Shown piece after piece: positions 1 to 64,000 of a DNA stretch of 64,000 nucleotides (position 1 is its first letter; each line of letters begins with the position of its first letter). A program made the position numbers and the translations under genes. The DNA lies in contig JALAAN010000010.1 of NCBI GenBank assembly GCA_023078555.1, positions 806,001-870,000 of the forward strand, in the 5' to 3' direction. Below the pieces are notes generated by a model that was given only the letters and a program-made list of their open reading frames with translations, did no database searches and was not told the origin of the DNA. Source of the stretch: Ulva prolifera (lineage: Eukaryota; Chlorophyta; Ulvophyceae; Ulvales; Ulvaceae).

Positions 1-149
1 CCCATGCCACTCATGCAAAAATCTCGCGCCTCACAAAAACATGTTCCCAACCTCATTTTTGAGGCTGAATCTTTGCACATGATGCTCTCTATGTCACAGG
101 AATGTGGTCTAGAAGTTTGGAGGCAATCAAGTGACAAGTCAGGGCAAGG

Positions 150-175
150 GCTGCTATCAATGTTGAAATGGCAGC
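150..175. other. Per-monomer imperfect dyad around CAATGTTGAA
   Basis: Representative copy. GCTGCTAT (150-157) and ATGGCAGC (168-175) form an inverted repeat with 7 of 8 complementary positions (one T-G wobble) around a 10-base loop. It recurs in most standard monomers. D monomers keep only the outer five pairs because GCTGCTTT replaces GCTGCTAT, and GGGTTGC or GGGCTCC monomers weaken it. It could form a short hairpin; no function is shown. Confidence 0.7.
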
Positions 176-579
176 GCGCTCTCCCGCCACACATGCAGAA
201 ATCCCGCGCCTCACAAAAACATGTTCCCAACCTCACGTTAGGGGCTGAATCTTTGCACATGATGCTCTCTATGTCAAAGGAATGTGGTCTAGAAGTTTGG
301 AGGCAATCAAGTGATAAGTCAGGGCTAGGGCTGCCATCAATGTTGAAATGGCAGCGTGCTCCCATGCCACTCATGCAGAAATCCCGCGCCTCACAAAAAC
401 ATGTTCACAACATCACGTTAGGGGCTGAATCTTTGCACATGATGCTCTCTATGTCAAAGGAATGTGGTCTAGAAGTTTGGAGGCAATCAAGTGATAAGTC
501 AGGGCTAGGGCTGCTATCAATGTTGAAATGGCAGCGTGCTCCCATGCCCCTCATGCAGAAATCTCGCCCTCACAAAAAC

Positions 580-592
580 AGGTTCCCAACCT
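580..592. other. Per-monomer perfect dyad AGGTT-CCC-AACCT
   Basis: Representative copy of a perfect 5-bp inverted repeat with a 3-base spacer. It is present in every monomer with ACAGGTTCCC. In monomers with ACATGTTCCC (common at 1-3 kb and scattered elsewhere) only the inner three pairs remain, and CCCATCC monomers also break it. Confidence 0.75.
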
Positions 593-1382
593 CACGTTCG
601 GGGCTGAATCTTTGCACATGATGCTCTCTATGTCAAAGGAATGTGGTGTAGAAGTTTGGAGGCAATCAAGTGATAAGTCAGGGCTAGGGCTGCTATCAAT
701 GTTGAAATGGCAGCGTGCTCCCATGCCCCTCATGCAGAAATCCCGCGCCTCACAAAAACATGTTCCCAACCTCACGTTAGGGGCTGAATCTTTGCACATG
801 ATGCTCTCTATGTCAAAGGAATGTGGTGTAGAAGTTTGGAGGCCATCAAGTGACAAGTCAGGGCAAGGGCTGCTATCAATGTTGAAATGGCAGCGCGCTC
901 TCCCGCCACACATGCAGAAATCTCGCCCTCACAAAAACAGGTTCCCAACCTCACCTTAGGGGCTGAATCTTTGCACATGATGCTCTCTATGTCAAAGGAA
1001 TGTGGTGTAGAAGTTTGGAGGCAATCAAGTGATAAGTCAGGGCTAGGGCTGCTATCAATGATGAAATGGCAGCGCGCTCTCCCGCCACTCATGCAGAAAT
1101 CCCGCGCCTCACAAAAACAGGTTCCCAACCTCACGTTAGGGGCTGAATCTTTGCACATGATGCTCTCTTTGTCAAAGGAATGTGGTCTAGAAATTTGGAG
1201 GCAATCAAGTGATAAGTCAGGGCTAGGGCTGCTATCAATGTTGAAATGGCAGCGTGCTCCCATGCCACTCATGCAAAAATCTCGCGCCTCACAAAAACAT
1301 GTTCCCAACCTCATTTTTGAGGCTGAATCTTTGCACATGATGCTCTCTATGTCACAGGAATGTGGTCTAGAAGTTTGGAGGC

Positions 1383-2885
1383 AATCAAGTGACAAGTCAG
1401 GGCAAGGGCTGCTATCAATGTTGAAATGGCAGCGCGCTCTCCCGCCACACATGCAGAAATCCCGCGCCTCACAAAAACATGTTCCCAACCTCACGTTAGG
1501 GGCTGAATCTTTGCACATGATGCTCTCTATGTCAAAGGAATGTGGTCTAGAAGTTTGGAGGCAATCAAGTGATAAGTCAGGGCTAGGGCTGCCATCAATG
1601 TTGAAATGGCAGCGTGCTCCCATGCCACTCATGCAGAAATCCCGCGCCTCACAAAAACATGTTCACAACATCACGTTAGGGGCTGAATCTTTGCACATGA
1701 TGCTCTCTATGTCAAAGGAATGTGGTCTAGAAGTTTGGAGGCAATCAAGTGATAAGTCAGGGCTAGGGCTGCTATCAATGTTGAAATGGCAGCGTGCTCC
1801 CATGCCCCTCATGCAGAAATCTCGCCCTCACAAAAACAGGTTCCCAACCTCACGTTCGGGGCTGAATCTTTGCACATGATGCTCTCTATGTCAAAGGAAT
1901 GTGGTGTAGAAGTTTGGAGGCAATCAAGTGATAAGTCAGGGCTAGGGCTGCTATCAATGTTGAAATGGCAGCGTGCTCCCATGCCCCTCATGCAGAAATC
2001 CCGCGCCTCACAAAAACATGTTCCCAACCTCACGTTAGGGGCTGAATCTTTGCACATGATGCTCTCTATGTCAAAGGAATGTGGTGTAGAAGTTTGGAGG
2101 CCATCAAGTGACAAGTCAGGGCAAGGGCTGCTATCAATGTTGAAATGGCAGCGCGCTCTCCCGCCACACATGCAGAAATCCCGCGCCTCACAAAAACATG
2201 TTCCCAACCTCACGTTAGGGGCTGAATCTTTGCACATGATGCTCTCTATGTCAAAGGAATGTGGTCTAGAAGTTTGGAGGCAATCAAGTGATAAGTCAGG
2301 GCTAGGGCTGCCATCAATGTTGAAATGGCAGCGTGCTCCCATGCCACTCATGCAGAAATCCCGCGCCTCACAAAAACATGTTCACAACATCACGTTAGGG
2401 GCTGAATCTTTGCACATGATGCTCTCTATGTCAAAGGAATGTGGTCTAGAAGTTTGGAGGCAATCAAGTGATAAGTCAGGGCTAGGGCTGCTATCAATGT
2501 TGAAATGGCAGCGTGCTCCCATGCCCCTCATGCAGAAATCTCGCCCTCACAAAAACAGGTTCCCAACCTCACGTTCGGGGCTGAATCTTTGCACATGATG
2601 CTCTCTATGTCAAAGGAATGTGGTGTAGAAGTTTGGAGGCAATCAAGTGATAAGTCAGGGCTAGGGCTGCTATCAATGTTGAAATGGCAGCGTGCTCCCA
2701 TGCCCCTCATGCAGAAATCCCGCGCCTCACAAAAACATGTTCCCAACCTCACGTTAGGGGCTGAATCTTTGCACATGATGCTCTCTATGTCAAAGGAATG
2801 TGGTGTAGAAGTTTGGAGGCCATCAAGTGACAAGTCAGGGCAAGGGCTGCTATCAATGTTGAAATGGCAGCGCGCTCTCCCGCCA
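1383..2885 (+). repeat. 4-mer tandem duplication, offset 719 bp
   Basis: The segment 1383-2166 matches 2102-2885 at 719 bp (4 monomers). It overlaps the preceding 1258-bp duplication, so the two events are nested in time. The left limit is the GGCAATCAAG/GGCCATCAAG difference (1382 versus 2101). The right limit is CGCCACACATG versus CGCCACTCATG (2167 versus 2886). No differences were noticed inside the matched part. Confidence 0.88.
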
Positions 2886-3246
2886 CTCATGCAGAAATCC
2901 CGCGCTTCACAAAAACAGGTTCCCAACCTCACGTTAGGGGCTGAATCTTTGCACATGATACTCTCTATGTCACAGGAATGTGGTCTAGAAGTTTGGAGGC
3001 AATCAAGTGATAAGTCAGGGCTAGGGCTGCTATCAATGTTGAAAAGGCAGCGCGCTCTCCCGCCCCTCATGCAGAAATCCCGCGCCTCACAAAAACAGGT
3101 TCCCAACCTCACGTTAGGGGCTGAATCTTTGCACATGATACTCTCTATGTCACAGGAATGTGGTCTAGAAGTTTGGAGGCAATCAAGTGATAAGTCAGGG
3201 CAAGGGCTCCTATCCATGTTGAAATGGCAGCGCGCTCTCCCGCCAC
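2886..3246 (+). repeat. Pair of near-identical monomers with CACAGG variant
   Basis: Two successive monomers both carry CATGATACTCTC followed by TGTCACAGGAATG, 180 bp apart (about 2950 and 3130). They link the 7-mer/4-mer block to the 13-mer family that starts at about 3247. The same ATACTC plus CACAGG monomer reappears singly at many places downstream (for example about 8524, 9422, 21290, 26497 and 35110). Confidence 0.8.
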
Positions 3247-5581
3247 TCATGCAGAAATCTCGCCCTCACAAAAACAGGTTCCCAACCTCACGTTAGGGGC
3301 TGAATCTTTGCACATGATGCTCTCTATGTCAAAGGAATGTGGTCTAGAAGTTTGGAGGCAATCAAGTGACAAGTCAGGGCAAGGGTTGCTATCAATGTTG
3401 AAATGGCAGCGCGCTCTCCCGCCCCTCATGCAGAAATCTCGCCCTCACAAAAACAGGTTCCCAACCTCACGTTCGGGGCTGAATCTTTGCACATGATGCT
3501 CTCTATGTCAAAGGAATGTGGTGTAGAAGTTTGGAGGCAATCAAGTGATAAGTCAGGGCAAGGGTTGCTATCAATGTTGAAAAGGCAGCGCGCTCTCCCG
3601 CCCCTCATGCAGAAATCCCGCGCCTCACAAAAACAGGTTCCCAACCTCACGTTTGGGGCTGAATCTTTGCACATGATACTCTCTATGTCAAAGGAATGTC
3701 ATGTAGAAGTTTGGAGGCAATCAAGTGATAAGTCAGGGCTAGGGCTGCTATCAATGTTGAAATGGCAGCACGCTCTCCCGCCACTCACGCAGAAATCTCG
3801 CCCCCGCAAAAACAGGTTCCCAACCTCACTTTAGGGGCTGAATCTTTGCACATGATGCTATCTATGTCAAATTAATGTGATGTGATGGTTTGGAGGCAAT
3901 CAAGTGATAACTCAGGGCTAGGGCTGCTTTAAATGTTGAAATGGCAGCGTGCTCCCATGCCACTCATGCAGAAATCTCGCACCTCACAAAAACAGGTTCC
4001 CAACCTCACCTTAGGGGCTGAATCTTTGCACATGATGCTCTCTATGTCAAAGGAATGTGGTGTAGAAGTTTGGAGGCAATCAAGTGATAAGTCAGGGCTA
4101 GGGCTGCTATCAATGTTGAAATGGCAGCACGCTCTCCCGCCACTCATGCAGAAATCTCGCCCTCGCAAAAACAGGTTCCCAACCTCACTTTAGGGGCTGA
4201 ATCTTTGCACATGATGCTATCTATGTCAAATTAATGTGATGTGATGGTTTGGAGGCAATCAAGTGATAACTCAGGGCTAGGGCTGCTTTAAATGTTGAAA
4301 TGGCAGCGTGCTCCCATGCCACTCATGCAGAAATCTCGCACCTCACAAAAACAGGTTCCCAACCTCACCTTAGGGGCTGAATCTTTGCACATGATGCTCT
4401 CTATGTCAAAGGAATGTGGTGTAGAAGTTTGGAGGCAATCAAGTGATAAGTCAGGGCTAGGGCTGCTATCAATGTTGAAAAGGCAGCGCGCTCTCCCGCC
4501 CCTCATGCAGAAATCCCGCGCCTCACAAAAACAGGTTCCCAACCTCACGTTTGGGGCTGAATCTTTGCACATGATACTCTCTATGTCAAAGGAATGTGGT
4601 GTAGAAGTTTGGAGGCAATCAAGTGATAAGTCAGGGCAAGGGCTGCTATCAATGTTGAAAAGGCAGCGCGCTCTCCCGCCCCTCATGCAGAAATCTCGCC
4701 CTCACAAAAACAGGTTCCCAACCTCACGTTAGGGGCTGAATCTTTGCACATGATGCTCTCTATGTCAAAGGAATGTGGTGTAGAAGTTTGGAGGCAATCA
4801 AGTGATAAGTCAGGGCTAGGGCTGCCATCAATGTTGAAATGGCAGCGTGCTCCCATGCCACTCATGCAGAAATCCCGCGCCTCACAAAAACATGTTCCCA
4901 ACCTCACGTTAGGGGCTGAATCTTTGCACATGATGCTATCTATGTCAAATTAATGTGATGTGAGGGTTTGGAGGCAATCAAGTGATAACTCAGGGCTAGG
5001 GCTGCTTTAAATGTTGAAATGGCAGCGTGCTCCCATGCCACTCATGCAGAAATCTCGCACCTCACAAAAACAGGTTCCCAACCTCACCATAGGGGCTGAA
5101 TCTTTGCACATGATGCTCTCTATGTCAAAGGAATGTGGTGTAGAAGTTTGGAGGCAATCAAGTGATAAGTCAGGGCTAGGGCTGCTATCAATGTTGAAAT
5201 GGCAGCGCGCTCTCCCGCCACTCATGCAGAAATCCCGCGCCTCACAAAAACAGGTTCCCAACCTCACGTTAGGGGCTGAATCTATGCACATGATGCTCTC
5301 TTTGTCAAAGGAATGTGGTCTAGAAGTTTGGAGGCAATCAAGTGATAAGTCAGGGCAAGGGTTGCTATCAATGTTGAAAAGGCAGCGCGCTCTCCCGCCC
5401 CTCATGCAGAAATCCCGCGCCTCACAAAAACAGGTTCCCAACCTCACGTTAGGGGCTGAATCTTTGCACATGATACTCTCTATGTCAAAGGAATGTGGTG
5501 TAGAAGTTTGGAGGCAATCAAGTGATAAGTCAGGGCAAGGGCTGCTATCAATGTTGAAAAGGCAGCGCGCTCTCCCGCCCC
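3247..5581 (+). repeat. 13-mer HOR (2335 bp), copy 1
   Basis: This is the first copy of a 13-monomer unit (13 x 180 minus 5). Its D anchors are at 3869, 4228 and 4947. It repeats in tandem at 5582 with offset 2335. The matched region runs from about 3247-5678 to 5582-8013, so there are just over two copies. The only difference I noticed is ACG/ATG at 3787 versus 6122. The unit contains a private GAATGTCATGTAG variant near 3696. Confidence 0.9.
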
Positions 5582-8013
5582 TCATGCAGAAATCTCGCCC
5601 TCACAAAAACAGGTTCCCAACCTCACGTTAGGGGCTGAATCTTTGCACATGATGCTCTCTATGTCAAAGGAATGTGGTCTAGAAGTTTGGAGGCAATCAA
5701 GTGACAAGTCAGGGCAAGGGTTGCTATCAATGTTGAAATGGCAGCGCGCTCTCCCGCCCCTCATGCAGAAATCTCGCCCTCACAAAAACAGGTTCCCAAC
5801 CTCACGTTCGGGGCTGAATCTTTGCACATGATGCTCTCTATGTCAAAGGAATGTGGTGTAGAAGTTTGGAGGCAATCAAGTGATAAGTCAGGGCAAGGGT
5901 TGCTATCAATGTTGAAAAGGCAGCGCGCTCTCCCGCCCCTCATGCAGAAATCCCGCGCCTCACAAAAACAGGTTCCCAACCTCACGTTTGGGGCTGAATC
6001 TTTGCACATGATACTCTCTATGTCAAAGGAATGTCATGTAGAAGTTTGGAGGCAATCAAGTGATAAGTCAGGGCTAGGGCTGCTATCAATGTTGAAATGG
6101 CAGCACGCTCTCCCGCCACTCATGCAGAAATCTCGCCCCCGCAAAAACAGGTTCCCAACCTCACTTTAGGGGCTGAATCTTTGCACATGATGCTATCTAT
6201 GTCAAATTAATGTGATGTGATGGTTTGGAGGCAATCAAGTGATAACTCAGGGCTAGGGCTGCTTTAAATGTTGAAATGGCAGCGTGCTCCCATGCCACTC
6301 ATGCAGAAATCTCGCACCTCACAAAAACAGGTTCCCAACCTCACCTTAGGGGCTGAATCTTTGCACATGATGCTCTCTATGTCAAAGGAATGTGGTGTAG
6401 AAGTTTGGAGGCAATCAAGTGATAAGTCAGGGCTAGGGCTGCTATCAATGTTGAAATGGCAGCACGCTCTCCCGCCACTCATGCAGAAATCTCGCCCTCG
6501 CAAAAACAGGTTCCCAACCTCACTTTAGGGGCTGAATCTTTGCACATGATGCTATCTATGTCAAATTAATGTGATGTGATGGTTTGGAGGCAATCAAGTG
6601 ATAACTCAGGGCTAGGGCTGCTTTAAATGTTGAAATGGCAGCGTGCTCCCATGCCACTCATGCAGAAATCTCGCACCTCACAAAAACAGGTTCCCAACCT
6701 CACCTTAGGGGCTGAATCTTTGCACATGATGCTCTCTATGTCAAAGGAATGTGGTGTAGAAGTTTGGAGGCAATCAAGTGATAAGTCAGGGCTAGGGCTG
6801 CTATCAATGTTGAAAAGGCAGCGCGCTCTCCCGCCCCTCATGCAGAAATCCCGCGCCTCACAAAAACAGGTTCCCAACCTCACGTTTGGGGCTGAATCTT
6901 TGCACATGATACTCTCTATGTCAAAGGAATGTGGTGTAGAAGTTTGGAGGCAATCAAGTGATAAGTCAGGGCAAGGGCTGCTATCAATGTTGAAAAGGCA
7001 GCGCGCTCTCCCGCCCCTCATGCAGAAATCTCGCCCTCACAAAAACAGGTTCCCAACCTCACGTTAGGGGCTGAATCTTTGCACATGATGCTCTCTATGT
7101 CAAAGGAATGTGGTGTAGAAGTTTGGAGGCAATCAAGTGATAAGTCAGGGCTAGGGCTGCCATCAATGTTGAAATGGCAGCGTGCTCCCATGCCACTCAT
7201 GCAGAAATCCCGCGCCTCACAAAAACATGTTCCCAACCTCACGTTAGGGGCTGAATCTTTGCACATGATGCTATCTATGTCAAATTAATGTGATGTGAGG
7301 GTTTGGAGGCAATCAAGTGATAACTCAGGGCTAGGGCTGCTTTAAATGTTGAAATGGCAGCGTGCTCCCATGCCACTCATGCAGAAATCTCGCACCTCAC
7401 AAAAACAGGTTCCCAACCTCACCATAGGGGCTGAATCTTTGCACATGATGCTCTCTATGTCAAAGGAATGTGGTGTAGAAGTTTGGAGGCAATCAAGTGA
7501 TAAGTCAGGGCTAGGGCTGCTATCAATGTTGAAATGGCAGCGCGCTCTCCCGCCACTCATGCAGAAATCCCGCGCCTCACAAAAACAGGTTCCCAACCTC
7601 ACGTTAGGGGCTGAATCTATGCACATGATGCTCTCTTTGTCAAAGGAATGTGGTCTAGAAGTTTGGAGGCAATCAAGTGATAAGTCAGGGCAAGGGTTGC
7701 TATCAATGTTGAAAAGGCAGCGCGCTCTCCCGCCCCTCATGCAGAAATCCCGCGCCTCACAAAAACAGGTTCCCAACCTCACGTTAGGGGCTGAATCTTT
7801 GCACATGATACTCTCTATGTCAAAGGAATGTGGTGTAGAAGTTTGGAGGCAATCAAGTGATAAGTCAGGGCAAGGGCTGCTATCAATGTTGAAAAGGCAG
7901 CGCGCTCTCCCGCCCCTCATGCAGAAATCTCGCCCTCACAAAAACAGGTTCCCAACCTCACGTTAGGGGCTGAATCTTTGCACATGATGCTCTCTATGTC
8001 AAAGGAATGTGGT
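5582..8013 (+). repeat. 13-mer HOR (2335 bp), copy 2 plus partial third
   Basis: This is the tandem copy of 3247-5678. D anchors are at 6204, 6563 and 7282, each exactly 2335 bp after its partner. Homology ends at 8014 (GGTG here, GGTC at 5679). The core 5582-7654 occurs again at 9534-11606 (offset 3952) and 15285-17321 (offset 9703), so it is the most widely reused block in the left half. Confidence 0.9.
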
Positions 8014-9533
8014 GTAGAAGTTTGGAGGCAATCAAGTGATAAGTCAGGGCTAGGGCTGCCATCAATGTTGAAATGGCAGCGTGCTCCCATGCCACTCATG
8101 CAGAAATCCCGCGCCTCACAAAAACATGTTCCCAACATCACGTTAGGGGCTGAATCTTTGCACATGATGCTCTCTATGTCAAAGGAATGTGCTCTAGAAG
8201 TTTGGAGGCAATCAAGTGATAAGTCAGGGCTAGGGCTGCTATCAATGTTGAAATGGCAGCGTGCTCCCATGCCCCTCATGCAGAAATCTCGCCCTCACAA
8301 AAACAGGTTCCCAACCTCACGTTAGGGGCTGAATCTTTGCACATGATGCTCTCTTTGTCAAAGGAATGTGGTCTGGAAGTTTGGAGGCAATCAAGTGACA
8401 AGTCAGGGCAAGGGCTGCTATCAATGTTGAAATGGCAGCGCGCTCTCCCGCCACTCATGCAGAAATCCCGCGCTTCACAAAAACAGGTTCCCAACCTCAC
8501 GTTAGGGGCTGAATCTTTGCACATGATACTCTCTATGTCACAGGAATGTGGTCTAGAAGTTTGGAGGCAGTCAAGTGATAAGTCAGGGCAAGGGCTCCTA
8601 TCAATGTTGAAATGGCAGCGCGCTCTCCCGCCACTCATGCAGAAATCTCGCGCCTCACAAAAACATGTTCCCAACCTCACGTTAGGGGCTGAATCTTTGC
8701 ACATGATGCTCTCTATGTCAAAGGAATGTGGTGTAGAAGTTTGGAGGCAATCAAGTGATAAGTCAGGGCTAGGGCTGCCATCAATGTTGAAATGGCAGCG
8801 TGCTCCCATGCCACTCATGCAGAAATCCCGCGCCTCACAAAAACATGTTCCCAACATCACGTTAGGGGCTGAATCTTTGCACATGATGCTCTCTATGTCA
8901 AAGGAATGTGGTCTAGAAGTTTGGAGGCAATCAAGTGATAAGTCAGGGCTAGGGCTGCCATCAATGTTGAAATGGCAGCGTGCTCCCATGCAACTCATGC
9001 AGAAATCCCGCGCCTCACAAAAACATGTTCCCAACATCACGTTAGGGGCTGAATCTTTGCACATGATGCTCTCTATGTCAAAGGAATGTGGTGTAGAAGT
9101 TTGGAGGCAATCAAGTGATAAGTCAGGGCTAGGGCTGCCATCAATGTTGAAAAGGCAGCGCGCTCTCCCGCCCCTCATGCAGAAATCCCGCGCCTCACAA
9201 AAACAGGTTCCCAACCTCACGTTTGGGGCTGAATCTTTGCACATGATACTCTCTATGTCAAAGGAATGTGGTGTAGAAGTTTGGAGGCAATCAAGTGATA
9301 AGTCAGGGCTAGGGCTGCTATCAATGTTGAAATGGCAGCACGCTCTCCCGCCACTCATGCAGAAATCTCGCCCTCGCAAAAACAGGTTCCCAACCTCACG
9401 TTAGGGGCTGAATCTTTGCACATGATACTCTCTATGTCACAGGAATGTGGTCTAGAAGTTTGGAGGCAATCAAGTGATAAGTCAGGGCAAGGGCTCCTAT
9501 CAATGTTGAAATGGCAGCGCGCTCTCCCGCCAC
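8014..9533 (+). repeat. D-free block dominated by 180-bp monomers
   Basis: No D monomer occurs here. Between about 8300 and 9380 six monomers in a row are 180 bp, so one frame stays open on each strand. Several copies carry CTGCCATCAATG and CATGTTCCCAACATC. One at about 8991 has the otherwise rare CATGCAACTC. A GTGCTCTAGAAG variant near 8190 is shared with copies near 18080, 20240, 25984, 30473 and 32449. Confidence 0.85.
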
Positions 9534-11606
9534 TCATGCAGAAATCTCGCCCTCACAAAAACAGGTTCCCAACCTCACGTTAGGGGCTGAATCTTTGCAC
9601 ATGATGCTCTCTATGTCAAAGGAATGTGGTCTAGAAGTTTGGAGGCAATCAAGTGACAAGTCAGGGCAAGGGTTGCTATCAATGTTGAAATGGCAGCGCG
9701 CTCTCCCGCCCCTCATGCAGAAATCTCGCCCTCACAAAAACAGGTTCCCAACCTCACGTTCGGGGCTGAATCTTTGCACATGATGCTCTCTATGTCAAAG
9801 GAATGTGGTGTAGAAGTTTGGAGGCAATCAAGTGATAAGTCAGGGCAAGGGTTGCTATCAATGTTGAAAAGGCAGCGCGCTCTCCCGCCCCTCATGCAGA
9901 AATCCCGCGCCTCACAAAAACAGGTTCCCAACCTCACGTTTGGGGCTGAATCTTTGCACATGATACTCTCTATGTCAAAGGAATGTCATGTAGAAGTTTG
10001 GAGGCAATCAAGTGATAAGTCAGGGCTAGGGCTGCTATCAATGTTGAAATGGCAGCACGCTCTCCCGCCACTCATGCAGAAATCTCGCCCCCGCAAAAAC
10101 AGGTTCCCAACCTCACTTTAGGGGCTGAATCTTTGCACATGATGCTATCTATGTCAAATTAATGTGATGTGATGGTTTGGAGGCAATCAAGTGATAACTC
10201 AGGGCTAGGGCTGCTTTAAATGTTGAAATGGCAGCGTGCTCCCATGCCACTCATGCAGAATTCTCGCACCTCACCAAAACAGGTTCCCAACCTCACCTTA
10301 GGGGCTGAATCTTTGCACATGATGCTCTCTATGTCAAAGGAATGTGGTGTAGAAGTTTGGAGGCAATCAAGTGATAAGTCAGGGCTAGGGCTGCTATCAA
10401 TGTTGAAATGGCAGCACGCTCTCCCGCCACTCATGCAGAAATCTCGCCCTCGCAAAAACAGGTTCCCAACCTCACTTTAGGGGCTGAATCTTTGCACATG
10501 ATGCTATCTATGTCAAATTAATGTGATGTGATGGTTTGGAGGCAATCAAGTGATAACTCAGGGCTAGGGCTGCTTTAAATGTTGAAATGGCAGCGTGCTC
10601 CCATGCCACTCATGCAGAAATCTCGCACCTCACAAAAACAGGTTCCCAACCTCACCTTAGGGGCTGAATCTTTGCACATGATGCTCTCTATGTCAAAGGA
10701 ATGTGGTGTAGAAGTTTGGAGGCAATCAAGTGATAAGTCAGGGCTAGGGCTGCTATCAATGTTGAAAAGGCAGCGCGCTCTCCCGCCCCTCATGCAGAAA
10801 TCCCGCGCCTCACAAAAACAGGTTCCCAACCTCACGTTTGGGGCTGAATCTTTGCACATGATACTCTCTATGTCAAAGGAATGTGGTGTAGAAGTTTGGA
10901 GGCAATCAAGTGATAAGTCAGGGCAAGGGCTGCTATCAATGTTGAAAAGGCAGCGCGCTCTCCCGCCCCTCATGCAGAAATCTCGCCCTCACAAAAACAG
11001 GTTCCCAACCTCACGTTAGGGGCTGAATCTTTGCACATGATGCTCTCTATGTCAAAGGAATGTGGTGTAGAAGTTTGGAGGCAATCAAGTGATAAGTCAG
11101 GGCTAGGGCTGCCATCAATGTTGAAATGGCAGCGTGCTCCCATGCCACTCATGCAGAAATCCCGCGCCTCACAAAAACATGTTCCCAACCTCACGTTAGG
11201 GGCTGAATCTTTGCACATGATGCTATCTATGTCAAATTAATGTGATGTGAGGGTTTGGAGGCAATCAAGTGATAACTCAGGGCTAGGGCTGCTTTAAATG
11301 TTGAAATGGCAGCGTGCTCCCATGCCACTCATGCAGAAATCTCGCACCTCACAAAAACAGGTTCCCAACCTCACCATAGGGGCTGAATCTTTGCACATGA
11401 TGCTCTCTATGTCAAAGGAATGTGGTGTAGAAGTTTGGAGGCAATCAAGTGATAAGTCAGGGCTAGGGCTGCTATCAATGTTGAAATGGCAGCGCGCTCT
11501 CCCGCCACTCATGCAGAAATCCCGCGCCTCACAAAAACAGGTTCCCAACCTCACGTTAGGGGCTGAATCTATGCACATGATGCTCTCTTTGTCAAAGGAA
11601 TGTGGT
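9534..11606 (+). repeat. 13-mer family core, third copy
   Basis: This matches 5582-7654 at offset 3952, with D anchors at 10156, 10515 and 11234. It ends where 11607 has GGTGTAG and the partner has GGTCTAG. Private changes in the monomer around 10260 (GAATTCTCG and CACCAAAAC) are absent from the other local copies but present near 34340. Confidence 0.88.
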
Positions 11607-12534
11607 GTAGAAGTTTGGAGGCAATCAAGTGATAAGTCAGGGCTAGGGCTGCCATCAATGTTGAAATGGCAGCGTGCTCCCATGCCACTCATGCAGAAAT
11701 CCCGCGCCTCACAAAAACATGTTCCCAACCTCACGTTAGGGGCTGAATCTTTGCACATGATGCTATCTATGTCAAATTAATGTGATGTGAGGGTTTGGAG
11801 GCAATCAAGTGATAACTCAGGGCTAGGGCTGCTTTAAATGTTGAAATGGCAGCGTGCTCCCATGCCACTCATGCAGAAATCTCGCACCTCACAAAAACAG
11901 GTTCCCAACCTCACCATAGGGGCTGAATCTTTGCACATGATGCTCTCTATGTCAAAGGAATGTGGTGTAGAAGTTTGGAGGCAATCAAGTGATAAGTCAG
12001 GGCTAGGGCTGCTATCAATGTTGAAAAGGCAGCGCGCTCTCCCGCCACTCATGCAGAAATCCCGCGCCTCACAAAAACAGGTTCCCAACCTCACGTTTGG
12101 GGCTGAATCTATGCACATGATACTCTCTATGTCAAAGGAATGTGGTCTAGAAGTTTGGAGGCAATCAAGTGATAAGTCAGGGCAAGGGTTGCTATCAATG
12201 TTGAAAAGGCAGCGCGCTCTCCCGCCCCTCATGCAGAAATCTCGCCCTCACAAAAACAGGTTCCCAACCTCACGTTAGGGGCTGAATCTTTGCACATGAT
12301 GCTCTCTATGTCAAAGGAATGTGGTGTAGAAGTTTGGAGGCAATCAAGTGATAAGTCAGGGCTAGGGCTGCCATCAATGTTGAAATGGCAGCGTGCTCCC
12401 ATGCCACTCATGCAGAAATCCCGCGCCTCACAAAAACAGGTTCCCAACCTCACGTTAGGGGCTGAATCTTTGCACATGATGCTATCTATGTCAAATTAAT
12501 GTGATGTGAGGGTTTGGAGGCAATCAAGTGATAA
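10378..12534 (+). repeat. 12-mer HOR (2157 bp), copy 1
   Basis: This is the first of two tandem copies of a 12-monomer unit (12 x 180 minus 3), overlapping the end of the 13-mer core. D anchors at 10515, 11234, 11774 and 12493 are repeated 2157 bp later at 12672, 13391, 13931 and 14650. Confidence 0.88.
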
Positions 12535-14691
12535 CTCAGGGCTAGGGCTGCTATCAATGTTGAAATGGCAGCACGCTCTCCCGCCACTCATGCAGAAATC
12601 TCGCCCTCGCAAAAACAGGTTCCCAACCTCACTTTAGGGGCTGAATCTTTGCACATGATGCTATCTATGTCAAATTAATGTGATGTGATGGTTTGGAGGC
12701 AATCAAGTGATAACTCAGGGCTAGGGCTGCTTTAAATGTTGAAATGGCAGCGTGCTCCCATGCCACTCATGCAGAAATCTCGCACCTCACAAAAACAGGT
12801 TCCCAACCTCACCTTAGGGGCTGAATCTTTGCACATGATGCTCTCTATGTCAAAGGAATGTGGTGTAGAAGTTTGGAGGCAATCAAGTGATAAGTCAGGG
12901 CTAGGGCTGCTATCAATGTTGAAAAGGCAGCGCGCTCTCCCGCCCCTCATGCAGAAATCCCGCGCCTCACAAAAACAGGTTCCCAACCTCACGTTTGGGG
13001 CTGAATCTTTGCACATGATACTCTCTATGTCAAAGGAATGTGGTGTAGAAGTTTGGAGGCAATCAAGTGATAAGTCAGGGCAAGGGCTGCTATCAATGTT
13101 GAAAAGGCAGCGCGCTCTCCCGCCCCTCATGCAGAAATCTCGCCCTCACAAAAACAGGTTCCCAACCTCACGTTAGGGGCTGAATCTTTGCACATGATGC
13201 TCTCTATGTCAAAGGAATGTGGTGTAGAAGTTTGGAGGCAATCAAGTGATAAGTCAGGGCTAGGGCTGCCATCAATGTTGAAATGGCAGCGTGCTCCCAT
13301 GCCACTCATGCAGAAATCCCGCGCCTCACAAAAACATGTTCCCAACCTCACGTTAGGGGCTGAATCTTTGCACATGATGCTATCTATGTCAAATTAATGT
13401 GATGTGAGGGTTTGGAGGCAATCAAGTGATAACTCAGGGCTAGGGCTGCTTTAAATGTTGAAATGGCAGCGTGCTCCCATGCCACTCATGCAGAAATCTC
13501 GCACCTCACAAAAACAGGTTCCCAACCTCACCATAGGGGCTGAATCTTTGCACATGATGCTCTCTATGTCAAAGGAATGTGGTGTAGAAGTTTGGAGGCA
13601 ATCAAGTGATAAGTCAGGGCTAGGGCTGCTATCAATGTTGAAATGGCAGCGCGCTCTCCCGCCACTCATGCAGAAATCCCGCGCCTCACAAAAACAGGTT
13701 CCCAACCTCACGTTAGGGGCTGAATCTATGCACATGATGCTCTCTTTGTCAAAGGAATGTGGTGTAGAAGTTTGGAGGCAATCAAGTGATAAGTCAGGGC
13801 TAGGGCTGCCATCAATGTTGAAATGGCAGCGTGCTCCCATGCCACTCATGCAGAAATCCCGCGCCTCACAAAAACATGTTCCCAACCTCACGTTAGGGGC
13901 TGAATCTTTGCACATGATGCTATCTATGTCAAATTAATGTGATGTGAGGGTTTGGAGGCAATCAAGTGATAACTCAGGGCTAGGGCTGCTTTAAATGTTG
14001 AAATGGCAGCGTGCTCCCATGCCACTCATGCAGAAATCTCGCACCTCACAAAAACAGGTTCCCAACCTCACCATAGGGGCTGAATCTTTGCACATGATGC
14101 TCTCTATGTCAAAGGAATGTGGTGTAGAAGTTTGGAGGCAATCAAGTGATAAGTCAGGGCTAGGGCTGCTATCAATGTTGAAAAGGCAGCGCGCTCTCCC
14201 GCCACTCATGCAGAAATCCCGCGCCTCACAAAAACAGGTTCCCAACCTCACGTTTGGGGCTGAATCTATGCACATGATACTCTCTATGTCAAAGGAATGT
14301 GGTCTAGAAGTTTGGAGGCAATCAAGTGATAAGTCAGGGCAAGGGTTGCTATCAATGTTGAAAAGGCAGCGCGCTCTCCCGCCCCTCATGCAGAAATCTC
14401 GCCCTCACAAAAACAGGTTCCCAACCTCACGTTAGGGGCTGAATCTTTGCACATGATGCTCTCTATGTCAAAGGAATGTGGTGTAGAAGTTTGGAGGCAA
14501 TCAAGTGATAAGTCAGGGCTAGGGCTGCCATCAATGTTGAAATGGCAGCGTGCTCCCATGCCACTCATGCAGAAATCCCGCGCCTCACAAAAACAGGTTC
14601 CCAACCTCACGTTAGGGGCTGAATCTTTGCACATGATGCTATCTATGTCAAATTAATGTGATGTGAGGGTTTGGAGGCAATCAAGTGATAA
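12535..14691 (+). repeat. 12-mer HOR (2157 bp), copy 2
   Basis: This is the tandem copy of 10378-12534. The junction is readable. The D monomer at 12493 runs D-type through GATAACTC, then switches to the standard form GCTGCTATCAATG followed by CAGCACGCTC, where every other nearby D monomer has GCTTTAAATG. The switch lies in about 12536-12551. This produces two D anchors only 179 bp apart (12493 and 12672), the smallest spacing in the window. Confidence 0.88.
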
Positions 14692-17321
14692 CTCAGGGCT
14701 AGGGCTGCTTTAAATGTTGAAATGGCAGCGTGCTCCCATGCCACTCATGCAGAAATCTCGCACCTCACAAAAACAGGTTCCCAACCTCACCATAGGGGCT
14801 GAATCTTTGCACATGATGCTCTCTATGTCAAAGGAATGTGGTGTAGAAGTTTGGAGGCAATCAAGTGATAAGTCAGGGCTAGGGCTGCTATCAATGTTGA
14901 AATGGCAGCGCGCTCTCCCGCCACTCATGCAGAAATCCCGCGCCTCACAAAAACAGGTTCCCAACCTCACGTTAGGGGCTGAATCTATGCACATGATGCT
15001 CTCTTTGTCAAAGGAATGTGGTCTAGAAGTTTGGAGGCAATCAAGTGATAAGTCAGGGCAAGGGTTGCTATCAATGTTGAAAAGGCAGCGCGCTCTCCCG
15101 CCCCTCATGCAGAAATCCCGCGCCTCACAAAAACAGGTTCCCAACCTCACGTTAGGGGCTGAATCTTTGCACATGATACTCTCTATGTCAAAGGAATGTG
15201 GTGTAGAAGTTTGGAGGCAATCAAGTGATAAGTCAGGGCAAGGGCTGCTATCAATGTTGAAAAGGCAGCGCGCTCTCCCGCCCCTCATGCAGAAATCTCG
15301 CCCTCACAAAAACAGGTTCCCAACCTCACGTTAGGGGCTGAATCTTTGCACATGATGCTCTCTATGTCAAAGGAATGTGGTCTAGAAGTTTGGAGGCAAT
15401 CAAGTGACAAGTCAGGGCAAGGGTTGCTATCAATGTTGAAATGGCAGCGCGCTCTCCCGCCCCTCATGCAGAAATCTCGCCCTCACAAAAACAGGTTCCC
15501 AACCTCACGTTCGGGGCTGAATCTTTGCACATGATGCTCTCTATGTCAAAGGAATGTGGTGTAGAAGTTTGGAGGCAATCAAGTGATAAGTCAGGGCAAG
15601 GGTTGCTATCAATGTTGAAAAGGCAGCGCGCTCTCCCGCCCCTCATGCAGAAATCCCGCGCCTCACAAAAACAGGTTCCCAACCTCACGTTTGGGGCTGA
15701 ATCTTTGCACATGATACTCTCTATGTCAAAGGAATGTCATGTAGAAGTTTGGAGGCAATCAAGTGATAAGTCAGGGCTAGGGCTGCTATCAATGTTGAAA
15801 TGGCAGCACGCTCTCCCGCCACTCATGCAGAAATCTCGCCCCCGCAAAAACAGGTTCCCAACCTCACTTTAGGGGCTGAATCTTTGCACATGATGCTATC
15901 TATGTCAAATTAATGTGATGTGATGGTTTGGAGGCAATCAAGTGATAACTCAGGGCTAGGGCTGCTTTAAATGTTGAAATGGCAGCGTGCTCCCATGCCA
16001 CTCATGCAGAAATCTCGCACCTCACAAAAACAGGTTCCCAACCTCACCTTAGGGGCTGAATCTTTGCACATGATGCTCTCTATGTCAAAGGAATGTGGTG
16101 TAGAAGTTTGGAGGCAATCAAGTGATAAGTCAGGGCTAGGGCTGCTATCAATGTTGAAATGGCAGCACGCTCTCCCGCCACTCATGCAGAAATCTCGCCC
16201 TCGCAAAAACAGGTTCCCAACCTCACTTTAGGGGCTGAATCTTTGCACATGATGCTATCTATGTCAAATTAATGTGATGTGATGGTTTGGAGGCAATCAA
16301 GTGATAACTCAGGGCTAGGGCTGCTTTAAATGTTGAAATGGCAGCGTGCTCCCATGCCACTCATGCAGAAATCTCGCACCTCACAAAAACAGGTTCCCAA
16401 CCTCACCTTAGGGGCTGAATCTTTGCACATGATGCTCTCTATGTCAAAGGAATGTGGTGTAGAAGTTTGGAGGCAATCAAGTGATAAGTCAGGGCTAGGG
16501 CTGCTATCAATGTTGAAAAGGCAGCGCGCTCTCCCGCCCCTCATGCAGAAATCCCGCGCCTCACAAAAACAGGTTCCCAACCTCACGTTTGGGGCTGAAT
16601 CTTTGCACATGATACTCTCTATGTCAAAGGAATGTGGTGTAGAAGTTTGGAGGCAATCAAGTGATAAGTCAGGGCAAGGGCTGCTATCAATGTTGAAAAG
16701 GCAGCGCGCTCTCCCGCCCCTCATGCAGAAATCTCGCCCTCACAAAAACAGGTTCCCAACCTCACGTTAGGGGCTGAATCTTTGCACATGATGCTCTCTA
16801 TGTCAAAGGAATGTGGTGTAGAAGTTTGGAGGCAATCAAGTGATAAGTCAGGGCTAGGGCTGCCATCAATGTTGAAATGGCAGCGTGCTCCCATGCCACT
16901 CATGCAGAAATCCCGCGCCTCACAAAAACATGTTCCCAACCTCACGTTAGGGGCTGAATCTTTGCACATGATGCTATCTATGTCAAATTAATGTGATGTG
17001 AGGGTTTGGAGGCAATCAAGTGATAACTCAGGGCTAGGGCTGCTTTAAATGTTGAAATGGCAGCGTGCTCCCATGCCACTCATGCAGAAATCTCGCACCT
17101 CACAAAAACAGGTTCCCAACCTCACCATAGGGGCTGAATCTTTGCACATGATGCTCTCTATGTCAAAGGAATGTGGTGTAGAAGTTTGGAGGCAATCAAG
17201 TGATAAGTCAGGGCTAGGGCTGCTATCAATGTTGAAATGGCAGCGCGCTCTCCCGCCACTCATGCAGAAATCCCGCGCCTCACAAAAACAGGTTCCCAAC
17301 CTCACGTTAGGGGCTGAATCT
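14692..17321 (+). repeat. 13-mer family, fourth copy
   Basis: This matches about 4989-7618 at offset 9703, with D anchors 14650, 15907, 16266 and 16985 mirroring 4947, 6204, 6563 and 7282. The right end is where this copy has GAATCTTTGC (17322) and the partner has GAATCTATGC (7619). The GAATGTCATGTAG marker is present near 15733. Confidence 0.88.
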
Positions 17322-17524
17322 TTGCACATGATGCTCTCTATGTCAAAGGAATGTGGTGTAGAAGTTTGGAGGCAATCAAGTGATAAGTCAGGGCTAGGGC
17401 TGCCATCAATGTTGAAATGGCAGCGTGCTCCCATGCCACTCATGCAGAAATCCCGCGCCTCACAAAAACATGTTCCCAACCTCACGTTAGGGGCTGAATC
17501 TTTGCACATGATGCTCTCTATGTC

Positions 17525-20490
17525 AAATTAATGTGATGTAGAAGGTTTGGAGGCAATCAAGTGATAACTCAGGGCTAGGGCTGCTTATCAATGTTGAAAT
17601 GGCAGCGTGCTCCCATGCCACTCATGCAGAAATCTCGCACCTCACAAAAACAGGTTCCCAACCTCACCATTAGGGGCTGAATCTTTGCACATGATGCTCT
17701 CTATGTCAAAGGAATGTGGTGTAGAAGTTTGGAGGCAATCAAGTGATAAGTCAGGGCTAGGGCTGCTATCAATGTTGAAATGGCAGCGCGCTCTCCCGCC
17801 ACTCATGCAGAAATCCCGCGCCTCACAAAAACAGGTTCCCAACCTCACCGTTAGGGGCTGAATCTTTGCACATGATGCTCTCTATGTCAAAGGAATGTGG
17901 TGTAGAAGTTTGGAGGCAATCAAGTGATAAGTCAGGGCTAGGGCTGCTATCAATGTTGAAATGGCAGCGTGCTCCCATGCCACTCATGCAGAAATCCCGC
18001 GCCTCACAAAAACATTTTCCCAACATCACGTTAGGGGCTGAATCTTTGCACATGATGCTCTCTATGTCAAAGGAATGTGCTCTAGAAGTTTGGAGGCAAT
18101 CAAGTGATAAGTCAGGGCTAGGGCTGCTATCAATGTTGAAATGGCAGCGTGCTCCCATGCCCCTCATGCAGAAATCTCGCCCTCACAAAAACAGGTTCCC
18201 AACCTCACGTTCGGGGCTGAATCTTTGCACATGATGCTCTCTATGTCAAAGGAATGTGGTGTAGAAGTTTGGAGGCAATCAAGTGATAAGTCAGGGCTAG
18301 GGCTGCTATCAATGTTGAAATGGCAGCGCGCTCTCCCGCCACTCATGCAGAAATCCCGCGCCTCACAAAAACAGGTTCCCAACCTCACGTTAGGGGCTGA
18401 ATCTTTGCACATGATGCTCTCTATGTCAAAGGAATGTGGTGTAGAAGTTTGGAGGCAATCAAGTGATAAGTCAGGGCTAGGGCTGCTTTAAATGTTGAAA
18501 TGGCAGCGTGCTCCCATGCCACTCATGCAGAAATCTCGCACCTCACAAAAACAGGTTCCCAACCTCACCTTAGGGGCTGAATCTTTGCACATGATGCTCT
18601 CTATGTCAAAGGAATGTGGTGTAGAAGTTTGGAGGCAATCAAGTGATAAGTCAGGGCTAGGGCTGCTATCAATGTTGAAATGGCAGCGCGCTCTCCCAGC
18701 CACTCATGCAGAAATCCCGCGCCTCACAAAAACAGGTTCCCAACCTCACGTTAGGGGCTGAATCTTTGCACATGATGCTCTCTTTGTCAAAGGAATGTGG
18801 TCTAGAAGTTTGGAGGCAATCAAGTGATAAGTCAGGGCAAGGGTTGCTATCAATGTTGAAAAGGCAGCGCGCTCTCCCGCCCCTCATGCAGAAATCCCGC
18901 GCCTCACAAAAACAGGTTCCCAACCTCACGTTAGGGGCTGAATCTTTGCACATGATGCTCTCTATGTCAAAGGAATGTGGTGTAGAAGTTTGGAGGCAAT
19001 CAAGTGATAAGTCAGGGCTAGGGCTGCTATCAATGTTGAAATGGCAGCGCGCTCTCCCGCCACTCATGCAGAAATCCCGCGCCTCACAAAAACAGGTTCC
19101 CAACCTCACGTTAGGGGCTGAATCTTTGCACATGATGCTCTCTATGTCAAAGGAATGTGGTCTAGAAGTTTGGAGGCAATCAAGTGATAAGTCAGGGCAA
19201 GGGTTGCTATCAATGTTGAAAATGGCAGCGCGCTCTCCCGCCCCTCATGCAGAAATCCCGCGCCTCACAAAAACAGGTTCCCAACCTCACGTTTGGGGCT
19301 GAATCTTTGCACATGATACTCTCTATGTCAAAGGAATGTGGTGTAGAAGTTTGGAGGCAATCAAGTGATAAGTCAGGGCAAGGGCTGCTATCAATGTTGA
19401 AAAGGCAGCGCGCTCTCCCGCCCCTCATGCAGAAATCCCGCGCCTCACAAAAACAGGTTCCCAACCTCACGTTTGGGGCTGAATCTTTGCACATGATACT
19501 CTCTATGTCAAAGGAATGTGGTGTAGAAGTTTGGAGGCAATCAAGTGATAAGTCAGGGCAAGGGCTGCTATCAATGTTGAAATGGCAGCGCGCTCTCCCG
19601 CCACTCATGCAGAAATCCCGCGCCTCACAAAAACAGGTTCCCAACCTCACGTTAGGGGCTGAATCTTTGCACATGATGCTCTCTTTGTCAAAGGAATGTG
19701 GTCTAGAAGTTTGGAGGCAATCAAGTGATAAGTCAGGGCAAGGGTTGCTATCAATGTTGAAAAGGCAGCGCGCTCTCCCGCCCCTCATGCAGAAATCCCG
19801 CGCCTCACAAAAACAGGTTCCCAACCTCACGTTTGGGGCTGAATCTTTGCACATGATACTCTCTATGTCAAAGGAATGTGGTGTAGAAGTTTGGAGGCAA
19901 TCAAGTGATAAGTCAGGGCAAGGGCTGCTATCAATGTTGAAAAGGCAGCGCGCTCTCCCGCCCCTCATGCAGAAATCTCGCCCTCACAAAAACAGGTTCC
20001 CAACCTCACGTTAGGGGCTGAATCTTTGCACATGATGCTCTCTATGTCAAAGGAATGTGGTGTAGAAGTTTGGAGGCAATCAAGTGATAAGTCAGGGCTA
20101 GGGCTGCCATCAATGTTGAAATGGCAGCGTGCTCCCATGCCACTCATGCAGAAATCCCGCGCCTCACAAAAACATGTTCCCAACATCACGTTAGGGGCTG
20201 AATCTTTGCACATGATGCTCTCTATGTCAAAGGAATGTGCTCTAGAAGTTTGGAGGCAATCAAGTGATAAGTCAGGGCTAGGGCTGCTATCAATGTTGAA
20301 ATGGCAGCGTGCTCCCATGCCCCTCATGCAGAAATCTCGCCCTCACAAAAACAGGTTCCCAACCTCACGTTCGGGGCTGAATCTTTGCACATGATGCTCT
20401 CTATGTCAAAGGAATGTGGTGTAGAAGTTTGGAGGCAATCAAGTGATAAGTCAGGGCTAGGGCTGCTATCAATGTTGAAATGGCACGCGC
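17525..20490 (+). other. Irregular zone 1: blended monomers, possible consensus artefact
   Basis: HOR order breaks down and no intact D monomer occurs between 16985 and 21486. Single-base oddities appear that each look like two standard variants overlaid: GTAGAAGGTTTGG (17531-17550), GCTTATCAATG (17583), CACCATTAGG (17665), CACCGTTAGG (17846), CTCTCCCAGCC (18691) and GAAAATGGC (19216). There is also a one-base loss in TGGCACGCGC (20481). Monomers are otherwise normal. Either these are truly degenerate monomers or they are consensus errors from mixing repeat copies. I favour the latter. Confidence 0.6.
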
Positions 20491-21756
20491 TCTCCCGCCA
20501 CTCATGCAGAAATCCCGCGCCTCACAAAAACAGGTTCCCAACCTCACCTTAGGGGCTGAATCTTTGCACATGATGCTCTCTATGTCAAAGGAATGTGGTG
20601 TAGAAGTTTGGAGGCAATCAAGTGATAAGTCAGGGCTAGGGCTGCTTTAAATGTTGAAATGGCAGCGTGCTCCCATGCCACTCATGCAGAAATCTCGCAC
20701 CTCACAAAAACAGGTTCCCAACCTCACCTTAGGGGCTGAATCTTTGCACATGATGCTCTCTATGTCAAAGGAATGTGGTGTAGAAGTTTGGAGGCAATCA
20801 AGTGATAAGTCAGGGCTAGGGCTGCTATCAATGTTGAAATGGCAGCGCGCTCTCCCACCACTCATGCAGAAATCCCGCGCCTCACAAAAACAGGTTCCCA
20901 ACCTCACGTTAGGGGCTGAATCTTTGCACATGATGCTCTCTTTGTCAAAGGAGAGTGGTCTAGAAGTTTGGAGGCAATCAAGTGATAAGTCAGGGCAAGG
21001 GTTGCTATCAATGTTGAAAAGGCAGCGCGCTCTCCCGCCCCTCATGCAGAAATCCCGCGCCTCACAAAAACAGGTTCCCAACCTCACCTTAGGGGCTGAA
21101 TCTTTGCACATGATGCTCTCTATGTCAAAGGAATGTGGTGTAGAAGTTTGGAGGCAATCAAGTGATAAGTCAGGGCTAGGGCTGCTATCAATGTTGAAAT
21201 GGCAGCGCGCTCTCCCGCCACTCATGCAGAAATCCCGCGCCTCACAAAAACAGGTTCCCAACCTCACGTTAGGGGCTGAATCTTTGCACATGATACTCTC
21301 TATGTCACAGGAATGTGGTCTAGAAGTTTGGAGGCAGTCAAGTGATAAGTCAGGGCAAGGGCTCCTATCAATGTTGAAATGGCAGCGCGCTCTCCCGCCA
21401 CTCATGCAGAAATCTCGCCCTCACAAAAACAGGTTCCCAACCTCACGTTAGGGGCTGAATCTTTGCACATGATGCTATCTATGTCAAATTAATGTGATGT
21501 GAGGGTTTGGAGGCAATCAAGTGATAACTCAGGGCTAGGGCTGCTTTAAATGTTGAAATGGCAGCGTGCTCCCATGCCCCTCATGCAGAAATCCCGCGCC
21601 TCACAAAAACATGTTCCCAACCTCACCTTAGGGGCTGAATCTTTGCACATGATGCTCTCTATGTCAAAGGAATGTGGTGTAGAAGTTTGGAGGCCATCAA
21701 GTGATAAGTCAGGGCAAGGGTTGCTATCAATGTTGAAAAGGCAGCGCGCTCTCCCG
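20491..21756 (+). repeat. Transition block, standard monomers and one D copy
   Basis: Clean monomers resume after irregular zone 1. At about 20636-20650 a standard left half joins a D-type right half (GATAAGTC, then GCTTTAAATG). One monomer has GGAGAGTGG (about 20950) instead of GGAATGTGG, seen nowhere else. A full D monomer with anchor 21486 opens the next HOR family. Confidence 0.8.
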
Positions 21757-24249
21757 CCCCTCATGCAGAAATCCCGCGCCTCACAAAAACAGGTTCCCAA
21801 CCTCACGTTAGGGGCTGAATCTTTGCACATGATACTCTCTATGTCACAGGAATGTGGTCTAGAAGTTTGGAGGCAATCAAGTGATAAGTCAGGGCAAGGG
21901 CTCCTATCAATGTTGAAATGGCAGCGCGCTCTCCCGCCACTCATGCAGAAATCTCGCCCTCACAAAAACAGGTTCCCAACCTCACGTTAGGGGCTGAATC
22001 TTTGCACATGATGCTCTCTATGTCAAAGGAATGTGGTCTAGAAGTTTGGAGGCAATCAAGTGATAAGTCAGGGGAAGGGTTGCTATCAATGTTGAAATGG
22101 CAGCGCGCTCTCCCGCCCCTCATGCAGAAATCTCGCCCTCACAAAAACAGGTTCCCAACCTCACGTTCGGGGCTGAATCTTTGCACATGATGCTCTCTAT
22201 GTCAAAGGAATGTGGTGTAGAAGTTTGGAGGCAATCAAGTGATAAGTCAGGGCAAGGGTTGCTATCAATGTTGAAATGGCAGCACGCTCTCCCGCCACTC
22301 ATGCAGAAATCTCGCCCTCGCAAAAACAGGTTCCCAACCTCACGTTAGGGGCTGAATCTTTGCACATGATGCTATCTATGTCAAATTAATGTGATGTGAG
22401 GGTTTGGAGGCAATCAAGTGATAACTCAGGGCTAGGGCTGCTTTAAATGTTGAAATGGCAGCGTGCTCCCAAGCCACTCATGCAGAAATCTCGCACCTCA
22501 CAAAAACAGGTTCCCATCCTCACCTTAGGGGCTGAATCTTTGCACATGATGCTCTCTATGTCAAAGGAATGTGGTGTAGAAGTTTGGAGGCAATCAAGTG
22601 ATAAGTCAGGGCTAGGGCTGCTATCAATGTTGAAATGGCAGCACGCTCTCCCGCCACTCATGCAGAAATCTCGCCCTCGCAAAAACAGGTTCCCAACCTC
22701 ACGTTAGGGGCTGAATCTTTGCACATGATGCTATCTATGTCAAATTAATGTGATGTGAGGGTTTGGAGGCAATCAAGTGATAACTCAGGGCTAGGGCTGC
22801 TTTAAATGTTGAAATGGCAGCGTGCTCCCATGCCACTCATGCAGAAATCTCGCACCTCACAAAAACAGGTTCCCAACCTCACCTTAGGGGCTGAATCTTT
22901 GCACATGATGCTCTCTATGTCAAAGGAATGTGGTGTAGAAGTTTGGAGGCAATCAAGTGATAAGTCAGGGCTAGGGCTGCTATCAATGTTGAAAAGGCAG
23001 CGCGCTCTCCCGCCACTCATGCAGAAATCCCGCGCCTCACAAAAACAGGTTCCCAACCTCACGTTAGGGGCTGAATCTTTGCACATGATACTCTCTATGT
23101 CACAGGAATGTGGTCTAGAAGTTTGGAGGCAATCAAGTGATAAGTCAGGGCAAGGGCTCCTATCAATGTTGAAATGGCAGCGCGCTCTCCCGCCACTCAT
23201 GCAGAAATCTCGCCCTCACAAAAACAGGTTCCCAACCTCACGTTAGGGGCTGAATCTTTGCACATGATGCTCTCTATGTCAAAGGAATGTGGTCTAGAAG
23301 TTTGGAGGCAATCAAGTGATAAGTCAGGGGAAGGGTTGCTATCAATGTTGAAATGGCAGCGCGCTCTCCCGCCCCTCATGCAGAAATCTCGCCCTCACAA
23401 AAACAGGTTCCCAACCTCACGTTCGGGGCTGAATCTTTGCACATGATGCTCTCTATGTCAAAGGAATGTGGTGTAGAAGTTTGGAGGCAATCAAGTGATA
23501 AGTCAGGGCAAGGGTTGCTATCAATGTTGAAATGGCAGCACGCTCTCCCGCCACTCATGCAGAAATCTCGCCCTCGCAAAAACAGGTTCCCAACCTCACG
23601 TTAGGGGCTGAATCTTTGCACATGATGCTATCTATGTCAAATTAATGTGATGTGAGGGTTTGGAGGCAATCAAGTGATAACTCAGGGCTAGGGCTGCTTT
23701 AAATGTTGAAATGGCAGCGTGCTCCCAAGCCACTCATGCAGAAATCTCGCACCTCACAAAAACAGGTTCCCATCCTCACCTTAGGGGCTGAATCTTTGCA
23801 CATGATGCTCTCTATGTCAAAGGAATGTGGTGTAGAAGTTTGGAGGCAATCAAGTGATAAGTCAGGGCTAGGGCTGCTATCAATGTTGAAATGGCAGCAC
23901 GCTCTCCCGCCACTCATGCAGAAATCTCGCCCTCGCAAAAACAGGTTCCCAACCTCACGTTAGGGGCTGAATCTTTGCACATGATGCTATCTATGTCAAA
24001 TTAATGTGATGTGAGGGTTTGGAGGCAATCAAGTGATAACTCAGGGCTAGGGCTGCTTTAAATGTTGAAATGGCAGCGTGCTCCCATGCCACTCATGCAG
24101 AAATCTCGCACCTCACAAAAACAGGTTCCCAACCTCACCTTAGGGGCTGAATCTTTGCACATGATGCTCTCTATGTCAAAGGAATGTGGTGTAGAAGTTT
24201 GGAGGCAATCAAGTGATAAGTCAGGGCTAGGGCTGCTATCAATGTTGAA
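21757..24249 (+). repeat. 7-mer HOR (1256 bp), two tandem copies
   Basis: About 21757-22993 matches 23013-24249 at offset 1256 (7 monomers). D anchors alternate 897 and 359 bp apart: 21486, 22383, 22742, 23639, 23998. Diagnostic states are TCAGGGGAAGGG (about 22070 and 23326), CCCAAGCCACTC with CCCATCCTCACC, and CAGCACGCTC with CCTCGCAAAAAC. Confidence 0.88.
22322..22501 (+). repeat. Reference 'D' variant monomer (TAA/TGA-bearing class)
   Basis: This is the most divergent recurring class. Relative to the standard monomer it has GCTATCTATG, then AAATTAATGTGATGTGAGGG (or GATGG), then GATAACTCAGGG, then GCTTTAAATG, and usually ends TCTCGCACCTCAC. The substitutions bring TAA and TGA into the frame that is open in standard monomers. 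I located about 55 D copies. Examples by the AAATTAATG start are 3869, 4228, 4947, 6204, 10156, 12672, 21486, 25075, 31181, 34234, 43395, 47168, 49864, 53280, 58491, 60467 and 63523. There are none before 3869. D copies make useful anchors because their spacings define the HORs. Confidence 0.93.
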
Positions 24250-25074
24250 ATGGCAGCGCGCTCTCCCGCCACTCATGCAGAAATCCCGCGCCTCACAAAA
24301 ACAGGTTCCCAACCTCACATTAGGGGCTGAATCTTTGCACATGATGCTCTCTATGTCAAAGGAATGTGGTCTAGAAGTTTGGAGGCAATCAAGTGATAAG
24401 TCAGGGGAAGGGTTGCTATCAATGTTGAAATGGCAGCGCGCTCTCCCGCCCCTCATGCAGAAATCTCGCCCTCACAAAAACAGGTTCCCAACCTCACGTT
24501 CGGGGCTGAATCTTTGCACATGATGCTCTCTATGTCAAAGGAATGTGGTGTAGAAGTTTGGAGGCAATCAAGTGATAAGTCAGGGCAAGGGTTGCTATCA
24601 ATGTTGAAATGGCAGCACGCTCTCCCGCCACTCATGCAGAAATCTCGCCCTCGCAAAAACAGGTTCCCAACCTCACGTTAGGGGCTGAATCTTTGCACAT
24701 GATGCTATCTATGTCAAATTAATGTGATGTGAGGGTTTGGAGGCAATCAAGTGATAACTCAGGGCTAGGGCTGCTTTAAATGTTGAAATGGCAGCGTGCT
24801 CCCAAGCCACTCATGCAGAAATCTCGCACCTCACAAAAACAGGTTCCCATCCTCACCTTAGGGGCTGAATCTTTGCACATGATGCTGTCTATGTCAAAGG
24901 AATGTGGTGTAGAAGTTTGGAGGCAATCAAGTGATAAGTCAGGGCTAGGGCTGCTATCAATGTTGAAATGGCAGCACGCTCTCCCGCCACTCATGCAGAA
25001 ATCTCGCCCTCGCAAAAACAGGTTCCCAACCTCACGTTAGGGGCTGAATCTTTGCACATGATGCTATCTATGTC
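24250..25074 (+). repeat. Shortened HOR copy (6-mer, 1077 bp offset)
   Basis: The next repeat of the same family is one monomer shorter: about 23230 onward matches 24307 onward at 1077 bp, with D anchors 24716 and 25075. The TCAGGGGAAGGG monomer is retained near 24403. CACATTAGG (24318) and GATGCTGTCTATG (24883) are private changes in this copy. Confidence 0.82.
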
Positions 25075-27588
25075 AAATTAATGTGATGTGAGGGTTTGGA
25101 GGCAATCAAGTGATAACTCAGGGCTAGGGCTGCTTTAAATGTTGAAATGGCAGCGTGCTCCCATGCCACTCATGCAGAAATCTCGCACCTCACAAAAACA
25201 GGTTCCCAACCTCACCTTAGGGGCTGAATCTTTGCACATGATGCTCTCTATGTCAAAGGAATGTGGTGTAGAAGTTTGGAGGCAATCAAGTGATAAGTCA
25301 GGGCTAGGGCTGCTATCAATGTTGAAATGGCAGCGCGCTCTCCCGCCACTCATGCAGAAATCCCGCGCCTCACAAAAACAGGTTCCCAACCTCACGTTAG
25401 GGGCTGAATCTTTGCACATGATGCTCTCTTTGTCAAAGGAATGTGGTCTAGAAGTTTGGAGGCAATCAAGTGATAAGTCAGGGCAAGGGTTGCTATCAAT
25501 GTTGAAAAGGCAGCGCGCTCTCCCGCCCCTCATGCAGAAATCCCGCGCCTCACAAAAACAGGTTCCCAACCTCACGTTTGGGGCTGAATCTTTGCACATG
25601 ATACTCTCTATGTCAAAGGAATGTGGTGTAGAAGTTTGGAGGCAATCAAGTGATAAGTCAGGGCAAGGGCTGCTATCAATGTTGAAAAGGCAGCGCGCTC
25701 TCCCGCCCCTCATGCAGAAATCTCGCCCTCACAAAAACAGGTTCCCAACCTCACGTTAGGGGCTGAATCTTTGCACATGATGCTCTCTATGTCAAAGGAA
25801 TGTGGTGTAGAAGTTTGGAGGCAATCAAGTGATAAGTCAGGGCTAGGGGTGCCATCAATGTTGAAATGGCAGCGTGCTCCCATGCCACTCATGCAGAAAT
25901 CCCGCGCCTCACAAAAACATGTTCCCAACATCACGTTAGGGGCTGAATCTTTGCACATGATGCTCTCTATGTCAAAGGAATGTGCTCTAGAAGTTTGGAG
26001 GCAATCAAGTGATAAGTCAGGGCTAGGGCTGCTATCAATGTTGAAATGGCAGCGTGCTCCCATGCCCCTCATGCAGAAATCTCGCCCTCACAAAAACAGG
26101 TTCCCAACCTCACGTTCGGGGCTGAATCTTTGCACATGATGCTCTCTATGTCAAAGGAATGTGGTGTAGAAGTTTGGAGGCAATCAAGTGATAAGTCAGG
26201 GCTAGGGCTGCTATCAATGTTGAAATGGCAGCGCGCTCTCCCGCCACTCATGCAGAAATCCCGCGCCTCACAAAAACAGGTTCCCAACCTCACGTTAGGG
26301 GCTGAATCTTTGCACATGATACTCTCTATGTCAAAGGAATGTGGTGTAGAAGTTTGGAGGCAATCAAGTGATAAGTCAGGGCAAGGGCTGCTATCAATGT
26401 TGAAATGGCAGCGCGCTCTCCCGCCACTCATGCAGAAATCCCGCGCTTCACAAAAACAGGTTCCCAACCTCACGTTAGGGGCTGAATCTTTGCACATGAT
26501 ACTCTCTATGTCACAGGAATGTGGTCTAGAAGTTTGGAGGCAGTCAAGTGATAAGTCAGGGCAAGGGCTCCTATCAATGTTGAAATGGCAGCGCGCTCTC
26601 CCGCCACTCATGCAGAAATCTCGCCCTCACAAAAACAGGTTCCCAACCTCACGTTAGGGGCTGAATCTTTGCACATGATGCTATCTATGTCAAATTAATG
26701 TGATGTGAGGGTTTGGAGGCAATCAAGTGATAACTCAGGGCTAGTGCTGCTTTAAATGTTGAAATGGCAGCGTGCTCCCATGCCCCTCATGCAGAAATCC
26801 CGCGCCTCACAAAAACATGTTCCCAACCTCACCTTAGGGGCTGAATCTTTGCACATGATGCTCTCTATGTCAAAGGAATGTGGTGTAGAAGTTTGGAGGC
26901 CATCAAGTGATAAGTCAGGGCAAGGGTTGCTATCAATGTTGAAAAGGCAGCGCGCTCTCCCGCCCCTCATGCAGAAATCCCGCGCCTCACAAAAACAGGT
27001 TCCCAACCTCACGTTAGGGGCTGAATCTTTGCACATGATACTCTCTATGTCACAGGAATGTGGTCTAGAAGTTTGGAGGCAATCAAGTGATAAGTCAGGG
27101 CAAGGGCTCCTATCAATGTTGAAATGGCAGCGCGCTCTCCCGCCACTCATGCAGAAATCTCGCCCTCACAAAAACAGGTTCCCAACCTCACGTTAGGGGC
27201 TGAATCTTTGCACATGATGCTCTCTATGTCAAAGGAATGTGGTCTAGAAGTTTGGAGGCAATCAAGTGATAAGTCAGGGGAAGGGTTGCTATCAATGTTG
27301 AAATGGCAGCGCGCTCTCCCGCCCCTCATGCAGAAATCTCGCCCTCACAAAAACAGGTTCCCAACCTCACGTTCGGGGCTGAATCTTTGCACATGATGCT
27401 CTCTATGTCAAAGGAATGTGGTGTAGAAGTTTGGAGGCAATCAAGTGATAAGTCAGGGCTAGGGCTGCTATCAATGTTGAAATGGCAGCACGCTCTCCCG
27501 CCACTCATGCAGAAATCTCGCCCTCGCAAAAACAGGTTCCCAACCTCACGTTAGGGGCTGAATCTTTGCACATGATGCTATCTATGTC
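25075..27588 (+). repeat. 14-mer HOR (2514 bp: 1617 + 897)
   Basis: D anchors are at 25075 and 26692, with the next at 27589. The 1617-bp part (9 monomers) contains the private GGGGTGCCATC state near 25848 and GTGCTCTAGAAG near 25984. The 897-bp part (5 monomers) contains TCAGGGGAAGGG near 27273. About 25.0-27.26 kb recurs at 31.5-33.73 kb (offset 6465) with only a few differences noticed. Confidence 0.87.
25374..25553 (+). repeat. Reference monomer, 180-bp length class
   Basis: The long form ends in CCCGCGCCTCAC. It carries several recurring alternative states: CTCTCTTTGTC instead of CTCTCTATGTC, GGTCTAGAAG (which creates an XbaI site TCTAGA) instead of GGTGTAGAAG, GGGCAAGGGTTGC instead of GGGCTAGGGCTGC, GAAAAGGCAGC instead of GAAATGGCAGC, and CGCCCCTC instead of CGCCACTC. 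Because 180 is divisible by three, runs of this class keep one reading frame open. Each 179-bp monomer shifts it. Confidence 0.95.
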
Positions 27589-29563
27589 AAATTAATGTGA
27601 TGTGAGGGTTTGGAGGCAATCAAGTGATAACTCAGGGCTAGGGCTGCTTTAAATGTTGAAATGGCAGCGTGCTCCCATGCCACTCATGCAGAAATCTCGC
27701 ACCTCACAAAAACAGGTTCCCAACCTCACCTTAGGGGCTGAATCTTTGCACATGATGCTCTCTATGTCAAAGGAATGTGGTGTAGAAGTTTGGAGGCAAT
27801 CAAGTGATAAGTCAGGGCTAGGGCTGCTATCAATGTTGAAATGGCAGCGCGCTCTCCCGCCACTCATGCAGAAATCCCGCGCCTCACAAAAACAGGTTCC
27901 CAACCTCACGTTAGGGGCTGAATCTTTGCACATGATGCTCTCTTTGTCAAAGGAATGTGGTCTAGAAGTTTGGAGGCAATCAAGTGATAAGTCAGGGCAA
28001 GGGTTGCTATCAATGTTGAAAAGGCAGCGCGCTCTCCCGCCCCTCATGCAGAAATCCCGCGCCTCACAAAAACAGGTTCCCAACCTCACGTTTGGGGCTG
28101 AATCTTTGCACATGATACTCTCTATGTCAAAGGAATGTGGTGTAGAAGTTTGGAGGCAATCAAGTGATAAGTCAGGGCAAGGGCTGCTATCAATGTTGAA
28201 AAGGCAGCGCGCTCTCCCGCCCCTCATGCAGAAATCTCGCCCTCACAAAAACAGGTTCCCAACCTCACGTTAGGGGCTGAATCTTTGCACATGATGCTCT
28301 CTATGTCAAAGGAATGTGGTGTAGAAGTTTGGAGGCAATCAAGTGATAAGTCAGGGCTAGGGGTGCCATCAATGTTGAAATGGCAGCGTGCTCCCATGCC
28401 ACTCATGCAGAAATCCCGCGCCTCACAAAAACATGTTCCCAACCCCACCTTAGGGGCTGAATCTTTGCACATGATACTCTCTATGTCAAAGGAATGTGGT
28501 GTAGAAGTTTGGAGGCAATCAAGTGATAAGTCAGGGCAAGGGCTGCTATCAATGTTGAAAAGGCAGCGCGCTCTCCCGCCCCTCATGCAGAAATCTCGCC
28601 CTCACAAAAACAGGTTCCCAACCTCACGTTAGGGGCTGAATCTTTGCACATGATGCTATCTATGTCAAATTAATGTGATGTGAGGGTTTGGAGGCAATCA
28701 AGTGATAACTCAGGGCTAGTGCTGCTTTAAATGTTGAAATGGCAGCGTGCTCCCATGCCCCTCATGCAGAAATCCCGCGCCTCACAAAAACATGTTCCCA
28801 ACCCCACCTTAGGGGCTGAATCTTTGCACATGATGCTCTCTATGTCAAAGGAATGTGGTGTAGAAGTTTGGAGGCCATCAAGTGATAAGTCAGGGCAAGG
28901 GTTGCTATCAATGTTGAAAAGGCAGCGCGCTCTCCCGCCCCTCATGCAGAAATCCCGCGCCTCACAAAAACAGGTTCCCAACCTCACGTTAGGGGCTGAA
29001 TCTTTGCACATGATACTCTCTATGTCACAGGAATGTGGTCTAGAAGTTTGGAGGCAATCAAGTGATAAGTCAGGGCAAGGGCTCCTATCAATGTTGAAAT
29101 GGCAGCGCGCTCTCCCGCCACTCATGCAGAAATCTCGCCCTCACAAAAACAGGTTCCCAACCTCACGTTAGGGGCTGAATCTTTGCACATGATGCTCTCT
29201 ATGTCAAAGGAATGTGGTCTAGAAGTTTGGAGGCAATCAAGTGATAAGTCAGGGGAAGGGTTGCTATCAATGTTGAAATGGCAGCGCGCTCTCCCGCCCC
29301 TCATGCAGAAATCTCGCCCTCACAAAAACAGGTTCCCAACCTCACGTTCGGGGCTGAATCTTTGCACATGATGCTCTCTATGTCAAAGGAATGTGGTGTA
29401 GAAGTTTGGAGGCAATCAAGTGATAAGTCAGGGCTAGGGCTGCTATCAATGTTGAAATGGCAGCACGCTCTCCCGCCACTCATGCAGAAATCTCGCCCTC
29501 GCAAAAACAGGTTCCCAACCTCACGTTAGGGGCTGAATCTTTGCACATGATGCTATCTATGTC
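27589..29563 (+). repeat. 11-mer HOR (1975 bp) with internal 3-monomer loss
   Basis: This has the same order as the 14-mer, but the first part is 1078 bp instead of 1617 bp, a loss of 539 bp (3 monomers). The loss follows the GGGGTGCCATC monomer (about 28362), which is now directly followed by CCCAACCCCACC and an ATACTC monomer. The same CCCCACC state appears 360 bp on, at about 28801, in the next unit. GCTAGTGCTGC near 28718 is shared with 26743. Confidence 0.85.
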
Positions 29564-32500
29564 AAATTAATGTGATGTGAGGGTTTGGAGGCAATCAAGT
29601 GATAACTCAGGGCTAGGGCTGCTTTAAATGTTGAAATGGCAGCGTGCTCCCATGCCACTCATGCAGAAATCTCGCACCTCACAAAAACAGGTTCCCAACC
29701 TCACCTTAGGGGCTGAATCTTTGCACATGATGCTCTCTATGTCAAAGGAATGTGGTGTAGAAGTTTGGAGGCAATCAAGTGATAAGTCAGGGCTAGGGCT
29801 GCTATCAATGTTGAAATGGCAGCGCGCTCTCCCGCCACTCATGCAGAAATCCCGCGCCTCACAAAAACAGGTTCCCAACCTCACGTTAGGGGCTGAATCT
29901 TTGCACATGATGCTCTCTTTGTCAAAGGAATGTGGTCTAGAAGTTTGGAGGCAATCAAGTGATAAGTCAGGGCAAGGGTTGCTATCAATGTTGAAAAGGC
30001 AGCGCGCTCTCCCGCCCCTCATGCAGAAATCCCGCGCCTCACAAAAACAGGTTCCCAACCTCACGTTTGGGGCTGAATCTTTGCACATGATACTCTCTAT
30101 GTCAAAGGAATGTGGTGTAGAAGTTTGGAGGCAATCAAGTGATAAGTCAGGGCAAGGGCTGCTATCAATGTTGAAAAGGCAGCGCGCTCTCCCGCCCCTC
30201 ATGCAGAAATCTCGCCCTCACAAAAACAGGTTCCCAACCTCACGTTAGGGGCTGAATCTTTGCACATGATGCTCTCTATGTCAAAGGAATGTGGTGTAGA
30301 AGTTTGGAGGCAATCAAGTGATAAGTCAGGGCTAGGGGTGCCATCAATGTTGAAATGGCAGCGTGCTCCCATGCCACTCATGCAGAAATCCCGCGCCTCA
30401 CAAAAACATGTTCCCAACATCACGTTAGGGGCTGAATCTTTGCACATGATGCTCTCTATGTCAAAGGAATGTGCTCTAGAAGTTTGGAGGCAATCAAGTG
30501 ATAAGTCAGGGCTAGGGCTGCTATCAATGTTGAAATGGCAGCGTGCTCCCATGCCCCTCATGCAGAAATCTCGCCCTCACAAAAACAGGTTCCCAACCTC
30601 ACGTTCGGGGCTGAATCTTTGCACATGATGCTCTCTATGTCAAAGGAATGTGGTGTAGAAGTTTGGAGGCAATCAAGTGATAAGTCAGGGCTAGGGCTGC
30701 TATCAATGTTGAAATGGCAGCGCGCTCTCCCGCCACTCATGCAGAAATCCCGCGCCTCACAAAAACAGGTTCCCAACCTCACGTTTAGGGCTGAATCTTT
30801 GCACATGATACTCTCTATGTCAAAGGAATGTGGTGTAGAAGTTTGGAGGCAATCAAGTGATAAGTCAGGGCAAGGGCTGCTATCAATGTTGAAATGGCAG
30901 CGCGCTCTCCCGCCACTCATGCAGAAATCCCGCGCTTCACAAAAACAGGTTCCCAACCTCACGTTAGGGGCTGAATCTTTGCACATGATACTCTCTATGT
31001 CACAGGAATGTGGTCTAGAAGTTTGGAGGCAGTCAAGTGATAAGTCAGGGCAAGGGCTCCTATCAATGTTGAAATGGCAGCGCGCTCTCCCGCCACTCAT
31101 GCAGAAATCTCGCCCTCACAAAAACAGGTTCCCAACCTCACGTTAGGGGCTGAATCTTTGCACATGATGCTATCTATGTCAAATTAATGTGATGTGAGGG
31201 TTTGGAGGCAATCAAGTGATAACTCAGGGCTAGGGCTGCTTTAAATGTTGAAATGGCAGCGTGCTCCCAAGCCACTCATGCAGAAATCTCGCACCTCACA
31301 AAAACAGGTTCCCATCCTCACCTTAGGGGCTGAATCTTTGCACATGATGCTCTCTATGTCAAAGGAATGTGGTGTAGAAGTTTGGAGGCAATCAAGTGAT
31401 AAGTCAGGGCTAGGGCTGCTATCAATGTTGAAATGGCAGCACGCTCTCCCGCCACTCATGCAGAAATCTCGCCCTCGCAAAAACAGGTTCCCAACCTCAC
31501 GTTAGGGGCTGAATCTTTGCACATGATGCTATCTATGTCAAATTAATGTGATGTGAGGGTTTGGAGGCAATCAAGTGATAACTCAGGGCTAGGGCTGCTT
31601 TAAATGTTGAAATGGCAGCGTGCTCCCATGCCACTCATGCAGAAATCTCGCACCTCACAAAAACAGGTTCCCAACCTCACCTTAGGGGCTGAATCTTTGC
31701 ACATGATGCTCTCTATGTCAAAGGAATGTGGTGTAGAAGTTTGGAGGCAATCAAGTGATAAGTCAGGGCTAGGGCTGCTATCAATGTTGAAATGGCAGCG
31801 CGCTCTCCCGCCACTCATGCAGAAATCCCGCGCCTCACAAAAACAGGTTCCCAACCTCACGTTAGGGGCTGAATCTTTGCACATGATGCTCTCTTTGTCA
31901 AAGGAATGTGGTCTAGAAGTTTGGAGGCAATCAAGTGATAAGTCAGGGCAAGGGTTGCTATCAATGTTGAAAAGGCAGCGCGCTCTCCCGCCCCTCATGC
32001 AGAAATCCCGCGCCTCACAAAAACAGGTTCCCAACCTCACGTTTGGGGCTGAATCTTTGCACATGATACTCTCTATGTCAAAGGAATGTGGTGTAGAAGT
32101 TTGGAGGCAATCAAGTGATAAGTCAGGGCAAGGGCTGCTATCAATGTTGAAAAGGCAGCGCGCTCTCCCGCCCCTCATGCAGAAATCTCGCCCTCACAAA
32201 AACAGGTTCCCAACCTCACGTTAGGGGCTGAATCTTTGCACATGATGCTCTCTATGTCAAAGGAATGTGGTGTAGAAGTTTGGAGGCAATCAAGTGATAA
32301 GTCAGGGCTAGGGGTGCCATCAATGTTGAAATGGCAGCGTGCTCCCATGCCACTCATGCAGAAATCCCGCGCCTCACAAAAACATGTTCCCAACATCACG
32401 TTAGGGGCTGAATCTTTGCACATGATGCTCTCTATGTCAAAGGAATGTGCTCTAGAAGTTTGGAGGCAATCAAGTGATAAGTCAGGGCTAGGGCTGCTAT

Positions 32501-33156
32501 CAATGTTGAAATGGCAGCGTGCTCCCATGCCCCTCATGCAGAAATCTCGCCCTCACAAAAACAGGTTCCCAACCTCACGTTCGGGGCTGAATCTTTGCAC
32601 ATGATGCTCTCTATGTCAAAGGAATGTGGTGTAGAAGTTTGGAGGCAATCAAGTGATAAGTCAGGGCTAGGGCTGCTATCAATGTTGAAATGGCAGCGCG
32701 CTCTCCCGCCACTCATGCAGAAATCCCGCGCCTCACAAAAACAGGTTCCCAACCTCACGTTAGGGGCTGAATCTTTGCACATGATACTCTCTATGTCAAA
32801 GGAATGTGGTGTAGAAGTTTGGAGGCAATCAAGTGATAAGTCAGGGCAAGGGCTGCTATCAATGTTGAAATGGCAGCGCGCTCTCCCGCCACTCATGCAG
32901 AAATCCCGCGCTTCACAAAAACAGGTTCCCAACCTCACGTTAGGGGCTGAATCTTTGCACATGATACTCTCTATGTCACAGGAATGTGGTCTAGAAGTTT
33001 GGAGGCAGTCAAGTGATAAGTCAGGGCAAGGGCTCCTATCAATGTTGAAATGGCAGCGCGCTCTCCCGCCACTCATGCAGAAATCTCGCCCTCACAAAAA
33101 CAGGTTCCCAACCTCACGTTAGGGGCTGAATCTTTGCACATGATGCTATCTATGTC
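29564..33156 (+). repeat. 11-mer-spaced HOR (1976 bp), two copies
   Basis: D anchors are 29564, 31181, 31540 and 33157. About 29.46-31.2 kb matches 31.44-33.2 kb at offset 1976. Each copy carries the full 9-monomer 1617-bp block, including GGGGTGCCATC (30337 and 32313) and GTGCTCTAGAAG (30473 and 32449). Copy 1 has the private CACGTTTAGGGC at about 30782 where copy 2 has CACGTTAGGGGC. Confidence 0.87.
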
Positions 33157-34560
33157 AAATTAATGTGATGTGAGGGTTTGGAGGCAATCAAGTGATAACT
33201 CAGGGCTAGGGCTGCTTTAAATGTTGAAATGGCAGCGTGCTCCCATGCCCCTCATGCAGAAATCCCGCGCCTCACAAAAACATGTTCCCAACCTCACCTT
33301 AGGGGCTGAATCTTTGCACATGATGCTCTCTATGTCAAAGGAATGTGGTGTAGATGTTTGGAGGCCATCAAGTGATAAGTCAGGGCAAGGGTTGCTATCA
33401 ATGTTGAAAAGGCAGCGCGCTCTCCCGCCCCTCATGCAGAAATCCCGCGCCTCACAAAAACAGGTTCCCAACCTCACGTTAGGGGCTGAATCTTTGCACA
33501 TGATACTCTCTATGTCACAGGAATGTGGTCTAGAAGTTTGGAGGCAATCAAGTGATAAGTCAGGGCAAGGGCTCCTATCAATGTTGAAATGGCAGCGCGC
33601 TCTCCCGCCACTCATGCAGAAATCTCGCCCTCACAAAAACAGGTTCCCAACCTCACGTTAGGGGCTGAATCTTTGCACATGATGCTCTCTATGTCAAAGG
33701 AATGTGGTCTAGAAGTTTGGAGGCAATCAAGTGATAAGTCAGGGCAAGGGTTGCTATCAATGTTGAAATGGCAGCGCGCTCTCCCGCCCCTCATGCAGAA
33801 ATCTCGCCCTCACAAAAACAGGTTCCCAACCTCACGTTCGGGGCTGAATCTTTGCACATTATGCTCTCTATGTCAAAGGAATGTGGTGTAGAAGTTTGGA
33901 GGCAATCAAGTGATAAGTCAGGGCAAGGGTTGCTATCAATGTTGAAAAGGCAGCGCGCTCTCCCGCCCCTCATGCAGAAATCCCGCGCCTCACAAAAACA
34001 GGTTCCCAACCTCACGTTTGGGGCTGAATCTTTGCACATGATACTCTCTATGTCAAAGGAATGTCATGTAGAAGTTTGGAGGCAATCAAGTGATAAGTCA
34101 GGGCTAGGGCTGCTATCAATGTTGAAATGGCAGCACGCTCTCCCGCCACTCATGCAGAAATCTCGCCCTCGCAAAAACAGGTTCCCAACCTCACTTTAGG
34201 GGCTGAATCTTTGCACATGATGCTATCTATGTCAAATTAATGTGATGTGATGGTTTGGAGGCAATCAAGTGATAACTCAGGGCTAGGGCTGCTTTAAATG
34301 TTGAAATGGCAGCGTGCTCCCATGCCACTCATGCAGAATTCTCGCACCTCACCAAAACAGGTTCCCAACCTCACCTTAGGGGCTGAATCTTTGCACATGA
34401 TGCTCTCTATGTCAAAGGAATGTGGTGTAGAAGTTTGGAGGCAATCAAGTGATAAGTCAGGGCTAGGGCTGCTATCAATGTTGAAATGGCAGCACGCTCT
34501 CCCGCCACTCATGCAGAAATCTCGCCCTCGCAAAAACAGGTTCCCAACCTCACGTTAGGG
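33157..34560 (+). repeat. Block shared with 9.38-10.48 kb (offset 24078)
   Basis: About 33460-34550 matches 9382-10472 with only about four differences noticed. Shared rare changes include GAATGTCATGTAG (34059 and 9981), and GAATTCTCG plus CACCAAAAC in one monomer (34335 and 10257). The right end is CACGTTAGG here versus CACTTTAGG there. D anchor 34234 is of the GATGG subtype otherwise confined to the left 17 kb, which supports an origin from that family. CACATTATGC at about 33857 is private to this copy. Confidence 0.88.
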
Positions 34561-35959
34561 GCTGAATCTTTGCACATGATGCTATCTATGTCAAATTAAT
34601 GTGATGTGAGGGTTTGGAGGCAATCAAGTGATAACTCAGGGCTAGGGCTGCTTTAAATGTTGAAATGGCAGCGTGCTCCCAAGCCACTCATGCAGAAATC
34701 TCGCACCTCACAAAAACAGGTTCCCATCCTCACCTTAGGGGCTGAATCTTTGCACATGATGCTCTCTATGTCAAAGGAATGTGGTGTAGAAGTTTGGAGG
34801 CAATCAAGTGATAAGTCAGGGCTAGGGCTGCTATCAATGTTGAAATGGCAGCACGCTCTCCCGCCACTCATGCAGAAATCTCGCCCTCGCAAAAACAGGT
34901 TCCCAACCTCACGTTAGGGGCTGAATCTTTGCACATGATGCTATCTATGTCAAATTAATGTGATGTGAGGGTTTGGAGGCAATCAAGTGATAACTCAGGG
35001 CTAGGGCTGCTTTAAATGTTGAAATGGCAGCGTGCTCCCATGCCACTCATGCAGAAATCTCGCACCTCACAAAAACAGGTTCCCAACCTCACGTTAGGGG
35101 CTGAATCTTTGCACATGATACTCTCTATGTCACAGGAATGTGGTCTAGAAGTTTGGAGGCAATCAAGTGATAAGTCAGGGCAAGGGCTCCTATCAATGTT
35201 GAAATGGCAGCGCGCTCTCCCGCCACTCATGCAGAAATCTCGCCCTCACAAAAACAGGTTCCCAACCTCACGTTAGGGGCTGAATCTTTGCACATGATGC
35301 TCTCTATGTCAAAGGAATGTGGTCTAGAAGTTTGGAGGCAATCAAGTGATAAGTCAGGGCAAGGGTTGCTATCAATGTTGAAATGGCAGCGCGCTCTCCC
35401 GCCCCTCATGCAGAAATCTCGCCCTCACAAAAACAGGTTCCCAACCTCACGTTCGGGGCTGAATCTTTGCACATGATGCTCTCTATGTCAAAGGAATGTG
35501 GTGTAGAAGTTTGGAGGCAATCAAGTGATAAGTCAGGGCAAGGGTTGCTATCAATGTTGAAATGGCAGCACGCTCTCCCGCCACTCATGCAGAAATCTCG
35601 CCCTCGCAAAAACAGGTTCCCAACCTCACGTTAGGGGCTGAATCTTTGCACATGATGCTATCTATGTCAAATTAATGTGATGTGAGGGTTTGGAGGCAAT
35701 CAAGTGATAACTCAGGGCTAGGGCTGCTTTAAATGTTGAAATGGCAGCGTGCTCCCAAGCCACTCATGCAGAAATCTCGCACCTCACAAAAACAGGTTCC
35801 CATCCTCACCTTAGGGGCTGAATCTTTGCACATGATGCTCTCTATGTCAAAGGAATGTGGTGTAGAAGTTTGGAGGCAATCAAGTGATAAGTCAGGGCTA
35901 GGGCTGCTATCAATGTTGAAATGGCAGCACGCTCTCCCGCCACTCATGCAGAAATCTCG
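34561..35959 (+). repeat. Dimers and short HOR pieces with D monomers
   Basis: D anchors are at 34593, 34952 and 35669. One clear dimer unit (359 bp: a D monomer plus a 179-bp CAGCACGCTC/CCTCGC monomer) is followed by a 717-bp interval. The sequence is clean until CCTCAGCAAAAAC at about 35961, where irregular zone 2 begins. Confidence 0.82.
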
Positions 35960-38665
35960 CCCTCAGCAAAAACAGGTTCCCAACCTCACGTTAGGGGCTG
36001 AATCTTTGCACATGATGCTATCTATGTCAAATTAATGTGATGTGAGGGTTTGGAGGCAATCAAGTGATAACTCAGGGCTAGGGCTGCTATCAATGTTGAA
36101 ATGGCAGCGCGCTCTCCCAGCCACTCATGCAGAAATCTCGCGCCTCACAAAAACAGGTTCCCAACCTCACGTTAGGGGCTGAATCTTTGCACATGATGCT
36201 CTCTATGTCAAAGGAATGTGGTGCTAGAAGTTTGGAGGCAATCAAGTGATAAGTCAGGGCAAGGGCTGCTATCAATGTTGAAAATGGCAGCGCGCTCTCC
36301 CGCCACTCATGCAGAAATCTCGCCCTCACAAAAACAGGTTCCCAACCTCACGTTAGGGGCTGAATCTTTGCACATGATGCTCTCTATGTCAAAGGAATGT
36401 GGTGTAGAAGTTTGGAGGCAATCAAGTGATAAGTCAGGGCTAGGGCTGCTATCAATGTTGAAATGGCAGCGTGCTCCCATGCCACTCATGCAGAAATCTC
36501 GCCCTCACAAAAACAGGTTCCCAACCTCACGTTAGGGGCTGAATCTTTGCACATGATGCTCTCTATGTCAAAGGAATGTGGTGTAGAAGTTTGGAGGCAA
36601 TCAAGTGATAAGTCAGGGCTAGGGCTGCTATCAATGTTGAAATGGCAGCGTGCTCTCCATGCCCCTCATGCAGAAATCTCGCCCTCACAAAAACAGGTTC
36701 CCAACCTCACGTTAGGGGCTGAATCTTTGCACATGATGCTCTCTATGTCAAAGGAATGTGGTGTAGAAGTTTGGAGGCAATCAAGTGATAAGTCAGGGCT
36801 AGGGCTGCTATCAATGTTGAAATGGCAGCGCGCTCTCCCGCCACTCATGCAGAAATCCGCGCCTCACAAAAACAGGTTCCCAACCTCACGTTAGGGGCTG
36901 AATCTTTGCACATGATGCTCTCTATGTCAAAGGAATGTGGTCTAGAAGTTTGGAGGCAATCAAGTGATAAGTCAGGGCAAGGGCTGCTATCAATGTTGAA
37001 ATGGCAGCGCGCTCTCCCGCCACTCATGCAGAAATCCGCGCCTCACAAAAACAGGTTCCCAACCTCACGTTAGGGGCTGAATCTTTGCACATGATGCTCT
37101 CTATGTCAAAGGAATGTGGTGTAGAAGTTTGGAGGCAATCAAGTGATAAGTCAGGGCTAGGGCTGCTATCAATGTTGAAATGGCAGCAGCGCTCTCCCGC
37201 CACTCATGCAGAAATCTCGCCCTCACAAAAACAGGTTCCCAACCTCACGTTAGGGGCTGAATCTTTGCACATGATGCTCTCTATGTCAAAGGAATGTGGT
37301 GTAGAAGGTTTGGAGGCAATCAAGTGATAAGTCAGGGCTAGGGCTGCTATCAATGTTGAAATGGCAGCGTGCTCTCCAGCCACTCATGCAGAAATCCGCG
37401 CCTCACAAAAACAGGTTCCCAACCTCACGTTAGGGGCTGAATCTTTGCACATGATGCTCTCTATGTCAAAGGAATGTGGTGTAGAAGTTTGGAGGCAATC
37501 AAGTGATAAGTCAGGGCTAGGGCTGCTATCAATGTTGAAATGGCAGCACGCTCTCCCGCCACTCATGCAGAAATCTCGCCCTCGCAAAAACAGGTTCCCA
37601 ACCTCACGTTAGGGGCTGAATCTTTGCACATGATGCTATCTATGTCAAAGGAATGTGATGTAGAGGGTTTGGAGGCAATCAAGTGATAACTCAGGGCTAG
37701 GGCTGCTATTAAATGTTGAAATGGCAGCGTGCTCCCATGCCACTCATGCAGAAATCTCGCACCTCACAAAAACAGGTTCCCAACCTCACCTTAGGGGCTG
37801 AATCTTTGCACATGATGCTCTCTATGTCAAAGGAATGTGGTGTAGAAGTTTGGAGGCAATCAAGTGATAAGTCAGGGCTAGGGCTGCTATCAATGTTGAA
37901 ATGGCAGCGCGCTCTCCCGCCACTCATGCAGAAATCTCGCCCTCACAAAAACAGGTTCCCAACCTCACGTTAGGGGCTGAATCTTTGCACATGATGCTAT
38001 CTATGTCAAAGGAATGTGGTGTAGAAGTTTGGAGGCAATCAAGTGATAAGTCAGGGCTAGGGCTGCTATCAATGTTGAAATGGCAGCGCTGCTCCCATGC
38101 CACTCATGCAGAAATCTCGCCCTCACAAAAACAGGTTCCCAACCTCACGTTAGGGGCTGAATCTTTGCACATGATGCTCTCTATGTCAAAGGAATGTGGT
38201 GTAGAAGTTTGGAGGCAATCAAGTGATAAGTCAGGGCTAGGGCTGCTATCAATGTTGAAATGGCAGCGCGCTCTCCCAGCCACTCATGCAGAAATCTCGC
38301 CCTCACAAAAACAGGTTCCCAACCTCACGTTAGGGGCTGAATCTTTGCACATGATGCTCTCTATGTCAAAGGAATGTGGTGTAGAAGTTTGGAGGCAATC
38401 AAGTGATAAGTCAGGGCTAGGGCTGCTATCAATGTTGAAATGGCAGCGCGCTCTCCCGCCACTCATGCAGAAATCTCGCCCTCACAAAAACAGGTTCCCA
38501 ACCTCACGTTAGGGGCTGAATCTTTGCACATGATGCTCTCTATGTCAAAGGAATGTGGTCTAGAAGTTTGGAGGCAATCAAGTGATAAGTCAGGGCTAGG
38601 GCTGCTATCAATGTTGAAATGGCAGCAGCGCTCTCCCGCCACTCATGCAGAAATCTCGCCCTCAC

Positions 38666-38844
38666 AAAAACAGGTTCCCAACCTCACGTTAGGGGCTGAA
38701 TCTTTGCACATGATGCTCTCTATGTCAAAGGAATGTGGTGTAGAAGTTTGGAGGCAATCAAGTGATAAGTCAGGGCTAGGGCTGCTATCAATGTTGAAAT
38801 GGCAGCGCGCTCTCCCGCCACTCATGCAGAAATCTCGCCCTCAC
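38666..38844 (+). repeat. Reference monomer, 179-bp length class
   Basis: This copy shows the short form, phased to start at AAAAACAGG. It has 88 G+C in 179 bp (49%) and five CpG sites. Order along the monomer: AAAAACAGGTTCCCAACC, CACGTTAGGGG, CTGAATCTTTGCACATGATG, CTCTCTATGTCAAAGGAATG, TGGTGTAGAAG, TTTGGAGGCAATCAAGTGAT, AAGTCAGGGCTAGGGCTGC, TATCAATGTTGAAATGGCAG, CGCGCTCTCCCGCCACTC, ATGCAGAAATCTCGCCCTCAC. The missing base lies at the end (GCCCTCAC instead of GCGCCTCAC). This copy lies in the zone of consensus-like monomers but carries none of the blended indels itself. Confidence 0.95.
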
Positions 38845-41527
38845 AAAAACAGGTTCCCAACCTCACGTTAGGGGCTGAATCTTTGCACATGATGCTCTCT
38901 ATGTCAAAGGAATGTGGTCTAGAAGTTTGGAGGCAATCAAGTGATAAGTCAGGGCTAGGGCTGCTATCAATGTTGAAATGGCAGCGCGCTCTCCAGCCAC
39001 TCATGCAGAAATCTCGCCCTCACAAAAACAGGTTCCCAACCTCACGTTAGGGGCTGAATCTTTGCACATGATGCTCTCTATGTCAAAGGAATGTGGTGTA
39101 GAAGTTTGGAGGCAATCAAGTGATAAGTCAGGGCTAGGGCTGCTATCAATGTTGAAATGGCAGCACGCTCTCCCGCCACTCATGCAGAAATCTCGCCCTC
39201 ACAAAAACAGGTTCCCAACCTCACGTTAGGGGCTGAATCTTTGCACATGATGCTCTCTATGTCAAAGGAATGTGGTGTAGAAGTTTGGAGGCAATCAAGT
39301 GATAAGTCAGGGCTAGGGCTGCTATCAATGTTGAAATGGCAGCGTGCTCCCATGCCACTCATGCAGAAATCCCGCGCCTCACAAAAACAGGTTCCCAACC
39401 TCACGTTAGGGGCTGAATCTTTGCACATGATGCTCTCTATGTCAAAGGAATGTGGTCTAGAAGTTTGGAGGCAATCAAGTGATAAGTCAGGGCTAGGGCT
39501 GCTATCAATGTTGAAATGGCAGCGTGCTCCCATGCCCCTCATGCAGAAATCTCGCCCTCACAAAAACAGGTTCCCAACCTCACGTTCGGGGCTGAATCTT
39601 TGCACATGATGCTCTCTATGTCAAAGGAATGTGGTGTAGAAGTTTGGAGGCAATCAAGTGATAAGTCAGGGCTAGGGCTGCTATCAATGTTGAAATGGCA
39701 GCGTGCTCCCATGCCACTCATGCAGAAATCCCGCGCCTCACAAAAACAGGTTCCCAACCTCACGTTAGGGGCTGAATCTTTGCACATGATGCTCTCTATG
39801 TCAAAGGAATGTGGTGTAGAAGTTTGGAGGCAATCAAGTGATAAGTCAGGGCAAGGGTTGCTATCAATGTTGAAAATGGCAGCGCGCTCTCCCGCCCCTC
39901 ATGCAGAAATCCCGCGCCTCACAAAAACAGGTTCCCAACCTCACGTTAGGGGCTGAATCTTTGCACATGATACTCTCTATGTCAAAGGAATGTGGTCTAG
40001 AAGTTTGGAGGCAATCAAGTGATAAGTCAGGGCAAGGGCTGCTATCAATGTTGAAATGGCAGCGCGCTCTCCCGCCACTCATGCAGAAATCTCGCCCTCA
40101 CAAAAACAGGTTCCCAACCTCACGTTAGGGGCTGAATCTTTGCACATGATGCTCTCTATGTCAAAGGAATGTGATGTAGAGGTTTGGAGGCAATCAAGTG
40201 ATAAGTCAGGGCTAGGGCTGCTTAAATGTTGAAATGGCAGCGTGCTCCCATGCCACTCATGCAGAAATCTCGCACCTCACAAAAACAGGTTCCCAACCTC
40301 ACCGTTAGGGGCTGAATCTTTGCACATGATGCTCTCTATGTCAAAGGAATGTGGTGTAGAAGTTTGGAGGCAATCAAGTGATAAGTCAGGGCTAGGGCTG
40401 CTATCAATGTTGAAATGGCAGCAGCGCTCTCCCGCCACTCATGCAGAAATCTCGCCCTCAGCAAAAACAGGTTCCCAACCTCACGTTAGGGGCTGAATCT
40501 TTGCACATGATGCTATCTATGTCAAATTAATGTGATGTAGAGGTTTGGAGGCAATCAAGTGATAACTCAGGGCTAGGGCTGCTTATAAATGTTGAAATGG
40601 CAGCGTGCTCCCAGCCACTCATGCAGAAATCTCGCACCTCACAAAAACAGGTTCCCATCCTCACCTTAGGGGCTGAATCTTTGCACATGATGCTCTCTAT
40701 GTCAAAGGAATGTGGTGTAGAAGTTTGGAGGCAATCAAGTGATAAGTCAGGGCTAGGGCTGCTATCAATGTTGAAATGGCAGCACGCTCTCCCGCCACTC
40801 ATGCAGAAATCTCGCCCTCGCAAAAACAGGTTCCCAACCTCACGTTAGGGGCTGAATCTTTGCACATGATGCTATCTATGTCAAATTAATGTGATGTGAG
40901 GGTTTGGAGGCAATCAAGTGATAACTCAGGGCTAGGGCTGCTTTAAATGTTGAAATGGCAGCGTGCTCCCATGCCACTCATGCAGAAATCTCGCACCTCA
41001 CAAAAACAGGTTCCCAATCCTCACCTTAGGGGCTGAATCTTTGCACATGATGCTCTCTATGTCAAAGGAATGTGGTCTAGAAGTTTGGAGGCAATCAAGT
41101 GATAAGTCAGGGCTAGGGCTGCTATCAATGTTGAAATGGCAGCGTGCTCCCATGCCCCTCATGCAGAAATCCCGCGCCTCACAAAAACATGTTCCCAACC
41201 TCACGTTAGGGGCTGAATCTTTGCACATGATGCTCTCTATGTCAAAGGAATGTGGTGTAGAAGTTTGGAGGCAATCAAGTGATAAGTCAGGGCAAGGGTT
41301 GCTATCAATGTTGAAAATGGCAGCGCGCTCTCCCGCCCCTCATGCAGAAATCCCGCGCCTCACAAAAACAGGTTCCCAACCTCACGTTAGGGGCTGAATC
41401 TTTGCACATGATACTCTCTATGTCACAGGAATGTGGTCTAGAAGTTTGGAGGCAATCAAGTGATAAGTCAGGGCAAGGGCTCCTATCAATGTTGAAATGG
41501 CAGCGCGCTCTCCCGCCACTCATGCAG

Positions 41528-42012
41528 AAATCTCGCCTCACAAAAACAGGTTCCCAACCTCACGTTAGGGGCTGAATCTTTGCACATGATGCTCTCTATG
41601 TCAAAGTAATGTGGTCTAGAAGTTTGGAGGCAATCAGTGACAAGTCAGGGCAAGGGTTGCTATCAATGTTGAAATGGCAGCACGCTCTCCCGCCACTCAT
41701 GCAGAATCTCGCCTCCTCGCAAAAACAGGTTCCCAACCTCACGTTAGGGGCTGAATCTTTGCACATGATGCTATCTTGTCAAATTAATGTGATGTGAGGG
41801 TTTGGAGGCAATCAAGTGATAACTCAGGGCTAGGGCGCTTTTAAATGTTGAAATGGCAGCGTGCTCCCATGCCACTCATGCAGAAATCTCGCACCTCACA
41901 AAACAGGTTCCCATCCTCACCTTAGGGGCTGAATCTTTGCACATGATGCTCTCTATGTTCAAAGGAATGTGGTGTAGAAGTTTTGGAGGCAATCAAGTAT
42001 AAGTCAGCTAGG
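41528..42012 (+). other. Dense single-base indel cluster
   Basis: About ten one-base changes fall in under 500 bp: TCTCGCCTCAC (41531), CAAAGTAATG (41603), GGCAATCAGTGAC (41628), GCAGAATCTCGCCTCCTCGC (41701), CTATCTTGTC (41771), AGGGCGCTTTTAAATG (41832), CACAAAACAGG (41898), TATGTTCAAAGG (41954), AAGTTTTGGAGG (41978), and CAAGTATAAG with CAGCTAGGG (41994-42014). Elsewhere indels are almost absent. Many sit in short homopolymers or are dropped bases, the pattern of unpolished single-read sequence. Confidence 0.7.
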
Positions 42013-42520
42013 GCTGCTATCAATGTTGAAATGGCAGCGCGCTCTCCCGCCACTCATGCAGAAATCCCGCCCTCACAAAAACAGGTTCCCAACCTCACGT
42101 TAGGGGCTGAATCTTTGCACATGATGCTCTCTATGTCAAAGGAATGTGGTGTAGAAGGTTTGGAGGCAATCAAGTGATAAGTCAGGGCTAGGGCTGCTAT
42201 CAATGTTGAAATGGCAGCGCGCTCTCCAGCCACTCATGCAGAAATCTCGCCCTCACAAAAACAGGTTCCCAACCTCACCTTAGGGGCTGAATCTTTGCAC
42301 ATGATGCTCTCTATGTCAAAGGAATGTGGTGTAGAAGTTTGGAGGCAATCAAGTGATAAGTCAGGGCTAGGGCTGCTATCAATGTTGAAATGGCAGCGCG
42401 CTCTCCCGCCACTCATGCAGAAATCTCGCCCTCACAAAAACAGGTTCCCAACCTCACGTTAGGGGCTGAATCTTTGCACATGATGCTCTCTATGTCAAAG
42501 GAATGTGGTGTAGAAGGTTT

Positions 42521-43394
42521 GGAGGCAATCAAGTGATAACTCAGGGCTAGGGCTGCTTTAAATGTTGAAATGGCAGCGTGCTCCCATGCCACTCATGCAG
42601 AAATCTCGCACCTCACAAAAACAGGTTCCCAACCTCACCTTAGGGGCTGAATCTTTGCACATGATGCTCTCTATGTCAAAGGAATGTGGTGTAGAAGTTT
42701 GGAGGCAATCAAGTGATAAGTCAGGGCAAGGGTTGCTATCAATTTTGAAAAGGCAGCGCGCTCTCCCGCCCCTCATGCAGAAATCCCGCGCCTCACAAAA
42801 ACAGGTTCCCAACCTCACGTTAGGGGCTGAATCTTTGCACATGATACTCTCTATGTCACAGGAATGTGGTCTAGAAGTTTGGAGGCAATCAAGTGATAAG
42901 TCAGGGCAAGGGCTCCTATCAATGTTGAAATGGCAGCGCGCTCTCCCGCCACTCATGCAGAAATCTCGCCCTCACAAAAACAGGTTCCCAACCTCACGTT
43001 AGGGGCTGAATCTTTGCACATGATGCTCTCTATGTCAAAGGAATGTGGTCTAGAAGTTTGGAGGCAATCAAGTGACAAGTCAGGGCAAGGGTTGCTATCA
43101 ATGTTGAAATGGCAGCGCGCTCTCCCGCCCCTCATGCAGAAATCTCGCCCTCACAAAAACAGGTTCCCAACCTCACGTTCGGGGCTGAATCTTTGCACAT
43201 GATGCTATCTATGTCAAAGGAATGTGGTGTAGAATTTTGGAGGCAATCAAGTGATAAGTCAGGGCTAGGGCTGCTATCAATGTTGAAATGGCAGCACGCT
43301 CTCCCGCCACTCATGCAGAAATCTCGCCCTCGCAAAAACAGGTTCCCAACCTCACGTTAGGGGCTGAATCTTTGCACATGATGCTATCTATGTC
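42521..43394 (+). repeat. Clean standard monomers leading into the right-hand HORs
   Basis: Regular variant order resumes. It includes the rare CAATTTTGAAAAGG at about 42741, shared only with about 46694, and GAATTTTGGAGG near 43233, which is private. A GCTATCTATG state occurs in a non-D monomer at about 43204. Confidence 0.78.
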
Positions 43395-45496
43395 AAATTA
43401 ATGTGATGTGAGGGTTTGGAGGCAATCAAGTGATAACTCAGGGCTAGGGCTGCTTTAAATGTTGAAATGGCAGCGTGCTCCCAAGCCACTCATGCAGAAA
43501 TCTCGCACCTCACAAAAACAGGTTCCCATCCTCACCTTAGGGGCTGAATCTTTGCACATGATGCTCTCTATGTCAAAGGAATGTGGTGTAGAAGTTTGGA
43601 GGCAATCAAGTGATAAGTCAGGGCTAGGGCTGCTATCAATGTTGAAATGGCAGCACGCTCTCCCGCCACTCATGCAGAAATCTCGCCCTCGCAAAAACAG
43701 GTTCCCAACCTCACGTTAGGGGCTGAATCTTTGCACATGATGCTATCTATGTCAAATTAATGTGATGTGAGGGTTTGGAGGCAATCAAGTGATAACTCAG
43801 GGCTAGGGCTGCTTTAAATGTTGAAATGGCAGCGTGCTCCCATGCCACTCATGCAGAAATCTCGCACCTCACAAAAACAGGTTCCCAACCTCACCTTAGG
43901 GGCTGAATCTTTGCACATGATGCTCTCTATGTCAAAGGAATGTGGTGTAGAAGTTTGGAGGCAATCAAGTGATAAATCAGGGCTAGGGCTGCTATCAATG
44001 TTGAAATGGCAGCGCGCTCTCCCGCCACTCATGCAGAAATCCCGCGCCTCACAAAAACAGGTTCCCAACCTCACGTTAGGGGCTGAATCTTTGCACATGA
44101 TGCTCTCTTTGTCAAAGGAATGTGGTCTAGAAGTTTGGAGGCAATCAAGTGATAAGTCAGGGCAAGGGTTGCTATCAATGTTGAAAAGGCAGCGCGCTCT
44201 CCCGCCCCTCATGCAGAAATCCCGCGCCTCACAAAAACAGGTTCCCAACCTCACGTTTGGGGCTGAATCTTTGCACATGATACTCTCTATGTCAAAGGAA
44301 TGTGGTGTAGAAGTTTGGAGGCAATCAAGTGATAAGTCAGGGCTAGGGCTGCTTTAAATGTTGAAATGGCAGCGTGCTCCCATGCCACTCATGCAGAAAT
44401 CTCGCACCTCACAAAAACAGGTTCCCAACCTCACGTTAGGGGCTGAATCTTTGCACATGATACTCTCTATGTCACAGGAATGTGGTCTAGAAGTTTGGAG
44501 GCAATCAAGTGATAAGTCAGGGCAAGGGCTCCTATCAATGTTGAAATGGCAGCGCGCTCTCCCGCCACTCATGCAGAAATCTCGCCCTCACAAAAACAGG
44601 TTCCCAACCTCACGTTAAGGGCTGAATCTTTGCACATGATGCTATCTATGTCAAATTAATGTGATGTGAGGGTTTGGAGGCAATCAAGTGATAACTCAGG
44701 GCTAGGGCTGCTTTAAATGTTGAAATGGCAGCAAGCTCCCATGCCACTCATGCAGAAATCTCGCACCTCACAAAAACAGGTTCCCAACCTCACCTTAGGG
44801 GCTGAATCTTTGCACATGATGCTCTCTATGTCAAAGGAATGTGGTGTAGAAGTTTGGAGGCAATCAAGTGATAAGTCAGGGCTAGGGCTGCTATCAATGA
44901 TGAAATGGCAGCGCGCTCTCCCGCCACTCATGCAGAAATCCCGCGCCTCACAAAAACAGGTTCCCAACCTCACGTTAGGGGCTGAATCTTTGCACATGAT
45001 GCTCTCTTTGTCAAAGGAATGTGGTCTAGAAATTTGGAGGCAATCAAGTGATAAGTCAGGGCTAGGGCTGCTATCAATGTTGAAATGTCAGCTGGCTCCC
45101 ATGCCACTCATGCAAAAATCTCGCGCCTCACAAAAACATGTTCCCAACCTCATTTTGAGGCTGAATCTTTGCACATGATGCTCTCTATGTCACAGGAATG
45201 TGGTCTAGAAGTTTGGAGGCAATCAAGTGACAAGTCAGGGCAAGGGCTCCTATCAATGTTGAAATGGCAGCGCGCTCTCCCGCCACTCATGCAGAAATCT
45301 CGCCCTCACAAAAACAGGTTCCCAACCTCACGTTAAGGGCTGAATCTTTGCACATGATGCTATCTATGTCAAATTAATGTGATGTGAGGGTTTGGAGGCA
45401 ATCAAGTGATAACTCAGGGCTAGGGCTGCTTTAAATGTTGAAATGGCAGCAAGCTCCCATGCCACTCATGCAGAAATCTCGCACCTCACAAAAACA
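43395..45496 (+). repeat. Copy of the 59.2-61.3 kb HOR segment (offset about 15814)
   Basis: D anchors 43395, 43754, 44653 and 45371 mirror 59209, 59568, 60467 and 61186. Two flanking states separate this family from the left half: CACGTTAAGGGC (about 44614 and 45330) and CAGCAAGCTCCC (about 44730 and 45450). A one-base loss in a T run (CATTTTGAGG at about 45152 versus CATTTTTGAGG near 60966) shifts the offset from 15814 to 15815. Confidence 0.86.
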
Positions 45497-46669
45497 GGTT
45501 CCCAACCTCACCTTAGGGGCTGAATCTTTGCACATGATGCTCTCTATGTCAAAGGAATGTGGTGTAGAAGTTTGGAGGCAATCAAGTGATAAGTCAGGGC
45601 TAGGGCTGCTATCAATGATGAAATGGCAGCGCGCTCTCCCGCCACTCATGCAGAAATCCCGCGCCTCACAAAAACAGGTTCCCAACCTCACGTTAGGGGC
45701 TGAATCTTTGCACATGATGCTCTCTTTGTCAAAGGAATGTGGTCTAGAAATTTGGAGGCAATCAAGTGATAAGTCAGGGCTAGGGCTGCTATCAATGTTG
45801 AAATGGCAGCTGGCTCCCATGCCACTCATGCAAAAATCTCGCGCCTCACAAAAACATGTTCCCAACCTCATTTTTGAGGCTGAATCTTTGCACATGATGC
45901 TCTCTATGTCACAGGAATGTGGTCTAGAAGTTTGGAGGCAATCAAGTGACAAGTCAGGGCAAGGGCTGCTATCAATGTTGAAATGGCAGCGCGCTCTCCC
46001 GCCACACATGCAGAAATCCCGCGCCTCACAAAAACATGTTCCCAACCTCACGTTAGGGGCTGAATCTTTGCACATGATGCTCTCTATGTCAAAGGAACGT
46101 GGTCTAGAAGTTTGGAGGCAATCAAGTGATAAGTCAGGGCTAGGGCGGCCATCAATGTTGAAATGGCAGCGTGCTCCCATGCCACTCATGCAGAAATCCC
46201 GCGCCTCACAAAAACATGTTCACACCATCACGTTAGGGGCTGAATCTTTGCACATGATGCTCTCTATGTCAAAGGAATGTGGTCTAGAAGTTTGGAGGCA
46301 ATCAAGTGATAAGTCAGGGCTAGGGCTGCTATCAATGTTGAAATGGCAGCGTGCTCCCATGCCCCTCATGCAGAAATCTCGCCCTCACAAAAACAGGTTC
46401 CCAACCTCACGTTCGGGGCTGAATCTTTGCACATGATGCTCTCTATGTCAAAGGAATGTGGTGTAGAAGTTTGGAGGCAATCAAGTGATAAGTCAGGGCT
46501 AGGGCTGCTATCAATGTTGAAATGGCAGCGTGCTCCCATGCCCCTCATGCAGAAATCCCGCGCCTCACAAAAACATGTTCCCAACCTCACGTTAGGGGCT
46601 GAATCTTTGCACATGATGCTCTCTATGTCAAAGGAATGTGGTGTAGAAGTTTGGAGGCCATCAAGTGAT
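45497..46669 (+). repeat. Block shared with 0.94-2.11 kb (offset 44557)
   Basis: About 1.17 kb matches 940-2112, including CATTTTTGAGG (45871 and 1314), CGCCACACATG, CATGTTCAC and the GGCCATCAAG monomer. This copy has its own changes: GCTGGCTCCC (about 45810), GGAACGTGG (about 46096), GGGCGGCCATC (about 46144) and TTCACACCATC (about 46220). The 1258-bp neighbour of the left copy is not present here. Confidence 0.88.
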
Positions 46670-47069
46670 AAGTCAGGGCAAGGGTTGCTATCAATTTTGA
46701 AAAGGCAGCGCGCTCTCCCGCCCCTCATGCAGAAATCCCGCGCCTCACAAAAACAGGTTCCCAACCTCACGTTAGGGGCTGAATCTTTGCACATGATACT
46801 CTCTATGTCACAGGAATGTGGTCTAGAAGTTTGGAGGCAATCAAGTGATAAGTCAGGGCAAGGGCTCCTATCAATGTTGAAATGGCAGCGCGCTCTCCCG
46901 CCACTCATGTAGAAATCTCGCCCTCACAAAAACAGGTTCCCAACCTCACGTTAGGGGCTGAATCTTTGCACATGATGCTCTCTATGTCAAAGGAATGTGG
47001 TCTAGAAGTTTGGAGGCAATCAAGTGACAAGTCAGGGCAAGGGTTGCTATCAATGTTGAAATGGCAGCG
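46670..47069 (+). repeat. Standard monomers between HOR blocks
   Basis: This contains CAATTTTGAAAAGG (about 46694), an ATACTC/CACAGG monomer, and CTCATGTAGAAATC at about 46906, where CATGCAG has become CATGTAG, a private transition. Confidence 0.78.
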
Positions 47070-48470
47070 CGCTCTCCCGCCACTCATGCAGAAATCTCGC
47101 CCTCGCAAAAACAGGTTCCCAACCTCACGTTAGGGGCTGAATCTTTGCACATGATGCTATCTATGTCAAATTAATGTGATGTGAGGGTTTGGAGGCAATC
47201 AAGTGATAACTCAGGGCTAGGGCTGCTTTAAATGTTGAAATGGCAGCGTGCTCCCATGCCACTCATGCAGAAATCTCGCACCTCACAAAAACAGGTTCCC
47301 ATCCTCACCTTAGGGGCTGAATCTTTGCACATGATGCTCTCTATGTCAAAGGAATGTGGTGTAGAAGTTTGGAGGCAATCAAGTGATAAGTCAGGGCTAG
47401 GGCTGCTATCAATGTTGAAATGGCAGCACGCTCTCCCGCCACTCATGCAGAAATCTCGCCCTCGCAAAAACAGGTTCCCAACCTCACGTTAGGGGCTGAA
47501 TCTTTGCACATGATGCTATCTATGTTAAATTAATGTGATGTGAGGGTTTGGAGGCAATCAAGTGATAACTCAGGGCTAGGGCTGCTTTAAATGTTGAAAT
47601 GGCAGCGTGCTCCCAAGCCACTCATGCAGAAATCTCGCACCTCACAAAAACAGGTTCCCATCCTCACCTTAGGGGCTGAATCTTTGCACATGATGCTCTC
47701 TATGTCAAAGGAATGTGGTGTAGAAGTTTGGAGGCAATCAAGTGATAAGTCAGGGCTAGGGCTGCTATCAATGTTGAAATGGCAGCACGCTCTCCCGCCA
47801 CTCATGCAGAAATCTCGCCCTCGCAAAAACAGGTTCCCAACCTCACGTTAGGGGCTGAATCTTTGCACATGATGCTATCTATGTCAAATTAATGTGATGT
47901 GAGGGTTTGGAGGCAATCAAGTGATAACTCAGGGCTAGGGCTGCTTTAAATGTTGAAATGGCAGCGTGCTCCCATGCCACTCATGCAGAAATCTCGCACC
48001 TCACAAAAACAGGTTCCCAACCTCACCTTAGGGGCTGAATCTTTGCACATGATGCTCTCTATGTCAAAGGAATGTGGTGTAGAAGTTTGGAGGCAATCAA
48101 GTGATAAATCAGGGCTAGGGCTGCTATCAATGTTGAAATGGCAGCGCGCTCTCCCGCCACTCATGCAGAAATCCCGCGCCTCACAAAAACAGGTTCCCAA
48201 CCTCACGTTAGGGGCTGAATCTTTGCACATGATGCTCTCTTTGTCAAAGGAATGTGGTCTAGAAGTTTGGAGGCAATCAAGTGATAAGTCAGGGCAAGGG
48301 TTGCTATCAATGTTGAAAAGGCAGCGCGCTCTCCCGCCCCTCATGCAGAAATCCCGCGCCTCACAAAAACAGGTTCCCAACCTCACGTTTGGGGCTGAAT
48401 CTTTGCACATGATACTCTCTATGTCAAAGGAATGTGGTGTAGAAGTTTGGAGGCAATCAAGTGATAAGTC
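47070..48470 (+). repeat. Dimer pair plus 8-mer, copy of 58.75-60.15 kb
   Basis: About 47070-48566 matches 58752-60248 at offset 11682. D anchors 47168, 47527 and 47886 give two tandem 359-bp dimers. TATGTTAAATTAATG at about 47521 is a private change in the second D copy. GATAAATCAGGG near 48105 is shared with about 43970, 51524, 55656, 59785 and 62840. Confidence 0.86.
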
Positions 48471-49908
48471 AGGGCTAGGGCTGCTTTAAATGTTGAAATG
48501 GCAGCGTGCTCCCATGCCACTCATGCAGAAATCTCGCACCTCACAAAAACAGGTTCCCAACCTCACCTTAGGGGCTGAATCTTTGCACATGATGCTCTCT
48601 ATGTCAAAGGAATGTGGTCTAGAAGTTTGGAGGCAATCAAGTGACAAGTCAGGGCAAGGGCTGCTATCAATGTTGAAATGGCAGCGCGCTCTCCCGCCAC
48701 TCATGCAGAAATCCCGCGCTTCACAAAAACAGGTTCCCAACCTCACGTTAGGGGCTGAATCTTTGCACATGATACTCTCTTTGTCAAAGGAATGTGGTCT
48801 AGAAGTTTGGAGGCAATCAAGTGATAAGTCAGGGCAAGGGTTGCTATCAATGTTGAAAAGGCAGCGCGCTCTCCCGCCCCTCATGCAGAAATCCCGCGCC
48901 TCACAAAAACAGGTTCCCAACCTCACGTTAGGGGCTGAATCTTTGCACATGATACTCTCTATGTCAAAGGAATGTGGTGTAGAAGTTTGGAGGCAATCAA
49001 GTGACAAGTCAGGGCAAGGGCTGCTATCAATGTTGAAAAGGCAGCGCGCTCTCCCGCCCCTCATGCAGAAATCTCGCCCTCACAAAAACAGGTTCCCAAC
49101 CTCACGTTAGGGGCTGAATCTTTGCACATGATGCTCTCTATGTCAAAGGAATGTGGTGTAGAAGTTTGGAGGCAATCAAGTGATAAGTCAGGGCAAGGGT
49201 TGCTATCAATGTTGAAATGGCAGCGCGCTCTCCCGCAACTCATGCAGAAATCCCGCGCCTCACAAAAACAGGTTCCCAACCTCACGTTAGGGGCTGAATC
49301 TTTGCACATGATGCTCTCTTTGTCAAAGGAATGTGGTGTAGAAGTTTGGAGGCAATCAAGTGATAAGTCAGGGCAAGGGTTGCTATCAAGGTTGAAAAGG
49401 CAGCGCGCTCTCCCGCCCCTCATGCAGAAATCCCGCGCCTCACAAAAACAGGTTCCCAACCTCACGTTAGGGGCTGAATCTTTGCACATGATGCTCTCTA
49501 TGTCAAAGGAATGTGGTCTAGAAGTTTGGAGGCAATCAAGTGACAAGTCAGGGCAAGGGCTGCTATCAATGTTGAAATGGCAGCGCGCTCTCCCGCCACT
49601 CATGCAGAAATCCCGCGCTTCACAAAAACAGGTTCCCAACCTCACGTTAGGGGCTGAATCTTTGCACATGATACTCTCTATGTCACAGGAATGTGGTCTA
49701 GAAGTTTGGAGGCAATCAAGTGATAAGTCAGGGCAAGGGCTCCTATCAATGTTGAAATGGCAGCGCGCTCTCCCGCCACTCATGCAGAAATCTCGCCCTC
49801 ACAAAAACAGGTTCCCAACCTCACGTTAAGGGCTGAATCTTTGCACATGATGCTATCTATGTCAAATTAATGTGATGTGAGGGTTTGGAGGCAATCAAGT
49901 GATAACTC
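48471..49908 (+). repeat. 8-mer HOR (1438 bp), copy 1
   Basis: This is an 8-monomer unit (8 x 180 minus 2) repeated in tandem at 49909. It includes rare states CGCAACTCATG (about 49235) and CTATCAAGGTTG (about 49385), plus CACGTTAAGGGC at its end (about 49823). It opens with a standard-left/D-right recombinant monomer. Confidence 0.9.
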
Positions 49909-51494
49909 AGGGCTAGGGCTGCTTTAAATGTTGAAATGGCAGCGTGCTCCCATGCCACTCATGCAGAAATCTCGCACCTCACAAAAACAGGTTCCCAACC
50001 TCACCTTAGGGGCTGAATCTTTGCACATGATGCTCTCTATGTCAAAGGAATGTGGTCTAGAAGTTTGGAGGCAATCAAGTGACAAGTCAGGGCAAGGGCT
50101 GCTATCAATGTTGAAATGGCAGCGCGCTCTCCCGCCACTCATGCAGAAATCCCGCGCTTCACAAAAACAGGTTCCCAACCTCACGTTAGGGGCTGAATCT
50201 TTGCACATGATACTCTCTTTGTCAAAGGAATGTGGTCTAGAAGTTTGGAGGCAATCAAGTGATAAGTCAGGGCAAGGGTTGCTATCAATGTTGAAAAGGC
50301 AGCGCGCTCTCCCGCCCCTCATGCAGAAATCCCGCGCCTCACAAAAACAGGTTCCCAACCTCACGTTAGGGGCTGAATCTTTGCACATGATACTCTCTAT
50401 GTCAAAGGAATGTGGTGTAGAAGTTTGGAGGCAATCAAGTGACAAGTCAGGGCAAGGGCTGCTATCAATGTTGAAAAGGCAGCGCGCTCTCCCGCCCCTC
50501 ATGCAGAAATCTCGCCCTCACAAAAACAGGTTCCCAACCTCACGTTAGGGGCTGAATCTTTGCACATGATGCTCTCTATGTCAAAGGAATGTGGTGTAGA
50601 AGTTTGGAGGCAATCAAGTGATAAGTCAGGGCAAGGGTTGCTATCAATGTTGAAATGGCAGCGCGCTCTCCCGCAACTCATGCAGAAATCCCGCGCCTCA
50701 CAAAAACAGGTTCCCAACCTCACGTTAGGGGCTGAATCTTTGCACATGATGCTCTCTTTGTCAAAGGAATGTGGTGTAGAAGTTTGGAGGCAATCAAGTG
50801 ATAAGTCAGGGCAAGGGTTGCTATCAAGGTTGAAAAGGCAGCGCGCTCTCCCGCCCCTCATGCAGAAATCCCGCGCCTCACAAAAACAGGTTCCCAACCT
50901 CACGTTAGGGGCTGAATCTTTGCACATGATGCTCTCTATGTCAAAGGAATGTGGTCTAGAAGTTTGGAGGCAATCAAGTGACAAGTCAGGGCAAGGGCTG
51001 CTATCAATGTTGAAATGGCAGCGCGCTCTCCCGCCACTCATGCAGAAATCCCGCGCTTCACAAAAACAGGTTCCCAACCTCACGTTAGGGGCTGAATCTT
51101 TGCACATGATACTCTCTATGTCACAGGAATGTGGTCTAGAAGTTTGGAGGCAATCAAGTGATAAGTCAGGGCAAGGGCTCCTATCAATGTTGAAATGGCA
51201 GCGCGCTCTCCCGCCACTCATGCAGAAATCTCGCCCTCACAAAAACAGGTTCCCAACCTCACGTTAAGGGCTGAATCTTTGCACATGATGCTATCTATGT
51301 CAAATTAATGTGATGTGAGGGTTTGGAGGCAATCAAGTGATAACTCAGGGCTAGGGCTGCTTTAAATGTTGAAATGGCAGCGTGCTCCCATGCCACTCAT
51401 GCAGAAATCTCGCACCTCACAAAAACAGGTACCCAACCTCACCTTAGGGGCTGAATCTTTGCACATGATGCTCTCTATGTCAAAGGAATGTGGT
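49909..51494 (+). repeat. 8-mer HOR (1438 bp), copy 2 plus overlap
   Basis: This matches 48471-50056 with no difference noticed until about 51431 (ACAGGTACCC, private) and the end at 51495 (GGTG versus GGTC). CGCAACTCATG (about 50673) and CTATCAAGGTTG (about 50823) are retained. D anchors 49864 and 51302 are 1438 bp apart. Confidence 0.9.
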
Positions 51495-53035
51495 GTAGAA
51501 GTTTGGAGGCAATCAAGTGATAAATCAGGGCTAGGGCTGCTATCAATGTTGAAATGGCAGCGCGCTCTCCCGCCACTCATGCAGAAATCCCGCGCCTCAC
51601 AAAAACAGGTTCCCAACCTCACGTTAGGGGCTGAATCTTTGCACATGATGCTCTCTTTGTCAAAGGAATGTGGTCTAGAAGTTTGGAGGCAATCAAGTGA
51701 TAAGTCAGGGCAAGGGTTGCTATCAATGTTGAAAAGGCAGCGCGCTCTCCCGCCCCTCATGCAGAAATCCCGCGCCTCACAAAAACAGGTTCCCAACCTC
51801 ACGTTTGGGGCTGAATCTTTGCACATGATACTCTCTATGTCAAAGGAATGTGGTGTAGAAGTTTGGAGGCAATCAAGTGATAAGTCAGGGCTAGGGCTGC
51901 TTTAAATGTTGAAATGGCAGCGTGCTCCCATGCCACTCATGCAGAAATCTCGCACCTCACAAAAACAGGTTCCCAACCTCACCTTAGGGGCTGAATCTTT
52001 GCACATGATGCTCTCTATGTCAAAGGAATGTGGTGTAGAAGTTTGGAGGCAATCAAGTGATAAGTCAGGGCTAGTGCTGCTATCAATGTTGAAATGGCAG
52101 CGCGCTCTCCCGCCACTCATGCAGAAATCCCGCGCCTCGCAAAAACAGGTTCCCAACCTCACGTTAGGGGCTGAATCTTTGCACATGATGCTCTCTTTGT
52201 CAAAGGAATGTGGTCTAGAAGTTTGGAGGCAATCAAGTGATAAGTCAGGGCAAGGGTTGCTATCAATGTTGAAAAGGCAGCGCGCTCTCCCGCCCCTCAT
52301 GCAGAAATCCCGCGCCTCACAAAAACAGGTTCCCAACCTCACGTTAGGGGCTGAATCTTTGCACATGATACTCTCTATGTCAAAGGAATGTGGTGTAGAA
52401 GTTTGGAGGCAATCAAGTGACAAGTCAGGGCAAGGGCTGCTATCAATGTTGAAAAGGCAGCGCGCTCTCCCGCCCCTCATGCAGAAATCTCGCCCTCACA
52501 AAAACAGGTTCCCAACCTCACGTTAGGGGCTGAATCTTTGCACATGATGCTCTCTATGTCAAAGGAATGTGGTGTAGAAGTTTGGAGGCAATCAAGTGAT
52601 AAGTCAGGGCAAGGGTTGCTATCAATGTTGAAATGGCAGCGCGCTCTCCCGCAACTCATGCAGAAATCCCGCGCCTCACAAAAACAGGTTCCCAACCTCA
52701 CGTTAGGGGCTGAATCTTTGCACATGATGCTCTCTTTGTCAAAGGAATGTGGTGTAGAAGTTTGGAGGCAATCAAGTGATAAGTCAGGGCAAGGGTTGCT
52801 ATCAAGGTTGAAAAGGCAGCGCGCTCTCCCGCCCCTCATGCAGAAATCCCGCGCCTCACAAAAACAGGTTCCCAACCTCACGTTAGGGGCTGAATCTTTG
52901 CACATGATGCTCTCTATGTCAAAGGAATGTGGTCTAGAAGTTTGGAGGCAATCAAGTGACAAGTCAGGGCAAGGGCTGCTATCAATGTTGAAATGGCAGC
53001 GCGCTCTCCCGCCACTCATGCAGAAATCCCGCGCT
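51495..53035 (+). repeat. Third, rearranged copy of the 8-mer family
   Basis: About 52192-53358 matches 50214-51380 at offset 1978, again with CGCAACTCATG (about 52651) and CTATCAAGGTTG (about 52801). The first part instead resembles 47.95-48.5 kb. The spacing 51302 to 53280 is 11 monomers. GCTAGTGCTGC (about 52072) and CGCCTCGCAAAAAC (about 52135) are private to this copy within this family. Confidence 0.85.
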
Positions 53036-56000
53036 TCACAAAAACAGGTTCCCAACCTCACGTTAGGGGCTGAATCTTTGCACATGATACTCTCTATGTC
53101 ACAGGAATGTGGTCTAGAAGTTTGGAGGCAATCAAGTGATAAGTCAGGGCAAGGGCTCCTATCAATGTTGAAATGGCAGCGCGCTCTCCCGCCACTCATG
53201 CAGAAATCTCGCCCTCACAAAAACAGGTTCCCAACCTCACGTTAAGGGCTGAATCTTTGCACATGATGCTATCTATGTCAAATTAATGTGATGTGAGGGT
53301 TTGGAGGCAATCAAGTGATAACTCAGGGCTAGGGCTGCTTTAAATGTTGAAATGGCAGCAAGCTCCCATGCCACTCATGCAGAAATCTCGCACCTCACAA
53401 AAACAGGTTCCCAACCTCACCTTAGGGGCTGAATCTTTGCACATGATGCTCTCTATGTCAAAGGAATGTGGTGTAGAAGTTTGGAGGCAATCAAGTGATA
53501 AGTCAGGGCTAGGGCTGCTATCAATGATGAAATGGCAGCGCGCTCTCCCGCCACTCATGCAGAAATCCCGCGCCTCACAAAAACAGGTTCCCAACCTCAC
53601 GTTAGGGGCTGAATCTTTGCACATGATGCTCTCTTTGTCAAAGGAATGTGGTCTAGAAATTTGGAGGCAATCAAGTGATAAGTCAGGGCTAGGGCTGCTA
53701 TCAATGTTGAAATGTCAGCTGGCTCCCATGCCACTCATGCAAAAATCTCGCGCCTCACAAAAACATGTTCCCAACCTCATTTTTGAGGCTGAATCTTTGC
53801 ACATGATGCTCTCTATGTCACAGGAATGTGGTCTAGAAGTTTGGAGGCAATCAAGTGACAAGTCAGGGCAAGGGCTCCTATCAATGTTGAAATGGCAGCG
53901 CGCTCTCCCGCCACTCATGCAGAAATCTCGCCCTCACAAAAACAGGTTCCCAACCTCACGTTAAGGGCTGAATCTTTGCACATGATGCTATCTATGTCAA
54001 ATTAATGTGATGTGAGGGTTTGGAGGCAATCAAGTGATAACTCAGGGCTAGGGCTGCTTTAAATGTTGAAATGGCAGCAAGCTCCCATGCCACTCATGCA
54101 GAAATCTCGCACCTCACAAAAACAGGTTCCCAACCTCACCTTAGGGGCTGAATCTTTGCACATGATGCTCTCTATGTCAAAGGAATGTGGTGTAGAAGTT
54201 TGGAGGCAATCAAGTGATAAGTCAGGGCTAGGGCTGCTATCAATGATGAAATGGCAGCGCGCTCTCCCGCCACTCATGCAGAAATCCCGCGCCTCACAAA
54301 AACAGGTTCCCAACCTCACGTTAGGGGCTGAATCTTTGCACATGATGCTCTCTTTGTCAAAGGAATGTGGTCTAGAAGTTTGGAGGCAATCAAGTGATAA
54401 GTCAGGGCAAGGGTTGCTATCAATGTTGAAAAGGCAGCGCGCTCTCCCGCCCCTCATGCAGAAATCCCGCGCCTCACAAAAACAGGTTCCCAACCTCACG
54501 TTTGGGGCTGAATCTTTGCACATGATACTCTCTATGTCAAAGGAATGTGGTGTAGAAGTTTGGAGGCAATCAAGTGATAAGTCAGGGCTAGGGCTGCTTT
54601 AAATGTTGAAATGGCAGCGTGCTCCCATGCCACTCATGCAGAAATCTCGCACCTCACAAAAACAGGTTCCCAACCTCACCTTAGGGGCTGAATCTTTGCA
54701 CATGATACTCTCTATGTCACAGGAATGTGGTCTAGAAGTTTGGAGGCAGTCAAGTGATAAGTCAGGGCAAGGGCTCCTATCAATGTTGAAATGGCAGCGC
54801 GCTCTCCCGCCACTCATGCAGAAATCTCGCGCCTCACAAAAACATGTTCCCAACCTCACGTTAGGGGCTGAATTTTTGCACATGATGCTCTTTATGTCAA
54901 AGGAATGTGGTGTAGAAGTTTGGAGGCAATCAAGTGATAAGTCAGGGCTAGGGCTGCCATCAATGTTGAAATGGCAGCGTGCTCCCATGCCACTCATGCA
55001 GAAATCCCGCGCCTCACAAAAACATGTTCCCAACATCACGTTAGGGGCTGAATCTTTGCACATGATGCTCTCTATGTCAAAGGAATGTGGTCTAGAAGTT
55101 TGGAGGCAATCAAGTGATAAGTCAGGGCTAGGGCTGCTATCAATGTTGAAATGGCAGCGTGCTCCCAAGCCACTCATGCAGAAATCTCGCCCTCACAAAA
55201 ACAGGTTCCCAACCTCACCTTAGGGGCTGAATCTTTGCACATGATGCTCTCTATGTCAAAGGAATGTGGTGTAGAAGTTTGGAGGCAATCAAGTGATAAG
55301 TCAGGGCTAGGGCTGCTATCAATGTTGAAATGGCAGCACGCTCTCCCGCCACTCATGCAGAAATCTCGCCCTCGCAAAAACAGGTTCCCAACCTCACGTT
55401 AGGGGCTGAATCTTTGCACATGATGCTATCTATGTCAAATTAATGTGATGTGAGGGTTTGGAGGCAATCAAGTGATAACTCAGGGCTAGGGCTGCTTTAA
55501 ATGTTGAAATGGCAGCGTGCTCCCATGCCACTCATGCAGAAATCTCGCACCTCACAAAAACAGGTTCCCAACCTCACCTTAGGGGCTGAATCTTTGCACA
55601 TGATGCTCTCTATGTCAAAGGAATGTGGTGTAGAAGTTTGGAGGCAATCAAGTGATAAATCAGGGCTAGGGCTGCTATCAATGTTGAAATGGCAGCGCGC
55701 TCTCCCGCCACTCATGCAGAAATCCCGCGCCTCACAAAAACAGGTTCCCAACCTCACGTTAGGGGCTGAATCTTTGCACATGATGCTCTCTTTGTCAAAG
55801 GAATGTGGTCTAGAAGTTTGGAGGCAATCAAGTGATAAGTCAGGGCAAGGGTTGCTATCAATGTTGAAAAGGCAGCGCGCTCTCCCGCCCCTCATGCAGA
55901 AAACCCGCGCCTCACAAAAACAGGTTCCCAACCTCACGTTTGGGGCTGAATCTTTGCACATGATACTCTCTATGTCAAAGGAATGTGGTGTAGAAGTTTG

Positions 56001-59000
56001 GAGGCAATCAAGTGATAAGTCAGGGCTAGGGCTGCTTTAAATGTTGAAATGGCAGCGTGCTCCCATGCCACTCATGCAGAAATCTCGCACCTCACAAAAA
56101 CAGGTTCCCAACCTCACCTTAGGGGCTGAATCTTTGCACATGATACTCTCTATGTCACAGGAATGTGGTCTAGAAGTTTGGAGGCAATCAAGTGATAAGT
56201 CAGGGCAAGGGCTCCTATCAATGTTGAAATGGCAGCGCGCTCTCCCGCCACTCATGCAGAAATCTCGCCCTCACAAAAACAGGTTCCCAACCTCACGTTA
56301 AGGGCTGAATCTTTGCACATGATGCTATCTATGTCAAATTAATGTGATGTGAGGGTTTGGAGGCAATCAAGTGATAACTCAGGGCTAGGGCTGCTTTAAA
56401 TGTTGAAATGGCAGCAAGCTCCCATGCCACTCATGCAGAAATCTCGCACCTCACAAAAACAGGTTCCCAACCTCACCTTAGGGGCTGAATCTTTGCACAT
56501 GATGCTCTCTATGTCAAAGGAATGTGGTGTAGAAGTTTGGAGGCAATCAAGTGATAAGTCAGGGCTAGGGCTTCTATCAATGATGAAATGGCAGCGCGCT
56601 CTCCCGCCACTCATGCAGAAATCCCGCGCCTCACAAAAACAGGTTCCCAACCTCACGTTAGGGGCTGAATCTTTGCACATGATGCTCTCTTTGTCAAAGG
56701 AATGTGGTCTAGAAGTTTGGAGGCAATCAAGTGATAAGTCAGGGCTAGGGCTGCTATCAATGTTGAAAAGGCAGCTGGCTCCCATGCCACTCATGCAGAA
56801 ATCCCGCGCCTCACAAAAACAGGTTCCCAACCTCATTTTTGAGGCTGAATCTTTGCACATGATACTCTCTATGTCAAAGGAATGTGGTGTAGAAGTTTGG
56901 AGGCAATCAAGTGATAAGTCAGGGCTAGGGCTGCTTTAAATGTTGAAATGGCAGCGTGCTCCCATGCCACTCATGCAGAAATCTCGCACCTCACAAAAAC
57001 AGGTTCCCAACCTCACCTTAGGGGCTGAATCTTTGCACATGATGCTCTCTATGTCAAAGGAATGTGGTGTAGAAGTTTGGAGGCAATCAAGTGATAAGTC
57101 AGGGCTAGGGCTGCTATCAATGTTGAAATGGCAGCGCGCTCTCCCGCCCCTCATGCAGAAATCTCGCCCTCACAAAAACAGGTTCCCAACCTCACGTTAG
57201 GGGCTGAATCTTTGCACATGATGCTCTCTATGTCAAAGGAATGTGGTGTAGAAGTTTGGAGGCAATCAAGTGATAAGTCAGGGCTAGGGCTGCCATCAAT
57301 GTTGAAATGGCAGCGTGCTCCCATGCCACTCATGCAGAAATCCCGCGCCTCACAAAAACATGTTCCCAACATCACGTTAGGGGCTGAATCTTTGCACATG
57401 ATGCTCTCTATGTCAAAGGAATGTGGTCTAGAAGTTTGGAGGCAATCAAGTGATAAGTCAGGGCTAGGGCTGCTATCAATGTTGAAATGGCAGCGTGCTC
57501 CCATGCCCCTCATGCAGAAATCTCGCCCTCACAAAAACAGGTTCCCAACCTCACGTTCGGGGCTGAATCTTTGCACATGATGCTCTCTATGTCAAAGGAA
57601 TGTGGTGTAGAAGTTTGGAGGCAATCAAGTGATAAGTCAGGGCTAGGGCTGCTATCAATGTTGAAATGGCAGCGTGCTCCCATGCCCCTCATGCAGAAAT
57701 CCCGCGCCTCACAAAAACATGTTCCCAACCTCACGTTAGGGGCTGAATCTTTGCACATGATACTCTCTATGTCAAAGGAATGTGGTCTAGAAGTTTGGAG
57801 GCAATCAAGTGACAAGTCAGGGCAAGGGCTGCTAGCAATGTTGAAATGGCAGCGCGCTCTCCCGCCACTCATGCAGAAATCCCGCGCTTCACAAAAACAG
57901 GTTCCCAACCTCACGTTTGGGGCTGAATCTTTGCACATGATACTCTCTATGTCAAAGGAATGTGGTGTAGAAGTTTGGAGGCAATCAAGTGATAAGTCAG
58001 GGCAAGGGCTGCTATCAATGTTGAAAAGGCAGCGCTCTCTCCCGCCCCTCATGCAGAAATCTCGCCCTCACAAAAACAGGTTCCCAACCTCACGTTAGGG
58101 GCTGAATCTTTGCACATGATGCTCTCTATGTCAAAGGAATGTGGTCTAGAAGTTTGGAGGCAATCAAGTGACAAGTCAGGGCAAGGGTTGCTATCAATGT
58201 TGAAATGGCAGCGCGCTCTCCCGCCCCTCATGCAGAAATCTCGCCCTCACAAAAACAGGTTCCCAACCTCACGTTCGGGGCTGAATCTTTGCACATGATG
58301 CTCTCTATGTCAAAGGAATGTGGTGTAGAAGTTTGGAGGCAATCAAGTGATAAGTCAGGGCTAGGGCTGCTATCAATGTTGAAATGGCAGCACGCTCTCC
58401 CGCCACTCATGCAGAAATCTCGCCCTCGCAAAAACAGGTTCCCAACCTCACGTTAGGGGCTGAATCTTTGCACATGATGCTATCTATGTCAAATTAATGT
58501 GATGTGAGGGTTTGGAGGCAATCAAGTGATAACTCAGGGCTAGGGCTGCTTTAAATGTTGAAATGGCAGCGTGCTCCCAAGCCACTCATGCAGAAATCTC
58601 GTACCTCACAAAAACAGGTTCCCATCCTCACCTTAGGGGCTGAATCTTTGCACATGATGCTCTCTATGTCAAAGGAATGTGGTGTAGAAGTTTGGAGGCA
58701 ATCAAGTGATAAGTCAGGGCTAGGGCTGCTATCAATGTTGAAATGGCAGCACGCTCTCCCGCCACTCATGCAGAAATCTCGCCCTCGCAAAAACAGGTTC
58801 CCAACCTCACGTTAGGGGCTGAATCTTTGCACATGATGCTATCTATGTCAAATTAATGTGATGTGAGGGTTTGGAGGCAATCAAGTGATAACTCAGGGCT
58901 AGGGCTGCTTTAAATGTTGAAATGGCAGCGTGCTCCCATGCCACTCATGCAGAAATCTCGCACCTCACAAAAACAGGTTCCCATCCTCACCTTAGGGGCT

Positions 59001-60222
59001 GAATCTTTGCACATGATGCTCTCTATGTCAAAGGAATGTGGTGTAGAAGTTTGGAGGCAATCAAGTGATAAGTCAGGGCTAGGGCTGCTATCAATGTTGA
59101 AATGGCAGCACGCTCTCCCGCCACTCATGCAGAAATCTCGCCCTCGCAAAAACAGGTTCCCAACTTCACGTTAGGGGCTGAATCTTTGCACATGATGCTA
59201 TCTATGTCAAATTAATGTGATGTGAGGGTTTGGAGGCAATCAAGTGATAACTCAGGGCTAGGGCTGCTTTAAATGTTGAAATGGCAGCGTGCTCCCAAGC
59301 CACTCATGCAGAAATCTCGCACCTCACAAAAACAGGTTCCCATCCTCACCTTAGGGGCTGAATCTTTGCACATGATGCTCTCTATGTCAAAGGAATGTGG
59401 TGTAGAAGTTTGGAGGCAATCAAGTGATAAGTCAGGGCTAGGGCTGCTATCAATGTTGAAATGGCAGCACGCTCTCCCGCCACTCATGCAGAAATCTCGC
59501 CCTCGCAAAAACAGGTTCCCAACCTCACGTTAGGGGCTGAATCTTTGCACATGATGCTATCTATGTCAAATTAATGTGATGTGAGGGTTTGGAGGCAATC
59601 AAGTGATAACTCAGGGCTAGGGCTGCTTTAAATGTTGAAATGGCAGCGTGCTCCCATGCCACTCATGCAGAAATCTCGCACCTCACAAAAACAGGTTCCC
59701 AACCTCACCTTAGGGGCTGAATCTTTGCACATGATGCTCTCTATGTCAAAGGAATGTGGTGTAGAAGTTTGGAGGCAATCAAGTGATAAATCAGGGCTAG
59801 GGCTGCTATCAATGTTGAAATGGCAGCGCGCTCTCCCGCCACTCATGCAGAAATCCCGCGCCTCACAAAAACAGGTTCCCAACCTCACGTTAGGGGCTGA
59901 ATCTTTGCACATGATGCTCTCTTTGTCAAAGGAATGTGGTCTAGAAGTTTGGAGGCAATCAAGTGATAAGTCAGGGCAAGGGTTGCTATCAATGTTGAAA
60001 AGGCAGCGCGCTCTCCCGCCCCTCATGCAGAAATCCCGCGCCTCACAAAAACAGGTTCCCAACCTCACGTTTGGGGCTGAATCTTTGCACATGATACTCT
60101 CTATGTCAAAGGAATGTGGTGTAGAAGTTTGGAGGCAATCAAGTGATAAGTCAGGGCTAGGGCTGCTTTAAATGTTGAAATGGCAGCGTGCTCCCATGCC
60201 ACTCATGCAGAAATCTCGCACC
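53036..60222 (+). repeat. 40-mer superunit (7187 bp), copy 1
   Basis: Everything from about 53036 to 56813 reappears at 60223-64000, exactly 7187 bp later (40 x 180 minus 13). D anchors are 53280, 53999, 55437, 56336, 58491, 58850, 59209 and 59568. Shared one-off changes show common descent: GAATTTTTGCAC and CTCTTTATG (54871-54894), GAAAACCCGC (about 55910) and GGGCTTCTATC (about 56569). The left edge is set by CGCTTCAC here versus CACCTCAC at the partner. The interior 56.9-58.5 kb is D-free and resembles the left-end block near 1.5-2.8 kb. Confidence 0.88.
58491..59567 (+). repeat. Three tandem 359-bp dimers
   Basis: D anchors 58491, 58850, 59209 and 59568 are each 359 bp apart. Each unit is a 180-bp D monomer plus a 179-bp monomer with CAGCACGCTC and CCTCGCAAAAAC. 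CCCAAGCC and CCCATGCC alternate between units. TCTCGTACC (about 58601) and CCCAACTTCACG (about 59160) are private. This is the longest clean dimer run in the window. Confidence 0.9.
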
Positions 60223-63200
60223 TCACAAAAACAGGTTCCCAACCTCACGTTAGGGGCTGAATCTTTGCACATGATACTCTCTATGTCACAGGAATGTGGT
60301 CTAGAAGTTTGGAGGCAATCAAGTGATAAGTCAGGGCAAGGGCTCCTATCAATGTTGAAATGGCAGCGCGCTCTCCCGCCACTCATGCAGAAATCTCGCC
60401 CTCACAAAAACAGGTTCCCAACCTCACGTTAAGGGCTGAATCTTTGCACATGATGCTATCTATGTCAAATTAATGTGATGTGAGGGTTTGGAGGCAATCA
60501 AGTGATAACTCAGGGCTAGGGCTGCTTTAAATGTTGAAATGGCAGCAAGCTCCCATGCCACTCATGCAGAAATCTCGCACCTCACAAAAACAGGTTCCCA
60601 ACCTCACCTTAGGGGCTGAATCTTTGCACATGATGCTCTCTATGTCAAAGGAATGTGGTGTAGAAGTTTGGAGGCAATCAAGTGATAAGTCAGGGCTAGG
60701 GCTGCTATCAATGATGAAATGGCAGCGCGCTCTCCCGCCACTCATGCAGAAATCCCGCGCCTCACAAAAACAGGTTCCCAACCTCACGTTAGGGGCTGAA
60801 TCTTTGCACATGATGCTCTCTTTGTCAAAGGAATGTGGTCTAGAAATTTGGAGGCAATCAAGTGATAAGTCAGGGCTAGGGCTGCTATCAATGTTGAAAT
60901 GTCAGCTGGCTCCCATGCCACTCATGCAAAAATCTCGCGCCTCACAAAAACATGTTCCCAACCTCATTTTTGAGGCTGAATCTTTGCACATGATGCTCTC
61001 TATGTCACAGGAATGTGGTCTAGAAGTTTGGAGGCAATCAAGTGACAAGTCAGGGCAAGGGCTCCTATCAATGTTGAAATGGCAGCGCGCTCTCCCGCCA
61101 CTCATGCAGAAATCTCGCCCTCACAAAAACAGGTTCCCAACCTCACGTTAAGGGCTGAATCTTTGCACATGATGCTATCTATGTCAAATTAATGTGATGT
61201 GAGGGTTTGGAGGCAATCAAGTGATAACTCAGGGCTAGGGCTGCTTTAAATGTTGAAATGGCAGCAAGCTCCCATGCCACTCATGCAGAAATCTCGCACC
61301 TCACAAAAACAGGTTCCCAACCTCACCTTAGGGGCTGAATCTTTGCACATGATGCTCTCTATGTCAAAGGAATGTGGTGTAGAAGTTTGGAGGCAATCAA
61401 GTGATAAGTCAGGGCTAGGGCTGCTATCAATGATGAAATGGCAGCGCGCTCTCCCGCCACTCATGCAGAAATCCCGCGCCTCACAAAAACAGGTTCCCAA
61501 CCTCACGTTAGGGGCTGAATCTTTGCACATGATGCTCTCTTTGTCAAAGGAATGTGGTCTAGAAGTTTGGAGGCAATCAAGTGATAAGTCAGGGCAAGGG
61601 TTGCTATCAATGTTGAAAAGGCAGCGCGCTCTCCCGCCCCTCATGCAGAAATCCCGCGCCTCACAAAAACAGGTTCCCAACCTCACGTTTGGGGCTGAAT
61701 CTTTGCACATGATACTCTCTATGTCAAAGGAATGTGGTGTAGAAGTTTGGAGGCAATCAAGTGATAAGTCAGGGCTAGGGCTGCTTTAAATGTTGAAATG
61801 GCAGCGTGCTCCCATGCCACTCATGCAGAAATCTCGCACCTCACAAAAACAGGTTCCCAACCTCACCTTAGGGGCTGAATCTTTGCACATGATACTCTCT
61901 ATGTCACAGGAATGTGGTCTAGAAGTTTGGAGGCAGTCAAGTGATAAGTCAGGGCAAGGGCTCCTATCAATGTTGAAATGGCAGCGCGCTCTCCCGCCAC
62001 TCATGCAGAAATCTCGCGCCTCACAAAAACATGTTCCCAACCTCACGTTAGGGGCTGAATTTTTGCACATGATGCTCTTTATGTCAAAGGAATGTGGTGT
62101 AGAAGTTTGGAGGCAATCAAGTGATAAGTCAGGGCTAGGGCTGCCATCAATGTTGAAATGGCAGCGTGCTCCCATGCCACTCATGCAGAAATCCCGCGCC
62201 TCACAAAAACATGTTCCCAACATCACGTTAGGGGCTGAATCTTTGCACATGATGCTCTCTATGTCAAAGGAATGTGGTCTAGAAGTTTGGAGGCAATCAA
62301 GTGATAAGTCAGGGCTAGGGCTGCTATCAATGTTGAAATGGCAGCGTGCTCCCAAGCCACTCATGCAGAAATCTCGCCCTCACAAAAACAGGTTCCCAAC
62401 CTCACCTTAGGGGCTGAATCTTTGCACATGATGCTCTCTATGTCAAAGGAATGTGGTGTAGAAGTTTGGAGGCAATCAAGTGATAAGTCAGGGCTAGGGC
62501 TGCTATCAATGTTGAAATGGCAGCACGCTCTCCCGCCACTCATGCAGAAATCTCGCCCTCGCAAAAACAGGTTCCCAACCTCACGTTAGGGGCTGAATCT
62601 TTGCACATGATGCTATCTATGTCAAATTAATGTGATGTGAGGGTTTGGAGGCAATCAAGTGATAACTCAGGGCTAGGGCTGCTTTAAATGTTGAAATGGC
62701 AGCGTGCTCCCATGCCACTCATGCAGAAATCTCGCACCTCACAAAAACAGGTTCCCAACCTCACCTTAGGGGCTGAATCTTTGCACATGATGCTCTCTAT
62801 GTCAAAGGAATGTGGTGTAGAAGTTTGGAGGCAATCAAGTGATAAATCAGGGCTAGGGCTGCTATCAATGTTGAAATGGCAGCGCGCTCTCCCGCCACTC
62901 ATGCAGAAATCCCGCGCCTCACAAAAACAGGTTCCCAACCTCACGTTAGGGGCTGAATCTTTGCACATGATGCTCTCTTTGTCAAAGGAATGTGGTCTAG
63001 AAGTTTGGAGGCAATCAAGTGATAAGTCAGGGCAAGGGTTGCTATCAATGTTGAAAAGGCAGCGCGCTCTCCCGCCCCTCATGCAGAAAACCCGCGCCTC
63101 ACAAAAACAGGTTCCCAACCTCACGTTTGGGGCTGAATCTTTGCACATGATACTCTCTATGTCAAAGGAATGTGGTGTAGAAGTTTGGAGGCAATCAAGT

Positions 63201-64000
63201 GATAAGTCAGGGCTAGGGCTGCTTTAAATGTTGAAATGGCAGCGTGCTCCCATGCCACTCATGCAGAAATCTCGCACCTCACAAAAACAGGTTCCCAACC
63301 TCACCTTAGGGGCTGAATCTTTGCACATGATACTCTCTATGTCACAGGAATGTGGTCTAGAAGTTTGGAGGCAATCAAGTGATAAGTCAGGGCAAGGGCT
63401 CCTATCAATGTTGAAATGGCAGCGCGCTCTCCCGCCACTCATGCAGAAATCTCGCCCTCACAAAAACAGGTTCCCAACCTCACGTTAAGGGCTGAATCTT
63501 TGCACATGATGCTATCTATGTCAAATTAATGTGATGTGAGGGTTTGGAGGCAATCAAGTGATAACTCAGGGCTAGGGCTGCTTTAAATGTTGAAATGGCA
63601 GCAAGCTCCCATGCCACTCATGCAGAAATCTCGCACCTCACAAAAACAGGTTCCCAACCTCACCTTAGGGGCTGAATCTTTGCACATGATGCTCTCTATG
63701 TCAAAGGAATGTGGTGTAGAAGTTTGGAGGCAATCAAGTGATAAGTCAGGGCTAGGGCTTCTATCAATGATGAAATGGCAGCGCGCTCTCCCGCCACTCA
63801 TGCAGAAATCCCGCGCCTCACAAAAACAGGTTCCCAACCTCACGTTAGGGGCTGAATCTTTGCACATGATGCTCTCTTTGTCAAAGGAATGTGGTCTAGA
63901 AGTTTGGAGGCAATCAAGTGATAAGTCAGGGCTAGGGCTGCTATCAATGTTGAAAAGGCAGCTGGCTCCCATGCCACTCATGCAGAAATCCCGCGCCTCA
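60223..64000 (+). repeat. 40-mer superunit, copy 2 (cut by window end)
   Basis: This is the 3778-bp visible part of the second 7187-bp copy, with D anchors 60467, 61186, 62624 and 63523 matching 53280, 53999, 55437 and 56336. I noticed no difference from 53036-56813 in the parts compared, including the one-off changes GAATTTTTGCAC (62058), GAAAACCCGC (about 63087) and GGGCTTCTATC (about 63756). The copy continues past the window. Confidence 0.88.

Follow-up and report, generated by a model that had tools for sequence, protein, structure and literature searches.

Does a stretch of unusual monomers within a satellite array of Ulva prolifera represent a real branch of the satellite family, or is it a product of the way the array was assembled? 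The sequence in question belongs to a 64,000-nucleotide stretch (here called the window) spanning positions 806,001 to 870,000 of contig C10, which is 1,957,755 bp long and part of an 88.9-Mb, 44-contig assembly. According to Tandem Repeats Finder, the window lies entirely within a single array with a unit of ~180 bp. Between window positions 35,965 and 42,520 is a zone of blended satellite monomers, mostly unique and near average in sequence, carrying insertions that unite two alleles common elsewhere in the array. A preliminary description had read these monomers as the consensus of mixed repeat copies, with a degenerate subfamily as the competing view. The first reading was supported by unions of alleles, by dropped bases, by substitutions that are not raised, by near-average monomers, and by confinement to discrete patches, and the zone is very probably an assembly or polishing artifact in which the consensus mixes several repeat copies or haplotypes.

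Protein matches in the assembly, RuBisCO small subunit at two places and a single weak homeodomain match, point to a green-lineage eukaryote, perhaps an alga, and comparing a chaperonin narrowed this no further. The satellite is abundant, with 3,520 exact genome copies of a 26-base piece of the unit in a whole-genome search; among the matches listed, the earliest on C10 starts at base 291. The sequence examined comprised C10:606,001 to 920,000 (314 kb) and C10:454,001 to 464,000, and both stretches consist of this satellite up to ~895 kb, a few gaps excepted. Together with the copy at base 291, this means that the array may extend over ~0.9 Mb, part of which was read here. The 314 kb contain 1,573 monomers, 451 of them distinct, and the longest exact repeats in the array reach 7.5 kb. 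Outside the zone, the array has a normal satellite structure plus local duplication. Satellite arrays with higher-order repeats occur at many centromeres, and at the level of sequence this array is like them in its head-to-tail monomers of ~180 bp and its exact duplicated blocks, although the zone itself has no such repeat order. A text search of the literature for a 15-base monomer piece gave no match, and literature searches identified no matching algal or ~180-bp centromere satellite.

The extent and the internal disorder of the zone agree with what had been described. The first union lies at 35,965 and the last anomalous insertion at 42,516, fitting the proposed edges. Of 38 monomers tiled over positions 35,815 to 42,463, only 5 are matched by an identical monomer beyond the zone, whereas 290 of the 318 monomers in the rest of the window have an exact match in the 281 kb used for comparison; the claim that higher-order repeat order is absent was therefore borne out. 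Lengths of 178, 181, or 182 bp occur in 11 of the 38. Variation is also flattened, as had been claimed: zone monomers are on average 5.76 edits away from a majority consensus built on monomers that lie outside the patches described below, versus 7.90 elsewhere, and no 38-monomer block outside the zone is as close to that consensus. Using another reference monomer, the values are 6.37 and 8.01 edits, and three outside blocks are equally low, all starting in or beside other patches. A blended monomer of 181 bp is found at both 39,769 and 41,210, and a near-average monomer has four copies, all of them inside the zone.

All seven blended motifs quoted in the preliminary description were located within positions 35,960 to 42,520. 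Among them, CCTCAGCAAA occurs twice, GAAAATGGC and CAGCAGCGCTC occur three times each, and GGTGCTAGAAG, CCCAATCCTC, CACCGTTAGG, and GCTATTAAATG occur once each; in the window outside the zone, only GAAAATGGC (19,218) and CACCGTTAGG (17,846) were found. Six of the seven contain both of their named alternatives as subsequences, the exception being GCTATTAAATG, which lacks GCTATCAATG. The statement that at least a dozen different motifs are present was generous, as the zone has 12 union insertions of only 7 kinds. It also has 14 plain insertions and 5 insertion-or-substitution events.

On the forward strand, the unions are AG of CCTC[A/G]CAAA (35,965 to 35,966 and again 40,460 to 40,461; surrounding 20-mer, 5 genome copies), GC of GGT[G/C]TAG (36,223 to 36,224; 22-mer, 6 copies), AT of GAAA[A/T]GGC (36,284 to 36,285 and again 39,876 and 41,317; 20-mer, 10 copies), AG of CAGC[A/G]CGCTC (37,188 to 37,189 and again 38,627 and 40,423; 19-mer, 3 copies, all in the zone), CT of CAGCG[C/T]GCT (38,089 to 38,090), CG of CAC[C/G]TTAGG (40,303 to 40,304; 20-mer, 8 copies), and AT of CCCA[A/T]CCTC (41,017 to 41,018). 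The CT union was called by the broader of two methods and falls under other insertions by the stricter rule. All whole-genome matches to the five blend strings of 19 to 22 bases (3, 10, 8, 6, and 5 copies) are on C10, many of them clustered, for example, at 414 to 416, 444 to 447, 458 to 462, 792 to 794, 824 to 825, and 842 to 847 kb.

Under a simple definition, a union is a pair of adjacent bases, X and Y, from which either can be dropped to give a string with five or more occurrences in the 314 kb; 48 such unions of 24 kinds were counted in 289 kb. The broader second method returned 54 union events, with 50 falling inside nine patches outlined post hoc over the same 289 kb from monomer lengths and uniqueness, and 4 falling outside. 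For a null expectation, 6,000 random single-base insertions produced 704 unions and 4,521 plain insertions (13.5% unions), 614 ambiguous cases, and a remainder in other classes. Against this 13.5%, the zone had 12 unions among its 26 insertions (p = 5e-5), the other 14 being non-union calls, and the nine patches had 50 among 89 (p = 3e-21). Treating the ambiguous class as non-unions gave 12 of 31 (zone, p = 1.4e-4) and 50 of 104 (patches, p = 2e-19) against 12.1%; all of these p values assume independent events, though some strings recur. Union counts per patch were 4, 2, 8, 6, 8, 6, 3, 12, and 1.

The distribution of unions among monomers and the order of their bases carry further information. 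By the simple definition, 29 of the 1,573 monomers have one union, 9 have two, and none have more. At four sites both base orders, XY and YX, were seen in different places, which is consistent with separate events. In 16 of 18 union types that could be ordered, a base lies beside its own homopolymer, compared to 65% of random insertions (p = 0.025), a weak indication, because the random proportion is already that high.

If copies with different bases were merged, a disputed base should also be lost at some sites. The zone includes a noisy patch, for which such counts are given separately. This patch (41,536 to 42,015, forward strand) closely resembles 46.9 to 47.4 kb, which lies 30 monomers further on, and its ~480 bp contain 14 ordinary indel bases; the alignment of 41,391 to 42,103 with 46,776 to 47,492 contains 6 mismatches and 9 plus 5 gap bases, with the gaps between 41,536 and ~42,015. 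From its letters, the patch looks like raw, thinly covered, or poorly corrected long-read sequence, and a comparable one is present at C10 454.3 to 454.7 kb.

A deletion was counted as an intersection when the base it removes lies at a site with at least two alleles, each seen five times or more. Intersections account for 22 of the 43 deletions called in the patches versus 23.7% of random deletions (p = 9e-5), and for 3 of the 14 called outside the patches. Within the zone, they are 4 of 5 deletions outside the noisy patch and 1 of 6 inside it. Three of the four zone intersections outside the noisy patch are one string with a rare second allele, AAATC^CGCGCC at 36,858 to 36,859 and again at 37,037 and 37,397 (forward strand), where the minor alleles T and G were seen 10 and 5 times and C 594 times. 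A similar dropped base, CCCA^GCC at 40,614 on the forward strand, is an intersection-type deletion. These four sites (36,858, 37,037, 37,397, and 40,614) were counted twice, as plain insertions in one test and as dropped bases in the other.

Substitutions did not follow the indels. Private substitution-type variants occur at 0.89 per kb in patches versus 1.11 per kb outside, or at 1.52 versus 1.42 per kb when all ambiguous classes are added. Union insertions rise from 0.016 per kb outside patches to 1.44 inside, plain insertions from 0.012 to 1.12, and deletions from 0.028 to 0.57, and the mixed classes are also higher in patches (insertion-or-substitution, 0.43 versus 0.26 per kb; substitution-or-deletion, 0.20 versus 0.05 per kb). 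The size of this indel excess is partly there by construction, because patch borders were set post hoc; neither the share of unions nor the rate of substitution is circular in this way.

Other stretches of C10 have the same character. A second, smaller patch is present in the window at 17,300 to 20,000, with unions at 17,669, 17,849, and 19,222 and unique monomers of odd length (181 and 183 bp). The stretch at C10:454,001 to 464,000 was picked because three blend strings lie there. Of its 29 insertions, 17 are unions, and after removal of the three selecting sites the proportion is still 14 of 26 versus 13.5% (p = 1e-6). It has 9 substitution-type variants in 10 kb, close to background, where the k-mer background was the other 314 kb, so that variants local to this stretch score as rare in all classes. 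One of the nine patches, past the end of the window at C10:880.4 to 884.5 kb (window coordinates 74,400 to 78,500), consists of disordered, unique 181- and 183-bp monomers; only one of its six insertions is a union, which is not above chance, and this patch may be of another kind.

Unions, intersections, clustering, a normal substitution rate, and flattening together favor a mixed consensus over a degenerate subfamily. To produce such a pattern, reads from at least two nonidentical satellite copies, either from different array positions or from two homologues, would have been stacked on one place. The consensus step would then have treated a base that differs between copies as two indels, with each column decided alone, so that a disputed site could end with both bases kept (a union), both lost (an intersection), or one common allele chosen. 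The last outcome, at the remaining disputed sites, would draw monomers toward the array average. The ~480 bp near the right edge would represent ordinary uncorrected long-read error. We infer both the mixing of reads and the column-by-column consensus; the signature itself was computed here.

Modeling each zone monomer as a superposition of two outside monomers gave a cost of 0 in 33 of 39 and a cost of 1 in 3 of 39, and the remaining 3 lie in the noisy patch. When consecutive registers were required, the mean cost per 4 monomers was 1.94 in the real order versus 2.33 and 2.31 in shuffled orders, and that per 6 monomers was 3.53 versus 4.97 and 4.21, a slight advantage, and the model is too flexible for this to count as proof. 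Naming a pair of source copies from the register fit was abandoned, as the shuffled order fits nearly as well.

A real subfamily that gained its indels while escaping homogenization now appears improbable. Decay of this kind should add private substitutions, and in the patches indels are raised and substitutions are not; in addition, about half of the classified indels fall at sites where copies differ, far above chance. The recurrence of blends, including the repeated 181-bp monomer and the near-average monomer found four times in the zone only, is what a subfamily would produce, as are strings common to several patches and the flanking of the zone by blocks of partly different monomers. Yet such a family predicts ordered, amplified blocks, and 32 of 38 monomers of at least 181 bp are unique in the 314 kb. 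Zone monomers are also nearer the array majority than any block of equal length outside the zone, and the confinement of nearly all union events to patches, along with the unraised private substitutions, likewise speaks against this competing view. A derivation in the opposite direction, with the blend as a longer ancestral form from which each common allele arose by loss of one base, is formally satisfied by six of the seven examples, where each common allele equals the blend minus one base. It would predict many unions per monomer, while the maximum is two among 1,573, and the two base orders at four sites are impossible from a single ancestor, making this origin barely credible. The tandem repeat adjoining the array has no blastn similarity to the satellite and contains neither blends nor alleles, and it is uninformative on ancestry. 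Equally hard to credit is that the blends are real and keep the alternative bases of two parental variants through some unusual recombination or repair in which mismatched strands are joined instead of one being chosen.

A tentative possibility, itself a special case of mixed-copy consensus, is that only two homologous chromosomes were merged and that the order of the array is right. The blended monomer at 35,815 recurs near −13.9 kb with neighbors there as in an unblended block, a context that looks as if a single monomer differed between haplotypes. Against this, 38 monomers that lack repeat order and are mostly unique suggest more than allelic base differences, and collapsed heterozygosity is not distinguishable here from mixing of copies inside the array.

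Behavior of this general type is known from assembly and polishing software. In the available text on HiCanu (PMC7545148), long-read assemblies are described as giving a mosaic consensus where haplotypes are collapsed or repeats are nearly identical; as in the zone, similar copies are averaged, and the result may match no single copy. That text names mixing and mosaicism and does not mention a letter-level signature of unions and intersections. In the portion of the NextPolish2 report available, polishing yields k-mers absent from the short reads of the sample, and overcorrection is attributed in part to satellite arrays (PMC12016036). The k-mers there are measured overall, and that portion mentions neither discrete patches nor the union signature. 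No description of a union signature was found in the available text of the literature on mixed-copy consensus.

The genome itself very probably lacks this feature, and the interest of the zone is methodological. The 181- to 182-bp "variants" and the "disordered zone" of this array are not to be taken as biology. A search for unions and intersections of common alleles where the substitution rate is normal needs no reads, and as a test it could point to mixed consensus in other satellite arrays that have been assembled.

Several observations concern the surroundings of the zone and the array as a whole. An exact duplicate of 3,201 bp (32,764 to 35,964) ends one base before the first blend, and its other copy lies 52,106 bp upstream (C10:786.7 to 789.9 kb). 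Both copies have blended patches a few kilobases downstream, and among the 60 longest repeats in the matches listed, this one is the most widely spaced. It is possibly a false join; that the repeat ends at the zone is not proof, because any corrupted stretch interrupts exact repeats, and what is unusual about it is only its 52-kb distance. Around C10:630.6 to 634.5 kb and 653.7 to 656.2 kb, the monomer series has gaps of 1.0, 2.7, and 2.5 kb, perhaps reflecting other DNA inserted into the array. C10 has the satellite already at its first bases (base 291), and the end of the contig is thus either a break in the array or a chromosome end. Within C10:887 to 920 kb, 174-bp monomers recur at the right end of the array, and beyond ~895 kb is DNA without a blastn match to the satellite, part of which repeats in tandem at intervals of ~179 bp.
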